From IMG/VR virus record IMGVR_UViG_3300007363_000026, positions 1 through 54,512 of that record: DNA of 54,512 nt, one strand, 5' to 3'. This DNA is from a virus. Made by a program: the position numbers and the translations under genes. Position 1 is the stretch's first letter. The number at the start of each line of letters is the position of its first letter. The notes beneath the pieces are model-generated. The model saw only the letters and a list, made by a program, of their open reading frames with translations, was not told the DNA's origin and did no database searches. This document shows, piece by piece, positions 1 to 54,512 of this stretch.

Positions 1-109
1 GCAGATAGCGCCGCGTCTCGCAACGGCGCATCGCCCAACCGGAGCGCGGAAACCAGATGCGTTGCCGAATGCGACGGCCTCTCACCTTGGCCGTGTGGCT
101 TATGAACAT
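1..109 (-). CDS. Arg-rich small protein, cut by the left edge
   Basis: The frame opens at 109 behind a good Shine-Dalgarno (AGGAGCC, 5 nt spacing), directly after the gene ending at 126, and is still open at base 1. The visible 36 residues are rich in Arg (for example GRRIRQRIWF). If the right end of the window is joined to the left end, the frame adds about nine codons and stops in an ATGA overlap with the gene starting at 54487. The function is unknown. Part of the Arg richness may just reflect GC-rich DNA. Confidence 0.45.
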   Translation of the reverse strand, partial: MFISHTAKVRGRRIRQRIWFPRSGWAMRRCETRRYL

Positions 110-125
110 TCCAGGCTCCTGCCCT

Positions 126-308
126 TCACTCGGGTTTCTGCAAAACTTGCTGTGCGATACATTTCACAAAGTTCAGTGTGTGGTGTTCTGGGTCATCGGC
201 TCGAATGCATTGTTCAGCAATGTTGCGCAGCGCCGCCTCAAGCTCTGCGATGCGACGCACGGCGCTCTCAGGGATTTCGCCATCCGTCCCGTACCACCTC
301 ATGCGCAT
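126..308 (-). CDS. small hypothetical protein (60 aa)
   Basis: The protein is mostly helical, with an AELEAALRNIAEQC segment and a C-terminal VKCIAQQVLQ. The start at 308 has a GGAG Shine-Dalgarno 8 nt upstream. It lies in the leftward set that begins at 1395. No family was recognised. Confidence 0.5.
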   Translation of the reverse strand: MRMRWYGTDGEIPESAVRRIAELEAALRNIAEQCIRADDPEHHTLNFVKCIAQQVLQKPE

Positions 309-324
309 GGCATTCGCTCCTTTT

Positions 325-573
325 TCAAACTAAGTTTTCAAGCTCTCGCGCCAGCGCATGAAGCTGCTGAGGAAGTTCGTCGTCGCCCACCATGTCGGCG
401 GCGTAGCGAAGGCGTCGAGAGATATCAAGGACGCGGCGCTCACGCTGGATCAACAAGCGGGCCACGCGCTCGATCAGGTGATTGCGCCCGCGCCCGACCA
501 TCCCGCGGCCGTCCGTGTCATAGATGGCCCGACGCGCCAGCGTCATGGCCTCATCCCAACTTGTTTCCTGCAC
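325..573 (-). CDS. small hypothetical protein (82 aa)
   Basis: It starts with GTG at 573 behind a strong GGAGG Shine-Dalgarno (6 nt spacing). The protein is highly charged and helical (LIERVARLLIQRERRVLDISRRL), with an acidic stretch in the middle (DDELPQQLHALARELE). It is probably cytoplasmic. The function is unknown. Confidence 0.6.
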   Translation of the reverse strand: MQETSWDEAMTLARRAIYDTDGRGMVGRGRNHLIERVARLLIQRERRVLDISRRLRYAADMVGDDELPQQLHALARELENLV

Positions 574-592
574 TGGTCGCCTCCTTTGTCTC

Positions 593-823
593 TCAAAATT
601 CTACTGGCTTGTCATTGTCGAGATCGCCAACGCGCATAAGGACGTACATGCCGGGAGGCCTCCTAATCGCGCCGATAATCTTTTCCTCATGGATCGCAAC
701 GATGTGCCTGCCGTCGGCGGCAGCGGTGCGGATTATCTGATCCTTGCGATCCTCGGTTTCCATGGCGACAATCTCTAAAAGTTCAGTGAATAGTTTCACA
801 TGGGCCACCGCCGCCTCCTTCAT
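593..823 (-). CDS. small hypothetical protein (76 aa)
   Basis: The start at 823 was chosen because its ATG overlaps the stop of the upstream gene (ATGA, 820-823), as is usual in this genome. A longer frame exists upstream, but it only shadows the 191-residue gene. The N-terminal half is helical and the C-terminal half looks like a small beta domain (HIVAIHEEKIIGAIRRPPGMYVLMRV). The function is unknown. Confidence 0.6.
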   Translation of the reverse strand: MKEAAVAHVKLFTELLEIVAMETEDRKDQIIRTAAADGRHIVAIHEEKIIGAIRRPPGMYVLMRVGDLDNDKPVEF

Positions 824-1395
824 CTCGTCTTCTGCCGGGGGCCAAGCTTCGCGTGCGCCCGCCAGCGGTTCATTCGCGGATTGATAGCCTTGAACGCGGC
901 CTCGCACTCCACCCAGCCCGGATACTTCTTCACGTTGGACCAGATGCCCTCGAACCGTTCCCACTCTACATCCGTGAGCACGACAGCGCGGCTCTTGTTC
1001 GTCTTGGCCATCGCCTGACCGCGCACGTGCTTGGCAAGCTGGGTCCGCACCACTTCCAGCATGGCCTTGCGAAGCCCAGGCGTATCGGCTGTTAGGCCGG
1101 TATCCAAGTCCCTCACGGCGGCGCTGCAACCTCTAGGGAGCTTTGCCAGTTTAGCCGTGAACGCATCATAGTCGCGGAGCATATCAGAAGCCCGCTTGCG
1201 CGGCTCCGCCAGCAGGAACGCATACGCCAAAACGACGGTGGATTTCTCGCGCACCATCCTAAGCAGATACTCACGCGGGTGCTCGCCAAGGTCTACGATG
1301 CGCTTCACGCGCTCCGCTTCAAGGCGTGCACGCTGTTCAGATGCGGAGAGCCACCTATGGTGGCGCACGACGCCGATGTAGTCTTGGTCAACCAT
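820..1395 (-). CDS. hypothetical protein (191 aa), first gene of the left edge operon
   Basis: This is a basic, mostly helical protein of 191 residues. The C-terminal half reads like a small conserved domain (VVLTDVEWERFEGIWSNV, then a Trp-rich YPGWVECEAAFKAIN), and the basic tail is compatible with nucleic-acid binding. No named family was recognised. The ATG at 1395 sits only a base or so downstream of the predicted transcription start of a strong sigma70-type promoter, so the mRNA would be almost leaderless. Confidence 0.6.
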   Translation of the reverse strand: MVDQDYIGVVRHHRWLSASEQRARLEAERVKRIVDLGEHPREYLLRMVREKSTVVLAYAFLLAEPRKRASDMLRDYDAFTAKLAKLPRGCSAAVRDLDTGLTADTPGLRKAMLEVVRTQLAKHVRGQAMAKTNKSRAVVLTDVEWERFEGIWSNVKKYPGWVECEAAFKAINPRMNRWRAHAKLGPRQKTR

Positions 1396-1402
1396 TTGTG
1401 CA

Positions 1403-1446
1403 AATCTACTTTACTGGTTGCAAATCGTCAACCGCTTTGGTAGAGT
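1403..1446. promoter_or_regulatory. overlapping divergent promoters with an operator-like palindrome
   Basis: Leftward promoter: TTGACG (1431-1426), 17 bp, TAGATT (1408-1403), feeding the gene at 1395. Rightward promoter: TTGCAA (1418-1423), 17 bp, TAGAGT (1441-1446), feeding the gene at 1456. The two -35 boxes lie inside the inverted repeat GGTTG-N8-CAACC (1416-1433), so one bound protein could block both. A direct repeat GCAAATC occurs at 1400-1406 and 1420-1426. Both predicted transcription starts fall within a few bases of the start codons. Confidence 0.6.
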
Positions 1447-1455
1447 GCACGCAGG

Positions 1456-1695
1456 ATGAAGTCAACAATCAATGAGACAGAGGCCTCTGACATGTGCCAA
1501 TGCAGTCAGTGCAACACGACACCAGAGCAAGAGGCGCACTTCTACCTCAGTGCAGCCATCGAAAATTTGACCGAAAATCAGACACAGCTTGATGCGGACG
1601 GGGTGCGAGTTGGCGTGTCGCGTGAGGCATTGGAGATAGTTCTTCGGCACCTCACGATGCCGGATCTTTCGGCCAACGATCCAACTCCGTTCTGA
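1456..1695 (+). CDS. small hypothetical protein (79 aa) with Cys-rich N-terminus
   Basis: The start ATG lies about 3 nt after the predicted transcription start. The N-terminal part carries MCQCSQCNTT, three closely spaced cysteines that could bind metal, followed by a helical body with a polar C-terminus. It is the first of four small rightward genes. The function is unknown. Confidence 0.55.
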   Translation: MKSTINETEASDMCQCSQCNTTPEQEAHFYLSAAIENLTENQTQLDADGVRVGVSREALEIVLRHLTMPDLSANDPTPF

Positions 1696-1717
1696 AGTGA
1701 AGGAAAGGGCCACGGCC

Positions 1718-1918
1718 ATGAAGCGCAGCATCAACTTTCGCGGACGCGCAGGAAAGCATCTGACGCTAGTAAACTTCGCCGCGCTTTGTGAGCGCTACGG
1801 GGTAGACCCGGCAAAGGCGTTGCAAAAGCCCGATGACGCGACGCCGTATCTTGAGGCTATGGAGAAGCCGAAAGGCGAAAGCCTGGAAGCTTTCACGGAC
1901 CGCATGATGAAAGAGTGA
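1718..1918 (+). CDS. small hypothetical protein (66 aa)
   Basis: The start at 1718 is preferred over an in-frame GTG at 1697 because it follows the repeated initiation motif AAGGGCC-N-CGGCC directly before the ATG, which is also seen before the next genes. The protein is basic at the N-terminus (MKRSINFRGRAGKH) and helical. No family was recognised. Confidence 0.6.
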   Translation: MKRSINFRGRAGKHLTLVNFAALCERYGVDPAKALQKPDDATPYLEAMEKPKGESLEAFTDRMMKE

Positions 1919-1934
1919 GACAAGGGCCGCGGCC

Positions 1935-2171
1935 ATGGAATGGAAGCCCCATAAGTACGGGACCGGCGCCGACCTCGACCTGGGCATCGGCAGTCTGATG
2001 GTGGAGTACGAGTCCACGCTGCGGCTGGAGCCGGGAGCGCCACGCTACAACGTGTTTGTGTTTGGCAAGCGCCTGAAAACGCGCAGCGAGAGTTTTGAAG
2101 AAGGCAAGGAGCGGGCCGTCACTGTCGCCAGGAAGTGGCTAGCCGAAGCTCAGGACAAGCTTTCAACCTGA
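1935..2171 (+). CDS. small hypothetical protein (78 aa)
   Basis: It starts right after the second copy of the AAGGGCC initiation motif. The predicted fold is a small alpha/beta domain (YNVFVFGKRLKTRSESFEEGKERAVTVARKWL), reminiscent of single-domain DNA-mimic or dsRBD-sized proteins, but no family is recognised. Confidence 0.6.
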   Translation: MEWKPHKYGTGADLDLGIGSLMVEYESTLRLEPGAPRYNVFVFGKRLKTRSESFEEGKERAVTVARKWLAEAQDKLST

Positions 2172-2193
2172 TAGCAAGAAAAGGGCCTCTGCC

Positions 2194-2424
2194 GTGAGCA
2201 ACCCAACAGTGGAGGATTTGCAGATGCTGTTTCGCAACCCGGACAACATGACCGACGACGAAAAGCGCGCGCAACTTCGGAAGTGCTATGGCGGCTCTTT
2301 GGTGCCACCGCCGGGCCACTACGGCAGCAAGTCAAGTGAGTTGCTGGTGGTGGTAGGCATCATTGTTTTCATTATCGCACCGCAGATTGCGCTGGCCATT
2401 GTACGGCTGCTTTTCGGCGCGTAA
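2194..2424 (+). CDS. small membrane protein (76 aa, C-terminal TM)
   Basis: It starts with GTG at 2194, placed by the third copy of the AAGGGCC initiation motif. Residues 1-48 are soluble. Residues from about 49 to the end form one long hydrophobic segment (LLVVVGIIVFIIAPQIALAIV), so this is probably a tail-anchored inner-membrane protein. The function is unknown. It is the last gene before the convergent late operon. Confidence 0.55.
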   Translation: MSNPTVEDLQMLFRNPDNMTDDEKRAQLRKCYGGSLVPPPGHYGSKSSELLVVVGIIVFIIAPQIALAIVRLLFGA

Positions 2425-2532
2425 TCAATCACCGAGAGAAGGGCCTGTCCATATCGGTATATACAAGCGTAAAGATATAGTTCAAGGAATCCAAACCACC
2501 TGACGCACCTATTGGTGCAGTCACCCCGGTGT

Positions 2533-2670
2533 TTAGTGGAACCAATCGAAAAAGATCAAAAACGACGCCAGCATCACCCAGAAGGCATCCCGTAGCGTTT
2601 TAGGCAACGTTCGCCATGCCCCGACGATCACGGCGACCCCAAGAACGCTCGCCAATACGGAAGTCCCCAC
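2533..2670 (-). CDS. small holin-like membrane protein
   Basis: This small hydrophobic reading frame is the last gene of the late operon. From GTG at 2670 it has 45 residues with two possible membrane segments (SVLASVLGVAVIVGAW and FWVMLASFLIFF). From GTG at 2631, which overlaps the upstream stop as GTGA, it has 32 residues and one segment. Size, hydrophobicity and position beside endolysin and spanins suggest a holin or pinholin-type protein. Neither start has a strong Shine-Dalgarno, so start and role are tentative. Confidence 0.4.
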   Translation of the reverse strand: MGTSVLASVLGVAVIVGAWRTLPKTLRDAFWVMLASFLIFFDWFH

Positions 2671-3116
2671 TTGTACGCGGCTACGGCTGCTGCGGTTATC
2701 GGCGCCCAGTTGGCAGCCAGCTTCGGCGCAAAGTCGAGAAACTTTTCTCCGAGTTTCACCCAGGTGGGCTGCTGCGGCTTCAAGCTCGCGTTGTAGGTTG
2801 CCTGATTGGCTTCCACCCGCCCCAAAGCCTGTCCCTGGTCCGAGATCATACGCTGCAGCAGCCCCATAGCGTACTCGAGAAGGCTCTCTATACGGGTCAG
2901 TTTCTGGGCCGCCGCTTCGAACCCAAGCTGGCGCTGCGAGATTTGGTTGATCCCCATCTGAGCGTCGATCAGAGACTTGTGAATAGCTTGGTAATTCGTT
3001 CGGTCGGAATTGATGATCACGTTCTGATTGCCCTCGACCCGGCTGATCGACTGGTCGATGCGCCCCAAGGCCTGAGCGATAGCGCTCAGTCTCTCTAGTA
3101 TAATCGTCCTGGGCAT
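2628..3116 (-). CDS. coiled-coil protein of the lysis region (162 aa)
   Basis: A long heptad-like N-terminal region (residues about 5-110, for example RLSAIAQALGRIDQSISRVEGNQ) is followed by a weakly hydrophobic C-terminal segment (ANWAPITAAAVAAYKWGL). It lies between the spanins and a small membrane protein. It could be a membrane-associated lysis regulator or a virion component. No family was recognised. The reading frame is clearly coding by its helical periodicity. Confidence 0.6.
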   Translation of the reverse strand: MPRTIILERLSAIAQALGRIDQSISRVEGNQNVIINSDRTNYQAIHKSLIDAQMGINQISQRQLGFEAAAQKLTRIESLLEYAMGLLQRMISDQGQALGRVEANQATYNASLKPQQPTWVKLGEKFLDFAPKLAANWAPITAAAVAAYKWGLPYWRAFLGSP

Positions 3117-3208
3117 CTGTCATCGCGGCTCTGGTTAGATGTTGGGTCTCCATGGGCTACGCGAGGACTGCTGCACGAACGTCTTGATTGGTTATTGGTT
3201 GCTTCCGG

Positions 3209-3490
3209 TTAGGAAGTTTTCGGCGGCTGCTTCGGCTCTGGGCAGTCGTCAGAATAGACGGTCTTCTTCCCGCTCTTAAGGGTTGCCAGCACAGAGTTGT
3301 GGGCAATCACCTGTTGGCGGGTTTCTTTCGTGTCCTGACATGACCAGCCAATCGACTTGAACGGCTTAAGGTTTGTCGCTGGGATCTCTCTTGGCTGGGT
3401 CTCGCACCCCGCGCTTGCCAGAGACAACATCAGAGCGCACATCGTCAGACTTTTGGGCGTCTTCATTGGCTTTCTTCTCAATCTTTTCAT
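3209..3490 (-). CDS. Rz1-like outer-membrane spanin lipoprotein
   Basis: It has a basic N-terminus, a hydrophobic core (LTMCALMLSLASAG) and a Cys at a lipobox-like SAGC, then a short Pro-containing mature part ending in PKQPPKTS. The gene overlaps the 3' part of the i-spanin gene by about 125 nt in another frame, the classical Rz/Rz1 arrangement. It is expected to sit in the outer membrane and, with the i-spanin, fuse the two membranes at lysis. The start could also be at 3466. Confidence 0.65.
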   Translation of the reverse strand: MKRLRRKPMKTPKSLTMCALMLSLASAGCETQPREIPATNLKPFKSIGWSCQDTKETRQQVIAHNSVLATLKSGKKTVYSDDCPEPKQPPKTS

Positions 3491-3620
3491 TCTGCATGCG
3501 GGCGCCTACCGAGCGCTCATGCTTTTGCCAGACCTTGAAGCCACCAAGAGCGACCACCGACACTCCGAGTAGCTGGAGCACGCGGGAACCAAGAAAGATG
3601 CGGGCAAGCGCAAGCATCAT
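3366..3620 (-). CDS. Rz-like inner-membrane spanin
   Basis: An N-terminal membrane segment (LGSRVLQLLGVSVVALGGF) is followed by a charged periplasmic domain rich in Lys, Glu and Asp. The ATG overlaps the endolysin stop (ATGA at 3620-3617). The topology, size (84 aa) and the embedded lipoprotein gene downstream match the two-component spanins of Gram-negative phages. It is shorter than lambda Rz. Confidence 0.6.
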   Translation of the reverse strand: MMLALARIFLGSRVLQLLGVSVVALGGFKVWQKHERSVGARMQNEKIEKKANEDAQKSDDVRSDVVSGKRGVRDPAKRDPSDKP

Positions 3621-4405
3621 TGCACTGCCTCCTTTGGAAGATAGCGGCCTTCCTCATAGTCTTGTCGCGTGAAGTATTTGAACGCTGCGAAGGCCAGAGC
3701 CGCGAGCACGCAGAAGGCAATAGCCATCTCGATCCCGTATTCCTTGATGAAAGCGGCGGCCTGCTGCGCGTAGCCAAGGCTGTCGGCAATGGTTAGTCCG
3801 GCCAAGCTCAGACCTGTTGTTGCCGTAAGAGCCTGCCCAGCGTTGGCTGTGGCCACCTTTCTGGATCCCTCCGGGACATCTGCCGGCGGCGCCACGAGCT
3901 GCGGCATATCCGGCCCCTTTGACGGCTCGTCTGGCGTAAGAAACATGGCCGTCTCGCCTGCGCGGCGTCTAACCAGCCCAGGCAACACCACAAGCTGCTG
4001 CGTCCTTGGGTTTCGAGCCTTGTTGTAGAGCGCAAAAGACCGGGACGCTCCAGCCGGATCGCCTGCATTCAGCTTCTTGACAATGCTGGAGGCGCCAAGG
4101 GCGTAAACCCCACAATTGTAGGAGAACGAAACCAGTGCATCGAACTGGTTTTGCGTCATGTCGACCGTTACCACTCGGTTGACTGCGGCCTCGTGCTTCG
4201 CAAGTTCAAGCTTGAAGCGGTCAAGGGCCTGCTGGCGCGTCCATACCTCACCCTCTCGGATGCCTTCAGTGCATCCGTAGCCGATTGTGAGCACCCCTGC
4301 GGGGCAGTAGTACGTCGTGCAATCACCGTTCGGGAGTTCCCGGTGGTAGCCCTCGAATGAGGCAATGAACTCAACGCCTTTTTGGGAGATCTTCATTTCA
4401 GTCAC
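3617..4405 (-). CDS. endolysin, GH24 lysozyme family, with C-terminal membrane segment
   Basis: The N-terminal 150 residues match phage T4-type lysozymes (GH24): SFEG with the catalytic Glu at about 18, then CPAGVLTIGYG with Cys34 and Thr40 in the C-x5-T spacing of the family. It should cleave the MurNAc-GlcNAc bonds of peptidoglycan. Between Glu18 and Cys34 there is an extra loop (PNGDCTTYY). After a Pro-rich linker the C-terminus has a hydrophobic helix (about 224-243, IAFCVLAALAFAAFKYF), which would tether the enzyme to the membrane. It starts with GTG in a GTGA overlap with the upstream 27-residue gene. An ATG at 4396 is an alternative. Confidence 0.85.
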   Translation of the reverse strand: MTEMKISQKGVEFIASFEGYHRELPNGDCTTYYCPAGVLTIGYGCTEGIREGEVWTRQQALDRFKLELAKHEAAVNRVVTVDMTQNQFDALVSFSYNCGVYALGASSIVKKLNAGDPAGASRSFALYNKARNPRTQQLVVLPGLVRRRAGETAMFLTPDEPSKGPDMPQLVAPPADVPEGSRKVATANAGQALTATTGLSLAGLTIADSLGYAQQAAAFIKEYGIEMAIAFCVLAALAFAAFKYFTRQDYEEGRYLPKEAVQ

Positions 4406-4485
4406 CCCTTAAGATGGGCAACGCACACAAACAGGAACACTCCAACAACAAGCCATCCGGCGATATCTTCGATGAAGGCAAGCAT
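4402..4485 (-). CDS. 27-residue single-TM protein before the endolysin
   Basis: A tiny frame with one membrane helix (IAGWLVVGVFLFVCVAHL). Its ATG overlaps the stop of the tail-fibre gene (TGATG, 4487-4483) and its TGA overlaps the endolysin GTG start (GTGA). Being coupled on both sides makes it a likely real gene. The position suggests a lysis role such as a pinholin or holin partner, which is inference only. Confidence 0.5.
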   Translation of the reverse strand: MLAFIEDIAGWLVVGVFLFVCVAHLKG

Positions 4486-6110
4486 CAGTAGAGCGTCGCG
4501 ATTGGTCCCACACCCGTCGTGAACGTCGTCGGCGGCGTGATGGTGGTAAATGTGCCGTAGGTTTCGCCGGTCTTCTTGCTGGCGCGGAAGCGGCCAAACG
4601 TGTGCGAATTGAAGCGGTACCCTGTGTTATTGCACTGGAGTAACACGTAGTACGTGGCTGGACCGTAGAGCGTCGTCGAGGCTGACAGAGCCAGATCCTG
4701 ATAGGCGTCAGTGCCAGAGGCTGCCGTTGATGCCGTCTGCACCAGAACAGCGCCTGAACTTGTCGCAATGGCCGCCTTGATGTTTCCAGCCACTGCCGAG
4801 CCGTTGAAGATGGAAATCCCCGTACACGTGCAGTTCGCGGCAACAAACACCTCTGCAATGTAGGTTTCCGTAACGGACGGGGTGGTGTCGGTGCCGTCCG
4901 TCGAAACCTGCGCAGGAATGCCGCCGGTATGGAAGGCAGTCGCCTGCGCGACATATCCGGTTCCAAGTGCATAGGTCGCTGTCGGAAGCGCAAGAATGAT
5001 CCATTTTACAGTGATGTTCTTCGGGCGTGTTTCCGACGTGCTGTCGTTCGCCGCCGTATTGGCAACCGTGACGCTGATGCCGGTGGTGTTGGAGGCCGTG
5101 GCCTTGGTGGCTGCACTGCCAATCGTTGTGTCATTATCGCCGGTTATGTTGAACCCGGTCGGGGTCGCGCCGCCTCCATTACCAGCAAGACGAGCGTCAG
5201 AAGTCATGTTGTGCGTGTGGCCGGGGTCGGTCACAGACGCCGTGTGGTTGTGGCGCAGGAAAGCAGACGCCTGCTTTGTACCAACTGAAGCGCCCGTGGT
5301 GCCGTCGCCGCGATCGGTTCGAGAACTTGCCTCCGTACCGGATGCGTCAAAGCCGCGAAGGAAGTAATCCTTGTAATTTGGCAGGTTGAACGTTGTTGAG
5401 CCGTCACCCGTGCCGTAATTGGTGCCGATAACGGCAAACAGCGCTGAATAGGTGGTGCGCGAAACCGCCGTCCCATCGCACTCGAGCCAGCCGCTTGGAA
5501 CCGTCGTCATGGGCCAAGCCATAACCACGCCCACGGACATGGCCACGGGGTTGGCCGCGCTCGACTGCAGGATAAACTGCGTCCCGTCGTAAACGACAGA
5601 ACACATGATGTTGGCGATGATCTCGCCAGACGTCAGAGCCTGACCGGCCGCCGTATAAACGTTTTTGGTGCCGTTGCCGTCCACGTTAATGGTGACGGTG
5701 CTCGAGCTGGTGGCGGTTGGTATGAACGTGAACCGCTGGCCAGCAACGTATGAAGTCAGGCTATAGCCCGTCGTCAGCGTGATGGCATTTGCCGTGCCGC
5801 CGACCGTAGGTGCCCAAATGCCCTTCTGAGACACCACATCATCAAGGCGCGCGTAATTGAGAGGACCAGCCGCGGCTCCGACGTTGGAGTGATAAAACCC
5901 GCCCATCGGAAGGTGAGCCGTGGCCGTGTTGCCGCCATCTTTCTTGAGGCAAGAATTGACGCCGTCCGCAATGTCCTGATCGTGGACATCATGGTCGGAA
6001 GCCACGATATCCCGACCTGCGGCATCAGCAAGCTGCCATGTGGTCGACCCAGTGCGCGTGCCATCCGTCCGAGAGAACGTCTGACTGCCGGTTGATCCGC
6101 TCCAAGACAT
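4485..6110 (-). CDS. tail fibre / collar-domain protein (541 aa)
   Basis: The centre holds a phage tail collar domain (about residues 193-255: VGVVMAWPMTTVPSGWLEC, then LPNYKDYFLRG), a fold typical of receptor-binding tail fibres. The N-terminal part should attach to the virion. The C-terminal 150 residues form a beta-rich domain of small side chains (Thr, Ser, Ala), probably the distal receptor-binding tip. It is one of three consecutive fibre-like genes just upstream of lysis. Confidence 0.75.
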   Translation of the reverse strand: MSWSGSTGSQTFSRTDGTRTGSTTWQLADAAGRDIVASDHDVHDQDIADGVNSCLKKDGGNTATAHLPMGGFYHSNVGAAAGPLNYARLDDVVSQKGIWAPTVGGTANAITLTTGYSLTSYVAGQRFTFIPTATSSSTVTINVDGNGTKNVYTAAGQALTSGEIIANIMCSVVYDGTQFILQSSAANPVAMSVGVVMAWPMTTVPSGWLECDGTAVSRTTYSALFAVIGTNYGTGDGSTTFNLPNYKDYFLRGFDASGTEASSRTDRGDGTTGASVGTKQASAFLRHNHTASVTDPGHTHNMTSDARLAGNGGGATPTGFNITGDNDTTIGSAATKATASNTTGISVTVANTAANDSTSETRPKNITVKWIILALPTATYALGTGYVAQATAFHTGGIPAQVSTDGTDTTPSVTETYIAEVFVAANCTCTGISIFNGSAVAGNIKAAIATSSGAVLVQTASTAASGTDAYQDLALSASTTLYGPATYYVLLQCNNTGYRFNSHTFGRFRASKKTGETYGTFTTITPPTTFTTGVGPIATLY

Positions 6111-6131
6111 TCCTTGTTTTCCTTTGAGATC

Positions 6132-6800
6132 CTATGCCCAAGACGCGGCAACGATGCTGCGCACGCCGGATGAACCCGCTCCACTAATGCTGCGGCCGGT
6201 CTGTGCTGCCAGGTTTTGATTGCTGCCCGTTGCCCACCCAAGGCCAGAAAGAGCCGCGTTGCGATCCGTTGACAGGCCGCTCAGAGTGATGGCCTCAGTA
6301 ATATTGCTGCCCGTCGTTGCAATGGCGACGCCGCTGTCCGGCACATTCAAGCTACACGAAACAGATGTCACGGCATTGCCGCTGCCAGTTGCTGTGTGAT
6401 ACGGCGTCGAGCTTGAAAGACCAGAGACATTGTAACCGTTGACGCATAAGCCGCGAGACGCCGATGAGCCGAAACCAATGACAACGCTTTGGTTGCCCCC
6501 AGGCGACACAATCGAGGCGATGGCCGATGCCAGCGCGAGAGATGAGCCGTTATTGCCATACGTCTGAACGTTGATTGTCGCTGCCACGCCGTTGACGGTT
6601 ACGCTTGAGACGGACAAGGACGAGGCGGCTTGGTTGGCGATGACGCACAGCACCAACAGACTGCCGGCAGATCCCGTGTTGAAGTTACTGAACGTGTAAT
6701 TGCTGGCGTTTGCGGCGAACGGCGTCGCCTCGTAAACGTAGATGCTAGAACCAGCAGCCCCGCCAGATCCAAACCCCACAAGATGCGTTGCGAGAAACAT
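6132..6800 (-). CDS. beta-rich fibre-like virion protein (222 aa)
   Basis: Low-charge, Ser/Ala/Gly/Thr/Asn-rich sequence with short hydrophobic strands (SLLVLCVIANQAASSLSVSSVTV), typical of phage appendage proteins. The ATG overlaps the stop of the upstream gene as TGATG at 6800. No named family. It is probably a fibre subunit or accessory tip protein. Confidence 0.6.
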   Translation of the reverse strand: MFLATHLVGFGSGGAAGSSIYVYEATPFAANASNYTFSNFNTGSAGSLLVLCVIANQAASSLSVSSVTVNGVAATINVQTYGNNGSSLALASAIASIVSPGGNQSVVIGFGSSASRGLCVNGYNVSGLSSSTPYHTATGSGNAVTSVSCSLNVPDSGVAIATTGSNITEAITLSGLSTDRNAALSGLGWATGSNQNLAAQTGRSISGAGSSGVRSIVAASWA

Positions 6801-7594
6801 CAGGTGTCTGTGTTGGCGTCGGTGGTCAGGAACAGCGTAATGCCGTGCAGGCGCGCATCAATGGCCATGGTGTCGGAGCCATCAGAAGGAACTCGCTTCA
6901 CCTGATACACAACCCAATCCTGTGCGGCTGGCGTGCCGGCGATGGTGATGGCCGAGCTTTCGGCCGTGATGTAAATCGTGTTTGTGGTGCCGCCCGTGTC
7001 AGCAACCTGCTGCGCCGTGCCAAAGGCCGCATCCCCAGCGTCACCGTCAGAGATCGCAACGGCCTCGAGCGCCCAGACCACACCGAAATTCGTCGTCGTC
7101 GCTGCGTGGCTCCATGTCGCTTGGAACGTCACGGTGCTCTCGTTCCATGACTTCGGCATGCGAATGGAGAACTGCGCGAATTCCTGCGTCGTGGTGTCGA
7201 AGTCCAAGGACTTCAGCATCACCTTATTGCTGGATGTCTCGACCGTGCCCGTTGAAGGCCCGTTGGTGGTCCTTGAGACCATGGCTGTGGCCGGTATCCA
7301 GACCGTATGCTTGCCAGCCCCGTTGACCGCTACGCCATTCTCTGTGATTGCACCCGTGGTTGCCAGTGTCCCGACCCCGGACATATTGCCGGAATCGTCG
7401 ACAGTGATTGCGCTGGCTTGCGCTCCCTTGGCTACCCCGTCCGACCGAAGAACCCGGTTGTCATTGGTGAACGCCGCAGACGCAGAAACTGCGTTGTAGG
7501 CCCCTGCTGTCCGCAGTGCCTCGATTTCAGTTCCAACGTCGGAGAAGTTGTCCCCGTTGTTGGATGGGTGATGGATGATCTTGTTGGACTTCAT
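6800..7594 (-). CDS. fibre/appendage protein (264 aa)
   Basis: The N-terminal 100 residues resemble the repetitive head regions of phage fibres (NRVLRSDGVAKGAQASAI, DDSGNMSGVGTLATTGAIT), followed by a compact beta domain (VWIPATAMVSR and onwards) often found as a C-terminal jelly-roll in phage structural proteins. The ATG overlaps the upstream stop (ATGA, 7591-7594). It is a probable receptor-binding or tail appendage component. Confidence 0.6.
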   Translation of the reverse strand: MKSNKIIHHPSNNGDNFSDVGTEIEALRTAGAYNAVSASAAFTNDNRVLRSDGVAKGAQASAITVDDSGNMSGVGTLATTGAITENGVAVNGAGKHTVWIPATAMVSRTTNGPSTGTVETSSNKVMLKSLDFDTTTQEFAQFSIRMPKSWNESTVTFQATWSHAATTTNFGVVWALEAVAISDGDAGDAAFGTAQQVADTGGTTNTIYITAESSAITIAGTPAAQDWVVYQVKRVPSDGSDTMAIDARLHGITLFLTTDANTDT

Positions 7595-9732
7595 TTCTTG
7601 TTTTGGCCGATCATCAGGCCAGTCTGTCCCGGTATGGCGGTGGCAGTAGCCTCATTGGCAGCGGCCAAGAATTTGCCAAGCGTAGCGATCCTATCGCTGC
7701 CCCACGTCTGTTCAATGCGGGCCAGAATGGCGTCGCGCTGCGCCCTGTCGGCAGTGAACAGACGGCGCGCTAGTTCCTTCGCAACCTCGTCCTTGAAACC
7801 AAACATCTTGTTTAGGCCCGTGCTTACGATCTCCATGCCTATCGAGAGCAGCGTCGGTGACGAGCGATAGCGGTCGAACATTTCTCCAATTGTCTGGCGG
7901 CCAAGGCGAGCATCGTCCGCCAAGCGTTCGGCTGTCATGGAGTTCCCGAACACCTTGTTCTTGGTGTTGCTCATAAGCTTTTCGAGCGACACAAGCTCGC
8001 CAAGCCTTTCCGGCCGGTCAGTAAAGACGGCCGTTGACTTTTCGGAGCGAGGAATTGCCGCCTCAAGGATCTGCTGCATGCGCGGCGTCTCAAAAATGCG
8101 CGTCACGTCCGCTGATCTGGCGGTGTTGCCCTTGTTGCCCATGTAGGCATCATGCAATCCAAGACGAAAAAGCTTCTGCTGGCCCTCAGTGAGTTCAGCA
8201 ATTTGATCCGCGGCTACATTCGAGTCTTCGCGCCACGCCTTCCGCCCCAAATCAAGCGCGTCCTTCATGTCCATTTCAGATGAAAAATAATTGCGCGCCT
8301 CTTTGTACTTGGCCCCGACGCCGTTTGTCTTGATGTTGTCAACGGCATTAAGCAGCGTGTTCTTCAGGTCCGTTAGGATCTTTTCTGCGTACTTGTCTGG
8401 CTGTGTTGGGTTGCGCGTCTTTGAGATGAGGCTATCCAAGGCCTTTTTTGCCTGATCAAATCCGTGCAGGTCAGACACCAGCCTCCCGTCGCCAGTCGTG
8501 AACAAACGAAGCGCACGCTTGATGATCGCGGCTTCTGTCGTTTGCATGTTTGCAGTGGCCTGCAGCGTCTGCGTAATGATTGGCCCAATGGTCTGCCCAA
8601 CGTCGACGCCCTGTGCGAGCTTCCTGGCTTCACCATAAAGTTCATTGCTGCGCTCTTTGAGCTTGGCCAGCATGGCCTTTTCAGTCTGATATGCCGTGTC
8701 CCCGAACTTGTGGTGGTCCTTGTCAAAGATTGTGAATGCGCGCTTCAGATACTCCCCGACGCGCTCATACATGCCGGCAGCTTCTTGGTCGGGCTGACGC
8801 GCGGCCAGCGGGTTGCGATGCGCAATGCCGGCGCTAGACGCTATCGCAGCCGCGTCTCCTTTTGGCGTGACGCCAGTCTGCCGCGCACCGAGAACCGCTT
8901 CACCAACTTTTGCGGCCTCTGGGTTTCCACGGACAACGCCACCCGCCAGCTTCTGCATGCCAGAAGAAGCGTCGGCAAGCGTTAGCGGGACATCGACGTA
9001 GCTGTTGGAATCAAGACGTGAGACGCGATCCGCCTCATTGAAGAACGAACGAAGTTTTTTTGGATCGTCGCCGCTCGAGCGCAGCCATGACTTCAGCACA
9101 GAGTCGGCAGCAGCCTCGTCGGGGTTTTGCCGCGAAAGCTTTGCGCCTGCTCTGGCTAGCGTTGGCGCCGCAGCGTCAATCGTCTTTGTAAGAGCATTGC
9201 CAGCAACAGTGCCGACCCCAGACAGAGCGCCGCCAAGAAGGCCGCCAACAACAGCGCCGTGTTTTGCACCACCAAGCGTGTCCTCATCTGCGGCACCCGC
9301 TCCAGCCAAGGCGCCAACTCCGGAACCAATCTTGGCTCCCTGCCACATCGTCTTGCCAACGGTGGCCGCAGGCTTCATGACGCCGGCAACAAGCCCTAGA
9401 CCTGGCGTTAGAAAGCCGCCGCCAAGTTCTGCCGCAAGTGCCGCTTTTGGGTTCTCCGCCTTGAACGCCGCGATCTTGGCGCGCTCGTCATCGCGGGCCT
9501 TTTCATACTCTTCGCCCGCGAACACTTGGCGAAGGCGACCCATGATCTCATCGCCCCAACCAAGCAGCGCACCCTGTCCGAACAAGGTGCGAGCTAGGCC
9601 AGCCTCATAAGTCTGTGGAGGCGCTCCAGATCCTCTCGCCGCGACTTCCTCGTCTGTCAGAAACTTCTGAGCAGATGGCGCAGCAGTGCCAAGGGTCGCC
9701 ACTTCAGCGTCGGTTAGGAACTTTTCAGCCAT
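7591..9732 (-). CDS. internal virion / DNA ejection protein (713 aa)
   Basis: A large protein with a duplicated N-terminal motif (KFLTDAEVA then KFLTDEEVA), a Gly/Ala-rich region (about residues 90-180) with membrane-active character, and a long helical C-terminal half. Together with the next two genes it matches the set of ejection proteins that podoviruses store in the capsid and extrude to form a channel through the cell envelope. Assignment rests on size, composition and position between tail proteins and fibres. Confidence 0.6.
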   Translation of the reverse strand: MAEKFLTDAEVATLGTAAPSAQKFLTDEEVAARGSGAPPQTYEAGLARTLFGQGALLGWGDEIMGRLRQVFAGEEYEKARDDERAKIAAFKAENPKAALAAELGGGFLTPGLGLVAGVMKPAATVGKTMWQGAKIGSGVGALAGAGAADEDTLGGAKHGAVVGGLLGGALSGVGTVAGNALTKTIDAAAPTLARAGAKLSRQNPDEAAADSVLKSWLRSSGDDPKKLRSFFNEADRVSRLDSNSYVDVPLTLADASSGMQKLAGGVVRGNPEAAKVGEAVLGARQTGVTPKGDAAAIASSAGIAHRNPLAARQPDQEAAGMYERVGEYLKRAFTIFDKDHHKFGDTAYQTEKAMLAKLKERSNELYGEARKLAQGVDVGQTIGPIITQTLQATANMQTTEAAIIKRALRLFTTGDGRLVSDLHGFDQAKKALDSLISKTRNPTQPDKYAEKILTDLKNTLLNAVDNIKTNGVGAKYKEARNYFSSEMDMKDALDLGRKAWREDSNVAADQIAELTEGQQKLFRLGLHDAYMGNKGNTARSADVTRIFETPRMQQILEAAIPRSEKSTAVFTDRPERLGELVSLEKLMSNTKNKVFGNSMTAERLADDARLGRQTIGEMFDRYRSSPTLLSIGMEIVSTGLNKMFGFKDEVAKELARRLFTADRAQRDAILARIEQTWGSDRIATLGKFLAAANEATATAIPGQTGLMIGQNKK

Positions 9733-9734
9733 CG

Positions 9735-11837
9735 TTAGCGGCCCATCGCCTTGTCCAGCGCTGCATTGAGAGCGTTGCGCTGTGCGTCATTCAGTTGCCA
9801 ACGCAGAGCATCGTATTTCTGGACGAGTGCCAGAGGCTGCATGGACTGCATGTCTGTATTGAATTCAGATTGCACCTTCGCTGCATCAGCTTGAGCCTTT
9901 GCAGAAGCGCCAGCCGCCGCCGTGTTGTTTTCTTCGCGCTTTCTAGCGGCCCGCTGTGTCGGCGTCTCTTGCGGGCGTGGCGCTGGTGCTGGTGCCGTTT
10001 GCGGAGATCCCTCCTGAACCCATTGATTGGGACCGACCTTGCGCAATCCGTTCAAAACGGTCCCGACTGGCGCCTTGGCAACGTCATCGACGGTTGGGGC
10101 TGCTGGTGCCGCTGTCTGCTGCGGTGCTGCCTCTGGGGCCTTTACCGTTGCCTCGCGCTGTCCTGCGAGCGCCTTCATTTCCTTTTCGGACCAAAGCGGG
10201 TTCTTTTCCGCCCAGTCCTGCATAGCGATATCAAAACGGTGATCGAGGCGACCGCCATTGTTCTGAGCATAGCGCAAGGCCATTTTTGCGATATCTGCCT
10301 CGCGCTGCATCATGCGCTTGCGCATCTGCACGAGGAATAGGTTGGCCTCTGGACTGTTGGACGTGTTGGCGGTCATGGCGTAAAGAAACTCGCGGTCCTT
10401 GTCCGACATAGCGCCCGGCATACCGCCAGCCGTGCCACGCATTTGCAGCGTCATTTCATTGCTGATCGCTTCCATGACCTGCGTCGGAGGTAGGCCCTCC
10501 GTCTTGATGCCGATGGCCTCCATGGCCCTATCAAACTGCTTGCGGACTCCCGCTCCCATGCCCTGAATGGTCGCTGGGTTTTGGATTAGCTTTTCGAGGA
10601 TGTTGTAGCTACTCATCGCGCTGGTTAGTTTTGGCAGGCTTTCGCGATAGCCCTTGTAAGCTCCGGCAAAGTCCTTGCCCGCCTCCTTGTCGTAGGCATC
10701 CTCAAAGGACTTATCATCTTGCAGAAGCGCAGCCGCTTCCTTCGGGATGAGCCCCGCCGCGACCATGACGCCCAAGGTGTACTTGTCGATGGACGGAGGT
10801 TTTTGCGGCGCACCAGATGGCACTGCCGGGGATGCTGATGGCGCTGGAAGCGTCTGCGGCTGGCCTACAGACACGCCAGGAACACCAGACGGCACACCCT
10901 GCATCGGCGCTGGAGGCATGCTTCCGGGTGCCTGCGCTGGCGCCCCTGCAACAGGCGCACCAGGGGTTAGTGGCCGCCCAAGCATGCGGCTTACCATGCC
11001 CCACTTTTCTTCCTGTTCAGCGCGCTTCAAGCCAAGCTGCTCGAGCATCTGAGCGCCGCGCATTTGCAGGGCTGGCACTGGCGACTGAATGAGCTTTCTT
11101 GCCTGATCCTTCATATCCGGCGATGTCATGGCATCCCGGATCGACTGGCTCTGTAGGTCTTGATTGGCACGTACGGCATTATCGGCGCCGCCCTGATATA
11201 TGCCACCAAACAAGCCACCCAGCCCCTGCGCCAGAGCACCCCAACCGCTGGTCGCCTGTGGCGTGTTTCGAAACTGCTGCGCTAGCCCATACTGAGACTT
11301 GATAATCTCGTCAGGCGTCCATTGACTAGTAAGGGGATCTGTTGCCATTGGTGTCGTGCCTGTTGTCAGAGCGCTTGAAAGTGTGGGCTGCGATGGTGGT
11401 GGAGCGGCAGGCTGCGAAGTGGGCGCTTTGTACCCAAGATTAAAGAACCTATGCGTGCCGAGATCGACGCCACTCCCATTGTCCCAGGATGGCGGCTGTC
11501 GCCCTAAAGCCGCCTGCGCCTTGGGCGAATAGAAGTGCGTTGCACCGTTGGTTGGGTCTGGATCGACGCCATACAAAACAGGCCAGATTGTCGTCGCGAT
11601 GCGCTGATAGTCTTCAGAGTTCGGGTCCAGCCCCTCAAGCGTCGTTCGCTTGCTTGACCAAGGCTCGAACTGGTTAGGCGCAAGAACCGTATCGGTGAGA
11701 GACTTGCCGCTAGATTTGGCCCGGTTCGCGATGACGGCAGCAACCGCACGCTGCCCTTCTGGCGCTTCACCCCTTGCTTCGCCCCATACGGTGCGGACGG
11801 CTTTGTCAAAATCATCAGGAGACCAAGAGGGAGCCAT
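9735..11837 (-). CDS. virion-associated cell-wall hydrolase / ejection protein (SleB-like domain, 700 aa)
   Basis: Residues about 8-135 match the cell wall hydrolase SleB/CwlJ family: a VWGEARGE motif with the catalytic-type Glu, AAVIANRAKS and a later GATHFYSP. The remaining 550 residues are Pro/Ala-linked helical segments. This suggests an ejected virion protein that opens peptidoglycan locally during DNA entry, distinct from the GH24 endolysin used for lysis. The ATG overlaps the upstream stop (TAATG). Confidence 0.7.
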   Translation of the reverse strand: MAPSWSPDDFDKAVRTVWGEARGEAPEGQRAVAAVIANRAKSSGKSLTDTVLAPNQFEPWSSKRTTLEGLDPNSEDYQRIATTIWPVLYGVDPDPTNGATHFYSPKAQAALGRQPPSWDNGSGVDLGTHRFFNLGYKAPTSQPAAPPPSQPTLSSALTTGTTPMATDPLTSQWTPDEIIKSQYGLAQQFRNTPQATSGWGALAQGLGGLFGGIYQGGADNAVRANQDLQSQSIRDAMTSPDMKDQARKLIQSPVPALQMRGAQMLEQLGLKRAEQEEKWGMVSRMLGRPLTPGAPVAGAPAQAPGSMPPAPMQGVPSGVPGVSVGQPQTLPAPSASPAVPSGAPQKPPSIDKYTLGVMVAAGLIPKEAAALLQDDKSFEDAYDKEAGKDFAGAYKGYRESLPKLTSAMSSYNILEKLIQNPATIQGMGAGVRKQFDRAMEAIGIKTEGLPPTQVMEAISNEMTLQMRGTAGGMPGAMSDKDREFLYAMTANTSNSPEANLFLVQMRKRMMQREADIAKMALRYAQNNGGRLDHRFDIAMQDWAEKNPLWSEKEMKALAGQREATVKAPEAAPQQTAAPAAPTVDDVAKAPVGTVLNGLRKVGPNQWVQEGSPQTAPAPAPRPQETPTQRAARKREENNTAAAGASAKAQADAAKVQSEFNTDMQSMQPLALVQKYDALRWQLNDAQRNALNAALDKAMGR

Positions 11838-12688
11838 TAGCTGCTCGACGTGCCGCTATTGTTGAATAGCCCCTTGATGCCGCCATACGCTTTGCCTGCG
11901 AGCGTATTGCCAAAGCTGTAATTTGCTGGCATCTGGCCAAAGAGGCCGCCAAGCCCAACGCTCGCCAGATTGCCGATCCCACTCCACATATTCTTGTAGT
12001 TGTCGGCGGCGATGCGGTCAGCGTTGGCCTGCGCGCCAGCAAAATCCCCCGGCTGATAGCCAGGCGTCGAGATGTCAGCATTCTGTGGCGCAAGGCTGTT
12101 GAGACCAGACAGCAACCCAAGCCCCTGCCCTGCGATGCTATAGGGCGCCGCCTGCTGCTGGATTTGGTTGGACTGCAACTGTGCCTGCATGCCGGGAACG
12201 GCATTCCATGCCTGCGCCGCAGCGTTCTGGTCTGCAATGGCGAATTGCCGGTTGAGGTTGCCGGCTTCGTTCTGCTCGATCTCGGAACCCAGCGGAATAC
12301 CGCGCTCCGCAAGTGTCGTCTTCAGTGCGTTCTGCTGTTGCTGCCGCATGGGCGATGTCAGGGCGCCATAAGCCGCCATGTTGCCCTGCGCGATCGCAGG
12401 TGCCGTCATCGTGTCCCAGTTAAAATTCCCGGTGCCAAGGTTGTTGACGGTCTGGCCAAATGTTCCAGCAACTCCCGTGGCGTTCAGGCTTGGATCAAGG
12501 GACTGCGTCTGTCCGGTTGGCAACCCATTGGCGTCGACTTGCGTGGTCGAGGCTCCGAACGGGCCGGAGCGATTGGCGCCCTGCGCCTTCATCCCCAAGG
12601 AGCCAACTGCGGCGTCCTTGTTGTATCCGGTTTGCGTGTCAGCGACCTTCTTCGGATCTGCCGCCTGCGGTTTGTCAAACATTCCCAT
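11837..12688 (-). CDS. probable internal virion protein (283 aa)
   Basis: Gln/Asn/Ala/Gly-rich sequence with a helical middle (AALKTT, GSEIEQNEAGNLNRQFAIADQN). ATG at 12688 is preferred: it overlaps the upstream stop as TGATG and follows an AGGTGG Shine-Dalgarno, whereas an in-frame GTG at 12697 is less well placed. The position, between a GNAT gene and the two large ejection proteins, suggests a third ejection protein. No named domain was seen. Confidence 0.55.
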   Translation of the reverse strand: MGMFDKPQAADPKKVADTQTGYNKDAAVGSLGMKAQGANRSGPFGASTTQVDANGLPTGQTQSLDPSLNATGVAGTFGQTVNNLGTGNFNWDTMTAPAIAQGNMAAYGALTSPMRQQQQNALKTTLAERGIPLGSEIEQNEAGNLNRQFAIADQNAAAQAWNAVPGMQAQLQSNQIQQQAAPYSIAGQGLGLLSGLNSLAPQNADISTPGYQPGDFAGAQANADRIAADNYKNMWSGIGNLASVGLGGLFGQMPANYSFGNTLAGKAYGGIKGLFNNSGTSSS

Positions 12689-13173
12689 CAGTGCCACCTG
12701 CAGTCTTGAGCCAGTAGGCCGTACATGATCATATCCGTCTTGCCTTCAGCCGCGGATTTGCGGCGAACGCCTTCAAGGATGAACCCAAGCTTCTCGACAA
12801 GAGTTCTCGACTTCTTGTTGCGTCTTGGGATGAACGCCGTCACGCGAGACAAACCGGCTATACAAAAGCAAAAGTGGAAGAACTCTCGACACGTTCTTTT
12901 GCTCAGCCATCCCGGCGTCCCGACAACGCTGATCTCAGCATCGCAGCCGCGAAAGTTGGCGACAAAGATCGCCCCAACCAGCTTATCGTTCCGCACCACC
13001 CCGAACGCCTCATAGGGCGACTGGCCAACAAAAGAGATGCCATGCGCTCCAGACTTCAGGGACGCCCACTCGAGCAATGCCGATCTCTGCTCTGGCGTTC
13101 TTGCTGGATGGAGAGACTTGAATTCCAAGCGCTGCGGAGCCGATGCCGCAGCATCGCCAACGAATTGCTGCAT
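12688..13173 (-). CDS. GNAT-like acetyltransferase in the tail operon (161 aa)
   Basis: The C-terminal half has the GNAT-type pattern of a strand and helix followed by SRTLVEKLGFILEGVRR, which resembles the acetyl-CoA fold seen after the pyrophosphate loop (RNKKSRTLVEKLGF). Similar proteins are common in the tail/internal protein block of podoviruses, where their acceptor is unknown. It may be structural rather than catalytic. The fold assignment is moderate. Confidence 0.55.
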   Translation of the reverse strand: MQQFVGDAAASAPQRLEFKSLHPARTPEQRSALLEWASLKSGAHGISFVGQSPYEAFGVVRNDKLVGAIFVANFRGCDAEISVVGTPGWLSKRTCREFFHFCFCIAGLSRVTAFIPRRNKKSRTLVEKLGFILEGVRRKSAAEGKTDMIMYGLLAQDCRWH

Positions 13174-14727
13174 CTATCGAATTCCACCCGGCTTAAACAG
13201 GAGATCCGTCGCGAACCAACGCAAGTCCTCGCTATTGCATGTGGCGCGCATGCGCACGGACACAGCGCGCCCCTCACCTCTGATCGTGTACCAAAGCGCC
13301 CGATAGTCGCTTTCCGTGCCCCAAGCGCTGCCCCAAGCCGAGCCCCAAGGCGTTGTCGAGGGGTCGTTGATCAGATCGACGCCATTGCCGACCAGCGTCC
13401 GCAACACGAAGTCGGTATCAACCCCAATGACGCCTGTTGCCGTGCCGGAGGCTTGGATTTTCGGCCGCATGCCCGTGAACAGGTTGTTCGACTGGCTCTG
13501 CTGCGGATAGATGAAGGCCGTGTTCGCAACCGCTGTGATGTTCGTTCCGGCATCCGTTGCGCCAGAGGCCGAATAAACGATGCCGCCCGTCTGCGCCCCG
13601 AAATAGAGAGTCCCGTTGAAGGAGCAGAAGCGGGAGGCATTCCATCCTGTGTGCGTACACCAGTTGCCGTTACGGCTATTCAGAACCCACTGCTTCGAGA
13701 GCACGCCCGTCGTCTGCGGCACGTTCACGTAAACGACGCCGTCATGCAGGCACCCGTGCCAGCCCGCATTGCCACTATCCAGAACCGCGTCGTCGGCGAT
13801 GCCAGGGGCCACCTTGCCCCAAGGGTCGATCCTTGCCAGATCCATTGCTACGCCGCCCACGGCAGCGGAAACCGGCAGCAAGCCTAACGTGGTTATCACC
13901 ACCAGCTCGCCACCCACGTTGAACAGGCATTGGCGCCCGATCGGAGGGGCCGCGGTCTTGTATTTGCCGATCAGGGAGAAAGTAGAACCAGGGTCGCCCT
14001 GATAGATAATGATCTCACCCGTCGACATGACGAATACGGTCATGTCATCGGCGCCGTCGCCGGCATCTCGAGACCATGACCCAGCCGCCATGCAGTAGCC
14101 ACCACTGGCCACCTGATCCAGTTGGAATTTAGTTAGGTTGGAGGCTGCCGTGATCTGCCCCACAGCCCCATACCAGACGTGAGCCTTGTCCTTTTCACAG
14201 AACCAGAGACGATTACGAATAAGGGCAATGTTGATCAGGTTCGTATTGGTAAGGCCAGATCCTGCCCACGCAATCGCACCCACCGTCGAGCCATCATAAA
14301 CTTGCGGCGTATCGGTCCCATTCACGAAAAACAGGCGATCCGAATACAGCGCCGTCTGCCAGCGATCGTCAGCGAAGCCCGTCGCTTTCTGCGTTGCGGC
14401 GCCTGCCGACGTGCAGTCGTAAATCTTGCCATTGGCGCCCGCCAGAAGCTTGCTAGCTGAATACCCCACATAGGCCGCTAGCGTCTTAACCTCACCGGAG
14501 CCCATGCCCGTTCCGTGCGAGGTCTTACCCTTGCGCAGCGTCACATCGCCAGAACCCGGAAAGAAGTTTTCCAGAATACGCGCTTCATTCGGCTGCAAGG
14601 CCGTGATGTCTGACCGCAGATTGATGCCGCCATACGGCGCAGGCAGCGACAGGGACTTGCCCTGCTCGAACTGCGTCGGGCGCATCTTAAACTGCGGCAT
14701 TCTTTTGTTGCGGATAAGCAAAGCCAT
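13174..14727 (-). CDS. tail protein, nozzle/stabilisation type (517 aa)
   Basis: Long beta-rich protein with repeated WD-like strands (LAAYVGYSASKLLAGANGKIYD, DRLFFVNGTDTPQVYDGST, IALIRNRLWFCEKDKAHVWY), typical of the podovirus short-tail nozzle or stabilisation proteins (P22 gp10 / T7 gp12 type). It directly follows the adaptor gene in transcription order apart from the inserted HNH gene, which fits the tail knob. The start may be at 14700 (MPQFKMRPT). Confidence 0.65.
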   Translation of the reverse strand: MALLIRNKRMPQFKMRPTQFEQGKSLSLPAPYGGINLRSDITALQPNEARILENFFPGSGDVTLRKGKTSHGTGMGSGEVKTLAAYVGYSASKLLAGANGKIYDCTSAGAATQKATGFADDRWQTALYSDRLFFVNGTDTPQVYDGSTVGAIAWAGSGLTNTNLINIALIRNRLWFCEKDKAHVWYGAVGQITAASNLTKFQLDQVASGGYCMAAGSWSRDAGDGADDMTVFVMSTGEIIIYQGDPGSTFSLIGKYKTAAPPIGRQCLFNVGGELVVITTLGLLPVSAAVGGVAMDLARIDPWGKVAPGIADDAVLDSGNAGWHGCLHDGVVYVNVPQTTGVLSKQWVLNSRNGNWCTHTGWNASRFCSFNGTLYFGAQTGGIVYSASGATDAGTNITAVANTAFIYPQQSQSNNLFTGMRPKIQASGTATGVIGVDTDFVLRTLVGNGVDLINDPSTTPWGSAWGSAWGTESDYRALWYTIRGEGRAVSVRMRATCNSEDLRWFATDLLFKPGGIR

Positions 14728-14750
14728 TTGGCTGATTTTGCCTTGCGATG

Positions 14751-14759
14751 TGATATACT
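14751..14759 (+). promoter_or_regulatory. extended -10 promoter for the HNH-AP2 gene
   Basis: TGATATACT is a TGN-plus-TATACT extended -10 element 24 bp before the ATG at 14784, in the gap between two leftward tail genes. A poor -35 (TTGGCT at 14728-14733, 20 bp spacing) lies upstream. The endonuclease therefore probably has its own promoter against the direction of the late operon. Confidence 0.4.
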
Positions 14760-14783
14760 TACTGGCTTGCGCGGAGATTTGAT

Positions 14784-15281
14784 ATGACGGACAGAGTTAC
14801 ACACGAACAAGTGCGGACTTGGCTTTCTCTCGACTATGAAACCGGCCTATTCACGAGGCTTATTACGAAGGGCGCACGGTTCAAGGCCGGCACCATTGCA
14901 ACCCCTCTGAACAAAGGCGACGGTTATTACCGTATCTGCTTGAACTGGCGGCAGTACAATTATGCCCACGTCGTCTGGTTCTACATCCATGGCCAGTGGC
15001 CAAAAGAGATTGACCACATCAACGGCGACCGCTCAGATAACCGGCCTTGCAACCTGCGTCTCGCCACAAGAAGCCAAAACATGGCCGCTCGAAAGGAGTA
15101 CCGGAAGCCAAAGAGCGGCTATCGCGGCGTGACCAAGACCCAATGGAACAAATTTCAGGCATCCATTAGCGTCAACGGAAGGAAGCGCCATATTGGCGTA
15201 TACGACACCGCCGAAGAGGCTCATGAGGCATGGAAGGCCGCGGCTCTTGTGCTGCGCGGCGAGTTCGCAGAGACTTACTGA
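14784..15281 (+). CDS. free-standing HNH homing endonuclease with AP2 DNA-binding domain (165 aa)
   Basis: Residues about 45-95 form an HNH_3-type nuclease: AHVVWFYIHGQWP, then the core IDHINGDRSDNRPCNLR. Residues about 110-160 match the AP2 DNA-binding domain (GYRGVTKTQWNKFQASI ... HIGVYDTAEEAHEAW). It is a selfish endonuclease that would nick or cut a site in related phage genomes. It is inserted between two tail genes on the opposite strand, and its stop overlaps the end of the adaptor gene by 7 nt. Confidence 0.9.
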   Translation: MTDRVTHEQVRTWLSLDYETGLFTRLITKGARFKAGTIATPLNKGDGYYRICLNWRQYNYAHVVWFYIHGQWPKEIDHINGDRSDNRPCNLRLATRSQNMAARKEYRKPKSGYRGVTKTQWNKFQASISVNGRKRHIGVYDTAEEAHEAWKAAALVLRGEFAETY

Positions 15282-15988
15282 CCGTAGCCCGTCTCCGGGA
15301 GCGAACCTCCCGGGATGATGTGCCTGCGGTTCGAGTTAAGGTCGATCACGCCCTTGCCTGCGTTGTCGGCAAGAACCTCCTGCTTGATGGACTCATATTC
15401 CTTATATTCCGGCTCGTATGGCATGCCCTTGGCTTGCAAGAACCGCCACTTGAGACCCAACGTCAGAAGGTCTGCATCAATCCGTACCGTGTCGTTATCC
15501 GACGCGAACGTGTTGGTGTTCACGCTGTCGGATTGCCGGGTGATCCAGTTCTTGCTGTAGTAGTCGAAAGCGATCGTGTCCGTGCTTGATGGCGTCGGAT
15601 AGATCATGAACTGATTGCCGCGAATGGCGAACCAGCGCCTGCGAGTGGCATTGACCACGAACCCGGAATTCAGCCACTGCCAGATGATGGATGGCGTCGG
15701 CCCCGACATCCTCCAGCGGTTGGTGCGGTCCCACTGGCTCATGTTCGCGAATGCGATGAAGTCCGTTGGAAGACTGTACGTTGACGTACCGTTGGACGTT
15801 GTGAACGTGTATTCGCTGATGAGTTCGTTCCACCTGAACTCCCGAGCCAGCGTTCTCCCCTCTCTTGTGACCAAGGACACGCATTGCCTTGCGGTCAGGT
15901 TGCCGTTTCCGTAGAAGGAAGACGGCAATTCAAACCCGCTCATTTCACTGAGCGCGTCCGTGCAGATGGTCAGGAGACTGGTTGCCAT
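15275..15988 (-). CDS. tail adaptor / head-completion protein (237 aa)
   Basis: Sequence and length fit the podovirus adaptor family (P22 gp4 / T7 gp11 type tail tubular protein A): an N-terminal helix (LLTICTDALSEMSGFE), a strongly aromatic middle (YTFTTSNGTSTYSLPTDF, WDRTNRWRM) and a C-terminal arm. It would bind the portal and carry the tail nozzle. Its start codon is back to back with that of the rightward membrane gene at 15989. Confidence 0.7.
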   Translation of the reverse strand: MATSLLTICTDALSEMSGFELPSSFYGNGNLTARQCVSLVTREGRTLAREFRWNELISEYTFTTSNGTSTYSLPTDFIAFANMSQWDRTNRWRMSGPTPSIIWQWLNSGFVVNATRRRWFAIRGNQFMIYPTPSSTDTIAFDYYSKNWITRQSDSVNTNTFASDNDTVRIDADLLTLGLKWRFLQAKGMPYEPEYKEYESIKQEVLADNAGKGVIDLNSNRRHIIPGGSLPETGYGQ

Positions 15989-16201
15989 ATGGTTGACGCG
16001 CTCGCTAGTGGCCTATGGTGGCTCTATGGCTTTGTGGCCATAGGCGTCGGGCTGTGGTTTTGGTTTGATGTTGCCAAGGCAACGCGCGACGGCATCAAGA
16101 AAGACCCTAAGGGCACTTCTCTTATAATACTCAGGCAGGTGGGCTTGTTTGCAGCGATCGTGTTGGTGCTTTGGGTTGTGACCAAAGGCGGGAAAGGTTA
16201 G
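15989..16201 (+). CDS. two-TM membrane protein on the opposite strand (70 aa)
   Basis: Two clear membrane segments (LWWLYGFVAIGVGLWFWF and QVGLFAAIVLVLWVV) are separated by a basic loop (KATRDGIKKDPKG). It occupies the exact space between two leftward genes: its ATG abuts the adaptor start (CATATG) and its TAG overlaps the downstream gene's TAA. The AGGAG upstream is 12 nt away and lies inside the adaptor gene. The topology is coherent, so it is probably real: a moron-like membrane protein of unknown role. Confidence 0.55.
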   Translation: MVDALASGLWWLYGFVAIGVGLWFWFDVAKATRDGIKKDPKGTSLIILRQVGLFAAIVLVLWVVTKGGKG

Positions 16202-17757
16202 GGAGACGCGCCGTTCTTGAGTTTCTGCAATTCATCGTACAAAGCGCGCTCTTCTAGTGTTAGTTTACGGGAACCGCGGACGCGACCATGCCCTTTGTTC
16301 CAGTAAAGGACGCCGTTTTTGTCGGGAGTGATCTTGTCTAGGAGGCTTGGAGATGCAGCAGCAGGGTTCGGTGGATTGGCAGGCGCTGCGGGCGCTGGCG
16401 CAGGATTTGCCGGAGGCGCCGGAGGATTTTGAGCGGCTGTCGGAGGCGCAGCAGTGGGCGTGGGCGCGGGCTCACCTTTCCCCACAAGTCTTCGCAGCAG
16501 TTGAGATAGCATACCAGGCTGAGCTTCGGGCGGCATCGGCTGAGCAGAGAATGCGCCAGGATGCGCATTCTTTAGGTCGACCCCAGCGTCGAGAGCCTTT
16601 TTGTAGTTCGTCGCTAGTTCTTCGGCCTTCGCGTATGGGTTTGGCTCTGCAATCGCTTTTCCCAAATCTTTATCGGCGGGTCGTGGGAGCTTAGACCCAA
16701 GGCCGTAAGCCGTGAGCGCGGTCGCCAATGCGCTGCCGCCTTCAACGCCAAGCCGCATCGGGTCGTGAATGAGTGCGTTGGCGTCCTTGAATGCCTTGCT
16801 CTCTGGATCTTTGTGCAGATCGTTCAGCAGTTCATAACCGCGCATTTCGACAGGTAGGCCAGCGCTGAACACCTTGCCGATCTGCGTTCCCACGCCTGGA
16901 TTTTGGCTGTTCTGAACAGCCTTCTGCGCCAGCGCCATCATGGCCGGATCACCAGCCCTCTGCGCAGCCATGTATCTGTCAATGGCATGCTGGGCGATAT
17001 TGTTACTGCGCTTGGTCAGAAGTCCCGAAATGGTCGTTCCTGCGGCAAATGCTGCGGGCATGGCCATGTCTTGGTAATCACCCCACAGACGTTCCCGCGT
17101 CGGCATTCCAGCCCGCTCTTTAGCCAGCGCCGCCTTGCCTTCGGCTGAGCTTTCCCATTCCTTGCGGAGCCTCGCCTTCTCGCGATCACCATCGCGGCGC
17201 TGCTCGTCCCTGATCATGCCACGAAGGTCGGCAAGCTGCGCGTCAATCGTGTCTATGTCTTTCTGAAAAGCCTTAGACTTTGGTCCCTCTCCCGCCGTCG
17301 CTCCTTTCTTCCCGTTGAGTTGCGCATCTAACCCGGCCTGCGCTTTGGATCGTGCATCTAGCAGCATTTTCTGCTGCTCAATCAGCCGATCCAGCGGCTT
17401 GAGTTCCTGCGAGTTGGTATCCGACGCCCCAGCCATGGATAGGCCCAGACCGCCCAAAAGAGCGGCGCCCAGAGGCGAATTGGCTGCGGACTTAGCTAGG
17501 TCGCCTCCGTAGCGAAGGCCGCTGGTGATGGCTCCAGCAGGCCCTGCCGTCATGCCGGCCGTGGCGCCCAGACCTTCAATGGCTGCAGGGATGTTGACGG
17601 GATACGGCTGAACGTCCCGATACCACTTGGGCATGTTGTCTGGTTCGTTCGGTCCCGGCATAGGACGCTCGCCCGGACCACGCCAAGGAGCCTTGGGTGG
17701 CCCACCTTCGAGCGCCATGCGCTTGAGAATATCCGCCGTGGTCAGTTCGTCAGCCAT
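16198..17757 (-). CDS. large probable virion protein (519 aa) with coiled coil and Pro/Ala linker
   Basis: It has a Gly/Ala-rich hydrophobic stretch (about 55-115), a charged coiled coil (about 125-215, RLIEQQKMLLDARSKAQ), a helical middle and a long Pro/Ala linker (about 430-475). A basic C-terminal domain follows (GRVRGSRKLTLEERALYDELQKL). The architecture resembles ejection or head-internal proteins. No named family was recognised. It lies between the adaptor gene and the DUF5856-like gene. Confidence 0.55.
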   Translation of the reverse strand: MADELTTADILKRMALEGGPPKAPWRGPGERPMPGPNEPDNMPKWYRDVQPYPVNIPAAIEGLGATAGMTAGPAGAITSGLRYGGDLAKSAANSPLGAALLGGLGLSMAGASDTNSQELKPLDRLIEQQKMLLDARSKAQAGLDAQLNGKKGATAGEGPKSKAFQKDIDTIDAQLADLRGMIRDEQRRDGDREKARLRKEWESSAEGKAALAKERAGMPTRERLWGDYQDMAMPAAFAAGTTISGLLTKRSNNIAQHAIDRYMAAQRAGDPAMMALAQKAVQNSQNPGVGTQIGKVFSAGLPVEMRGYELLNDLHKDPESKAFKDANALIHDPMRLGVEGGSALATALTAYGLGSKLPRPADKDLGKAIAEPNPYAKAEELATNYKKALDAGVDLKNAHPGAFSAQPMPPEAQPGMLSQLLRRLVGKGEPAPTPTAAPPTAAQNPPAPPANPAPAPAAPANPPNPAAASPSLLDKITPDKNGVLYWNKGHGRVRGSRKLTLEERALYDELQKLKNGASP

Positions 17758-17766
17758 TGAAGCCGC

Positions 17767-18171
17767 CTATTTCAAGTTCTTCAGCTTGTAGAGGGTGGAG
17801 TCGATAAGCTGCGCGATTTCGTCGATGATGTTCTGAAGCTGGCTTTCCGTGACCAGCCCCTTGCGCATGGACTTGACGGTATCGCTGAGAGACTGAAGCT
17901 CCGTCACCGGCTCTTTGCTTGGGACCGTGTAGCCAGACGGGTAACTGTCGATGACGCCGTGGATGCCCTGATAGGCTTCCACGAAGCTGTCAACGAGATC
18001 CCCGATCCCATCATAGAACGAGCCAAGCGCCATGTGCTGGGCGTAGCTCTTGGTCTGGAGGTGCATCAGATGCGCGCTTGTGCGCGAGTGCATCAGCACC
18101 ATGACAAACTTTGCCACGTCGGAACTTTCCGACCCGCGCGTCTGCGTTAGCATCAATGCAAGATTTGACAT
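17767..18171 (-). CDS. DUF5856-like phage protein (134 aa)
   Basis: An all-helical protein with the pattern LMHSRTSAHLMHLQTKSYAQH ... LGSFYDGIGDLVDSFVEAYQG, which I associate with the phage family DUF5856 (ferritin-like four-helix appearance). The role is unknown. It commonly accompanies structural genes. The match is by memory of the motif, so the family name is tentative. Confidence 0.5.
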   Translation of the reverse strand: MSNLALMLTQTRGSESSDVAKFVMVLMHSRTSAHLMHLQTKSYAQHMALGSFYDGIGDLVDSFVEAYQGIHGVIDSYPSGYTVPSKEPVTELQSLSDTVKSMRKGLVTESQLQNIIDEIAQLIDSTLYKLKNLK

Positions 18172-18648
18172 TTAGTGCGCCTTCTTTGCGCCGGTTGCCA
18201 GGAATTCCTTGGCTTTCTTGCGCCAAAGCTTTGAACCCGTACCAAGCTGCTGCGTCTGAGCGTCCGTCATCTCGGCAAGCTGCTCGACAGACGAGAAGCC
18301 GATTGTCTTGAGCCATGTGATCTTGGCTCGAGGAATAAAGTCGATCTCGTCAATGGAGGTGCCAACCTGACGAACCGGCTCGACGTGCAGGGCCTCGCCC
18401 TTCGACTTCATGTAGTATTCCCAGGCACCGGGGAAACGCCTGCAGATTTCCTCGCGGTTGAATTCCTTGAGCTGCTGATGGGAAACGTCCTGCGATCCTG
18501 CCACGCGCGCTTCCATTACCGGCACAAGGAAGGTCACTTCCCGTCCCTCTTCCTTGCTCATCTTGGGGTGCACCTTGGGCACCTCGATAACGCGACCAAC
18601 AACCTGCTGGCTGTCAGTTGCGGGGAACCACTTGTCGTGCATCATCAT
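18172..18648 (-). CDS. conserved phage protein with helix-hairpin-helix-like C-terminus (158 aa)
   Basis: A beta-rich N-terminal half (VGRVIEVPKVHPKMSKEEGREVTFLVPV) precedes a C-terminal segment (WLKTIGFSSVEQLAEMTDAQTQQLG followed by a basic helix) that resembles a helix-hairpin-helix motif of DNA-binding or recombination proteins. It is located in the structural operon beside the DUF5856-like gene. The function is unknown. Confidence 0.5.
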   Translation of the reverse strand: MMMHDKWFPATDSQQVVGRVIEVPKVHPKMSKEEGREVTFLVPVMEARVAGSQDVSHQQLKEFNREEICRRFPGAWEYYMKSKGEALHVEPVRQVGTSIDEIDFIPRAKITWLKTIGFSSVEQLAEMTDAQTQQLGTGSKLWRKKAKEFLATGAKKAH

Positions 18649-18670
18649 GCTTTACCTCGTTTGGTTGTTG

Positions 18671-19243
18671 TCACTTCCAGAGGTCCGGCACCCAGCCGGA
18701 CGTGATTTGGTGCATCTTTGGGATACCGTGGAAGTTGAGCGCCATCGCACCTTCAGGCGGCCCATTTACGCAGTTGTCCAGCTTGAACGAAGGGAACCAG
18801 CCTTTTGGAAACGTCGGAGCGTCCGGCATGCATTCGGTGATCCAATCCTGATCACCACGAAGCCGCGTCATGACGTTCGGCGTAAAACTTTCCCAGACGT
18901 GACACTCATTGCCGATCAGTTTCATGATGCCGGAGCCAAGGCACCCAGAAGGATCACGCAGGATGCCGAAACCTTCCCAGTCTGCCAGCCTCTGCAAGTC
19001 GCCCACGATGAGCGTATCGAGGTCGAAGTAGGTCAGAGGAATACCAAGTTGAAACAGCCAAAGCTTTGACCACCAGCCCGGAAGAGGAACGCCAATCGGT
19101 TCACACGCAACACCGTCAACCCGCGCATCAGTAAAGCAGACAAAGTCGTGAGGGACGTGAAGGTGTCTGGCAACGCCGTTCTTGAGCCGCTGCACATATC
19201 TGTCGTCGTACTTCTTCCCGACCTTGACGCAGGCGACTAGCAC
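18671..19243 (-). CDS. glycosyltransferase-like protein (190 aa)
   Basis: It has a GT-A type pattern: an N-terminal strand (MLVACVKVGKKYDDRYV) and a YFDLDTLIVGDL segment at about 72-83, with the DxD-type metal/nucleotide-sugar motif as in family 8-like enzymes. A downstream LNFHGIPKMHQ-type segment carries a His expected in GT8 folds. It would transfer a sugar from a nucleotide-sugar, acceptor unknown. It groups with a methyltransferase and an MptE-like protein. Confidence 0.6.
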   Translation of the reverse strand: MLVACVKVGKKYDDRYVQRLKNGVARHLHVPHDFVCFTDARVDGVACEPIGVPLPGWWSKLWLFQLGIPLTYFDLDTLIVGDLQRLADWEGFGILRDPSGCLGSGIMKLIGNECHVWESFTPNVMTRLRGDQDWITECMPDAPTFPKGWFPSFKLDNCVNGPPEGAMALNFHGIPKMHQITSGWVPDLWK

Positions 19244-19470
19244 GAAGGCTCGACGTAACAGCTATTGAGAAGCGCAACCCACTTCGGAAGCTGATAATAG
19301 GCACTGATGTCTGCCGGATGCGTCGGTGGATTAGGAATGTGAGAGAGCGCCTGCTTGATCAACGCAGCGAGAGACATTGCCTCGTCCCCGCGAATGAAAA
19401 TCCCTGGCCAATCACCTTCGTGTTGAAGAATGCCGGTGTCTATTCTGCCCTTCAGCAACGGACACCCCAC
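19237..19470 (-). CDS. hypothetical protein (77 aa)
   Basis: A small protein between the glycosyltransferase and methyltransferase genes, overlapping both by a few nucleotides. It contains ISAYYQLPKWVALLNSCYVEPSC at its end. No family was recognised. The overlaps on both sides suggest it is translated with its neighbours. Confidence 0.45.
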   Translation of the reverse strand: MGCPLLKGRIDTGILQHEGDWPGIFIRGDEAMSLAALIKQALSHIPNPPTHPADISAYYQLPKWVALLNSCYVEPSC

Positions 19471-20030
19471 ATCATCAAAGCCGGATCGCTTTCAACTGTT
19501 CCAAAGACGCGATCGACCACCTTGCGCACACCGGGAAACTTCGGGTTGTCGTAGTCATGGCCGCAGATCAGACCGCCAGCCTTTACCTTTGGAAGCCAAG
19601 CGTCCAAGTCTGCCGTCAAACCCGCCTCTGAGTGATCTGCGTCGAGGAAAACGAAGTCCAGTGATCTGTCAGCGATGTCCTTGGCCGCATCAACAGAGCG
19701 CTTTCTGATGATCGTGCGCCGTTCATTAGCGAAAGCCGTGCTGATCTCAGCAACATGCGCGAACTTATCTTGCGTCTCTTGCAGCAACTGCGCGTGCCAG
19801 TCGTCTTTACCTTGGTAGGCAACCCCGTCGCCTTCCCAGCTATCGACCATGAATAGCGTCAGCTTTGGATGCCCCAGAAGCGCCTTCGATACGCGTCCGG
19901 TAAACACCCCAACCTCTGCCCCGACAATCGGCCCATATGGCATGCGCTCGAGAATGAACGCCGCTCTGAGCAATGCATCAGCATGGCCACGCATCGCTCC
20001 GGCCGTAACCTGCATGCTCACGTTCAGCAA
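19452..20030 (-). CDS. class I SAM-dependent methyltransferase (Methyltransf_24-like, 192 aa)
   Basis: A Rossmann-type methyltransferase: the SAM-binding motif GAEVGVFTGRVSKALL, followed by the strand LFMVDSWEG, then LDFVFLDADHSEAGLTADLDAW and a GGLICGHDYDN loop, as in the sugar- or peptide-modifying Methyltransf_24 group. The first codon at 20030 is TTG. An ATG at 20015 or 19994 is a possible alternative start. It probably modifies a glycan with its neighbours. Confidence 0.7.
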   Translation of the reverse strand: MLNVSMQVTAGAMRGHADALLRAAFILERMPYGPIVGAEVGVFTGRVSKALLGHPKLTLFMVDSWEGDGVAYQGKDDWHAQLLQETQDKFAHVAEISTAFANERRTIIRKRSVDAAKDIADRSLDFVFLDADHSEAGLTADLDAWLPKVKAGGLICGHDYDNPKFPGVRKVVDRVFGTVESDPALMMWGVRC

Positions 20031-20034
20031 AGGA

Positions 20035-20907
20035 TCACCAGCATTGGAAAGCCTCTGCAGGCGACATCGTGTCCTTGTGTTCCTGCCAATGTCGATAACA
20101 GGCTTGCATCAGCCCATCACCGTGCATCTCGATCTCTATGGGATCGTACTTCCCGCTTTGGAAGTCCGTCAGCACGTTGGCAAAGCTCGTCACATGCTGC
20201 AGGAAGTTCAAGCTGGTGCGATAGCCGTTGACCTCGATCGAACTGCCGTCCGCCCACTGTCCCCAGCGCCGATCCCAATAGGCATGTGTCTCGGTGCCTT
20301 TGAAGGACGCATCCGACCCGAACAGATGAAACTTTCTGAACCCCAGCACGTATCCGATATGCAGCAAGCGCAGCGCGATTGACGTGCCGCCGCCGATCAT
20401 CATCTTGCCGGGGAAGTGCTCGCCCAGGATGTTGAACCCCGTTGCGTCGAAGGTAATTTCGCCATTCTTTGCGCCGATGTTGTCCGGTGTTGGGTGGAAC
20501 AGGCGCACATCGCAGCCCTCACCCAAAAGCTTGTCGAACAAGGACGGGTGGCAGTTCGAGGCCACGATATAGATGACGCGCTTGTCAGCAACCACAATAT
20601 CCGTCATGTGCGCATTAGCATCCATGACGCCGCACCAATGCGGAACGATGTCTCGGTCAAGCAGCCACTTCAGGCTTCCGTTCGCAGCGGCCACATAGCC
20701 AACCAGATCTGGATAGGTCTCAGAAAGCGAAGGCCCACCGGCCGCGATGGACAGCGGATGCTCATGAACCTTGCAGAACCCAATTTCCCGCAGTCCTCGC
20801 TTCAATGCGGACTGCATGTTTGACAGCATTTCTTCCGTCGAGATCGGTGGACGAAGTTCCACCTTCAGCGACTGGCCGTTGAAATGAACTGTGTCAGTCT
20901 GGATCAT
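20035..20907 (-). CDS. MptE-like / DUF115 protein (290 aa)
   Basis: It contains the signature SIAAGGPSLSE near residue 55, a central LLHIGYVLGFRKFHLFGSDASF and conserved Trp/His residues. These fit the 6-hydroxymethylpterin diphosphokinase MptE-like (DUF115) family, whose bacterial members sit in flagellin/surface-glycan modification loci. ATG 20907 was chosen because it overlaps the upstream stop (ATGA). Here it probably belongs to a sugar-transfer module rather than pterin synthesis. Confidence 0.6.
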   Translation of the reverse strand: MIQTDTVHFNGQSLKVELRPPISTEEMLSNMQSALKRGLREIGFCKVHEHPLSIAAGGPSLSETYPDLVGYVAAANGSLKWLLDRDIVPHWCGVMDANAHMTDIVVADKRVIYIVASNCHPSLFDKLLGEGCDVRLFHPTPDNIGAKNGEITFDATGFNILGEHFPGKMMIGGGTSIALRLLHIGYVLGFRKFHLFGSDASFKGTETHAYWDRRWGQWADGSSIEVNGYRTSLNFLQHVTSFANVLTDFQSGKYDPIEIEMHGDGLMQACYRHWQEHKDTMSPAEAFQCW

Positions 20908-21131
20908 TTCTCCCAAGAGAACCCTTCTTTCGGAGCTACGTCGCTGAGATCCACAAGCTTGCCGCATGAGCCGCAACGGATGTCGTCACCATCAATTGGC
21001 GTGGACCCATCTGGCATAACTACATTCTTGGCCAAGGCCGTCTCCCCGGTTTCAATCGGCCCGTTATACGTGAACGCCACGCCTTGACAGGGCTCGTCTC
21101 CGCGGGAATGAAAAAGCACGATCGTCTCCAT
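20904..21131 (-). CDS. small zinc-ribbon-like protein (75 aa)
   Basis: One CxxC knuckle (IRCGSCGKLVDLSD) lies near the C-terminus, after a beta-rich N-terminal half (VAFTYNGPIETGETALAKN). It is positioned between the capsid decoration gene and the sugar-modification cluster. Metal binding would need a second pair of ligands that is not obvious. The function is unknown. Confidence 0.5.
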   Translation of the reverse strand: METIVLFHSRGDEPCQGVAFTYNGPIETGETALAKNVVMPDGSTPIDGDDIRCGSCGKLVDLSDVAPKEGFSWEK

Positions 21132-21170
21132 GAGAACCTCCTAAAGCGGTTCCACATACTAGCACACAGA

Positions 21171-21194
21171 GGCGAGGCGCTTCGGCGCCTCGCC
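21171..21194 (-). terminator. strong GC hairpin after the capsid genes
   Basis: A perfect 10-bp inverted repeat GGCGAGGCGC / GCGCCTCGCC with a 4-nt loop (CGAA on the leftward strand) lies just after the decoration-protein stop. No run of T follows on either strand, so it is more likely an mRNA 3'-end stabiliser, processing site or partial attenuator that keeps capsid mRNA abundant than a full intrinsic terminator. Confidence 0.5.
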
Positions 21195-21202
21195 AATGAG
21201 CG

Positions 21203-21721
21203 TTAGCCAGCGATCGACACGCGCTGTCCCGCGAACGGACGGGAAAGCTCGAACTCAGCGTGCAGATCGCCAACCACGGCGCTCGAGGCGCCAACAGCAC
21301 CGGAAATCCAGTCACCAGCCACGGAAGCGTCGTCGACACTGCCAGCAGTGTTCGTCAGATAGACGTATCCATTGTCGGCGAACGACGTGAGGCAGTTGCC
21401 GATAGCCTTGCCATTGATCTGGACCCATCCGTAGTAGCTCGCTGTGAGTGCCGCCATTGCTACGCCGACAGGGTAGTTTCCGTTTTGAACCGCACGAACA
21501 AGCGTGAAGTTGTCGGCGGGAATGCCAACCCAATCCTTGGCTGCGCAAGAGGCGACGCCCTTGACGTACTGGAACTCACCAACGCCGTAAGCGGTGGTGC
21601 CGATGTCCTTTGCCTGGACGATAACGCCAAGCGTATGCAGTGCGGTCGTCGACCGATCCGTGATGGGCTGAGCCCCAAGACGCGGATCAATGTGACGCCA
21701 GGTGCCGACAGTAAGTGCCAT
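21203..21721 (-). CDS. capsid decoration-type protein (172 aa)
   Basis: A beta-rich, low-charge protein just downstream of the major capsid gene (YGVGEFQYVKGVASCAAKDWVG, YPVGVAMAALTASYYGWVQINGKA). The pattern of small hydrophobic strands and the position fit head decoration proteins that coat mature capsids. The strong hairpin follows it. Confidence 0.55.
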   Translation of the reverse strand: MALTVGTWRHIDPRLGAQPITDRSTTALHTLGVIVQAKDIGTTAYGVGEFQYVKGVASCAAKDWVGIPADNFTLVRAVQNGNYPVGVAMAALTASYYGWVQINGKAIGNCLTSFADNGYVYLTNTAGSVDDASVAGDWISGAVGASSAVVGDLHAEFELSRPFAGQRVSIAG

Positions 21722-21748
21722 GATAGTTGTCTCCTTTCTCTCGGCTGA

Positions 21749-22503
21749 TTACGCGACGATGACGCCGTGACGAGCCGCATTGCTGATGGTCAGGTTGCCC
21801 ATCCAATACAGCGGCGTAACAGTCGCATCCTGGTTGACGGCGACCTTGTCTTTCAACACCACGAAGTTCCGCGATTTCGCTGGACGGAAATGCAGATACT
21901 TCGAATTAATCATATACATACGATTGGTGTTGCAGTTCGGGTCATAGAAGACCGTCGCGCCCTTGTACTTGTAGCCACGGAAACCACCGACTGCCTTTTC
22001 GTTGGCATCCATGAAGCGCTGCTGGGCTTGCAGGCTTTCCTCGAAGTAGGTGAAATAGTTTTCACCGGCTACCACGAGGTCAACGTGTTCCGTTCCGCGT
22101 TCTGCACGGAGATAGATCACGTTCATTGCATGCTGGATCGTCGTCGACGATGCCGTCACGCTGTTGTCGCTGAAGTCGTAATACTGGTTGCGCCACCAAG
22201 TATTGCTGCTGCGATCGATGCCGCCAACCGTGCCAGAGGTCGGAAGATCGGCAAGAAGGTGCTGCAGACCACCGATCGCCTTACCGCCCTGCTCCGTGTT
22301 GGAGTAGAACAGAGAAGCCGAAATGTTGTTCTGCAGAGTGGCCTCTGCGACCTCGATGCGGGCTTTGATGAGGTTGTGCATGGCCTCCGCACCGGAGTTC
22401 TGCACTTCCTCAAGGCCACTCATCGTGACGTTGCAGTTGGCCTGCTTCCAATCGAAGTTTGCCGTCGTCAGAACGTCGGAAGCTTCGACACTGAGGTATT
22501 CAT
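21749..22503 (-). CDS. major capsid protein, exon 2
   Basis: This encodes the large C-terminal part of the capsid protein. In-frame coding runs upstream of the first ATG (22423) to about 22503 (EYLSVEASDVLTTANFDWKQ), which is typical of this HK97-like capsid family, and continues through MSGLEEVQNSGAEAMHNL, TVGGIDRSSNTWWRNQYYDF and the C-terminal LYWMGNLTISN. Joined to exon 1 the protein has about 314-317 residues. The exon starts directly after the last G of the group I intron (22504), giving a TAT codon if exon 1 ends with T at codon position 1. Confidence 0.8.
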
Positions 22504-22709
22504 CGATGTGTTATCGCTAGCCTGTTTATGACTAGCTTCTGCATGTCGCCATGCAGTCCAGACTATATCATCGCTTTCGCGTCGGGCATTCGTGGGCGGG
22601 TTATTCTTTCGTCACCGCCTAGTCGTTACACCTTCCACAACCCTGAAAATCCAGAGGATTTCTACGTTTGTGGCTTGGCTCGGTATTGGCTCAGAAACCC
22701 CTCATTTGG

Positions 22710-22715
22710 TATAGT
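22710..22715 (+). promoter_or_regulatory. possible promoter for the antisense HNH gene inside the intron core
   Basis: TATAGT at 22710-22715 with TTGGCT 18 bp upstream (22686-22691) forms a reasonable sigma70-type pair about 50 nt before the ATG at 22765. It overlaps the DNA encoding P3-P5 of the ribozyme, so antisense transcription from here would be complementary to the intron RNA. Confidence 0.35.
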
Positions 22716-22764
22716 GAGCGTTCCACCGAATTAACCCGATTTGCTGTTGTTACTCAGGATCGCC

Positions 22765-23520
22765 ATGGCCAAGAGAAAGCTCAAAGGTCAGTACTTCGTA
22801 TGTCAGTACTGCTCTGAAACCTTCTATCGAAGACCATCCCATGTGCGCCGCGGGATCACGAAGACCTGCGGCAAGCGCCAATGCATTAGCGCATCGGCCA
22901 TGGGGGAGAAGAACCCGTTTTGGGGAAAGAACCATTCATCCGAAGTCAAGGAGCACATCAAGAAGATGCGTCGTTCTCGTCCGCCTCGCCCGCCTGGAGC
23001 CGCCAAGTATGGCCCGCTCAAGGGCACTTACGTTGCCAGCAAGGAAGCCAGAGAAAAGATCTCAGCGGCTGTCAAAGCTGACTGGGCAAACAACAGAGAC
23101 AAGAGACTTGCGGCTGTCGCCAAGGGCACGGAAGTTAAGCTCTCAAAGTTCTTCAACAAAGAGCCGCGCCATCGTGTCCGCTTCACTCCAATGCAACATA
23201 AGGAGTGGGGCGAAAAATCTTGCAAGTGGTGTGATGCCACCGAAGACTTGGTTCTTGACCACATCTTCCCGGTAATGGCTGGCGGCACGAACCGAAGGGC
23301 GAATGCCCAAACGCTGTGCCGCAAGTGTAACCTTTGGAAGATGCGCTTTATAGATCGTCCTCTCGTGTTAGCGATGCTGGATAACAAAGGGGCTGATCAC
23401 AACCCGGAGTACCAAGAGCAAGCTGTTACTTTCGCGGACTCCACCGCTACTGACCATCAACCGGATGGCGGGGAAACCTCTTCGGGTCTCCCTCTCTGGC
23501 TTCACAAGAAAGCGTCATAA
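22765..23520 (+). CDS. HNH homing endonuclease encoded antisense in the intron (251 aa)
   Basis: It starts with an N-terminal zinc-knuckle region (CQYC near residue 12 and CGKRQC near 37). NUMOD3-like repeats follow (GEKNPFWGKNHSSEVKEHI; ASKEAREKISAAVKADW), then a C-terminal HNH nuclease with CKWCDATEDLVLDHIFP, GGTNRRANAQTLC and CRKCNLWK. This is a typical intron-mobility endonuclease that cleaves intronless capsid genes. ATG 22765 follows CAGGA. Unusually, the gene runs opposite to the intron and the capsid gene. Confidence 0.9.
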   Translation: MAKRKLKGQYFVCQYCSETFYRRPSHVRRGITKTCGKRQCISASAMGEKNPFWGKNHSSEVKEHIKKMRRSRPPRPPGAAKYGPLKGTYVASKEAREKISAAVKADWANNRDKRLAAVAKGTEVKLSKFFNKEPRHRVRFTPMQHKEWGEKSCKWCDATEDLVLDHIFPVMAGGTNRRANAQTLCRKCNLWKMRFIDRPLVLAMLDNKGADHNPEYQEQAVTFADSTATDHQPDGGETSSGLPLWLHKKAS

Positions 23521-23650
23521 CCAGAGAGCAGACTGTCGCATCCCTTTCGGGTCACCTCGCTCAGTCGTTCACGGCGGGCTGGGTGGCCCTTCCGCCTTGT
23601 CACCCTCGCCAGGGCTTCCAAGTCAATCAGAGGTGATTTATCCACGTCCT

Positions 23651-23849
23651 AAAGATTTAACGTGCCATTTTCTGCGTACTTGAGGTTCTCCAACAGCTTC
23701 ACGCCACCCGTCGCCGGATCGGTGTTGCCGTTGTTCTTGAGGTAAAGCAGAAGAACGTTGTTCGTGAGAACGTTGTCCGCCAGCTTTGACCGGTAGTTGT
23801 CGATGGTCGTAGTCAGGATTTCGGAATAACTGGTGTTCGGCGCGGCCAT
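23651..23849 (-). CDS. major capsid protein, exon 1
   Basis: N-terminal 66 codons (MAAPNTSYSEILTTTIDNYR ... LADNVLTNNVLLLYLKNNG ... LLENLKYAENGT), matching the N-terminus of an HK97-like major capsid family. The frame hits TAG at 23651-23649 inside the intron. An exon end at T23651 or T23660 keeps the frame with exon 2 (..YEYLSV). The best P1 pairing instead suggests T23659, which would not keep the frame. Confidence 0.8.
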
Positions 23850-23879
23850 AGCCGTGTTGCCTTTCTCTTAAGGCCCGAA

Positions 23880-25016
23880 TTATCCGTGCTGCGCCATTGC
23901 GTCGCGAATGATGTCGTCGAGGGATTTGGGTTTTGCTGATTGCGTTGCCACGGACGTTGCGGGCTTCACAGCCGTAACCCGTTTTGCGCGATCTGCTTCA
24001 CGAGCTTTTTCCGCCTTTGCGACTGCCATTTTTCTCTCGATCTCGAGTTGAGACGAGCGAAGTTCAGGATGCGCCCACATGGCGGCTTCGTAGGCCGCTG
24101 CGAGTTTGTCCTGGCCTTCTGGCATCTGAGCGATTTCGGGGTAAGAGTTCATGATCTCACCCATCTGTCGCTGCAGCTTGTCGAAGTGCGGGAATTTGAG
24201 CTGGCCGTTGTCGTCCTGTTGGGCACGAAAGGTCTGGATCTGGTTAACCAGAGCCCTTTCCTGCTGTGCCTGTGCGGACTGGCGAGCCCAAAGCTCAGCC
24301 TTTTCCCTTTCAGATAGCTTCGCCTCGAATTGCGCAAGACGTTCTTCGAGCAGCTTCACCTTGGGATCGGACAGAAGGGCTTCGAGGCTTTGCTCGGGGT
24401 TTTCCTGCGTGTCCGGCTGATTTGCGCGGAAGCCAAGATCTTCGGGCTTGATGCCGAGTTGCTGAAACGCCCATTTTGCATAGCCGACTTTGTCACGAGC
24501 GGCGAATTGCTGGATCTGGTGAAGGTACTGCAAGTATTGCAGTTCATTCAGTCCAGTCGCAGCCATTTGCTGGCGTGTGGTGTCGTCTATGATGGAACGA
24601 ACAGCGTCGGCCATTTTGGCCTTATCGCTTAGCTCCTGAGATCTGCGCGTGAAGCCACCCTCAAGATCCTTAGCCAATCGTTTGATGATTGACTGAGCAT
24701 CTGGAGGGAGCGCACTGAACGCCTTTTTGTCGGCTTCTGGCCAGTGTTGGGGTGGGTCGAAAGTCTGAGGTTTGTCCTCTGGCTTTTGGCCTTCCTCTAC
24801 TGCGTCGCCGGCTTTGGCATCTTCACTGCTGCGCTGATCTTCGGCCGTTTGCTGAACGCCTGGTTCAAGGAGCGCCTCGACATCGTCGTCTTGCTTCTGA
24901 ACCTCATTACCACCTGTCGTTGCCGCAACCGCCGCGCTAATCGCATCCGACAAGCCCATTCCGCTGCCCGTATTGCCAGATGACTGGCCACTGCCGGCTT
25001 GGGAACTTACGTCCAT
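23880..25016 (-). CDS. scaffolding protein (378 aa)
   Basis: An acidic, helical, Gln/Glu/Ala-rich protein immediately upstream of the capsid gene: a disordered acidic N-terminus (about 1-85), coiled coils in the middle (LLEERLAQFEAKLSEREKAELWARQ) and a basic C-terminal tail (AKRVTAVKPATSV). This organisation and position are characteristic of phage scaffolding proteins that direct procapsid assembly through the C-terminal basic region. Confidence 0.8.
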   Translation of the reverse strand: MDVSSQAGSGQSSGNTGSGMGLSDAISAAVAATTGGNEVQKQDDDVEALLEPGVQQTAEDQRSSEDAKAGDAVEEGQKPEDKPQTFDPPQHWPEADKKAFSALPPDAQSIIKRLAKDLEGGFTRRSQELSDKAKMADAVRSIIDDTTRQQMAATGLNELQYLQYLHQIQQFAARDKVGYAKWAFQQLGIKPEDLGFRANQPDTQENPEQSLEALLSDPKVKLLEERLAQFEAKLSEREKAELWARQSAQAQQERALVNQIQTFRAQQDDNGQLKFPHFDKLQRQMGEIMNSYPEIAQMPEGQDKLAAAYEAAMWAHPELRSSQLEIERKMAVAKAEKAREADRAKRVTAVKPATSVATQSAKPKSLDDIIRDAMAQHG

Positions 25017-25315
25017 CTGAATGATGCTCCTCTACCCTTTTCACGGATACGCTCTACGCGTCTTTGCTCACCTCCGATGATTTCGCCTTTGCGGAAATCG
25101 CCCGCTTGGCGCACCCCGAAACGCTGCTCGTGCGCTCGGAGTTGACTGCGGGAGGTGATGAATTCGCCGTTGATGGGAGACTGAAAGCCCCCGTTGTATG
25201 CACGGTCGATGTCGGGAAGAATGTTGTGGGCGCGACGCGCTCTTGGGACGTAGTTGTCGTCCCTTACCTCTACGCGCGCACCTGTGACGTGGTCGTAAAA
25301 GATGCGTGTGCGCAT
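25007..25315 (-). CDS. small head-region protein (102 aa)
   Basis: A basic protein starting MRTRIFYDHVTGARVEVRDDN and continuing with an Arg-rich C-terminal half (EIIGGEQRRVERIREKGRG). Similar short proteins often stand between portal and scaffold genes. Its end overlaps the scaffold start by 10 nt. The function is unknown. Confidence 0.55.
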   Translation of the reverse strand: MRTRIFYDHVTGARVEVRDDNYVPRARRAHNILPDIDRAYNGGFQSPINGEFITSRSQLRAHEQRFGVRQAGDFRKGEIIGGEQRRVERIREKGRGASFRWT

Positions 25316-25317
25316 CC

Positions 25318-25734
25318 TTATCCTCCGAATGGATATTCGAGATCAGCAAACATGGGGCTCACGGTTGCCGTCGAAACAGGCGCATTGCGGTAGAGCATGT
25401 TCCTTGCCGTCTGGTCGTAGATGATAAGAGCGTGAGCCTGTAGGTCTGCCGCCAGCGCTGGGAGATAGACGGTGAGGGTAAATCCCGGCTCTGTTACCGC
25501 GGGAGACACCAGCACCGGATTGTCTGGGTCTGTGCGATCCCATACAGCGGGTGAGGTCGTGATGGTCTGATTGGCGACGACGAATGATTGATCCCACGTA
25601 GGCGTCTCGCCGTTGTGGTGGACGATGGACAATGGTTGCCCGCGCCAGCCGGTGAATTCCATGCCTTCAAGAGCCGTGAAGGCATCTGCCTCTGAGGCGA
25701 AGTGGAGAAGGTGGGCTATGATGGTGTCACTCAC
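25318..25734 (-). CDS. hypothetical head-region protein (138 aa)
   Basis: A beta-rich soluble protein (LLHFASEADAFTALEGMEF, LTVYLPALAADLQAHALIIYD). It lies between the large head-fibre gene and the scaffold genes. A decoration or fibre-assembly role is possible. No family was recognised. Confidence 0.5.
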   Translation of the reverse strand: MSDTIIAHLLHFASEADAFTALEGMEFTGWRGQPLSIVHHNGETPTWDQSFVVANQTITTSPAVWDRTDPDNPVLVSPAVTEPGFTLTVYLPALAADLQAHALIIYDQTARNMLYRNAPVSTATVSPMFADLEYPFGG

Positions 25735-25741
25735 GGATGCC

Positions 25742-28204
25742 TCACGTCACTAGCGTTTGCAGATTGGTGTCTCCAACCTTTGTGGGCAGGAAGGTGACCC
25801 GCGGGATGTAGCCGCACATATAGGAAGACGAACCCGCGTCACCGCCGAGATAGATATTCGTCAATCCGCTGAAGCCGTTCGCATCCGACACAAGCGTTCC
25901 GCCTGTCGAGGTCAGCGAGCGGGCCGAAGACGAATAGGCGTTGGCCGCCTTAAATGAAGTTGTCGCTGGGTTTGCGAGGCTGTGGTTGATGTTCACAGAG
26001 GCGTTGTATGTTGCAATCCTCTGCGATGTCGTGAAGTTCACGAATGATCTAAAGCCGTTTGCAGCGATTATGCGTGGCGTTGCCGACAGCCAAGCTGCGT
26101 CTATGGTCGCGGATTGCGCCTGAACATAGAACGTGCCCGTCGCAGCGTTGTTAATCGCAGTCGGACTGGTGATGCTGATATTATCCGCATTCCTCGTCAC
26201 AGACCCTGTTGTGGTCGGGATGTAACTCGTGGCGAAGGCTCCGAGTTCAAGTTGAGCGCCCCAAATGTAATATCCTGACGCCCCATCGCCCTGATACGAT
26301 GACGTATTGTCTGCGCTGGCGTGTTCGATCTCAAAGTAACCGCTATACGCGCCTCCAGGCGTGCGCGTAACGGAGCACCTGTACCAACCATTAGCCAGCG
26401 CTGTGATGGTAGCCGTATTGCCGGCAGCACTGGTCCCGACAGAACCAGAACCTGAGAGATTGAAGAACGTCTTCTTGTTGCCATCAGTGCTGTTGAAGGC
26501 ATTGATGACAAACCACGTGCGGCCATTCGGCTTGACGTAGATTGACCACGTGTATGCAGCCGCCGAAAGGGTGATCGCTGACGTACTGTAGAACTGACGG
26601 AAGTTGTTCGTGTTATCTTCTATGAGCGTGTCTGCGGTCAGCGTTCCGTCTGGAGCTGTAGCCGTATTGGGAGATACAGAGCACCGTGTGGTCGACCATG
26701 CCCCGTTGTCGAATTCTTGCGAACGCAGTGCGAGGTTGGCCCGGCTCTCTTCCACCAGCAGCCCGTTATCCCCGTACCTCAGGGTATTGGCGCCGAACGA
26801 GATCAGGCTTCCTGTCGACGTCGTGTAGTACGTCGTTGCTGGGGCTGCTCTTGTGCAGGTCAGGAGAGAGGCGATAGAGACAGACGATCTTGTCGACTGC
26901 CCAAGATAGGAACGGGTGTAGGCGGTATTCGCCGTGAAATCTATATCAAGGGTGGAGTCGGTGAGGACGTAAGAGGTGAGGGTCTGGAGGTTGGCGTTGG
27001 AGACGCGGGAATTCCAAACCGCAAAGCGGCGATAGTAACCACTTTGATATAAGCCCAGAGAAGGAAAACTGCCGATATTGGCGCTGACACCACTTGTGCT
27101 TGCAAGTGTAGCCACGTTGTCAGTTGTTGCTGTACTACCATTCAAGACAGATGCGACATCGTTAGTGTCAAACGCAACAGCGTACTTGAAGGCTGAGCCC
27201 ACATTGACTGTCGATCTATCTAGCGTTGCCTGTGTAGCTCCACCTGTTTGCGGTGTCGCGCGGACTACGCCACCGCTGCTATCGCTAACATCCATTGGGC
27301 GCTCTGTAGCGCCGACATTGGCAATTGCAAAATACCGGCTCCCGCTTCCAGGCAAAGTCGCAGGATTGGCTTCAAGAAAATAGGTATTTGCTGCGGCACC
27401 TAGCCAAGATACGGTGTTGAAGCTCACCGCATCCGCACTTCTCGCCTGTGACCCACTTGTCGTAGGGATGTAAGACGTGGCGAAGGAACCGGCTTCAAGC
27501 TGGGCGCCCCAGACCAGAATGCTTCCTGAGTTGCCCGCGACGTTATTTCTGATCGCTATGTTACCAGTCACCGTTGCAGTCGCGGTGTGTGTTACGGTGA
27601 TGCGTTGCCACGTCGTTGTCAGAGATACGTCGGCGCTACCGTCAATTCCGCCACTGGAAACAGAAATGCGACATGACGTTGTTCCGGTCTTTGCGCGAAC
27701 ATAAACGCTTCCCGTGTATGTAGTTCCGCTGGTTACGGAAATGCTTTGATAAACCGCTCCGGCCGCGCCAATCGCACCGCCGTCCGTCCCAAGAGCAACT
27801 TCATAGGCCGTCGCCGTTCCATCTGGCGCAAGTGATGCAGATGCGCCTGTTTTTGAACAGCCTGCACCAAACACAGCCCACGCTGCATTGCTAAAATCTT
27901 GACTACGAAGGCAAAGGTTCGTCCTGCTTTCCTCCACCAACAAGCCATTGTTCCCATTCCTAAGCGTATTAGTTGCAAATCCCGTCAGCGTCCCATCTGC
28001 ATTGGTGTAGTACGTTGTTGCTGGCGCTGCGCGGGTACAAGCGAGAAGGGAAGCGATGGTTGTGGTTGAGGAATTGTAGGCAAGGTCATTGACGAAATCT
28101 ATGTCGAGGGACGCAGGAACGGCCCCAGCAGTGAGCACCCACGCAGGAGTGCCACCGGCCAATGCCGCAAAATTCAACCCACGAAGGCGCGGATCAAACA
28201 GCAT
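25742..28204 (-). CDS. large head/tail fibre with two tandem carbohydrate-binding-like modules (820 aa)
   Basis: Two homologous halves of about 390 residues each contain LLxCTRAAPATTYYT, NTLRxGxNGLLVEESRxN, LRSQxFxNxAW and WGAQLExGxFATSYIPTT. These are beta-sandwich (LamG or CBM-like) modules common in phage head fibres and spikes. ATG 28204 overlaps the upstream stop (TAATG). The position next to portal and scaffold rather than the tail genes suggests a head fibre binding host surface glycans. Confidence 0.65.
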   Translation of the reverse strand: MLFDPRLRGLNFAALAGGTPAWVLTAGAVPASLDIDFVNDLAYNSSTTTIASLLACTRAAPATTYYTNADGTLTGFATNTLRNGNNGLLVEESRTNLCLRSQDFSNAAWAVFGAGCSKTGASASLAPDGTATAYEVALGTDGGAIGAAGAVYQSISVTSGTTYTGSVYVRAKTGTTSCRISVSSGGIDGSADVSLTTTWQRITVTHTATATVTGNIAIRNNVAGNSGSILVWGAQLEAGSFATSYIPTTSGSQARSADAVSFNTVSWLGAAANTYFLEANPATLPGSGSRYFAIANVGATERPMDVSDSSGGVVRATPQTGGATQATLDRSTVNVGSAFKYAVAFDTNDVASVLNGSTATTDNVATLASTSGVSANIGSFPSLGLYQSGYYRRFAVWNSRVSNANLQTLTSYVLTDSTLDIDFTANTAYTRSYLGQSTRSSVSIASLLTCTRAAPATTYYTTSTGSLISFGANTLRYGDNGLLVEESRANLALRSQEFDNGAWSTTRCSVSPNTATAPDGTLTADTLIEDNTNNFRQFYSTSAITLSAAAYTWSIYVKPNGRTWFVINAFNSTDGNKKTFFNLSGSGSVGTSAAGNTATITALANGWYRCSVTRTPGGAYSGYFEIEHASADNTSSYQGDGASGYYIWGAQLELGAFATSYIPTTTGSVTRNADNISITSPTAINNAATGTFYVQAQSATIDAAWLSATPRIIAANGFRSFVNFTTSQRIATYNASVNINHSLANPATTSFKAANAYSSSARSLTSTGGTLVSDANGFSGLTNIYLGGDAGSSSYMCGYIPRVTFLPTKVGDTNLQTLVT

Positions 28205-28533
28205 TAGGCAAACGTTCCGAAAGCAATGGCCGTAACGTTGGCGCCGGTTGTCACCTTCCACGCCCCCGATAGGCTTCGAGCCCCGATCGGCACATAGAAC
28301 GGGATCAGGCTAGAGAGTGCTGTGGTGCCGCCGCCAGCAAAGATGCTGATGCTGCTTCCGCTGCCGTCCTTGATTGAGACAGCGCCCGCTGCAGTGGTGC
28401 CGGGAACGATCAGGATGCCGGCAAGATAGTCGCCTGCTGCACCTGTTGCCCCCATGACCTGATCGCTTTGCGAGGCTGCAATGGTCTCATAGGCGACATC
28501 GCCAAAATAAGCTGTGACCGGATTTACGGGCAT
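28204..28533 (-). CDS. small beta-rich head protein (109 aa)
   Basis: A Gly/Ala/Ser-rich beta protein (YLAGILIVPGTTAAGAVSI, GSSISIFAGGGTTAL, YVPIGARSLSGAW) resembling trimeric decoration proteins or fibre-base domains. It is coupled by TAATG to the large fibre gene, so it may form the capsid anchor of that fibre. This is inference from order and composition. Confidence 0.5.
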   Translation of the reverse strand: MPVNPVTAYFGDVAYETIAASQSDQVMGATGAAGDYLAGILIVPGTTAAGAVSIKDGSGSSISIFAGGGTTALSSLIPFYVPIGARSLSGAWKVTTGANVTAIAFGTFA

Positions 28534-28535
28534 GA

Positions 28536-30785
28536 TCAGAAGGCTCCCAATCGCTTGGCGCGTTTTGCCTCTAACTCTTCAAGAGCAGAAGCGGCTTCGA
28601 TTTCGTTGCTGTGGGCGGCGAGACGCGCGTTGGCGTCGTCCATCGCCCGTTCCATTTCCGCCTTCTCAACCTCACGGCCAAAGGCGTGGGCATCGCGGCG
28701 CAATTGCAAGCCGGCCTGCATCTTGGCCAGTTCCTGCTTGTGCTGGCTTTCGGCTTTCTTGGCTTGGAGGTCGACAACCTTTGCCGCGAAGTCGAGCTGG
28801 GCGCCGTGCTGTTTTGTCTGAGCCTCAAGCTGCTTGACTTGGGCTTCAAGCTTGGCGCCTTGGATCGTGGCTTGGGTTTTGGCCTTGATCTCTTCGGCCT
28901 TGGCCTCTGCGACGGGATCACCTTGCTGCTGCGGAGGTGGAAGCTTCTCAAGCGCCGTAAAGGCTTCGTCAAAAGCTTCCTCGAGCGGACGCCCAGCCCT
29001 GAACGCTTTCACGGAAAACATGACTGTTTCTTTGATTAGGGGCCGCATGGCAGGGAACTGCATGGCGACAGGAAGCATCTTCTCCATCTGAGCCATGATG
29101 GTGCTCATGAACTCGATGCGGTCCTGCTTTTCCTGCTGTTCGTCGACTTGGGCCGTCTGGTCCGTCTCTACGTCCACCTTATAGGCGCGGCGTGCGTCTG
29201 AGCGAAGGATACTAGACACCTCTTCCCATGTTGGGGCGTTGGCAACGTCCTGCAACTTCTTGATGGCTTCCGGGTCGATTTGTGGCGGCTGGCCAGACTG
29301 CTGGGCCATCTGCGCCTGCTGCTGCATGGCGGCAAGCTGCTGCTTGGCTTGGGCCTGCTCTGCCGCCAGCGGCATGTCGAGGCCGACCATCTCTTGAAGT
29401 TGTTCGCGGGTGAAGTGCTCTGCGATGATCTCAGTCTTGATGCGCAGGAGCGAGCGAATGAAACGCTGCACCATCTTCTGCCGCGCCTTGAGGCGCATAG
29501 AGCCGAAGTTGGCCTTGATCTGCTGGGCGGTTGCCGTCTCTGAGGCATTTGACGAGCCACGCAGCACGTCCGAGATGCCCGTCACCTCGTAGATTGATTG
29601 CACGAGGAAGGTGGCGCGCTTGTAAAGACCTTCAATGGCTGTGACGAGCGGGGCCAGGTCTTCGGTCTGGAAAACGGCCTTTAGGCCGCCCTTCTCCATC
29701 AGCCCGGCCAAACCCTTGTAAGGAACGAATTGATTGTCACCGGCCAAGGCGAGCTGAGATAGCTGGTTATCCGCGCCTTCGAGCGATGAATCATAGACGC
29801 CGCGGCGCTTCAGGGCTTCGACAAGGAAGCAAAGGCGCGTGGCGATGATGTCAAGCTCTGCCGCCTGGTCCTGATACAGCGTGAACTCAGGGATTGGCAC
29901 CAGCGTCGAGGTGGTCTTGACGCCATACAGAGCCTCGGGGCACGGAAAAAAGCCCTGAAGCTTGTAGGGGTCTTCTTCTTTCTTCAGGACGAGTTCATAG
30001 CCTTCGGCCACCCAGACGCGCTGCTTCTTGGTCTTGTCCCAGATTTCCCATACCTTGGAGCGCTTGAAGGTGTCATCCTCGTCGCGGGAATTGTCCTTGG
30101 TGGTGTCGACAAGCTGCGCGGTTAGAGGCACGCGGTCGGCGTGTTCCTCGAAATACTTCCGCAGTTCGTCGCGGCTATAGTAGTGGCAACGCGCCTTCCA
30201 CCAGATGTCCGTTTCTTTGCGGCCGGAACTGGTGCGGTAATCTTCCCAATAGACATGCTCATCGCGCACGCTCTGGGCGATAATCTCTTCCTCTCCGGTC
30301 TCTGGGTCTGTCCGCACGTCGGCGTCATAGACTACCCAGCATTGCCCACGACCTGGCAACACCATGTCCTCGACGGCGGCAGCGATCTGGCCTTCGCAGT
30401 CGTAGCTGTCGTTGATGTAACTGCCAGCGCGCTCCATGACCAGAGCGGCCTGCTTCGTCACCTTCTCGTCTTGGCCGCGCTTAGGGAAGCGGCGGCGAAC
30501 GTCCGGGCTTCCGATCCCCTGGAACAGAGCGGACTTGAGAAGGTCTGTATTGCTCCAGAGGATGTTGGTGCGGCGCTCTTCGCGGGCTGCGTTGTCGAAT
30601 TCACGCTCATCCCGATATCGCTTGACGACAGAGCGAGCCCGCTTGATCCAATGTTCATCCCTCTTGCCTGCAGCCTCAAGCTCCTGCAGCCAGAACTTGG
30701 CATGCTCTGGCTGGCTGTCGGCTGCGGCGCGCGTTTCCCGCTGCTCGACGATCGGCCGTCCATCGGTAAGGACTGTCTCGGTCAT
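28536..30785 (-). CDS. portal protein (P22-like, 749 aa)
   Basis: The length, N-terminal helix bundle (WIKRARSVVKRYRDEREFDN), central wing/stem region (WSNTDLLKSALFQGIG, DVRRRFP, VYWEDYRTSSGRKETDIWW) and very long C-terminal coiled coil (residues about 560-740, Gln/Lys/Glu/Ala-rich barrel) match podovirus portal proteins of the P22 type. It forms the dodecameric DNA gate at one capsid vertex. It lies next to the terminase genes, as expected. Confidence 0.85.
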   Translation of the reverse strand: MTETVLTDGRPIVEQRETRAAADSQPEHAKFWLQELEAAGKRDEHWIKRARSVVKRYRDEREFDNAAREERRTNILWSNTDLLKSALFQGIGSPDVRRRFPKRGQDEKVTKQAALVMERAGSYINDSYDCEGQIAAAVEDMVLPGRGQCWVVYDADVRTDPETGEEEIIAQSVRDEHVYWEDYRTSSGRKETDIWWKARCHYYSRDELRKYFEEHADRVPLTAQLVDTTKDNSRDEDDTFKRSKVWEIWDKTKKQRVWVAEGYELVLKKEEDPYKLQGFFPCPEALYGVKTTSTLVPIPEFTLYQDQAAELDIIATRLCFLVEALKRRGVYDSSLEGADNQLSQLALAGDNQFVPYKGLAGLMEKGGLKAVFQTEDLAPLVTAIEGLYKRATFLVQSIYEVTGISDVLRGSSNASETATAQQIKANFGSMRLKARQKMVQRFIRSLLRIKTEIIAEHFTREQLQEMVGLDMPLAAEQAQAKQQLAAMQQQAQMAQQSGQPPQIDPEAIKKLQDVANAPTWEEVSSILRSDARRAYKVDVETDQTAQVDEQQEKQDRIEFMSTIMAQMEKMLPVAMQFPAMRPLIKETVMFSVKAFRAGRPLEEAFDEAFTALEKLPPPQQQGDPVAEAKAEEIKAKTQATIQGAKLEAQVKQLEAQTKQHGAQLDFAAKVVDLQAKKAESQHKQELAKMQAGLQLRRDAHAFGREVEKAEMERAMDDANARLAAHSNEIEAASALEELEAKRAKRLGAF

Positions 30786-31067
30786 CTATTGCACCGTTGC
30801 CTTTGTTGCGTTTTTCAACGCCAAGGCTTCTAGTTCGGGGTTGGCTGCGCCAGCCATGCTGCGCGGGATGGCGTGTTGGATAAGCGACGCAACGTTGCAA
30901 ATCGCATCAACATCGGCCAATGGAGAGCTAGCGGACGTGTCGACCACGCTCACCGCGCCGTCTGCGTCCATCAACACAAGCACCGCACCGCGCAACCCAT
31001 GCCTCTCTGCGAGCGCTGTCATTAGGCGCAGCGCGTCGTTGGAGAGGCTGGAGTTGCTAGACTTCAT
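30786..31067 (-). CDS. small hypothetical protein (93 aa)
   Basis: The start at 31067 was chosen for its TGATG overlap with the upstream gene. The fold looks alpha/beta with a LxxxLAERHGLRGAVLVLMDADG segment, resembling small roadblock-like or actin-associated domains but not identifiable. It lies between terminase/portal-associated genes. Confidence 0.5.
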   Translation of the reverse strand: MKSSNSSLSNDALRLMTALAERHGLRGAVLVLMDADGAVSVVDTSASSPLADVDAICNVASLIQHAIPRSMAGAANPELEALALKNATKATVQ

Positions 31068-31315
31068 CAGGCGCCAACAAACGGGCACGCGTCAGTCACG
31101 GTGACAGTGCCGGCGCTGTTTGAAACGACACGCGTGCGCCAGGTGCGGCCGACATTGGTGCCGGCCTGCGTGACGGTGACTTGCACGTTCTTGCCCTTTA
31201 CGAGCGCGGGGGCGCCCGTCGTGGCCGTGAAGCTGGTGATGGATGCCGACGAGGCAGCACACGAACCAGTGCCCAGCAAAATGCCGTGCTTGTAGATGGA
31301 GCAGGAAGAGGCCAT
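31067..31315 (-). CDS. small beta-rich structural protein (82 aa)
   Basis: An immunoglobulin-like short beta domain (SASITSFTATTGAPALVKGKN, VQVTVTQAGTNVGRTW, AGTVTVTDACPFV). It is probably a decoration or minor virion protein. Its stop overlaps the next start (TGATG). Confidence 0.5.
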   Translation of the reverse strand: MASSCSIYKHGILLGTGSCAASSASITSFTATTGAPALVKGKNVQVTVTQAGTNVGRTWRTRVVSNSAGTVTVTDACPFVGA

Positions 31316-31329
31316 AGCAGAGTTCTCCG

Positions 31330-31617
31330 TTAGTACGGGGCGGCTTGATCACCGCCCATGACCTTGGCTTTTGCAGCGTCAATAGCTGCGTCGAGGTGCC
31401 CGCGCTGGGGCGCCGCCTCACCCATTTCGCCACCTGGCAGCATGCCTGCGTCCTCGAGCACGTCGATCGCCATAGACAGTTGCGGCAACATGTCGGGAGG
31501 GATCTTCATCGACTGAATAACCTGCATTGCCTCTTCGGGAGACATGACAGGTGCGCCGCCTTCTTCTGCATCTTCGGGCGGCATTTCCATCTGCGGGCGT
31601 TCGCTGGGGTCGGGCAT
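31330..31617 (-). CDS. acidic Pro/Met-rich small protein (95 aa)
   Basis: It directly follows the terminase large gene. It is acidic and disordered at the N-terminus (PDPSERPQMEMPPEDAEEGG), with one amphipathic helix in the middle (MLPQLSMAIDVLEDAG). Similar Pro/Met-rich small proteins occur next to phage terminases. The function is unknown. Confidence 0.5.
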   Translation of the reverse strand: MPDPSERPQMEMPPEDAEEGGAPVMSPEEAMQVIQSMKIPPDMLPQLSMAIDVLEDAGMLPGGEMGEAAPQRGHLDAAIDAAKAKVMGGDQAAPY

Positions 31618-31620
31618 CAC

Positions 31621-33036
31621 TTAGATCCTCTTGGTTTTGCCGCCGGCGGCATGCCGGTCGTGATACGCGACCATCTCGTTAAGGGTGGGAAGTCGAACGT
31701 TAATTGGCTTAGGCTTAGGCGGCTCCTTCGGTGGGGAGATGCCGCAGTTAATGGCGAATTCACCAAACGCATCTGCGCCGTGGGAATTTTCGTCGTGTAG
31801 CGCGTCCGTGTAGGTCTGGAGCGCGTCATTCCATTTCCTGCGATAACGCCTGAGACGCTTGAGACCCAATTCAACCCGCGGCGTCTTGTTGAACTTCATG
31901 ATGGGCAGGAGCCGCCGAACCGCTTCGATGCGGTCCTCATTCTTGGCCGGCACGCCCTTGCGGATGTTCTGGACGCCAAGACGGATAAGGCTTTCAACGC
32001 GGGAGCGTCCGCCAGCGGCTAGCTCCTTCACTCTCACGTCATGCGGCAGGAAGTGGTGGCTGTATCTGAATGGAGGATCGCGCCCAAGGATCTCGAGCGA
32101 GCGCTTTAACGTCCATCCATCGAATTTGAAGTCTTCTGGTGGTGCCTTGAACAGTTCAGGCATACAGATGGCAACGATGTCGTCAAAGCCGCTGCCAGAT
32201 ACCTCGTAGTAGTCGACCGCCGTTGCCGAGACGCCGTCCGTCTGAAAGAACCAGATGGCGGTATAGTCGTGCATGCCCAAATCCCATGAGGTGATCACTG
32301 GGAATGCTGGGCGATAGGGGAAGTCTCCGATGCGTCCTTGCTTCTCTGCGTCTGCCAACCATTTGGCGTAAAACGCGCCTTCAGAGACAAGCTGATAGCC
32401 GCCACCCCAGACGTGTTCGGCCATCTCTGGGTCGACGATGTAGTCCCGATCCTTTTCAGCCTTCAGGACTTCGGGGAACCATGGGTTGTCGTGCCAGTTG
32501 ACTTCAACGACGATGGCGTCGTCTGGCGGAACCGCGCTGCGAAGTAGCTTGTCCACGGCGTCGGTGTCGTGGCGCGGGTTCCAGCTAAACCAAAGCTCCG
32601 AGTTGTCCTTGCGGATGGTGGGGCGAAGCATCCGAAGCGATACATCGGATAGGCTCTGCGCCTCTTCCACCCAGGCGATGTCATAGCCCTCAAGGCTTTT
32701 GATCGTCTCGGCGTTATAGGACTGCATGCCTCGGAAAATGATCAGGCTGCCGTTTTTGCCCCTGATTTCGCTTTCCAAGACCTCGAAGAATTGGCCCAGG
32801 CCGAGCTTCTGTATCTTGTCGACCAGAAGCTGCTTGACGCTCTCTTTTAGGCTGTTCTGGACTTCGCGGATACAGGCGACGCGTGTTGTCTGCCTGTAGC
32901 AGCGCAGGATGATCTGCTCGCCAAAGAAGTGGCTTTTTCCTGAACCGCGGCCACCATACGCGCCTTTGTATCGTGCGGGCTGCAGAAGAGGAGCGAAGGC
33001 GCGCGGGAATTCAACTCTTAGCCTTTGGGTCGACAA
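31621..33036 (-). CDS. terL: terminase large subunit (471 aa)
   Basis: DNA-packaging motor: an ATPase domain with Walker A GGRGSGKS (about 28-35) and Walker B DIAWVEEAQ (about 118), then a RuvC-like nuclease domain with SWDLGMHDYTAIW (about 248) and later acidic residues near HGADAFGEF. It fits the Terminase_3/_6 group. It apparently starts with TTG at 33036, overlapping terS by 26 nt. No better start precedes the conserved FPRAFAPLLQPARYKGAYGG region. Confidence 0.92.
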   Translation of the reverse strand: MSTQRLRVEFPRAFAPLLQPARYKGAYGGRGSGKSHFFGEQIILRCYRQTTRVACIREVQNSLKESVKQLLVDKIQKLGLGQFFEVLESEIRGKNGSLIIFRGMQSYNAETIKSLEGYDIAWVEEAQSLSDVSLRMLRPTIRKDNSELWFSWNPRHDTDAVDKLLRSAVPPDDAIVVEVNWHDNPWFPEVLKAEKDRDYIVDPEMAEHVWGGGYQLVSEGAFYAKWLADAEKQGRIGDFPYRPAFPVITSWDLGMHDYTAIWFFQTDGVSATAVDYYEVSGSGFDDIVAICMPELFKAPPEDFKFDGWTLKRSLEILGRDPPFRYSHHFLPHDVRVKELAAGGRSRVESLIRLGVQNIRKGVPAKNEDRIEAVRRLLPIMKFNKTPRVELGLKRLRRYRRKWNDALQTYTDALHDENSHGADAFGEFAINCGISPPKEPPKPKPINVRLPTLNEMVAYHDRHAAGGKTKRI

Positions 33037-33427
33037 TTACCATCTCGATGGTTTGGTGGACCTGAAGCGGGTTGTTGGGATCGCCGGCCACTTCCTTGCG
33101 GTCAACCACAAGGCCAAGCAGCTTTCCGGTCCCCATAATCGCAGATACTGCAGCCGGTAGCGCCTTGGTCTCGATAGCCAGCGCCCTGACCTCTTCTAGC
33201 TGCCGCACGAGGTCGTCAACGGTAAGTCTATGACGCTTAAGGTGTTCTTCCTGTATTTCTTTGACCCTTACCGCCACCTTACCGTTTGTCAGTAACTCCG
33301 ACGCCTTCACGTGAATGACGGCGTCCTTCATTTTCTGGGCATCATAAGCCCGCCGATAAGCCTCGCTGGCGTTGCCAGTTTCCACGTAGGCTAAACAGAA
33401 CGCCTCCTGCTTTGGAGTAAGGGACAT
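33011..33427 (-). CDS. terS: terminase small subunit (Terminase_2, 138 aa)
   Basis: It matches the Terminase_2 family: LTPKQEAFCLAYVETGNASEAYRRAYDA with a helix-turn-helix for packaging-site recognition, then a coiled oligomerisation part (IQEEHLKRHRLTVDDLVRQLEEVRALA) and a C-terminal tail. The start at 33427 (MSLTPKQ) is preferred over a longer frame lacking family similarity. The gene overlaps terL. Confidence 0.88.
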   Translation of the reverse strand: MSLTPKQEAFCLAYVETGNASEAYRRAYDAQKMKDAVIHVKASELLTNGKVAVRVKEIQEEHLKRHRLTVDDLVRQLEEVRALAIETKALPAAVSAIMGTGKLLGLVVDRKEVAGDPNNPLQVHQTIEMVIVDPKAKS

Positions 33428-33437
33428 CAGCGACGGC

Positions 33438-33959
33438 TCACAGATACAGCCAATCCCGAAACACCTTGCGCTCAATGGCGCCTTGGCATCCTGCGAAGAA
33501 CGCCAGAAGCTTTTGAGCTTCCCGCTTGGTTGTCGCGGGCTGCGCCGCCATGTACTTTTCTGCAGGCGACGCTCTCTTGCCTACGCGCTGATCTCTTTCA
33601 GCAATTTGCCTGATGCGAGTGCCCGACAGATTCATACATTTACCGATCTCGGCATAGGTCAAGCCTTGTTCGCGCAAGCGGGCGACTCTCCGCATTTGCC
33701 CCCAATAATACTGCTCCCTAGCAACGTCGGCAGGCAAACGGTCGTCTAGTGGCCAGCTTCCAGCCTTTTGCTTGGTGCTCTTGATAACCCTTTTATGCTT
33801 TGGGGCTGCGGCCGGGACGCTGCGATGGACAACTATTCTTCGCATCGAGAGGCGCTGCCGCTCTCTGCGCTCCATCTCTTGCACTTCCCACGCAAGGATT
33901 TCTTCCTCCGTCAAAGGAGGTGCATCCACCCAGGCGAACGTAACGGGGCTTTTACTCAT
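33438..33959 (-). CDS. HTH protein upstream of the terminases (173 aa)
   Basis: The C-terminal half has a helix-turn-helix of the sigma-region-4 type (LREQGLTYAEIGKCMNLSGTRIRQIAER), followed by a basic linker and helices. The N-terminal part is basic and low-complexity. It may be a packaging-site or late-gene regulator. The first 50 residues look disordered. The start overlaps the downstream gene's end pattern (ATGA at 33956-33959). Confidence 0.6.
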   Translation of the reverse strand: MSKSPVTFAWVDAPPLTEEEILAWEVQEMERRERQRLSMRRIVVHRSVPAAAPKHKRVIKSTKQKAGSWPLDDRLPADVAREQYYWGQMRRVARLREQGLTYAEIGKCMNLSGTRIRQIAERDQRVGKRASPAEKYMAAQPATTKREAQKLLAFFAGCQGAIERKVFRDWLYL

Positions 33960-34159
33960 TCGATCATCTGCCCGTGTTTCCGCATCGCGTGTTTCACGTG
34001 ATCGGAAAGCTTTGATGACTTCTTGAGGTTGCCTGCGGCTTGATCGGCTTCGTTGAAATCCTTGGCGACAGCCATGGGAATGCCTGCCTTCTTGGCCACT
34101 TTTGGGTCGTGAGAGGCGGCGGCCATTAGCCTAGCTTGAGCTTTGGACTTGGAAGGCAT
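33956..34159 (-). CDS. small conserved phage protein, MPSKSKAQ type (67 aa)
   Basis: It begins MPSKSKAQARLMAAASHDP, a pattern shared by many short phage/prophage proteins of unknown function, and continues KVAKKAGIPMAVAKDFNEADQ. It is very basic and helical, perhaps nucleic-acid binding. One of the parS-like half sites (33990-34001) lies inside this gene. Confidence 0.6.
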   Translation of the reverse strand: MPSKSKAQARLMAAASHDPKVAKKAGIPMAVAKDFNEADQAAGNLKKSSKLSDHVKHAMRKHGQMIE

Positions 34160-34482
34160 TAGCTGAACTGCTTAATCTCGATTTCGTCCGCACTTATGCC
34201 GGTGCGGCCTGTTTCCAAGTAGATCAGGACGGCCTCGGCCACGTCGAACACGTCGCATATTCCCATAGACGACGCGGATTGGTTGGGCCGCATGGGCCGC
34301 GCACCAGCGTTTAGGATATCTATGGCAAACCTCAAGGCATAAGCGCGATCGTCTTTGCTTGGTACGGAAGCAGTCATGTCGTCCCCAAGGGCCGCGACAA
34401 GAACGTGCGCAATCTCTCTGTCTGACGCCTTTGGATGCGTCTTTCGGGTGGTCGCTATGATTTCCTCGAGGCTAATCCTCAC
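34159..34482 (-). CDS. hypothetical protein (107 aa)
   Basis: A helical N-terminal part (LEEIIATTRKTHPKASDREIAHVLVAAL) precedes an alpha/beta C-terminus. The ATG overlaps upstream by 4 nt (34479-34482) and its stop overlaps the next start (TAATG at 34159), so it is fully coupled. The function is unknown. Confidence 0.55.
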   Translation of the reverse strand: MRISLEEIIATTRKTHPKASDREIAHVLVAALGDDMTASVPSKDDRAYALRFAIDILNAGARPMRPNQSASSMGICDVFDVAEAVLIYLETGRTGISADEIEIKQFS

Positions 34483-34709
34483 GCCGCATCCTTCTCCGCT
34501 TCAGCGTATTGGCCAATCAAGACCTTGATCTGCTCTGCGATCTCGTCGGAGAGGGCTTTCATGATCTCAGGGTTTACCTGGCCAGGAAGGTTTGAGGCAT
34601 AGGCTGAGAGACGGCGGGACGCGACCTCGATGACGGCCATGGTGCGCATGATGTTTACGATCTTGGTGTCCTCGGTCACGTGAAACATTCCTTGTTTTTC
34701 GTGAAACAT
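34479..34709 (-). CDS. small hypothetical protein (76 aa)
   Basis: The N-terminus repeats MFH..., because its DNA contains a 12-bp direct repeat (see parS-like site). The start at 34709 is favoured by AAGGA four bases upstream and by direct abutment with the upstream stop (TGAATG). The body is helical (IVNIMRTMAVIEVASRRLSAYA). The function is unknown. Confidence 0.55.
   Translation of the reverse strand: MFHEKQGMFHVTEDTKIVNIMRTMAVIEVASRRLSAYASNLPGQVNPEIMKALSDEIAEQIKVLIGQYAEAEKDAA
34672..34708. promoter_or_regulatory. two parS-like sites in direct repeat
   Basis: Compared with the chromosomal parS consensus TGTTTCACGTGAAACA, bases 34693-34708 match 14 of 16 and 34672-34687 match 13 of 16, including an exact TCACGTGAAACA. 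They lie 21 bp apart as a direct repeat of CGTGAAACATTC. A third partial copy, TGTTTCACGTGA, is at 33990-34001. No parA or parB gene is in the window, so any binding would be by host ParB. Coding constraint alone could also explain part of the match. Confidence 0.4.
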
Positions 34710-34862
34710 TCAGTCCTTGCGGCATAGGATCAGGGGCCGTTTACCTATCCGGCAGAACCTTGTGATGAGCGTCCAGCCTTCCGGGGGCTCTGTCCCGTAG
34801 AAGTATTGGCGGAAGCCCTTGGGGATACGCCAATAGAAAACGCCGTCGAAATTCCGCTCCAT
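34710..34862 (-). CDS. small basic protein, first gene of the late operon (50 aa)
   Basis: A frame of 50 residues rich in aromatic and basic side chains (MERNFDGVFYWRIPKGFRQY ... LITRFCRIGKRPLILC). It has AAGGG upstream of the ATG and its stop abuts the next start (TGAATG). It follows the hairpin-rich gap. The function is unknown. It is too short to assign but has coherent composition. Confidence 0.5.
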   Translation of the reverse strand: MERNFDGVFYWRIPKGFRQYFYGTEPPEGWTLITRFCRIGKRPLILCRKD

Positions 34863-34936
34863 CGCCCTTGATTATCCACAATCTGGGTACATCTTATGGA
34901 TGTTCGGTCGCGTAGGTGTTGCGTAGCGCGTATATC

Positions 34937-34974
34937 ACGCCCAGGTACTAGCTCCCCCGGCTGGACCTGGGCGT
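34937..34974. terminator. large inverted repeat in the gap between early-left and late operons
   Basis: A perfect 10-bp repeat, ACGCCCAGGT (34937-34946) and ACCTGGGCGT (34965-34974), with an 18-nt loop that holds a further short AGC/GCT pairing. No T-run follows. It may be an RNA element for antitermination or a pausing hairpin rather than a simple terminator. Confidence 0.45.
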
Positions 34975-34984
34975 CACTCTTTCA

Positions 34985-35013
34985 GGAATAAGAAGGGCTG
35001 GGGTTAACCAGCC
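34985..35013 (-). terminator. possible leftward intrinsic terminator
   Basis: On the leftward strand GGCTGG-TTAACC-CCAGCC is followed by CTTCTTATTCC, a modest U-rich tail. It lies about 100 nt downstream of the last early-left gene and upstream of the late operon, where an antitermination-dependent stop would be expected. The remaining gap (34863-35111) shows no convincing promoter. Confidence 0.45.
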
Positions 35014-35111
35014 AGTTGGCGCCTAGGGAGGAGGTGGCGCTAAAAGTGGGCGGGGTTTTTGGGAGGCAGGGGCTGCTGCACCCAATGGACGCGGATATAC
35101 CCCGTGAAACC

Positions 35112-35465
35112 CTAATCCATTGGGGTTCGAAGCGAACTGGTGTATTGTGTGGGGTTGCTTTGGTGCATCCACTCCCTTACCTGCTCATAAGTTACATCCG
35201 CTCGAAATGGCGTTGGATGGTCAACCATAAAAATGGTCGTCATTTGGAATTCGCCAACCGGGTCCCTGTAGCAACGAGAGATGTATCGCGTATCGATAGT
35301 GATGGGTTCAAAATCTAGGTCTTCTTTGCGGCGCGGGTTGTGGTTGAAATAATCTGCACCAACCTGCACAAAACGACGTATCTCAACGATCATGGGGTTG
35401 CTTTGGGGGCAATTGGGGATTTGGTGCCGCGGCTTCGAAGCGCGGCTTTTCAAAGGAGTCGGCAT
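35112..35465 (-). CDS. hypothetical protein, possibly N-terminally truncated zinc-finger protein (117 aa)
   Basis: From ATG 35465 the protein has a basic N-terminus and a conserved-looking body (MIVEIRRFVQVGADYFNHNP ... YRDPVGEFQMTTIFMVDHP). The same frame stays open upstream and encodes KFCCVCGEIELNDHQCICC, a four-cysteine zinc-ribbon, but the only fitting start is ACG at 35558, which would give 148 aa. Either ACG is used as a start or an ATG has mutated. ATG 35393 is the shortest alternative. Confidence 0.5.
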   Translation of the reverse strand: MPTPLKSRASKPRHQIPNCPQSNPMIVEIRRFVQVGADYFNHNPRRKEDLDFEPITIDTRYISRCYRDPVGEFQMTTIFMVDHPTPFRADVTYEQVREWMHQSNPTQYTSSLRTPMD

Positions 35466-35580
35466 ATCGCTTATCGGCTGGCCGCCCTTTGACTCGAAGC
35501 AACATATGCACTGATGGTCGTTTAACTCAATCTCGCCACATACGCAACAAAATTTCGTCTCTACGCACTAAAATTCTGAA

Positions 35581-36117
35581 TTAGGCCGCTTGGACGGAAG
35601 AATGTTGCACAGACACCAGTCGCATGCTTCCGAGAAAGTCCATCCAAGCGCGCACCTCGTCCTTCTTGACCTCCGCGATGGTCGTGCGCTGGCCGTAAAT
35701 GACAACGCTTTGTCCGACCCTGAAGCCCGTCAGGTCAACCTCTTCCGCTTTCTCTCGAGATAGCGTCTGCAAAAAATCAATTTGATCGGCTCGCATAACC
35801 TCCGGTCTATTACCGAAGCCAAGCACGCCGATAACAGGCGAACCCTTTCCCAAAGCCTCTGAGGCCTCGTTTATGGCCTGCCGCTCAGCCCAGAAATCCA
35901 TGAATGCAGCACTCTTGGCCCCGTGGAATGCACCAAACACATAACCAGGCATTAGGGGGAATTTGGTCCAGCGCTTCAGGGAAGGCCTATTTCTTCGCTC
36001 TACAGCCCGTTCTTCGAATGGGAGGATAGCCTGCCTATCCCTTTGGTGGAGGGCGTGCAGGACGCGAAATTCGGCCTGTGGCGCGACCTTGATGGCGAAC
36101 CAGCTTATTCCAGTCAT
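35581..36117 (-). CDS. NusG-like transcription factor (178 aa)
   Basis: The N-terminal NGN domain is recognisable: ISWFAIKVAPQAEFRVLHALHQ, then LPFEERAVERRN and KFPLMPGYVFGAF. The C-terminal region has a KOW-type segment (GFRVGQSVVIYGQRTTIAEVKKD). Such proteins bind the RNA polymerase clamp helices and suppress pausing or termination. The gene is almost the last of the early-left operon, upstream of the hairpins that precede the late genes, so a late antiterminator role in the sense of lambda Q or RfaH is plausible. Confidence 0.8.
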   Translation of the reverse strand: MTGISWFAIKVAPQAEFRVLHALHQRDRQAILPFEERAVERRNRPSLKRWTKFPLMPGYVFGAFHGAKSAAFMDFWAERQAINEASEALGKGSPVIGVLGFGNRPEVMRADQIDFLQTLSREKAEEVDLTGFRVGQSVVIYGQRTTIAEVKKDEVRAWMDFLGSMRLVSVQHSSVQAA

Positions 36118-36329
36118 TGCGTCTGCCCCTTTTTCGCGACGCGCACGCGCTTGCGGCCATGCTCTCGAAGCTTTTTTTCCAGCTTTTTCGTTATGGGTAT
36201 TTCGTTAAAAAGGTGCTGCACCCTTGCCCAGTCACGCTCGGCATTCGCCAGAACCTCTTTCTCGTCGATGCTAAGCATGGCCGCCTTTGGGTAGTAGCGG
36301 CTCCCCTTGGGTGCTAGCTTGCGCTTCAT
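36114..36329 (-). CDS. small basic helical protein (71 aa)
   Basis: A Lys/Arg-rich protein with a helical middle (LSIDEKEVLANAERDWARVQHLF) and a C-terminal KKLREHGRKRVRVAKKG. It overlaps the NusG-like gene by ATGA and has AGGAGG before its start. It may bind RNA or DNA. The function is unknown. Confidence 0.6.
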   Translation of the reverse strand: MKRKLAPKGSRYYPKAAMLSIDEKEVLANAERDWARVQHLFNEIPITKKLEKKLREHGRKRVRVAKKGQTQ

Positions 36330-36466
36330 GGTGTTTTCCTCCTGACGCGTACTTTCTTGGACGATGCCTGCTTGAGGCGAATGTTGATCGGCAATCGAGC
36401 TTCGTTGCGGACGAGCTTGCCGTCCTTCAGCCTAAAGTCCTTGAGTTGTATGCGGCGGCCGGTCAT
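36326..36466 (-). CDS. tiny basic protein (46 aa)
   Basis: It is coupled upstream (TAATG at 36466) and downstream (ATGA at 36329-36326). Very basic (RRIQLKDFRLKDGKLVRNEARL ... KKVRVRRKT). The double coupling and the AGGAGG inside its end that serves the next gene support reality. The function is unknown. Confidence 0.55.
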   Translation of the reverse strand: MTGRRIQLKDFRLKDGKLVRNEARLPINIRLKQASSKKVRVRRKTP

Positions 36467-36756
36467 TAGTGGCTCGCTTTGCCAAGGACTTCCTTTTCGT
36501 ACGCATGCAGAACAGACGCCACGGTTTCAGGGAATGCCATCATGTCGCCGACGCGATCCATCAGCGTCGCCCTGAATTCATCTGCGCTCCCATGCTTGCA
36601 ATCATCCATGATCAGCGTGCAGGCCAGCGACAAAAGCGAAACAATCTTACGTTCGTTCGTTACCGCCTTCGCGCCTCGAACAAGGCCAACGAGGTGCATG
36701 TGGAAGCCAACGAAATCGTATATCTCTTCTGGAACGTCGTCCTCTGCGTCTGTCAT
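36466..36756 (-). CDS. hypothetical protein (96 aa)
   Basis: ATG 36756 was chosen for its ATGA overlap with the small membrane gene upstream. The protein is helical, with an acidic N-terminus (MTDAEDDVPEEIYDFVGFHM) and a KIVSLLSLACTLIMDDCKHG core. It resembles small phage proteins of unknown role. Confidence 0.55.
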   Translation of the reverse strand: MTDAEDDVPEEIYDFVGFHMHLVGLVRGAKAVTNERKIVSLLSLACTLIMDDCKHGSADEFRATLMDRVGDMMAFPETVASVLHAYEKEVLGKASH

Positions 36757-36836
36757 TTTGGCCACCACATGCCCAGCATAGTCCCAACCACCATGACGAT
36801 CAGTACGGGAAGCCATTCCTTGGCGAAGCGTTTCAT
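36753..36836 (-). CDS. 27-residue single-TM protein
   Basis: MKRFAKEWLPVLIVMVVGTM followed by a short tail: a basic start and one membrane helix. It is coupled at both ends by ATGA (36836-36833 and 36756-36753). The function is unknown. Confidence 0.5.
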   Translation of the reverse strand: MKRFAKEWLPVLIVMVVGTMLGMWWPK

Positions 36837-36928
36837 TTCCTTGACCCGCATTTGACGCAAAGCACGTAAGGCGTCGTGATCCTGCTATCAGCAGAAACGG
36901 TGATCCAGACGTGACGGCAGGCGCTCAT
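36833..36928 (-). CDS. 31-residue Cys/His mini-protein
   Basis: It contains CRH near the N-terminus and CVKCG near the C-terminus, enough for a minimal zinc site. ATGA overlaps on both sides (36928-36925 and 36836-36833). The function is unknown. Confidence 0.45.
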   Translation of the reverse strand: MSACRHVWITVSADSRITTPYVLCVKCGSRK

Positions 36929-37179
36929 AGCTTCGACCTGAATTCGTTGGCTTCGCGCTTCGTCTGGCGCTGGATGCGTTTGATCTCTCGAGCGACGGCT
37001 GCCTTTTGATCATCGAGCCATGTCGCATAATCGTCGTCTATCGTCGGCAGCGGCGCGTCTGTCGTGTGGATCGGACGGGCTGACCGGTGGAGTGATTGGA
37101 ATTTTGCCAGCGCTTCCTCGTAGGCGGACTGGCGGACCCTCAAGAGGTCGATTGCTGTTTCTGCGATGAGTTCCATCAT
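36925..37179 (-). CDS. small helical protein (84 aa)
   Basis: A mostly alpha-helical, charged protein (ETAIDLLRVRQSAYEEALAKF ... DDQKAAVAREIKRIQRQTKRE). It starts with ATG-ATG at 37179. It is a member of the compact early-left gene block. The function is unknown. Confidence 0.55.
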   Translation of the reverse strand: MMELIAETAIDLLRVRQSAYEEALAKFQSLHRSARPIHTTDAPLPTIDDDYATWLDDQKAAVAREIKRIQRQTKREANEFRSKL

Positions 37180-37199
37180 GATCGCTCCTGCGGCCAGAC

Positions 37200-37409
37200 C
37201 TACTTTCCGTCACGCTCGTAAAGTGCTTGCCTTAAATACACGGCTAAATCCAATGCCTCCTCGTATGCATCACGCAACGCATCCCTGCCATTGTGAGGCT
37301 GAAGACGGGTTCCATAAATTATCTCTCCTTGGATGTCGCGCTTCGACATATCCGACAGGACAAGACCCCACACCGCAGGCAAGTCGTTATTTTTTGGTTT
37401 TGGCTGCAC
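37200..37409 (-). CDS. small conserved phage protein (69 aa)
   Basis: The C-terminal helix LRDAYEEALDLAVYLRQALYER is a pattern seen in several short phage proteins related to nucleotide pyrophosphohydrolase-like helices. The N-terminal half has WGLVLSDMSKRDIQGEIIYG. The exact family is not certain. It is probably involved in nucleotide metabolism or is orphan. Confidence 0.5.
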   Translation of the reverse strand: MQPKPKNNDLPAVWGLVLSDMSKRDIQGEIIYGTRLQPHNGRDALRDAYEEALDLAVYLRQALYERDGK

Positions 37410-37462
37410 TGTTTCTTTCTCCTGTGGCGCGGTGGTACGCAGAACAGTCCGCGCGATAGGGG

Positions 37463-38089
37463 TTATTTGCCGCCGAAGTTCAGATTGAGCCTGACCATGC
37501 CGCTAATCTGGTCAGCCTTGATGTTGGCAAGGCCTGCGACAAGCTCGGTCTCATTGAACTTGGTGTAGCGGGTCTCGAGCGCCAGAGACATCATCGTGCC
37601 CTTGATGGGCATCTCGACGCCGCCGCCGTAGGTCCAGCCGCGCAGTGCGTTGGGAACGCCCGTAAGCGGGAGCGAGTAATTCATGTCCGACTGCGTGTAG
37701 CCAAGAAGCACGTAGGGCATCACGCCACCCATGTCGTAGCCAGCGCGGCCACCGAAGGCCCAGCCATCTCCGAGGCCGGCCGAGAAGGAGCCGAACGGGA
37801 GCGACACCTGAAAGGACGTATCGCGCCACGTGTATTCGCCCCAGGCGCCAATAACGATCGGCGAGCCAGTAAGGCGAAAGTCACAACCAGCATGCACGCC
37901 GAAGTCCGGCTGGCGTGAACGGGCGCCCAGACCGTCCAGCGAGGCCGGAAGCGAGGGCGCGGAGATGGTCGCACTCGCAATCGCTAAACCGGTTTGGGCG
38001 CCCACATGACACGGTGGCATTTGAGCGGAAGCCGAACCCATTGACACCAACAGAATAATAACACCAAGCGTATAGTTTTTCCACGACAT
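37463..38089 (-). CDS. outer-membrane beta-barrel protein (208 aa)
   Basis: It has a signal peptide with an ASA cleavage-like site (about residue 22), then alternating amphipathic strands rich in Gly and aromatic residues (FGVHAGCDFRL, WGEYTWRDTSFQVSL, AFGGRAGYDMGGVMPYVLLGY, MMSLALETRYTKF), ending near MVRLNLNF. This fits a small 8-stranded barrel of the OmpA/Omp25 type common in Alphaproteobacteria. A phage copy may alter the host surface, for example for superinfection exclusion. It has no close neighbour of related function. Confidence 0.75.
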   Translation of the reverse strand: MSWKNYTLGVIILLVSMGSASAQMPPCHVGAQTGLAIASATISAPSLPASLDGLGARSRQPDFGVHAGCDFRLTGSPIVIGAWGEYTWRDTSFQVSLPFGSFSAGLGDGWAFGGRAGYDMGGVMPYVLLGYTQSDMNYSLPLTGVPNALRGWTYGGGVEMPIKGTMMSLALETRYTKFNETELVAGLANIKADQISGMVRLNLNFGGK

Positions 38090-38133
38090 TTTCCATCTCC
38101 GTTGAGGTTTTTTACGCGATCACGCGGTTTGAT

Positions 38134-38286
38134 TTAACGCTTCCTACCTTTACGCTTTTGCGGGCGGCGTGAATGCTTCTCAATCCATTTAGATGCTGCA
38201 TCACGCTTTTGGTTTTCTTGCTCGTCAAGCACGCTAAGGCTGCGCTTTCTGCGCTTGGCGTCCATATGCCATTTGAGGGCACTCAT
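38134..38286 (-). CDS. small basic protein (50 aa)
   Basis: Lys/Arg-rich (AKRRKRSLSVLDEQENQKRD ... RRPQKRKGRKR). The ATG overlaps the upstream stop (ATGA, 38286-38283). Probably nucleic-acid binding. Between it and the barrel gene a hairpin of CGCG repeats is seen (about 38115-38130) without a T-run on the leftward strand. Confidence 0.5.
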   Translation of the reverse strand: MSALKWHMDAKRRKRSLSVLDEQENQKRDAASKWIEKHSRRPQKRKGRKR

Positions 38287-38576
38287 GCCGCCTCCGTTTG
38301 CTTGATCACCAGATCATCACAATCGTCTAGTTCGTCACTTGAGACGATTGGAATTCCAGTTTTTGCACAACGGCGCGCTTTATTGCCTTCTGGCTTGATT
38401 AGGTCGACGCCAAATGACGCAAACGTTTCCCATGCGTCAGCCTTCGCGGCTTCCAGCGCTTCAAGCTCAGCGCTCGTTCCGCCGAATTCCACCGCATCCC
38501 AGAATTGATTGAGCGATGCCGTGTAAAGCTCGTATGCCTTAGCGGCCATTTCGCGTTGGTCGATTGATGGGGTCAT
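38283..38576 (-). CDS. hypothetical protein with Cys pair (97 aa)
   Basis: A helical N-terminal 60 residues and a C-terminal part with CAKTGIPIVSSDELDDCDD, acidic at the end. Overlaps on both sides (ATGA 38576-38573 and 38286-38283). A small metal site is possible. The function is unknown. Confidence 0.5.
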   Translation of the reverse strand: MTPSIDQREMAAKAYELYTASLNQFWDAVEFGGTSAELEALEAAKADAWETFASFGVDLIKPEGNKARRCAKTGIPIVSSDELDDCDDLVIKQTEAA

Positions 38577-39190
38577 TCTTGGCTCTCGTGAAAGGTTGCC
38601 AAAAGTTCGTAAAGCCGGAAGATCTCTGCGTCTGACAACTGAGACCTGTCCTTGAGCGCATTTAGCTCGCTACGAAGGGCAATCCTTTGCCTCTCGCGAT
38701 CCGCCGCGCCTGCATCCCACTTGTCCCAATACTCCTTGTTCCGTACGCTCTGCTCGCGCTCGCACTTTGGACACAGCGGCAAGCTTTTAAGTTCGAACAA
38801 TTGCGTGCGAGATGTCACCGGCACCCGCTCTGCGCATCCGTTCGTACGGCATGCATGGGAGATGGTCGGATGAGCGCCGATAATGTCGCGCAGCCGCTTT
38901 CCGAAGCGGGCAAAGCGCACAAGATCCTGTGGCCACCCCTTCGGCGCCTGCGCAGCCTCGTCCCACTCTAAAAAAAGAGCAGCACAAAGCGCGTTGACGT
39001 TTACTTCTGGAACTTCCCAGTACAGAAGTCTGATCGCACGAAGGCGATCAGACCGGTCAGAGATTTTGCAAAGACCAATGGCGACCTCCTGCATGTCGTC
39101 GGTGATCTCCGCAATACGCCTAGAAAGCGCCGCGCGTTCGTCGATGAGATTGGCAATTTTCTGGATTGCAATGCTCGCTTCGCTACTCAT
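38573..39190 (-). CDS. zinc-finger helical protein of the replication operon (205 aa)
   Basis: The start at 39190 was chosen because its ATG overlaps the upstream stop (ATGA). Residues about 100-145 form a zinc-finger-like CRTNGC ... CPKCERE (CX4C and CX2C). The N-terminal part is coiled (LIDERAALSRRIAEITDDMQEV). It follows the putative helicase-loader gene, so a role in replication is possible but unproven. Confidence 0.55.
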   Translation of the reverse strand: MSSEASIAIQKIANLIDERAALSRRIAEITDDMQEVAIGLCKISDRSDRLRAIRLLYWEVPEVNVNALCAALFLEWDEAAQAPKGWPQDLVRFARFGKRLRDIIGAHPTISHACRTNGCAERVPVTSRTQLFELKSLPLCPKCEREQSVRNKEYWDKWDAGAADRERQRIALRSELNALKDRSQLSDAEIFRLYELLATFHESQE

Positions 39191-39801
39191 CGCACCACTC
39201 CATGCAGAACCATGTCGGCCAATTCCTCGCCACGGCGAACCATCTTCCCACCAAGGTCTGCCAAGGCAGCGGCTTGCGGCCATCCTCCACGAAGCGCCTT
39301 TTCGTAGGCGGCTTGAAACGCATCAGCATCCGCCTTGATGTCTCGCGCCTCGTACTCGTTTGGAGCGCGGCCCTTGGCGCGACAGAAGTCGTGCAGACCA
39401 CGAATCCAGCCCTCTTTCGCGGCGGCTCGCCCCTGCTGGGTTTTGATCAGGTTGTCCGCCAGATCCTTGCGCTCGTCTGACCAAAACGTGGTTTTTCTTT
39501 CGATGGGCTTTCCGTCCAGCGAAAGCTGTTCCTTCTGACGCTCCGCATCGAGCCAATACTTGGCCTCCTTGCAAGCAGCCAGGCACTCGGCAATCGTAGG
39601 CATCCACTGCTCACCTTGCCGCTTTCCGCGCGTCAGGATGATTTCGCGGCACGCTTTGGCCAGAACCTCGTCGGCATAGCCGCCAAGTTCCCGAACCATG
39701 AGCGTTGACCAGTTCTTTTCGCGCTCTTCGTCCCAATCGCGGCGAAAGCTGAAGTTGACGGTCAGGTCGTCGATGAACTTCAAGACCCCCTTCGTGCTCA
39801 T
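39187..39801 (-). CDS. hypothetical replication-operon protein (204 aa)
   Basis: A helical, Trp- and Lys-rich protein directly downstream of the DUF1376 initiator gene, overlapping it and the next gene by ATGA. By analogy to lambda O/P order it could be a helicase loader, but no P-loop or clear signature is visible. The family is unknown. Confidence 0.45.
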   Translation of the reverse strand: MSTKGVLKFIDDLTVNFSFRRDWDEEREKNWSTLMVRELGGYADEVLAKACREIILTRGKRQGEQWMPTIAECLAACKEAKYWLDAERQKEQLSLDGKPIERKTTFWSDERKDLADNLIKTQQGRAAAKEGWIRGLHDFCRAKGRAPNEYEARDIKADADAFQAAYEKALRGGWPQAAALADLGGKMVRRGEELADMVLHGVVR

Positions 39802-40799
39802 GACCGCCCCCGCTGACGATCGAACGCCTCAGCCGCTTCTTCCGCGTGCTTTCGGATGCGCTCGCGCTTTGCTGCAACGTCATTCGCCGCACCTCTTGGC
39901 ACTTGCGACTTGCCGCTGTTTTTGATGCGCCTAGCTGTCTCGATCAGATACTTGTATGGCGAAGCAATAAATTGCCCGCCCATGTTGGCCAGCGTGACGG
40001 AGTAAGCCTCCATCATGGCGTCGGTGCCGAACGTCTTCACGTTCGTCGTTAGCATGCGGCGAGCGTCTATCGTCTCGACGAAGGCATGCTTCGAAATGAA
40101 CGCGACAAGGTCGTTTGCTGTCCCGTTCAAAACATCCAAATAACCACCACCACCGTCGCGCGCAGCGTCAGTCTCCTGTGGTAGTAGTATATTATCTAGC
40201 TTCTGGTATATGGTTTCTGGTTTCTGGTTAGTGATAGAGCTGTGGCACGGCTCTGCTTTTTCACCGTTGATTTCATTGGTTTTTTTAGCGTCTACTGGGT
40301 GGGTAACACCCCCAGTAACCCCCCAGTGATCTGGGGGGGTAGTCTGGGGGGTGAGGTGGGGGGTAACTGGGGGGGTAGTCTGGGGGGTAGCCTCTTGCGA
40401 GGCCTTCGCCTTAGCCTCCCTGATTTGCTCTTCCGTGCGCCGCCGACGTTCGTCCTCACGCTTCTTCGCGGCGGCAGCTCTGGCGGCTGTCTCTTGGCGC
40501 CAACGGTCGAATTCCTCAATGACGCGCTCGTTAATGAGCCGACCTTGCGCGCGGATGATCTTCCCCTTGGCGATGAGTGAATTCATCACCTTTTCCAGCT
40601 TCAAGGGATGTACGCGGAGAAGCATGGCACAGCGCTTGTAGTCGTCTGGAAGCGTTGACGCTGTGTCGTACATGTACATGCAGATGCGGATATAGAGCCC
40701 CTCTTCCTCGAGGTTCAGGGACAGGCATCCGGTGCGCCAGTCAGACGGGAAAAAGCGGGCAAACGTCATGCCCTGCGGAGAGATTTCGTAGGGGTTCAT
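39798..40799 (-). CDS. DUF1376-type replication initiator (333 aa)
   Basis: The N-terminal winged-helix domain matches DUF1376/YdaU-type proteins: FFPSDWRTGCLSLNLEEEGLYIRICMYMYDT, LPDDYKRCAMLL and a basic linker (RAAAAKKREDERRRRTEEQ). These act like lambda O, binding origin repeats and recruiting the helicase. The middle Thr/Pro linker (TPPVTPHLTPQTTPPDHWG) is encoded by DNA with repeated G/C-runs. The C-terminal region is a separate helical domain (YKYLIETARRI). The gene holds the candidate origin. Confidence 0.8.
   Translation of the reverse strand: MNPYEISPQGMTFARFFPSDWRTGCLSLNLEEEGLYIRICMYMYDTASTLPDDYKRCAMLLRVHPLKLEKVMNSLIAKGKIIRAQGRLINERVIEEFDRWRQETAARAAAAKKREDERRRRTEEQIREAKAKASQEATPQTTPPVTPHLTPQTTPPDHWGVTGGVTHPVDAKKTNEINGEKAEPCHSSITNQKPETIYQKLDNILLPQETDAARDGGGGYLDVLNGTANDLVAFISKHAFVETIDARRMLTTNVKTFGTDAMMEAYSVTLANMGGQFIASPYKYLIETARRIKNSGKSQVPRGAANDVAAKRERIRKHAEEAAEAFDRQRGRS
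40187..40390. other. candidate replication origin inside the initiator gene
   Basis: Five G-runs of 6-7 on the + strand (starting at 40333, 40346, 40358, 40369, 40382) are separated by 5-6 nt, with TAGTCTGGGGGGT present twice. They are preceded by matching C-runs (about 40308-40327) that can fold into a cruciform. An AT-rich patch lies 100 bp away (40185-40210, with tandem TTCTGG repeats to about 40228). The place, in the linker codons of the initiator, mirrors the lambda origin in gene O. G-quadruplex formation is likely on the + strand. Confidence 0.55.
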
Positions 40800-40993
40800 G
40801 ATGCGACCTCCATGTCGGGGTCGCGCGTAAAGATCGCCAGCAGAACGCGCTGCTCGCGATTGGGGCGCTTGGCGCGCTGGGCGCGCATAATCGAGCGGAC
40901 AAGCTCACCCGTTTCTTTCAAGGTGAGTTTCTTCGCAGTGGCCTTCCAAGCGTGAAGGTCGATATTGACGACGGCTTCTGCATCAGGCGACAT
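40796..40993 (-). CDS. small protein upstream of the initiator (65 aa)
   Basis: It has a helical body (HAWKATAKKLTLKETGELVRSIM) with a basic tail. AGGAGAT stands 6 nt before the ATG, and the stop overlaps the initiator start (ATGA). It is probably a regulator or accessory of replication. No family. An inverted repeat CAGTT-GA-AACTG (41015-41026) lies just upstream. Confidence 0.55.
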   Translation of the reverse strand: MSPDAEAVVNIDLHAWKATAKKLTLKETGELVRSIMRAQRAKRPNREQRVLLAIFTRDPDMEVAS

Positions 40994-41101
40994 GTGTATC
41001 TCCTGTGCAAAAAACAGTTGAAACTGCCTCTGAGTTGTAGTAGACAGACATTGGATGCACTTTCGTTATTCAGCCCCGTGGCACGGGCTTACGGTTTCTG
41101 G

Positions 41102-41130
41102 AAACCCCGGCTGTGGCGGCCGGGGTTTTT
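41102..41130. terminator. bidirectional intrinsic terminator
   Basis: A 10-bp stem AAACCCCGGC / GCCGGGGTTT with a 7-nt loop. On the + strand it is followed by TTGCTTTT, a good U-tail. On the leftward strand it ends with TTTCC, so it is weaker there. It separates the membrane-regulator gene from the replication genes in the leftward operon. A second, imperfect hairpin (about 41071-41091) lies next to it. Confidence 0.65.
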
Positions 41131-41134
41131 GCTT

Positions 41135-42151
41135 TTACGCACTCACAGCTTTCGGTCCCGGGCGCAGAATTACGCGATCACGCCCATCCTTGCGGGTCCG
41201 GCAAATCCCTTCCGTTTCCCACCTGTCCAAGTAGCGAAGGACCGATGGGAGAGACCAATTCCAGCGATCGACGAGGATGCTGGCTTTATCGACGGTGGGC
41301 GCTTCACCAAGCATTCGGACCAGATCTTTGCGGGCCTCTGCTGGTTCGTATCGCCTTGACTGTGAAACTTTCCCGCCGGGTAAAACCTGCAGATTTGCTG
41401 GGTTTTTGGGGTTGTTTGTGAAAGTTTCACCGTCTCCGTCCGGTGGGCGGTCGATGCTGTTGGCTTTTGAGGGCGATTTTATCGGCCAAAGGGCGAACAT
41501 CAGGCTTGGGCCTAGTAGCTTCCCAAGCACGAGAAGCCCCACCACCCAGACCGAATTTGCGATCTGCGCGTTCTCAATTTCGACGCCCAGCAGCTTCTTC
41601 ATCACCTCAGAGCGCATGTCTCCGACGACAGCATCGACGGGTGCGGCTTTGACTTCGACGGGCTTGGTAACAAGCTCAATGACCTTGTCCTCTACCCTTT
41701 CCCGCTCTTTCGCCGTCCTGATCTGTGTTCCGGTGAGCCAGCTAAGGGTGCGGGTCCGCATCTCCTTGGCTTCGTCGTTGGCCCGGTCGGTGGCGTCCTT
41801 CATGCTTTTGTTCTTGGCCTCGACCTGGCGAACCTTGCCGATGGTTTCGCCAGCGAAGAAACCGACACCATTCAGAGCGCTGTAGCCCATGTAAGCGCCG
41901 GTTGCGGCAAACAGGATCGCGGCCATGGTGTAGCGACGGGCGCGGTAAAGGGCGCCAGAGCCGCACACCAGCAGGAAGCCAATGGCTGAAACAATCGCCA
42001 TAGTGACGGGCTGGAAAGTCTTGCCGGCCTGCGTCAGCGCGGTTGCTTCACCGTAATGAATGTCAATCAGGGCCATGACGACATAAGCCGCCACGCCTGA
42101 AAGGCCGAAGCCAAGGCAAATAATGCGAGGGACTTGAGGTGTTTGCCGCAT
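41135..42151 (-). CDS. membrane protein with cytoplasmic winged-helix domain (338 aa)
   Basis: Three N-terminal membrane segments (about 12-31, 48-70 and 73-100) and a fourth after a coiled region (about 198-222, SVWVVGLLVLGKLLGPSLMFALW). The last 80 residues look like a winged helix-turn-helix (LVDRWNWSLPSVLRYLDRWETEGICRTRKDGRDRVI). A membrane-bound DNA- or RNA-binding protein encoded in the early operon is unusual. It might tether replicating phage DNA to the membrane. No named family. Confidence 0.6.
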   Translation of the reverse strand: MRQTPQVPRIICLGFGLSGVAAYVVMALIDIHYGEATALTQAGKTFQPVTMAIVSAIGFLLVCGSGALYRARRYTMAAILFAATGAYMGYSALNGVGFFAGETIGKVRQVEAKNKSMKDATDRANDEAKEMRTRTLSWLTGTQIRTAKERERVEDKVIELVTKPVEVKAAPVDAVVGDMRSEVMKKLLGVEIENAQIANSVWVVGLLVLGKLLGPSLMFALWPIKSPSKANSIDRPPDGDGETFTNNPKNPANLQVLPGGKVSQSRRYEPAEARKDLVRMLGEAPTVDKASILVDRWNWSLPSVLRYLDRWETEGICRTRKDGRDRVILRPGPKAVSA

Positions 42152-42393
42152 CAGTTCTTCGTGTTCTTTGCGGACTGTTCCATAGCTTCCTGAATGTCGG
42201 CGCGGACACTGAGGATGCGCGGAAGGTGTTCGATGAAGTCTTTGAGGAAGTTCATGTCGGGCGGTTGCCCTGTCAGAACCGCGTCTGCAATGAGGGGCAT
42301 CTCAAGCGAGATTTGGATGCCTGGATAACCGACATCGATCATCGCTAGAGCGATTTCCTGCCTGGTTTCTTGCTCCAGGGTTTTCTTCTTCAT
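42151..42393 (-). CDS. small acidic helical protein (80 aa)
   Basis: ATG 42393 (MKKKTLEQE) was chosen because it overlaps the upstream stop (ATGA). The protein is helical with hydrophobic faces (IALAMIDVGYPGIQISLEMP). Its stop overlaps the next start (TGATG). The function is unknown. Confidence 0.5.
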   Translation of the reverse strand: MKKKTLEQETRQEIALAMIDVGYPGIQISLEMPLIADAVLTGQPPDMNFLKDFIEHLPRILSVRADIQEAMEQSAKNTKN

Positions 42394-42578
42394 GACGATG
42401 AAGCCTCCCGGCACGACGCCGCGATGATTTGAAGGGTGAGTGAGCTTTCGCGATCGTGCGCCCAAACCTCGCCGCCTGATTTAAGCGCGTTGACGATGGC
42501 CTCGCACTTTTCCCGGGGCATCTGGACCTCTTGAACCGCGCCACCGAAAAAGAGGACTGTTGCGATAACGAGGGTCAT
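42390..42578 (-). CDS. small exported or membrane protein (62 aa)
   Basis: An N-terminal hydrophobic segment (TLVIATVLFFGGAVQ) followed by a soluble part with two cysteines (REKCEAIVNALKSGGEVW ... IIAASCREA). It is probably exported to the periplasm, with a possible disulphide. Coupled to neighbours on both sides. The function is unknown. Confidence 0.5.
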   Translation of the reverse strand: MTLVIATVLFFGGAVQEVQMPREKCEAIVNALKSGGEVWAHDRESSLTLQIIAASCREASSS

Positions 42579-43030
42579 GCGGATACCTCCTCAAGTTGCC
42601 GCTCGACAAATGCCGCGGCTCTTGGGGGCGGGTTCGTGTAGCAAGCCTGGAGATGGGCGAGGCAGTAGGACGAGCCTGGGATCGCATCGCCGCCACAGAA
42701 GGCGTAGGGAGGCGCATCGCCGTGCGGATACCTGCACTTACGGTCGAATGGCTCAAGGTCGTGCAGATCGCAGCGACTAGCCCTCGGGGCGATTGTCTCT
42801 GGAAGGTGCCGAGGCGGCTTGATGGCGCTCAGGATGTAGTTGCCGAATAGCGCCTCGGTCTTGCGCTTGCGAACCTCTGCTGGCCTAAGGCGAAGGCCTA
42901 GACGGTGGACTTTGCCGATAACGCTGTTGCGGCTGGTGCCAAGCCTGGCGCCGATCTGGGATGCGCTCAAGCCCTCTTCAAGCCACATGCGGCTCAGGGC
43001 TTCGATTCGGTCGTCTGTCCAGAGAAACAT
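42575..43030 (-). CDS. GcrA-family cell-cycle regulator homologue (151 aa)
   Basis: The N-terminal helix-turn-helix is typical of GcrA (WTDDRIEALSRMWLEEGLS, ASQIGARLGTSRNSVIGKV), followed by the conserved linker and the C-terminal cysteine motif (KCRYPHGD ... FCGGDAIPGSSYCLAH). GcrA in Alphaproteobacteria binds GANTC sites methylated by CcrM and RNA polymerase with sigma70 to raise transcription. A phage copy next to cro could couple early phage transcription to the host cell cycle or reprogram it. Confidence 0.85.
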   Translation of the reverse strand: MFLWTDDRIEALSRMWLEEGLSASQIGARLGTSRNSVIGKVHRLGLRLRPAEVRKRKTEALFGNYILSAIKPPRHLPETIAPRASRCDLHDLEPFDRKCRYPHGDAPPYAFCGGDAIPGSSYCLAHLQACYTNPPPRAAAFVERQLEEVSA

Positions 43031-43111
43031 AGGCGTGGCCTCAAGATGGGTGGAGACGCACGCAACTACTGGGTAGCCTCACTCAAGCCGGGGCTGACGT
43101 TACCGCGTTGA

Positions 43112-43324
43112 CTACGCAACTTTTTCTTCGCCAATTGGCAGCAAGAAGCTGTCGGCCGATACTCTGCCGTTCGTAGCCCTGATGATCCTCTGGAGTTGGT
43201 CCCGCTTCGGGAAACTCTCGCCGTTACGCCAGCGGTAAACCGACATGCGAGACACTCCCACGATTGCGGCAAAAGCCTCAACCGACACATTGTTCTCGCG
43301 AAGGTAGGCATCCAGTGATAGCAT
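43112..43324 (-). CDS. Cro-like HTH regulator (70 aa)
   Basis: A helix-turn-helix of the XRE/Cro type (SVEAFAAIVGVSRMSVYRWRNGESFP), with a short C-terminal tail. ATG 43324 was chosen to start with MLSLDAYLRENN, the first residues of the fold. It is divergent to the repressor and transcribed by the predicted promoter at 43332-43360. It probably opposes CI at shared operators. Confidence 0.75.
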   Translation of the reverse strand: MLSLDAYLRENNVSVEAFAAIVGVSRMSVYRWRNGESFPKRDQLQRIIRATNGRVSADSFLLPIGEEKVA

Positions 43325-43331
43325 GCGGCGA

Positions 43332-43363
43332 GAGATACCACGAGACGTTACAACCGTCAACGT
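43332..43363 (-). promoter_or_regulatory. leftward early promoter and operator-like repeat between cro-like and cI genes
   Basis: TTGACG (43360-43355), 17 bp, TATCTC (43337-43332) points toward the Cro-like gene, whose ATG is 8 nt after the -10. The overlapping ACGTT-N9-AACGT (43345-43363) is a weak inverted repeat that could be the CI/Cro operator. The rest of the 130-bp gap shows no other convincing promoter for cI. Confidence 0.5.
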
Positions 43364-43454
43364 GTGGAATGCCGGCAAGTGTGAGTAGACAATGGGTCCC
43401 ATCGGTGGCGTAATAACAGGTGCGTTTCTTGGTCTACCGGCATACCAAGCGGGC

Positions 43455-43955
43455 ATGATCAAGAATCGTATAGAGGAGCTGCGAAAGCTTCGCGGCTGGT
43501 CGCAGCAGGAGTTAGCCGACAAGGTCGGCATCTCGAAGATGGCCATCTCACGTTACGAGAATGGCGAAACCATCACGCTTGAGCGCATGCAACAATTGGC
43601 CGAAGCCTTCGAATGTAGCGTCGCCGACATCCTGAATTTTGCTGCGATTTCAAACCTCAAGGATGAGGTAGAACCAGCAAATGTCGGGCCCTTGGCTGTT
43701 GCATTAGCAAGGAAGAACCTGCGCGCCTATGTGGTGCGCGAAAGCGCCGTTCCGAGAGCTGGCATTAAAGACGGCGATACCATCACGGTAGACGAGAGCC
43801 GGGAAGCGCTCGCGGACATCCCCAACGCCGCCATAGTCGTGGCTGACGTAACCGCGAAAAACCAAGAAAAAACAAGGATTATACGTCAGTTCCTTAAGCC
43901 AGGAAATGCTGGTCACAAACCGGGCAGGAAACAACATCGTGCTTTCGTTGCTTGA
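43455..43955 (+). CDS. CI-type repressor with a C-terminal frameshift (166 aa in the present frame)
   Basis: Residues 1-60 form a clear XRE-type helix-turn-helix (RGWSQQELADKVGISKMAIS ... TLERMQQLAEAF). The C-terminal part is an S24-like peptidase/dimerisation region (YVVRESAVPRAGIKDGDTIT, with a possible catalytic Ser). After RIIRQFLKPG the sequence becomes unrelated (NAGHKPGRKQ...), while the +1 frame continues with MLVTNRAGNNIVLSLL ... VGVVILE to a stop at 44004. Removing one A in the AAA at 43904-43906 restores a 182-residue protein. The repressor may therefore be inactive or altered. Confidence 0.8.
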   Translation: MIKNRIEELRKLRGWSQQELADKVGISKMAISRYENGETITLERMQQLAEAFECSVADILNFAAISNLKDEVEPANVGPLAVALARKNLRAYVVRESAVPRAGIKDGDTITVDESREALADIPNAAIVVADVTAKNQEKTRIIRQFLKPGNAGHKPGRKQHRAFVA

Positions 43956-43962
43956 TGACGCA

Positions 43963-44709
43963 TCAGTCGACGTAAGCTTGGTGGGTGTCGTCATACTGGA
44001 ATGAACGCGCCCGGGCGATATGGATGTCCCTTCGACGGGCCGCTTGCTCAATGGCGGAGGAAAAACCAGCCTCGAGACCTGTGACGCGCCCCTGCCTAAT
44101 CATATCATTGACGATGTAAGCCAAAGGCGGCGCACCATGTCCGTCGCGCTGGATCAGGTCCACATAGATGCGCCCGTATTCGCGCCCCACCATGTCGTCC
44201 TCTTTCCAATCGTAGGACGGCTCAACAGACCAAAAAGCAGCCTGTGCCGAGCCATTTTTGCCATTCTTCTTGGTCTCAACAAACGGCAGTCCAGACTTTA
44301 AGGACGCGGGGCTTTCGCTGGAAAGCGCGGTTTTTGGCGACCTTGGCGCAACGGCAAAAGCCGCAACGATAGCAGCGGCGTATGCCGTGAGGTCTGCGGT
44401 GCCAGGCACGCTAAATGCCAATACCGGCGGCGTAATGAAGAAGTTGTAGAACAAAGCCGACAGAACGGCGGACAGCACGCCAGCCCTCACGCAAAAGCGC
44501 GAACTGATAATGGCGGTCGCCGCTACATATGGCGAGAAGTACCCAGTCTCGACTAGGTGCGCCCATGCGAGCCCGCTGTTGCTCGCCGTTATGATCGCAC
44601 AGGCCAGAACTGGCACATAGACAATTGACCACCCAGAGGTCGGCTCATAGCCGAAACGAACCGCGAACATTCCACGCATCGACGGACTCCGAGGCAATGT
44701 CTTGGCCAT
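43963..44709 (-). CDS. DUF4118-like (KdpD sensor-type) membrane protein (248 aa)
   Basis: The N-terminal 120 residues contain four membrane segments with a DUF4118-like pattern (FSPYVAATAIISSRFCVRAG, VLSALFYNFFITPPVLAF), as in the KdpD sensor, but no histidine-kinase domain follows. The last 100 residues are soluble and unknown (DWKEDDMVGREYGRIYVDL). It is next to the repressor and leftward, suggesting expression in the lysogen (conversion gene). The promoter was not located with certainty. Confidence 0.55.
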   Translation of the reverse strand: MAKTLPRSPSMRGMFAVRFGYEPTSGWSIVYVPVLACAIITASNSGLAWAHLVETGYFSPYVAATAIISSRFCVRAGVLSAVLSALFYNFFITPPVLAFSVPGTADLTAYAAAIVAAFAVAPRSPKTALSSESPASLKSGLPFVETKKNGKNGSAQAAFWSVEPSYDWKEDDMVGREYGRIYVDLIQRDGHGAPPLAYIVNDMIRQGRVTGLEAGFSSAIEQAARRRDIHIARARSFQYDDTHQAYVD

Positions 44710-44729
44710 TAACTGCCTGCATTGTGTCT

Positions 44730-44739
44730 CCCCCCCCCA
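44730..44739 (+). repeat. run of C (about ten)
   Basis: A mononucleotide tract just upstream of the membrane-protein start and 50 bp before the operator-like palindrome. On the leftward strand it is a G-run in the 5' leader, close to the translation start, and is prone to slippage and length change. Confidence 0.6.
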
Positions 44740-44777
44740 GTCAAGGCAACGCCTATTTGCAGTGAAGACAAAGGTTA

Positions 44778-44797
44778 TTGTTGCGGGTGTGCAACAA
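44778..44797 (+). promoter_or_regulatory. operator-like palindrome upstream of the early-right operon
   Basis: TTGTTGC-N6-GCAACAA is a perfect 7-bp inverted repeat. Its core GTTG-N8-CAAC matches the palindrome in the divergent promoter at 1.42 kb. It lies about 35 bp upstream of the predicted -35 box at 44831. Confidence 0.5.
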
Positions 44798-44830
44798 AAC
44801 GGAAATTCACGCGCTACGTTATTTTCCCTC

Positions 44831-44859
44831 TTGCCTTTTGTAACGCCTCACGGTACAAC
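44831..44859 (+). promoter_or_regulatory. early-right promoter
   Basis: TTGCCT (44831-44836), 17 bp, TACAAC (44854-44859) is the best sigma70-type pair before the early-right operon. It sits just before a large leader stem-loop. Confidence 0.5.
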
Positions 44860-44866
44860 TCTCCCT

Positions 44867-44967
44867 GTCACCGCGGCGATGGTTACTCTCAAACCCAACC
44901 ACGCCATGCACGAGGCCTGACGGTCTACCCCTCCTCCCTCGGAGGGCCCGTCGATCGCCGCGGTGAC
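44867..44967 (+). promoter_or_regulatory. structured leader with a 14-bp stem and a possible 13-codon leader ORF
   Basis: GTCACCGCGGCGAT (44867-44880) pairs perfectly with ATCGCCGCGGTGAC (44954-44967). The loop holds an inner CCTCC/GGAGG hairpin and an open frame ATG at 44879 to TGA at 44920 (MVTLKPNHAMHEA). The stem ends 16 nt before the first gene and the AGGGAGG Shine-Dalgarno. It is an attenuator- or binding-site-like element. No regulator is known. Confidence 0.45.
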
Positions 44968-44983
44968 CTCCAGGGAGGCCACC

Positions 44984-45253
44984 ATGTCAACCATCACCAG
45001 CGTCGTTGCAGAGGAACACCTGACCGGCCACGTCAGGGCTTGGCTTGAGTACTTTGAGTGGGACGAGTGGGACATCACCCGCGTCGATCTCAACTTGGGC
45101 ACCATGTCCAAGCCGCGCTGGATTGAGGTTCGAGATCCTGAACTTCGCGACGCGCTGATCGACGATCTCTCCAACGACAAGCGCTTCCAGGCCGACGCTG
45201 ACCGCGCTCACGCGGACGCCTTCGATTTTATCCCGGAGGCATCCCATGGCTGA
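44984..45253 (+). CDS. acidic small protein, first gene of the early-right operon (89 aa)
   Basis: An acidic, Trp-rich protein (RAWLEYFEWDEWDITRVDLN ... DPELRDALIDDLSND). AGGGAGG lies 5-6 nt before ATG 44984. Small acidic early proteins of phages often inhibit host enzymes, but nothing specific is recognisable. Confidence 0.6.
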   Translation: MSTITSVVAEEHLTGHVRAWLEYFEWDEWDITRVDLNLGTMSKPRWIEVRDPELRDALIDDLSNDKRFQADADRAHADAFDFIPEASHG

Positions 45254-45344
45254 GCTTGCAACAGGCATCTGGATCGGTGGCGCCATTGGCGTCCCTCTCG
45301 GGATACTCCTCGCCTCCCTACTCCACGCTGCAGGCGACCGATGA
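45246..45344 (+). CDS. 32-residue single-TM protein
   Basis: One hydrophobic helix (GIWIGGAIGVPLGILLASLL). It overlaps the preceding gene's end and the next start (ATGA, 45341-45344). It is one of three consecutive mini-membrane proteins. The function is unknown. Confidence 0.55.
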   Translation: MAELATGIWIGGAIGVPLGILLASLLHAAGDR

Positions 45345-45469
45345 TCGACATCCTCTCCCTGCTGATCGGCGCCGCAGCCGGATCAATCACCACCATTGCA
45401 GGCATCGCCCTCTGGGGCCGCCGCGCAGTCAAACAATACGAAGCCGACCGGAGTGACCCAAATGTTTGA
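45341..45469 (+). CDS. 42-residue single-TM protein
   Basis: A hydrophobic helix (ILSLLIGAAAGSITTIAGIAL) then a basic tail (WGRRAVKQYEADRSD). Coupled to both neighbours by overlap. The function is unknown. Confidence 0.55.
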   Translation: MIDILSLLIGAAAGSITTIAGIALWGRRAVKQYEADRSDPNV

Positions 45470-45605
45470 GATCGCAATCTGGATGCTTGGCGCGATCGCC
45501 GGCTTTGCAGTCGGACGCCTTGTTAGCGACCGCCAGTATCAGGCGATCATTTCCGACATCATCCGCCAGTCGGACGGGCTGATCTTCGCACCACGGAGGA
45601 ACTGA
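45462..45605 (+). CDS. 47-residue single-TM protein
   Basis: It starts at 45462 (overlapping the previous frame) behind GGAG. One membrane helix (IAIWMLGAIAGFAVGRLV) and a soluble tail (DIIRQSDGLIFAPRRN). The function is unknown. Confidence 0.55.
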   Translation: MFEIAIWMLGAIAGFAVGRLVSDRQYQAIISDIIRQSDGLIFAPRRN

Positions 45606-45606
45606 C

Positions 45607-45840
45607 ATGGACAAGTCTTTCATCGTCACTTTTTCCATCACTGGCGAGGTTCGCGTGATGGCTGAGAATTCAGACGCCGCTTATCAGCACGTCATGGAAA
45701 TGACGCAGCGGGAGCTGGCGGACCTGGGTGAGTTGGAAGTGTTTGCACCAGAGACGGACGAAGATCGTGAACGTGCGTGGGAACTTTTCCGGGAACGTAT
45801 CGCACGAGGACGCAAGGATGACGACGCAATTCCTTACTGA
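45607..45840 (+). CDS. small soluble protein (77 aa)
   Basis: A beta-strand start (FIVTFSITGEVRVMAE) followed by helices (HVMEMTQRELADLG, RAWELFRERIARG). Acidic overall. The function is unknown. Confidence 0.55.
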   Translation: MDKSFIVTFSITGEVRVMAENSDAAYQHVMEMTQRELADLGELEVFAPETDEDRERAWELFRERIARGRKDDDAIPY

Positions 45841-46078
45841 CGAGGACCGAGAGATTATCAGGAAGCTGAGCGATGACGTTAACCGCCAGCAGGAAGCCTT
45901 TGCCGCGCAGATGGAGCGCTCCAAGCAAGCGTTCACTGTTCAGTACTCTGCGGCCGATGGCGCACCAGCATTCGCCGAGACGGTCTACGCAGCAAACGCA
46001 GAAGAAGCGCAACGCGTCGGTGAAAATCTCGCATACGTTCAGCATATCAAGACACGTTTCGTAAAGGTGTGGTCATGA
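45818..46078 (+). CDS. helical protein (86 aa)
   Basis: ATG 45818 (MTTQFLTDEDREIIRKL) was chosen as the first coherent helix. The gene overlaps the previous one by 23 nt. A coiled-coil-like middle (DDVNRQQEAFAAQMERSKQ). The stop overlaps the next start (ATGA). Confidence 0.55.
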   Translation: MTTQFLTDEDREIIRKLSDDVNRQQEAFAAQMERSKQAFTVQYSAADGAPAFAETVYAANAEEAQRVGENLAYVQHIKTRFVKVWS

Positions 46079-46497
46079 GCGAACAAACATTCGGAAACGC
46101 CGCCCTGCAACACTGGGACGAGCTTGAAGCAGCGGCAGAGGCGCGTCGCGAAGAACGCGAACGCCTTGAGCATCCCGTTCGCATCGCCTTAGCGCGCATG
46201 ATCCATGACGTGATGTACGTTGGCGCGTTTGACATGGAGCATGAGTGTGAGGCGCACGACGGCGCGGACGCGATAATCGCTGCGTTTCCCGCCATCCTTG
46301 ACATGAAGCACGTGCCCATGCCGCCAGTCATGTCGGCCTGGGAACGTCTAGCCGTTTGCAATCACCCCATTCGCGTCAAACTCGCCCAAGTGATCCATGA
46401 CGGCATGTATGTCCGGTCATTTGATCCCGAGCGCGACGTTGAAGCGTGGGATTGCGCGGATGTGGTGCTTTCGGAATTCCCGGAGCTACTGAAATGA
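46075..46497 (+). CDS. protein with an internal tandem duplication (140 aa)
   Basis: Two homologous segments of about 44 residues: HPVRIALARMIHDVMYVGAF ... GADAIIAAFPAIL and HPIRVKLAQVIHDGMYVRSF ... CADVVLSEFPELL. It starts with ATG 46075 in an ATGA overlap. No family. The duplicate could be a two-site adaptor. Confidence 0.6.
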   Translation: MSEQTFGNAALQHWDELEAAAEARREERERLEHPVRIALARMIHDVMYVGAFDMEHECEAHDGADAIIAAFPAILDMKHVPMPPVMSAWERLAVCNHPIRVKLAQVIHDGMYVRSFDPERDVEAWDCADVVLSEFPELLK

Positions 46498-46736
46498 GCA
46501 ACGTCATCGACATGCGGCGCCAGACCAAGCTTCGGTTGGTCGAAGAGTGCAATCGCTGGACGCAAAGCCAGCGCGAGGACATAGCCCGCAAGGACGAAGA
46601 ACACGAGACGCAGCAGTTGATTGATTGCCTCACGGACGATCTGCGTCTTGCATGCATCAAGTTACGCAGTCTCGCCGGAAAACATCTCGGGGCCCAGCGC
46701 GCTCGCGCTGTCTATCAGGATGTATTCGGCGGTTAG
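46494..46736 (+). CDS. helical protein (80 aa)
   Basis: Charged helices (QSQREDIARKDEEHETQQLIDC, LRLACIKLRSLAGKH). ATG 46494 overlaps the upstream stop (ATGA). It is the last gene before the 160-bp non-coding stretch with a strong hairpin. The function is unknown. Confidence 0.55.
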   Translation: MSNVIDMRRQTKLRLVEECNRWTQSQREDIARKDEEHETQQLIDCLTDDLRLACIKLRSLAGKHLGAQRARAVYQDVFGG

Positions 46737-46756
46737 CCGCAGCGCGGGGAGCGGCT

Positions 46757-46791
46757 GGCGGGTGGCTCTGAGGGCATTAGAGCCACCCGCC
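46757..46791 (+). other. perfect 13-bp inverted repeat without a T-tract
   Basis: GGCGGGTGGCTCT (46757-46769) and AGAGCCACCCGCC (46779-46791) with a 9-nt loop, in the intergenic region before the recombination genes. No U-tail follows, so it is not a normal terminator. It may be a processing, stabilising or non-coding RNA element. A smaller CCAGG/CCTGG hairpin follows near 46850-46865. Confidence 0.5.
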
Positions 46792-46900
46792 CACAGACAG
46801 AACTCGCTGCCGGTACTTCTGACAGGGTTTCCGGCTGAAGAGGGGATATCCAGGCACCTCCCTGGCTGGGCGACCCCAACTCAACGAAAGGTGCGCGTGG

Positions 46901-47023
46901 ATGCAGATAGCAATGGAAATGACACAGATAGACCCACGCCCAGCGAGCTTTTGGCTCGCGATGACCACCATGCTGAGCCTGAGCGCTGTTGCGCTGGCGA
47001 TGCTCGTATTCGTTCTCGCTTAG
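46901..47023 (+). CDS. 40-residue single-TM protein
   Basis: It starts at 46901 behind AAAGGTG, with a C-terminal hydrophobic helix (TMLSLSAVALAMLVFVLA). It lies immediately upstream of the ERF gene (start 10 nt after the stop). The function is unknown. Confidence 0.5.
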   Translation: MQIAMEMTQIDPRPASFWLAMTTMLSLSAVALAMLVFVLA

Positions 47024-47033
47024 GAGAGTAACA

Positions 47034-47783
47034 ATGGCTGCTGCTGCAAAGAAAACGGAACTTGATCCTTTTTACCATGGCCACCCAACAACCACAGTCG
47101 ACATGCGCGAACCAATAGACCCGCTGTATAAAATGCTGGGACAGTTTGGCACCAGCACGAACTTCAACAGCGAAGCGTTCCGCGAGATCGTTGGCCTGAT
47201 CCGCGAGCAGAAGTCGGAGGTGGCGCGGGGTGAGTTCCGCCGCGACTTCGCCGCCTATCAAAAAGATGCGCCCGCAGTGGAACGCAAGGGCACTGGCCAC
47301 AACGCCAAGAAATACGCACGGCTGGAGGATGTGATCTCGACGCAGCGGGAGGCGCTGTCGCAGCACGGCTTCTCACTCAATCACACCATCAAGCAAGACG
47401 ATGGCAAGATCCGCATTGTTGCCGTCCTTGGGCACCGCGGCGGGCATGTCGAGACGACAGAAATTGTTCTGCCGATAGATATGAGCGGCAACAAGAACCC
47501 AGTACAGGCGCATGCCAGCACAGTCAGTTATGGGCGTCGCTATACGGCCCTGGCCCTTCTTGGCATTGCGCCTGAGGACGAGGATGACGATGGGCAGGCG
47601 GCTGGCGCTGGCGCCGTAATCAGCGATGAGCAAAAGGCAACCATTGAAGCTGCGATCAAATTCACAGCCAGCGACGTGAAGCGCTTTTGCAAGCACTTCA
47701 AAATCACCGAAGTCGGGAAGCTGCCCGCTGACAAATACGACGCCGCCGTCGAGATGCTGAAGGCAAAGGCAGAAAAACAATGA
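47034..47783 (+). CDS. ERF-family single-strand annealing protein (249 aa)
   Basis: Matches the phage ERF recombinase family: a core around YQKDAPAVERKG, KKYARLEDVI and VLPIDMSGNKNPVQAHASTV, then SYGRRYTALALLGIAP followed by an acidic stretch (EDEDDDGQ). It anneals complementary single strands during recombination and works with the nuclease encoded next. ATG 47034 follows GGAGAG. Confidence 0.88.
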   Translation: MAAAAKKTELDPFYHGHPTTTVDMREPIDPLYKMLGQFGTSTNFNSEAFREIVGLIREQKSEVARGEFRRDFAAYQKDAPAVERKGTGHNAKKYARLEDVISTQREALSQHGFSLNHTIKQDDGKIRIVAVLGHRGGHVETTEIVLPIDMSGNKNPVQAHASTVSYGRRYTALALLGIAPEDEDDDGQAAGAGAVISDEQKATIEAAIKFTASDVKRFCKHFKITEVGKLPADKYDAAVEMLKAKAEKQ

Positions 47784-48415
47784 CAGAACCTATCCAAGGC
47801 TCTGCGGAATGGCTGGCTGCTCGAGCCCCATCGCTTGGAGCAAGCGAGGTTCCAGACGCAATCGCGCGGACCAAGACGGGGTGGGGCGCAACCCGTGCCA
47901 ACGTCATGGCAGCAAAGATCATCGGCCGCCTGACCGGCAACGCACCAGACACATTCACTAATGCAGCCATGCAGTGGGGCACGCAGACGGAGCCCGATGC
48001 CCGCGCCGCATATGAGTTCATGCACGACGTGGACGTTGAACTTGTCGGCCTTGTAAAGCACCCAACGATTTCCGGCACGCACGCCAGTCCAGACGGCCTA
48101 ATCGGCAGAGATGGGCTGGTCGAGATCAAATGCCCAAACAGCGCAACTCATATTGAAACGCTTCTGGGCGAAGAAATATCCGGCCGCTACGTCACACAGA
48201 TGCAGTGGCAAATGGCATGCACCGGGCGCAAATGGTGTGACTTCGTTTCATTTGATCCAAGATTGCCAGCCTCCATGCAGCTCTTTGTGAAGCGCATTGA
48301 GCGGGACCAGAAGCGCATCGAAGAACTCGAAACGCTGGTGCGCGAGTTCCTTGCCGAATTGGACGGGAAGGTGCGCGCACTGCGAGAGAAATACGAATTG
48401 AAGGAAGCAGCATGA
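47780..48415 (+). CDS. YqaJ-type / lambda exonuclease-like nuclease (211 aa)
   Basis: Contains the family landmarks QGSAEWLAARAPSLGASEV at the N-terminus, WGTQTEPDARAAYEF in the middle and the acidic/Lys site SPDGLIGRDGLVEIKCPN, as in the PD-(D/E)xK fold. It resects double-strand ends 5' to 3' to load the ERF protein. ATG overlaps the upstream stop. Confidence 0.88.
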   Translation: MTEPIQGSAEWLAARAPSLGASEVPDAIARTKTGWGATRANVMAAKIIGRLTGNAPDTFTNAAMQWGTQTEPDARAAYEFMHDVDVELVGLVKHPTISGTHASPDGLIGRDGLVEIKCPNSATHIETLLGEEISGRYVTQMQWQMACTGRKWCDFVSFDPRLPASMQLFVKRIERDQKRIEELETLVREFLAELDGKVRALREKYELKEAA

Positions 48416-48519
48416 AACTTCGCATGTCCATCGCCCGCATCCTAGACCGCATCGCATGGCGGCTGATGGCACTGGCCAACAGGATCAGGTTTCGGACTGT
48501 GCGGGATTTCCTGAAATGA
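48412..48519 (+). CDS. 35-residue basic mini-protein
   Basis: A basic amphipathic helix (MKLRMSIARILDRIAWRLMA). Coupled at both ends by ATGA (48412-48415 and 48516-48519). It probably interacts with membranes or nucleic acids. The function is unknown. Confidence 0.5.
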   Translation: MKLRMSIARILDRIAWRLMALANRIRFRTVRDFLK

Positions 48520-48794
48520 ACGCCCTCGCCATCGCTATGGCAGAGCACGGCCTTGGCATCGAGGATCTTATGTATGCGTGCGGTCTAACAAGAGAGGAAG
48601 CGAAGCGAATTGTCTGGCGCGCACATGGAATTCCTCACCGTGAAGCAACTGGCGAAACGGTGGGGCTACTCAAGGCAGGGGATAGAGAAGCTGATCCTGC
48701 GGGGTGTTCTGAAGGTGGACCGGATGCGGTTCCCGATGAAAATCGAACTGGCGGAAATTCAGAGGCTGGAAGCGGAGCACGGGTGTCCACATGA
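48516..48794 (+). CDS. 92-residue frame overlapping an HTH gene
   Basis: The first 47 residues look like a helical DNA-binding start (EHGLGIEDLMYACGLTREEAKRIVWRAHG). The remainder runs in a different frame over the HTH gene at 48625 and is low-complexity. Its stop forms ATGA with a possible start at 48791. It is either a genuine overlap or a short gene ending early in an ancestral version. Confidence 0.4.
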   Translation: MNALAIAMAEHGLGIEDLMYACGLTREEAKRIVWRAHGIPHREATGETVGLLKAGDREADPAGCSEGGPDAVPDENRTGGNSEAGSGARVST

Positions 48795-48837
48795 ACAACG
48801 GATCAAGCCGGTCGGCGCCCGCTTCGCGCGAGCGTGA
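48625..48837 (+). CDS. excisionase-type HTH protein (70 aa)
   Basis: It has the HTH_17/MerR-like pattern LTVKQLAKRWGYSRQGIEKL, followed by LRGVLKVDRMRFPMKI. ATG 48625 was chosen to start the fold (a GTG at 48610 is an alternative). It probably controls a phage promoter or acts in recombination directionality. It overlaps the 92-residue frame. Confidence 0.55.
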   Translation: MEFLTVKQLAKRWGYSRQGIEKLILRGVLKVDRMRFPMKIELAEIQRLEAEHGCPHEQRIKPVGARFARA

Positions 48838-48838
48838 A

Positions 48839-49186
48839 ATGAGCGACCGTCGCAATGCTCGCATCATTGGCGATGACGATGTCGACAAGGCTCTTCAGTT
48901 CTTGGCTGACAACGCCAAGGAGATCGGTGAGGCCAAAGCCGAGATGGTCTACGCCTCCCACATGGTCAAAGTGACCAAGGCTTTGTGCATGAGGAATTAC
49001 AACGACAAGCCCGTGAGTGTGCAGGAGCGTGAGGCATACGTGACTGCGGAATATCTTGCGGCACTGAAGCGGGATGCTCGAGCCGCTGGCGAATACGAAC
49101 GCCTAAGAGCGCTTCGTGAGGCCGCTGCCATGCGTATCGAGGCATGGAGGACTGAAAGCTCCAATTACAGGAGCATGAAGATATGA
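48839..49186 (+). CDS. hypothetical protein (115 aa)
   Basis: Helical, conserved-looking sequence (IIGDDDVDKALQFLADNAKE, GEAKAEMVYASHMVKVTKAL). ATG 48839 is one base after the HTH gene's stop. An alternative in-frame ATG at 48791 is coupled to the overlapping frame. Possibly binds the replication or recombination machinery. Confidence 0.6.
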   Translation: MSDRRNARIIGDDDVDKALQFLADNAKEIGEAKAEMVYASHMVKVTKALCMRNYNDKPVSVQEREAYVTAEYLAALKRDARAAGEYERLRALREAAAMRIEAWRTESSNYRSMKI

Positions 49187-49617
49187 CCAAGCGCGCCCAC
49201 ATCAACATGACCACGAAGCTTGCCGCCGTTTTGCTGGAGATGAAGGTGGCAGACGAAAATGGCAACCTTGTCCCGTGGATCGATCGCGAGACGGCAAAGC
49301 AGATGACGCCAGACCAAATCTGCAGCCTCGTGCATTTCGATCATCATCCGATTCCCAAGGCGCTAGGCGGCTCTGACCACCCCACAAACCTCGTCCCGCG
49401 GCCAATCATGGAACATCGCGAAAAGACCGCGAAACATGATGTCCCGGTGATTGCCAAGACGAACCGCATCAGCGCTCAGCATGCAGAATTCCAGCAACGT
49501 CTGTTGGCTAAGGCCGGCATTGCCGAGCAACCAAAAGAAAAAAAGAAAGCAATCATCCCTGGCTCAAAACGATCACCCTGGCGGAAGAAAATCGACGGCT
49601 CCGTGGTGAGGCGATGA
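49183..49617 (+). CDS. HNH nuclease-like protein (144 aa)
   Basis: Contains a degenerate-looking HNH core (VHFDHHPIPKALGGSDHPTN, then LVPRPIMEHREKT) and a Lys-rich C-terminal tail. Similar proteins occur in the recombination regions of phages. It may act in DNA packaging or host DNA cleavage. ATGA overlap with the previous gene. Confidence 0.7.
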   Translation: MTKRAHINMTTKLAAVLLEMKVADENGNLVPWIDRETAKQMTPDQICSLVHFDHHPIPKALGGSDHPTNLVPRPIMEHREKTAKHDVPVIAKTNRISAQHAEFQQRLLAKAGIAEQPKEKKKAIIPGSKRSPWRKKIDGSVVRR

Positions 49618-49781
49618 GCAAGCCCGATCACGCCATGCGCTCCCTACTAACGATAGCCGCGGAGCTATGGCCTGAAGGTGAAATTGAAATCAAGGTGCGG
49701 AATTTAGCAACGAACGAAACGACATTTTGGACTTGGGACCGGAAGGGGAAGAAGCCAATAAGGCGGGGATCAAATGACTGA
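49614..49781 (+). CDS. small protein (55 aa)
   Basis: A beta-rich middle (WPEGEIEIKVRNLATNETTF) and a basic tail. The start overlaps the upstream stop and its end overlaps the next start (49774). The function is unknown. Confidence 0.5.
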   Translation: MSKPDHAMRSLLTIAAELWPEGEIEIKVRNLATNETTFWTWDRKGKKPIRRGSND

Positions 49782-50046
49782 GCTAGCCGACGAAATCCTT
49801 AGAATGCTGGACGCGGGCCACAAGCCAGAAGAGATCGCGGAGGTTCTGGATTGCAGCGCTTCTCACGTGTGGCGCGTCTCTAGGGCAAACCGCGGTCCAA
49901 GGCGGATAAAGGAACGTAATCTTCTCGCGGCGAAAGCTGCATCATACGCATTTCACATTGCGAGGACAAAGCACAAGCTTTTACTCCTAGAGATGGAGTT
50001 GCTGAGGATTGAAGAGCAGCGGAGTCGTTCTCATGCGCCTCGGTGA
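49774..50046 (+). CDS. helix-turn-helix protein (90 aa)
   Basis: An HTH-like first half (LDAGHKPEEIAEVLDCSASHVWRVSRANRGP) followed by a basic helix. A small transcription factor of the early-right operon. The target is unknown. Confidence 0.6.
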   Translation: MTELADEILRMLDAGHKPEEIAEVLDCSASHVWRVSRANRGPRRIKERNLLAAKAASYAFHIARTKHKLLLLEMELLRIEEQRSRSHAPR

Positions 50047-50227
50047 TCGCCGGCAATGGCTTCCCTATCTCACGCATGCGGAGCGTGAGGAACTCAACAA
50101 AACAATGATCGACGCAGACGCATGCAGGTCGCTCTATGAGCAACACAAGATGGAGGTTGAAAAACTTCTGTCCATAGGTAAGCGGCGCGCTATGGCGGTG
50201 AGCAAGGTGAAGGAGGAAGCAGAATGA
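50033..50227 (+). CDS. small basic protein (64 aa)
   Basis: ATG 50033 overlaps the upstream gene by 14 nt. Helical (REELNKTMIDADACRSLYEQ, then KRRAMAVSKVKEE). Its stop forms ATGA with the next start. The function is unknown. Confidence 0.5.
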   Translation: MRLGDRRQWLPYLTHAEREELNKTMIDADACRSLYEQHKMEVEKLLSIGKRRAMAVSKVKEEAE

Positions 50228-50568
50228 AGTCGGGACACGATAGGCTTGCTGAGGCATACGTTATGATGGCGGAAAAGGCTTGCTACCGCCCTCAAGCCCC
50301 GAGCGACGGATTTGGGAACATTAGACTGACCGAGAATGAACTTTCCGACGTTAACCGCCTTATGCGAGAGGCGAACGATTACGCGTCGAAGTTCGTAAAC
50401 GAAGAGGATGAAGGTTTTGACCTGGGCGTTACGGACTACACAACAAGCCGCGCCGTGGTGTTTGCCGTTGAGGCGTGTCGCTCCCTGTGCGCAGTGCAAA
50501 ATAAGCTAGCCATTCATCTTTTAAAGATGGCCATCGAAGAGATTGAAAAGGCTGGAGCAACGAAATGA
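50224..50568 (+). CDS. helical protein (114 aa)
   Basis: A two-domain helical protein (AEAYVMMAEKACYRPQ, ELSDVNRLMREANDYASKF, VFAVEACRSLCAVQNKL). ATG 50224 (ATGA). The function is unknown. Confidence 0.55.
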   Translation: MKSGHDRLAEAYVMMAEKACYRPQAPSDGFGNIRLTENELSDVNRLMREANDYASKFVNEEDEGFDLGVTDYTTSRAVVFAVEACRSLCAVQNKLAIHLLKMAIEEIEKAGATK

Positions 50569-50723
50569 GACCCAAAGCCGGTGAAACCACCAAGGCGGAG
50601 AAGATCAACCTTCTGGCTGGTCTTGGTGTCCTGAGCGACGAAGCCATCGCCCGCATCCTGAAGTGTCATCCGGCCTACGTGAGAGCGGCGACGCAGAGAA
50701 AGAAGAAAAAGAGAACCAAATGA
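50565..50723 (+). CDS. small basic HTH-like protein (52 aa)
   Basis: A helical core (KINLLAGLGVLSDEAIARIL) ending in a Lys-rich tail (RKKKKRT). Coupled by ATGA at both ends. Possibly DNA-binding. The function is unknown. Confidence 0.55.
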   Translation: MRPKAGETTKAEKINLLAGLGVLSDEAIARILKCHPAYVRAATQRKKKKRTK

Positions 50724-50914
50724 CAGTCACCCCGACCCACGCCGGCAGCTTGCTTCCATATGAAAATTTCTACCGGAGAGTTTCCGCTTTCATGGACAGG
50801 AAAACTTTCAGGGTCGCTCTGAAGGCTTCCGGCTGCTGCTACGTGATCAGGGATCGCGTCTACCTAGACGAAGAAATGTTCGAGCGTTTCCAGGCGAAGA
50901 TGAGGGACCAATGA
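50720..50914 (+). CDS. small winged-HTH-like protein (64 aa)
   Basis: Reads as a small three-helix/wing domain (YENFYRRVSAFMDRKTFRVA, LKASGCCYVIRDRVYLDE). ATG 50720 (ATGA). Possibly a DNA-binding mini-protein. No family. Confidence 0.55.
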   Translation: MTVTPTHAGSLLPYENFYRRVSAFMDRKTFRVALKASGCCYVIRDRVYLDEEMFERFQAKMRDQ

Positions 50915-51129
50915 CCATTCGCCCATGCAAGCGCTGCAATGCGCCTGTCCTAAAAGGCGCTGGCATCGTCACAAACATTGGAATTTTTCACGAGGCCTGC
51001 TGGGACGCCGCGGCGGCGAATGAGATGAAAAACGCCTCATACGTCAATATTCAGCTTGAGCGCGTCATCAGCATTCCAAGAGGCACAAAGTTCAGGGACG
51101 GCGTGCCTATACAGGATGGTGAGGAATGA
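50911..51129 (+). CDS. small zinc-binding protein (72 aa)
   Basis: An N-terminal CKRCNAPVLKGAG with CxxC and a later HEACW could form a zinc site. The C-terminus is beta-rich. The function is unknown. Confidence 0.55.
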   Translation: MTIRPCKRCNAPVLKGAGIVTNIGIFHEACWDAAAANEMKNASYVNIQLERVISIPRGTKFRDGVPIQDGEE

Positions 51130-51173
51130 TGTTTTCGCGTTTTCAAGAAAAGATCAGGAGGGAACGGGCGTGA
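51126..51173 (+). CDS. 15-codon relay ORF between overlapping genes
   Basis: ATG at 51126 overlaps the upstream stop (ATGA) and its TGA overlaps the next start at 51170 (GTGA). It encodes MMFSRFQEKIRRERA and contains AGGAGGGA, the Shine-Dalgarno of the next gene. It is either a tiny peptide gene or a translational relay. Confidence 0.35.
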   Translation: MMFSRFQEKIRRERA

Positions 51174-51469
51174 CCGAGAGAACCAACAAATGCATCACTT
51201 GTGCCCATTGGGATCGCCTACACCCAGAGCGCCAGCCGCATTCAAACAACGACGAAGACGCAACAGCCATCATCGTCGGCGAGTGTAAGCGCTACGCACC
51301 GACACCATCGCCAGAGTTATTCATATTTGTTGCCAAGTGCGGGCATATGTACGCAGCAGACGAGGAATTGGACATTTACACAGACCCGCCGCTTGGCGAC
51401 CTCTGCTCCGTTTGGCCGCTCACGGATCGCACTGATTGGTGTGGGGATTTCTCGGCAAGGGAGGGATGA
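51170..51469 (+). CDS. Cys-rich small phage protein (99 aa)
   Basis: It starts with GTG 51170. Conserved features are CITCAHWD, GECKRYAP, WPLTDRTDWCGDFS. This cysteine pattern is common in phage and prophage proteins. Probably binds a metal. The function is unknown. Confidence 0.65.
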   Translation: MTERTNKCITCAHWDRLHPERQPHSNNDEDATAIIVGECKRYAPTPSPELFIFVAKCGHMYAADEELDIYTDPPLGDLCSVWPLTDRTDWCGDFSAREG

Positions 51470-51473
51470 GGGG

Positions 51474-51980
51474 ATGGTTAGGCTCTTGACCCGTGCGGAA
51501 GCGGCCTCAGAGTTGCGCGTGTCTACCCGTTCTTTACGCAGACTAAGCATCCCGGTTGTCAGGATTGGCCGCAAGCCTCTTTATGATTTGAAGGATCTAG
51601 TTGCTTACCAGAAAAAACAAACGAGATGGGAATTCGTGCTTGGCCGAGTCTCGCCAACGGCGCGCATGTTTTTGGAGGCGATTGGATGGCGCGATGACGT
51701 GCCGGATGCCTGTTGCGTGTACTTTATTCAGTGCGACGCCTACGTGAAGATTGGGCACTCGGTGCGACCGGAGGCGCGCATGGATGTGATTAGCACAAGC
51801 AGCCCACACGACCCGGTGTTGCTGGGGCATATTCGTGGTGGGTTGCACACAGAGGCAGCGCTGCACAAGGCAGCGGCGTATTGGCGGCATCGCAGGGAGT
51901 GGTTTCACCTAGAGGAAGACCTCCTGACAGCAATCAAAGATTTGTGTGCGTCCGAACTCGAGTTGGAGGCGCGCAAATGA
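51474..51980 (+). CDS. HTH-GIY-YIG fusion nuclease (168 aa)
   Basis: The N-terminal 55 residues are a MerR-like/excisionase HTH (TRAEAASELRVSTRSLRRL, RIGRKPLYDLKDLVAYQ). The C-terminal 95 match the GIY-YIG subgroup of T5orf172/MUG113 type (CVYFIQCDAYVKIGHSVRPEARMDVISTSS, then LHTEAALHKAAAYWRHRREWF with His/Glu). Such a fusion could cut DNA at sites chosen by the HTH. ATG 51474 follows GGAGGG. Confidence 0.7.
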   Translation: MVRLLTRAEAASELRVSTRSLRRLSIPVVRIGRKPLYDLKDLVAYQKKQTRWEFVLGRVSPTARMFLEAIGWRDDVPDACCVYFIQCDAYVKIGHSVRPEARMDVISTSSPHDPVLLGHIRGGLHTEAALHKAAAYWRHRREWFHLEEDLLTAIKDLCASELELEARK

Positions 51981-52336
51981 CCACCGAGAAGGTGATGTTC
52001 ACCGCATCCGAGCTTGCGAAGCGCTGGGGATTCAGCAAGGACACGATCCGACGAATGGTCCGCAGCGGCGAAATCAGGGCCTGCGGATTCAAGCACATTC
52101 GAGTTCCAAGAGAAGAGGTAGAACGGTGGGAAGAACTTGGCGACCGTACAATGTGGGTCCGTACCATCTCGGATCACTCCACAACCAAGAGGTCGGGCAA
52201 TATGAGGCCGTTGTCCGGTATCGCGGAAAAGACGGAAAGCCCAAGAGACAGAGACTTGGAGCGTTCACTGAGGCTGAGGGTCGAAGAGCGCTTGACGAGT
52301 GGGTTGCTCTCCGCGGCGTTGTCCAAAAAGCTTTAG
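51977..52336 (+). CDS. excisionase / recombination directionality factor (119 aa)
   Basis: The first 60 residues match excisionase-type HTH_17 (FTASELAKRWGFSKDTIRRMVRSGEI, CGFKHIRVPREEVERWEE). The second half, without features, overlaps the integrase reading frame by 211 nt. ATG 51977 (ATGA). It should favour excision together with Int. Possibly only the first half matters. Confidence 0.75.
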   Translation: MTTEKVMFTASELAKRWGFSKDTIRRMVRSGEIRACGFKHIRVPREEVERWEELGDRTMWVRTISDHSTTKRSGNMRPLSGIAEKTESPRDRDLERSLRLRVEERLTSGLLSAALSKKL

Positions 52337-53301
52337 AGAGCCCTTTCGTAGAGGACATCTGGCAGCTTTACATTGCCGACCGTGCCAAGGACGGCAAGAA
52401 GATGCGCCCGTTTCACGAAAGCTGGAACGCGCTGCAGTCGCGCTTCGCAAAGATGCGCGTGTCCGAGATCACCGACGACGTGTGTCGCGACTACGCCAGG
52501 CAGCGCCTGGACCGTGGTCGCATTATACGCACCAAGGACGGCAGCGAGCGCCGCGTAGACATCTCGATCGGCACGGTATGGACGGAACTTTTGAGGCTTC
52601 GGTCCTGCATTAACTGGGCGGCTGAACGCCAGCACATCAAATACAAGAAGCACGTCTGGGTGCCGACCAAGCCAAAGTCGCGGCAGGACATCCTCACGCC
52701 AGAGCAATTCAGGGCACTCATAGACGCCTGCACAGAGGATCACACGCGCCTGTTTTGCATGATCGCCATTACGACGGCGGCGCGATCTGGGGCCATCCTT
52801 GAACTGACCTGGGATCGCGTGAACTTTAAGGACAAGGAACTGGATTTCCGCGCCCCCACGATCAACATCAACCCGATATCCAAGGCGGCGCAGAAAACGC
52901 GCGTCGTTGGCTATATGACGGCGGAAGTCGAGGTTGAGTTGATCGAGGCGCACCGCAAGCGCGGGCACGATACGAGCCATGTCATCTCGTACAACTTTGC
53001 GCCCGTGGCCTGCATTCGGAAGTCGTTCATGGCGGCTGCAAAGCGTGCCGGCCTACCGCCGTCCATAACGCCCCATATTCTTCGCCACACGGCCCTAACG
53101 TGGCTCGACCAAGCTGGGATACCCGTCGAGCGGATTTCGCGGTTGGCTGGCCATTCCAGGTCTTCCATAACGGAGATGGTCTACATCAAGACGCAGATGG
53201 CTCAGGTCAGAGGTGCATCCGAAACACTGGGCCGGATTGTTGCAGGAGCATCCGTGAGAAACAGGTTGCAGATTGAAGATTTGCCACCTGAGGATGCGTG
53301 A
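52126..53301 (+). CDS. int: tyrosine-family site-specific integrase (391 aa)
   Basis: The C-terminal catalytic domain has Arg220 (AARSGAI), H317-x-x-R320 (HILRH), His343 (GHS) and Tyr353 (MVYIKT). The N-terminal part has an arm-binding-like domain (YEAVVRYRGKDGKPKRQRLG) and a core-binding helix region. GTG 52126 behind an AGAGG is the probable start, since the longer frame shadows the excisionase. attP follows within 75 bp. Confidence 0.92.
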   Translation: MGRTWRPYNVGPYHLGSLHNQEVGQYEAVVRYRGKDGKPKRQRLGAFTEAEGRRALDEWVALRGVVQKALESPFVEDIWQLYIADRAKDGKKMRPFHESWNALQSRFAKMRVSEITDDVCRDYARQRLDRGRIIRTKDGSERRVDISIGTVWTELLRLRSCINWAAERQHIKYKKHVWVPTKPKSRQDILTPEQFRALIDACTEDHTRLFCMIAITTAARSGAILELTWDRVNFKDKELDFRAPTININPISKAAQKTRVVGYMTAEVEVELIEAHRKRGHDTSHVISYNFAPVACIRKSFMAAAKRAGLPPSITPHILRHTALTWLDQAGIPVERISRLAGHSRSSITEMVYIKTQMAQVRGASETLGRIVAGASVRNRLQIEDLPPEDA

Positions 53302-53371
53302 TTGAACAGCGTTGTATTTTGAACAACACGAGCGCTGATTGTACCCCAGATGCGTAAGTGATTGATTTAAT

Positions 53372-53416
53372 TGGTGGGCGGTGAGAGGGTCGAACTCCCG
53401 ACATCCTCGGTGTAAA
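53372..53416 (-). other. attP core derived from a tRNA-Val (UAC) 3' half
   Basis: On the leftward strand the sequence reads as a tRNA 3' half: anticodon loop TTTACAC, then the 3' anticodon strand CGAGG, a T-arm GGGAG-TTCGACC-CTCTC, the acceptor strand ACCGCCC, discriminator A and CCA. The 5' half of a tRNA is absent and phage genes lie on both sides. This is the usual layout of attP for integrases that target a tRNA gene. Confidence 0.8.
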
Positions 53417-53566
53417 CGGACGATGCTCACCAAGAGTCAATGGGTTACGCGCTGAAACGCACGTAAACGAATGAAGAACACGAGAATACGCGAGAAACGG
53501 TGTACGCGGGACATCCTCGTAGAAGTGACGCGTTATTGTAGCCTATGCAATTCTACCGGAGGCAAG

Positions 53567-53773
53567 ATGAGCACAGACCACAACAAGCCCATCCATGACA
53601 TATTCCCAACGGTCGCCAGACAGATCGAGACCGAGCTTAAGTCAGGAAAGGCCGTCATGTCCTGCTGGACGAAGCGGGATGGGAAGTGGGTTCGCGTCGT
53701 GCAGAAGGGAAAGATTGTGGGCGGCAAATTTGAGCCGTCTGGGCCGCCAGAGGTGATTGAGCGGAAAAATTAG
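53567..53773 (+). CDS. small protein after attP (68 aa)
   Basis: ATG 53567 follows GGAGG (5 nt spacing). A small alpha/beta protein (FPTVARQIETELKSGKAVMS, then WVRVVQKGKIVGGKF). It probably belongs to a lysogenic or accessory set. No family. Confidence 0.55.
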   Translation: MSTDHNKPIHDIFPTVARQIETELKSGKAVMSCWTKRDGKWVRVVQKGKIVGGKFEPSGPPEVIERKN

Positions 53774-53795
53774 CGCTCAAATCACGCGCGGCGCT

Positions 53796-53954
53796 CTACT
53801 TCGGCCCAAGCGCCTTGCACGCAATGTCCTCTATGGCCTGCATCCTCTTGACCATAACGTTTACATCGTTGTGAGACGTGCATTCTCGGATGATGCGGAC
53901 AAGAGCGCTCTCTAGCTGCCTAATCCGGCGAGTGTCCTTAGACTTGTTGGGCAC
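53796..53954 (-). CDS. small helical protein (52 aa)
   Basis: GTG 53954 behind GAGGAGG (6 nt). Helical (RRIRQLESALVRIIRECTSHN, VMVKRMQAIEDIAC). Convergent with the gene ending at 53773. The function is unknown. Confidence 0.5.
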   Translation of the reverse strand: MPNKSKDTRRIRQLESALVRIIRECTSHNDVNVMVKRMQAIEDIACKALGPK

Positions 53955-53964
53955 AATTGCCTCC

Positions 53965-54216
53965 TCAGTCTTGGTGTTCAGTCTGCAAATCTTCGACGCA
54001 CAGCATCACGGGCGGCTGCCCGCCGACGACGCGAAGCACGACCTTGGCGCCGGCATTGAGGGCAGCCAGCTCACCCGGCGTCGGCTCCCAAGCACTCTCC
54101 CACACGTTGTCCGTGACACGCACGGCGAGGTGGCAGCAGTTGCCATCTTCTTCCGGCTTCCAGCCTTTGGGCGCCCCAAGGAAATGCGTAGCGCCAGATA
54201 TGCGTGCAGGGATCAT
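53965..54216 (-). CDS. conserved-looking small phage protein (83 aa)
   Basis: Features GATHFLGAPKGWKPEEDGNC, then AWEPTPGELAALNAGAKVVL and GGQPPVML. This pattern recurs in small phage proteins of unknown function. Start at 54216 in an ATGA overlap. Confidence 0.6.
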   Translation of the reverse strand: MIPARISGATHFLGAPKGWKPEEDGNCCHLAVRVTDNVWESAWEPTPGELAALNAGAKVVLRVVGGQPPVMLCVEDLQTEHQD

Positions 54217-54413
54217 CGGGCCACCATCTGCTTCTGAAGTGCCTTCACCCAAGCCATGTGCGAGCGAACCCCGTACCGCCTCAAGAACGGACGAACAGCG
54301 CGCACGTCCGGGTGGCGCGTCTTATATAGCGCCCATCGCGGGAACATGGCCGGACGACTGCGGCGCATGGTTCGTCTCAAGAGCAATTCCGCCTCCTCTA
54401 CTTCGTCGCCCAT
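54213..54413 (-). CDS. basic hypothetical protein (66 aa)
   Basis: ATG 54413 (MGDEVEEAELLLRRTM) was chosen because the longer frame has no independent support. Arg-rich body (RSRPAMFPRWALYKTRHPDV). ATGA with the next gene. The function is unknown. Confidence 0.5.
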   Translation of the reverse strand: MGDEVEEAELLLRRTMRRSRPAMFPRWALYKTRHPDVRAVRPFLRRYGVRSHMAWVKALQKQMVAR

Positions 54414-54487
54414 ATCGCAAAAGCGATGCTCAGACCCAGCAGTAGACCGAGCGCCCATCCGACGCGGAACGCAAACGTGTCACTCAT
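54398..54487 (-). CDS. 29-residue single-TM protein
   Basis: MSDTFAFRVGWALGLLLGLS then a short tail, a typical mini-membrane protein. Its ATG would overlap the stop of the frame entering from the left edge if the molecule is circular. It overlaps the next gene by 16 nt. Confidence 0.5.
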   Translation of the reverse strand: MSDTFAFRVGWALGLLLGLSIAFAIWATK

Positions 54488-54512
54488 GATCGTCGCATCC
54501 GCACACGCCGAC

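Follow-up and report, generated by a model that had tools for sequence, protein, structure and literature searches.

An interrupted capsid gene

How can a phage express a major capsid gene whose coding sequence is broken, and why does an HNH endonuclease gene lie on the opposite strand within the break? We examined this question in a complete virus record of 54512 bases, hereafter called the window. Its capsid gene lies on the - strand, with coding broken between 23658 and 22504. This agrees with a preliminary description of the locus, in which coding was seen to stop near 23651 and to resume near 22503, and in which the whole insert was taken as one group I intron carrying the HNH gene in its 5' part. 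According to our comparative analysis, it is well supported that the gene is interrupted by two group I introns, separated by an exon of 17 nt (Table 1).

Table 1. Features of the capsid locus, with positions in the window
Feature	Position	Strand	Remarks
Capsid exon 1	23659..23849	-	191 nt; ends ..GGCACGTT; phrog_9953 positions 4-65
Intron 1	23419..23658	-	group I intron of 240 nt without an ORF; L003 carries an intron at this site, L001 and L002 do not
Intron 1 guide sequence GACGUG	23643..23648	-	pairs with exon 1 end CACGUU (23664-23659); read from the sequence
Intron 1 catalytic core P3-P8	23528..23642	-	
Exon 2 (micro-exon)	23402..23418	-	17 nt, CTCTTGGTACTCCGGGT; codes for conserved (F)SWYSG(Y)
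Intron 2	22504..23401	-	898-nt group I intron; antisense HNH gene between P1 and P3
Intron 2 guide sequence GCCC	23390..23393	-	pairs with GGGU ending exon 2 (23405-23402); read from the sequence
RF00028 match (intron 2 core, T4 td-like P7-P9)	22539..22794	-	
Capsid exon 3 with stop codon	21749..22503	-	
Sigma-70-type promoter match TTGGCT-18-TATAGT	22686..22715	+	-35 in P5-side core, -10 in L5 of intron 2
NUMOD3-HNH endonuclease gene	22765..23520	+	251 aa; antisense to capsid gene and introns
NUMOD3 motif	22885..22956	+	residues 41-64
HNH nuclease domain	23221..23364	+	residues 153-200; zinc cysteines and DH..N..CN intact
Lineage-specific HNH tail	23398..23520	+	last 40 codons and stop

Close capsid homologues were found on three viral contigs (L001, L002 and L003), and a search of species genomes with the capsid protein gave no match. 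The capsid genes of L001 and L002 are uninterrupted, and alignment with these intronless homologues, a check proposed in the preliminary description, showed both insert sites to be empty there. The capsid gene of L003 contains a single intron, at the site where the window insert starts. Its similarity to the insert is confined to the first 240 nt, and it ends just before the WYSG codons, which in the window are provided by the micro-exon that immediately follows the first element. With intron 1 present by itself in L003, we read the insert as two introns and not one.

In silico splicing of both introns yields an intact capsid protein of 320 aa, which matches the 'major head protein' phrog_9953 over positions 4-328/329 (4.2e-87), compared with 2.9e-10 and 6.4e-59 for the unspliced capsid fragments. 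The spliced protein aligns with those of L001-L003 through both junctions without a gap. Skipping of exon 2, on the other hand, would shift the frame and lead to an immediate stop (ACG TTA TGA). The occurrence of both introns only 17 nt apart is known only from the window.

A single long group I intron whose 5' part holds the antisense HNH gene would account for the broken coding between 23658 and 22504 and for the single core seen by Rfam. This reading is very improbable, however: in L003 the 5' element occurs by itself and its 3' junction falls at the same codon, the conserved WYSG is encoded between the two elements, and a separate covarying P3-P8 core is present in the 5' element. A group I intron in the capsid gene thus stands, but the 5' part of the insert had been wrongly assigned to it and belongs to a different group I intron that the Rfam model does not detect.

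Even less credit is given to a nested arrangement, either a twintron or a twin-ribozyme of the GIR1/GIR2 type, in which the 5' ribozyme would cap the endonuclease mRNA. The two ribozyme cores with an endonuclease gene between them follow the twin-ribozyme order, but capsid codons lie between the two elements, and in L003, as in the P22-like coat gene of L151, intron 1 stands between exons without a second element. Moreover, the strand processed by the ribozymes is not that of the HNH gene, which makes a capping role impossible; in GIR1 systems the capping ribozyme is situated directly upstream of a sense endonuclease gene, whereas in the window the gene lies on the other strand. That the insert inactivated the capsid gene, with the contig being a dead relic or a chimeric assembly, as stop codons within the introns might suggest and as the preliminary description had allowed for, can practically be set aside in silico, given that both junctions restore the conserved frame exactly and at full length, that each element is also found on independent contigs and that the HNH frame is intact and selected.

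Intron 1 and its class

The Rfam model RF00028 did not match intron 1 in the window or in L003. Because the covariation and site occupancy of intron 1 are strong, we read this as a gap in the generic model, and recognition by that model as not class-defining. The P1 helix of intron 1 shows a U-G pair at the 5' splice site, with the same pairing in L003, and the intron ends in a terminal G (..GCTTG, followed by CTCTTGG).

A relative of intron 1 is located in the P22-like coat gene of MW202674.1 (L151). A search pattern built from the window, L003 and L151 members found the intron 1-type core in at least 120 viral contig stretches, representing at least 114 distinct sequences (L152-L270, L003:3644-3960, L151:2490-2707 and 23658-23419 of the window). 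Their consensus reads CTCTGATTGACTTGGA..GACAGGGCG..GTGAACGACTA..GCGATAGTC, and the class represents a widespread type of small phage group I introns.

Covariation was assessed on 60 aligned intron 1-type sequences, including that of the window, with a hand-built P3-P4-P5-P6-P7-P8 structure. In this alignment 97.6% of the cells were paired. Changes on both sides were seen in 15 of the 28 pairs, with 253 such cells compared with 73 in shuffles; by helix, the pairs with both-side changes included four in P3, four in P5, one in P7 and four in P8. When the pairing partners were slid by one to three columns, pairing amounted to 38-52%. Intron 1 hence possesses a P3-P8 core, including the P3/P7 pseudoknot, with covariation support, as is characteristic of group I introns. 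The R1 covariance model scored intron 1 of the window at 103.5 bits, with the window sequence being among the model's own inputs. A covariance model made from the 60-sequence alignment additionally matched the td-like intron loci L129, L133, L042 and L143, on the same strand as the td-like intron, and close proximity of two group I intron classes may be recurrent.

Pairs of intron 1-type cores were observed as well. L163, L219 and L220 each contain two of them on the same strand within 0.4-1.5 kb and are probably multi-intron genes. In L151 (2185-3700, corresponding to MW202674.1 16569-18084), two CDSs are annotated as 'P22 coat protein', separated by a stretch with a small hypothetical ORF; as this stretch is a group I intron of the intron 1 type, the coat gene is probably one spliced gene.

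Intron 2, a td-like ribozyme

The sole Rfam match in the whole window is RF00028 at 22794-22539 on the - strand (56.9 bits, E 7.1e-12, gathering score 50); Rfam hits to snoZ6 and sR14 were put down to chance. It lies within intron 2, where the P, Q, R, S and P9 elements occur in the order given in the preliminary description. The P1/P2 portion of the match is regarded as spurious because the true P1 is found at 23405-23390. There, exon 2 ends in a U that is paired with the guide G, the splice-site pairing (GGGU/GCCC) being only 4 bp long, and the intron ends in G (..CATCG, followed by ATGAA). The P3-P8 core with its P, Q, R and S elements and the restoration of the capsid frame upon removal both identify intron 2 as a group I intron. 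It shares the P7-P9 signature of T4 td-type (subgroup IA2) introns, in which endonuclease genes are common.

The antisense HNH gene and its relatives

The protein encoded opposite to intron 2 matches PF14279 (2.9e-10), PF01844 (1.6e-7) and NUMOD3 PF07460 (2.2e-7), all above the Pfam cut-offs, and thereby combines the HNH catalytic domain with the DNA-binding NUMOD motif of HNH homing endonucleases. The 251-aa ORF on the + strand was correctly described as antisense and as lying in the 5' part of the insert, but it is not confined to one intron. While its domains lie within intron 2, between P1 and P3, its tail is antisense to the end of intron 2, to the whole micro-exon and to 102 nt of intron 1. 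The same NUMOD and HNH architecture is found in I-HmuI and I-BasI inside phage introns. The genes of these enzymes have the sense orientation within DNA polymerase introns, whereas the gene in the window is antisense; a comparison of the window protein with solved structures gave no I-HmuI or I-BasI match above the cut-off.

Relatives of the gene were obtained by a close-relative search (L005-L007) and a profile search (L271, L272, L273 and L277), and in all of them the HNH gene is antisense to a capsid gene. An RF00028 core lies opposite the gene in all relatives but L273, whose core is still recognizable by sequence. Including the window, four lineages carry the same antisense HNH gene at the same or an equivalent capsid site. 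The HNH proteins of the three diverged lineages besides the window are 48-51% identical, and across all four lineages the identity is 48-63%. As read from the sequence, the 3' exons open with a phase-1 Tyr codon (YEY in the window, YNI in L006 and L271), and the 5' exons end in RYSG in L271 and L273 and in WYSG in the window. L006 is without the three residues YSG, and we therefore call its site equivalent rather than strictly identical; the exon alignment around it is ambiguous by three codons. That diverged phages carry the gene at this capsid site or an equivalent one agrees with homing.

The coding sequence is under purifying selection, judging from the codons of the HNH gene: differences among the lineages fall mostly at third positions (0.63-0.67, compared with 0.26-0.44 at first and 0.25-0.36 at second positions), and between L005 and L006 dN is 0.008 and dS 0.038. 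The C-terminal end is not conserved. In the window and in L271 the frame reads through the splice site, in the window continuing across the micro-exon into intron 1, and in L006 and L273 it stops before or in P1. The start of the L006 gene has GGAGG just upstream.

One of the contigs with an L006-type antisense HNH capsid intron, L277, was binned as Candidatus Omnitrophota, a possible host lead for that lineage.

A promoter match within the ribozyme

When the window region was scanned blindly for promoters, one match only was obtained, on the HNH strand, and the same scan of the L006 region likewise gave one match only, at the equivalent place; the chance expectation is about 0.7-1.1 matches per region. 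The match in the window agrees with the sigma-70-type consensus at 9 of 12 positions, a consensus that may not be that of the host's sigma factor. Its -35 box is the complement of GNCAATACC, the conserved core next to P5 that is common to all related introns. The ribozyme core supplies the TTG and the C of this box, and three of the four required -35 matches come free. The -10 box is located in L5, beside a stem that has changed on both sides between the lineages (GCTCA/TGAGC, TCTCC/GGAGA and ACTTC/GAAGT).

In L271 (TTGTCT-17-TATAGT) and L273 (TTGACT-16-TACAGT) a match occupies the same position, and the promoter match is accordingly conserved at one position in all four HNH lineages. Shuffling of L5 gave p-values of 0.011, 0.032, 0.012 and 0.016 for the four lineages (Fisher 5.7e-5), which are not independent since the lineages share ancestry; the test was devised once the first two cases had been seen, and L271 and L273 were found after the idea had formed. 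An L5 promoter match was absent from all 17 related introns that share the P5 surroundings and lack this HNH gene, among them L139, which carries an unrelated antisense HNH gene. Two unrelated antisense introns, L032 and L055, have a promoter match on the gene's strand near the gene start.

On balance, we lean towards the view that the ribozyme core doubles as a promoter on the complementary strand, where only L5 would have had to evolve a -10 box, making the antisense endonuclease transcript independent of the most heavily transcribed gene of the phage. The claim of the preliminary description that transcription of the HNH gene is decoupled from the late operon gains support from this promoter-like site, found at one position in four relatives.

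The main competitor, to which we assign a smaller though appreciable chance, is that the antisense orientation is accidental, that any transcription of the gene comes from read-through or general antisense transcription, and that the promoter match is a coincidence inherited with L5. A match of 9/12 is weak and the host's sigma factor may differ; upstream of the antisense gene in L139 there is no promoter match, nor is there one in the intron region of the mycobacteriophage LittleE. Against this stand the position of the match, which was kept in four diverged lineages while the flanking L5 stem changed on both sides, its absence from the 17 related introns, its counterparts upstream of the gene in the two unrelated antisense introns, and the selection acting on the HNH gene itself.

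A regulatory role, suggested in the preliminary description, by which the antisense transcript would control capsid splicing through pairing with the intron RNA, is possible from the geometry alone: a + strand transcript starting from L5 would cover P3, P1 and the 5' splice site of intron 2, the micro-exon and the 3' part of intron 1. We nevertheless hold it to be unlikely, because the lineages do not all share the overlap beyond the 5' splice site and both RNAs would need to be made simultaneously.

Proposed mechanism and implications

Taken as a whole, we consider it quite probable that two separately splicing introns surround the 17-nt exon, that the td-like intron 2 expresses its antisense HNH gene from its own L5 promoter and is mobile by homing, and that intron 1 is co-converted. 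The HNH gene would most likely be transcribed from the sigma-70-type promoter in L5, a step supported by sequence. With the -35 box in the ribozyme core and the -10 box in L5, production of the enzyme would not depend on the strong late transcript that runs rightward to leftward and carries the capsid gene. Judging from its domains and the conservation of the site, the nuclease presumably cuts capsid alleles without intron 2 and so drives homing. Repair would then copy intron 2, and intron 1, at a distance of 17 bp, may be carried along by co-conversion; the ORF-less intron 1 thus probably hitchhikes beside the mobile intron 2. The late capsid pre-mRNA is expected to lose both introns by self-splicing, as indicated by ribozyme structure and reading frame.

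If the L5 promoter is real, it would explain, for the whole family, an early and modest endonuclease expression apart from the late capsid mRNA, and the two strands of one DNA segment would serve as ribozyme and promoter, respectively. The arrangement would illustrate how an ORF-less intron can spread by adjoining a mobile one, and the 17-nt exon would be well suited to testing the order of splicing and the skipping of exons. Finally, the general Rfam model overlooks a large class of phage group I introns, and capsid genes containing them will be annotated as broken.

Short exons and antisense endonuclease genes in known systems

Two group I introns around a very short exon are also found in Orf142 of phage Twort, where introns 2 and 3 are separated by 23 nt, and in the 23S rRNA gene of Coxiella, with an exon of 34 nt; exon skipping is known in these cases (PMC10136302). 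The window differs from them in that its exon is shorter, at 17 nt, and lies in a capsid gene between introns of unlike classes, and in that skipping stops the frame.

The preliminary description had called the antisense layout rare. It is indeed uncommon, but its novelty was overstated, being preceded by LittleE, by myxomycete rDNA introns and by further cases in our survey. In LittleE, the bottom strand of the intron within the major capsid gene encodes an endonuclease, and Pope et al. (2013; PMC3706429) demonstrated splicing by RT-PCR and protein sequencing. The window belongs to the same kind, with an endonuclease gene on the opposite strand inside a group I-type intron of a phage major capsid gene. 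LittleE differs in having one intron and a LAGLIDADG_3 protein according to Pfam (gp14), and it was rejected as a homologue of the window HNH protein for want of similarity. In a limited paper collection, LittleE was the only report found on opposite-strand genes in phage introns or on the intron 1 class. The kind itself is therefore already known; new are the 17-nt exon and the promoter-like element that is conserved within the ribozyme.

Among eukaryotes, the myxomycete rDNA introns Didymium L2066 and S956-2 carry an endonuclease gene that is antisense to the group I ribozyme and is reported to be expressed from a promoter of its own (PMC9548176). They are unrelated in sequence to the window introns, with His-Cys box enzymes, polyadenylated mRNAs and the gene placed in P9.2.

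For an estimate of frequency, td-like introns were fetched from viral contigs by pattern and inspected for HNH, GIY-YIG or LAGLIDADG relatives. Leaving aside the two lineages used in the design of the pattern, the endonuclease gene was in sense orientation in 13 cases and antisense in three, so that the window, with its antisense gene, departs from the usual sense layout. The antisense cases are L139 and L055, in capsid genes, and L032, next to a capsid gene; the 5' exon of L032 was not found, and it is only a candidate for a clean antisense intron. Based on this survey and LittleE, antisense is a minority layout that arose several times. The idea that antisense endonuclease genes belong to capsid introns was dropped, since about half of the sense cases are also in or next to capsid genes.

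By eye, the antisense HNH genes of L139 (1128-1898) and L055 (1879-2895) lie in introns of SU10-like and N4gp56-like capsid genes, respectively. The L139 protein has no similarity to that of the window, and the L055 protein resembles the sense HNH protein of L140. The sense HNH frames of L133, L140, L141 and L148 reach toward the td-like core or pass through it, and in L133, L141 and L148 the open frame spans P4-P6.
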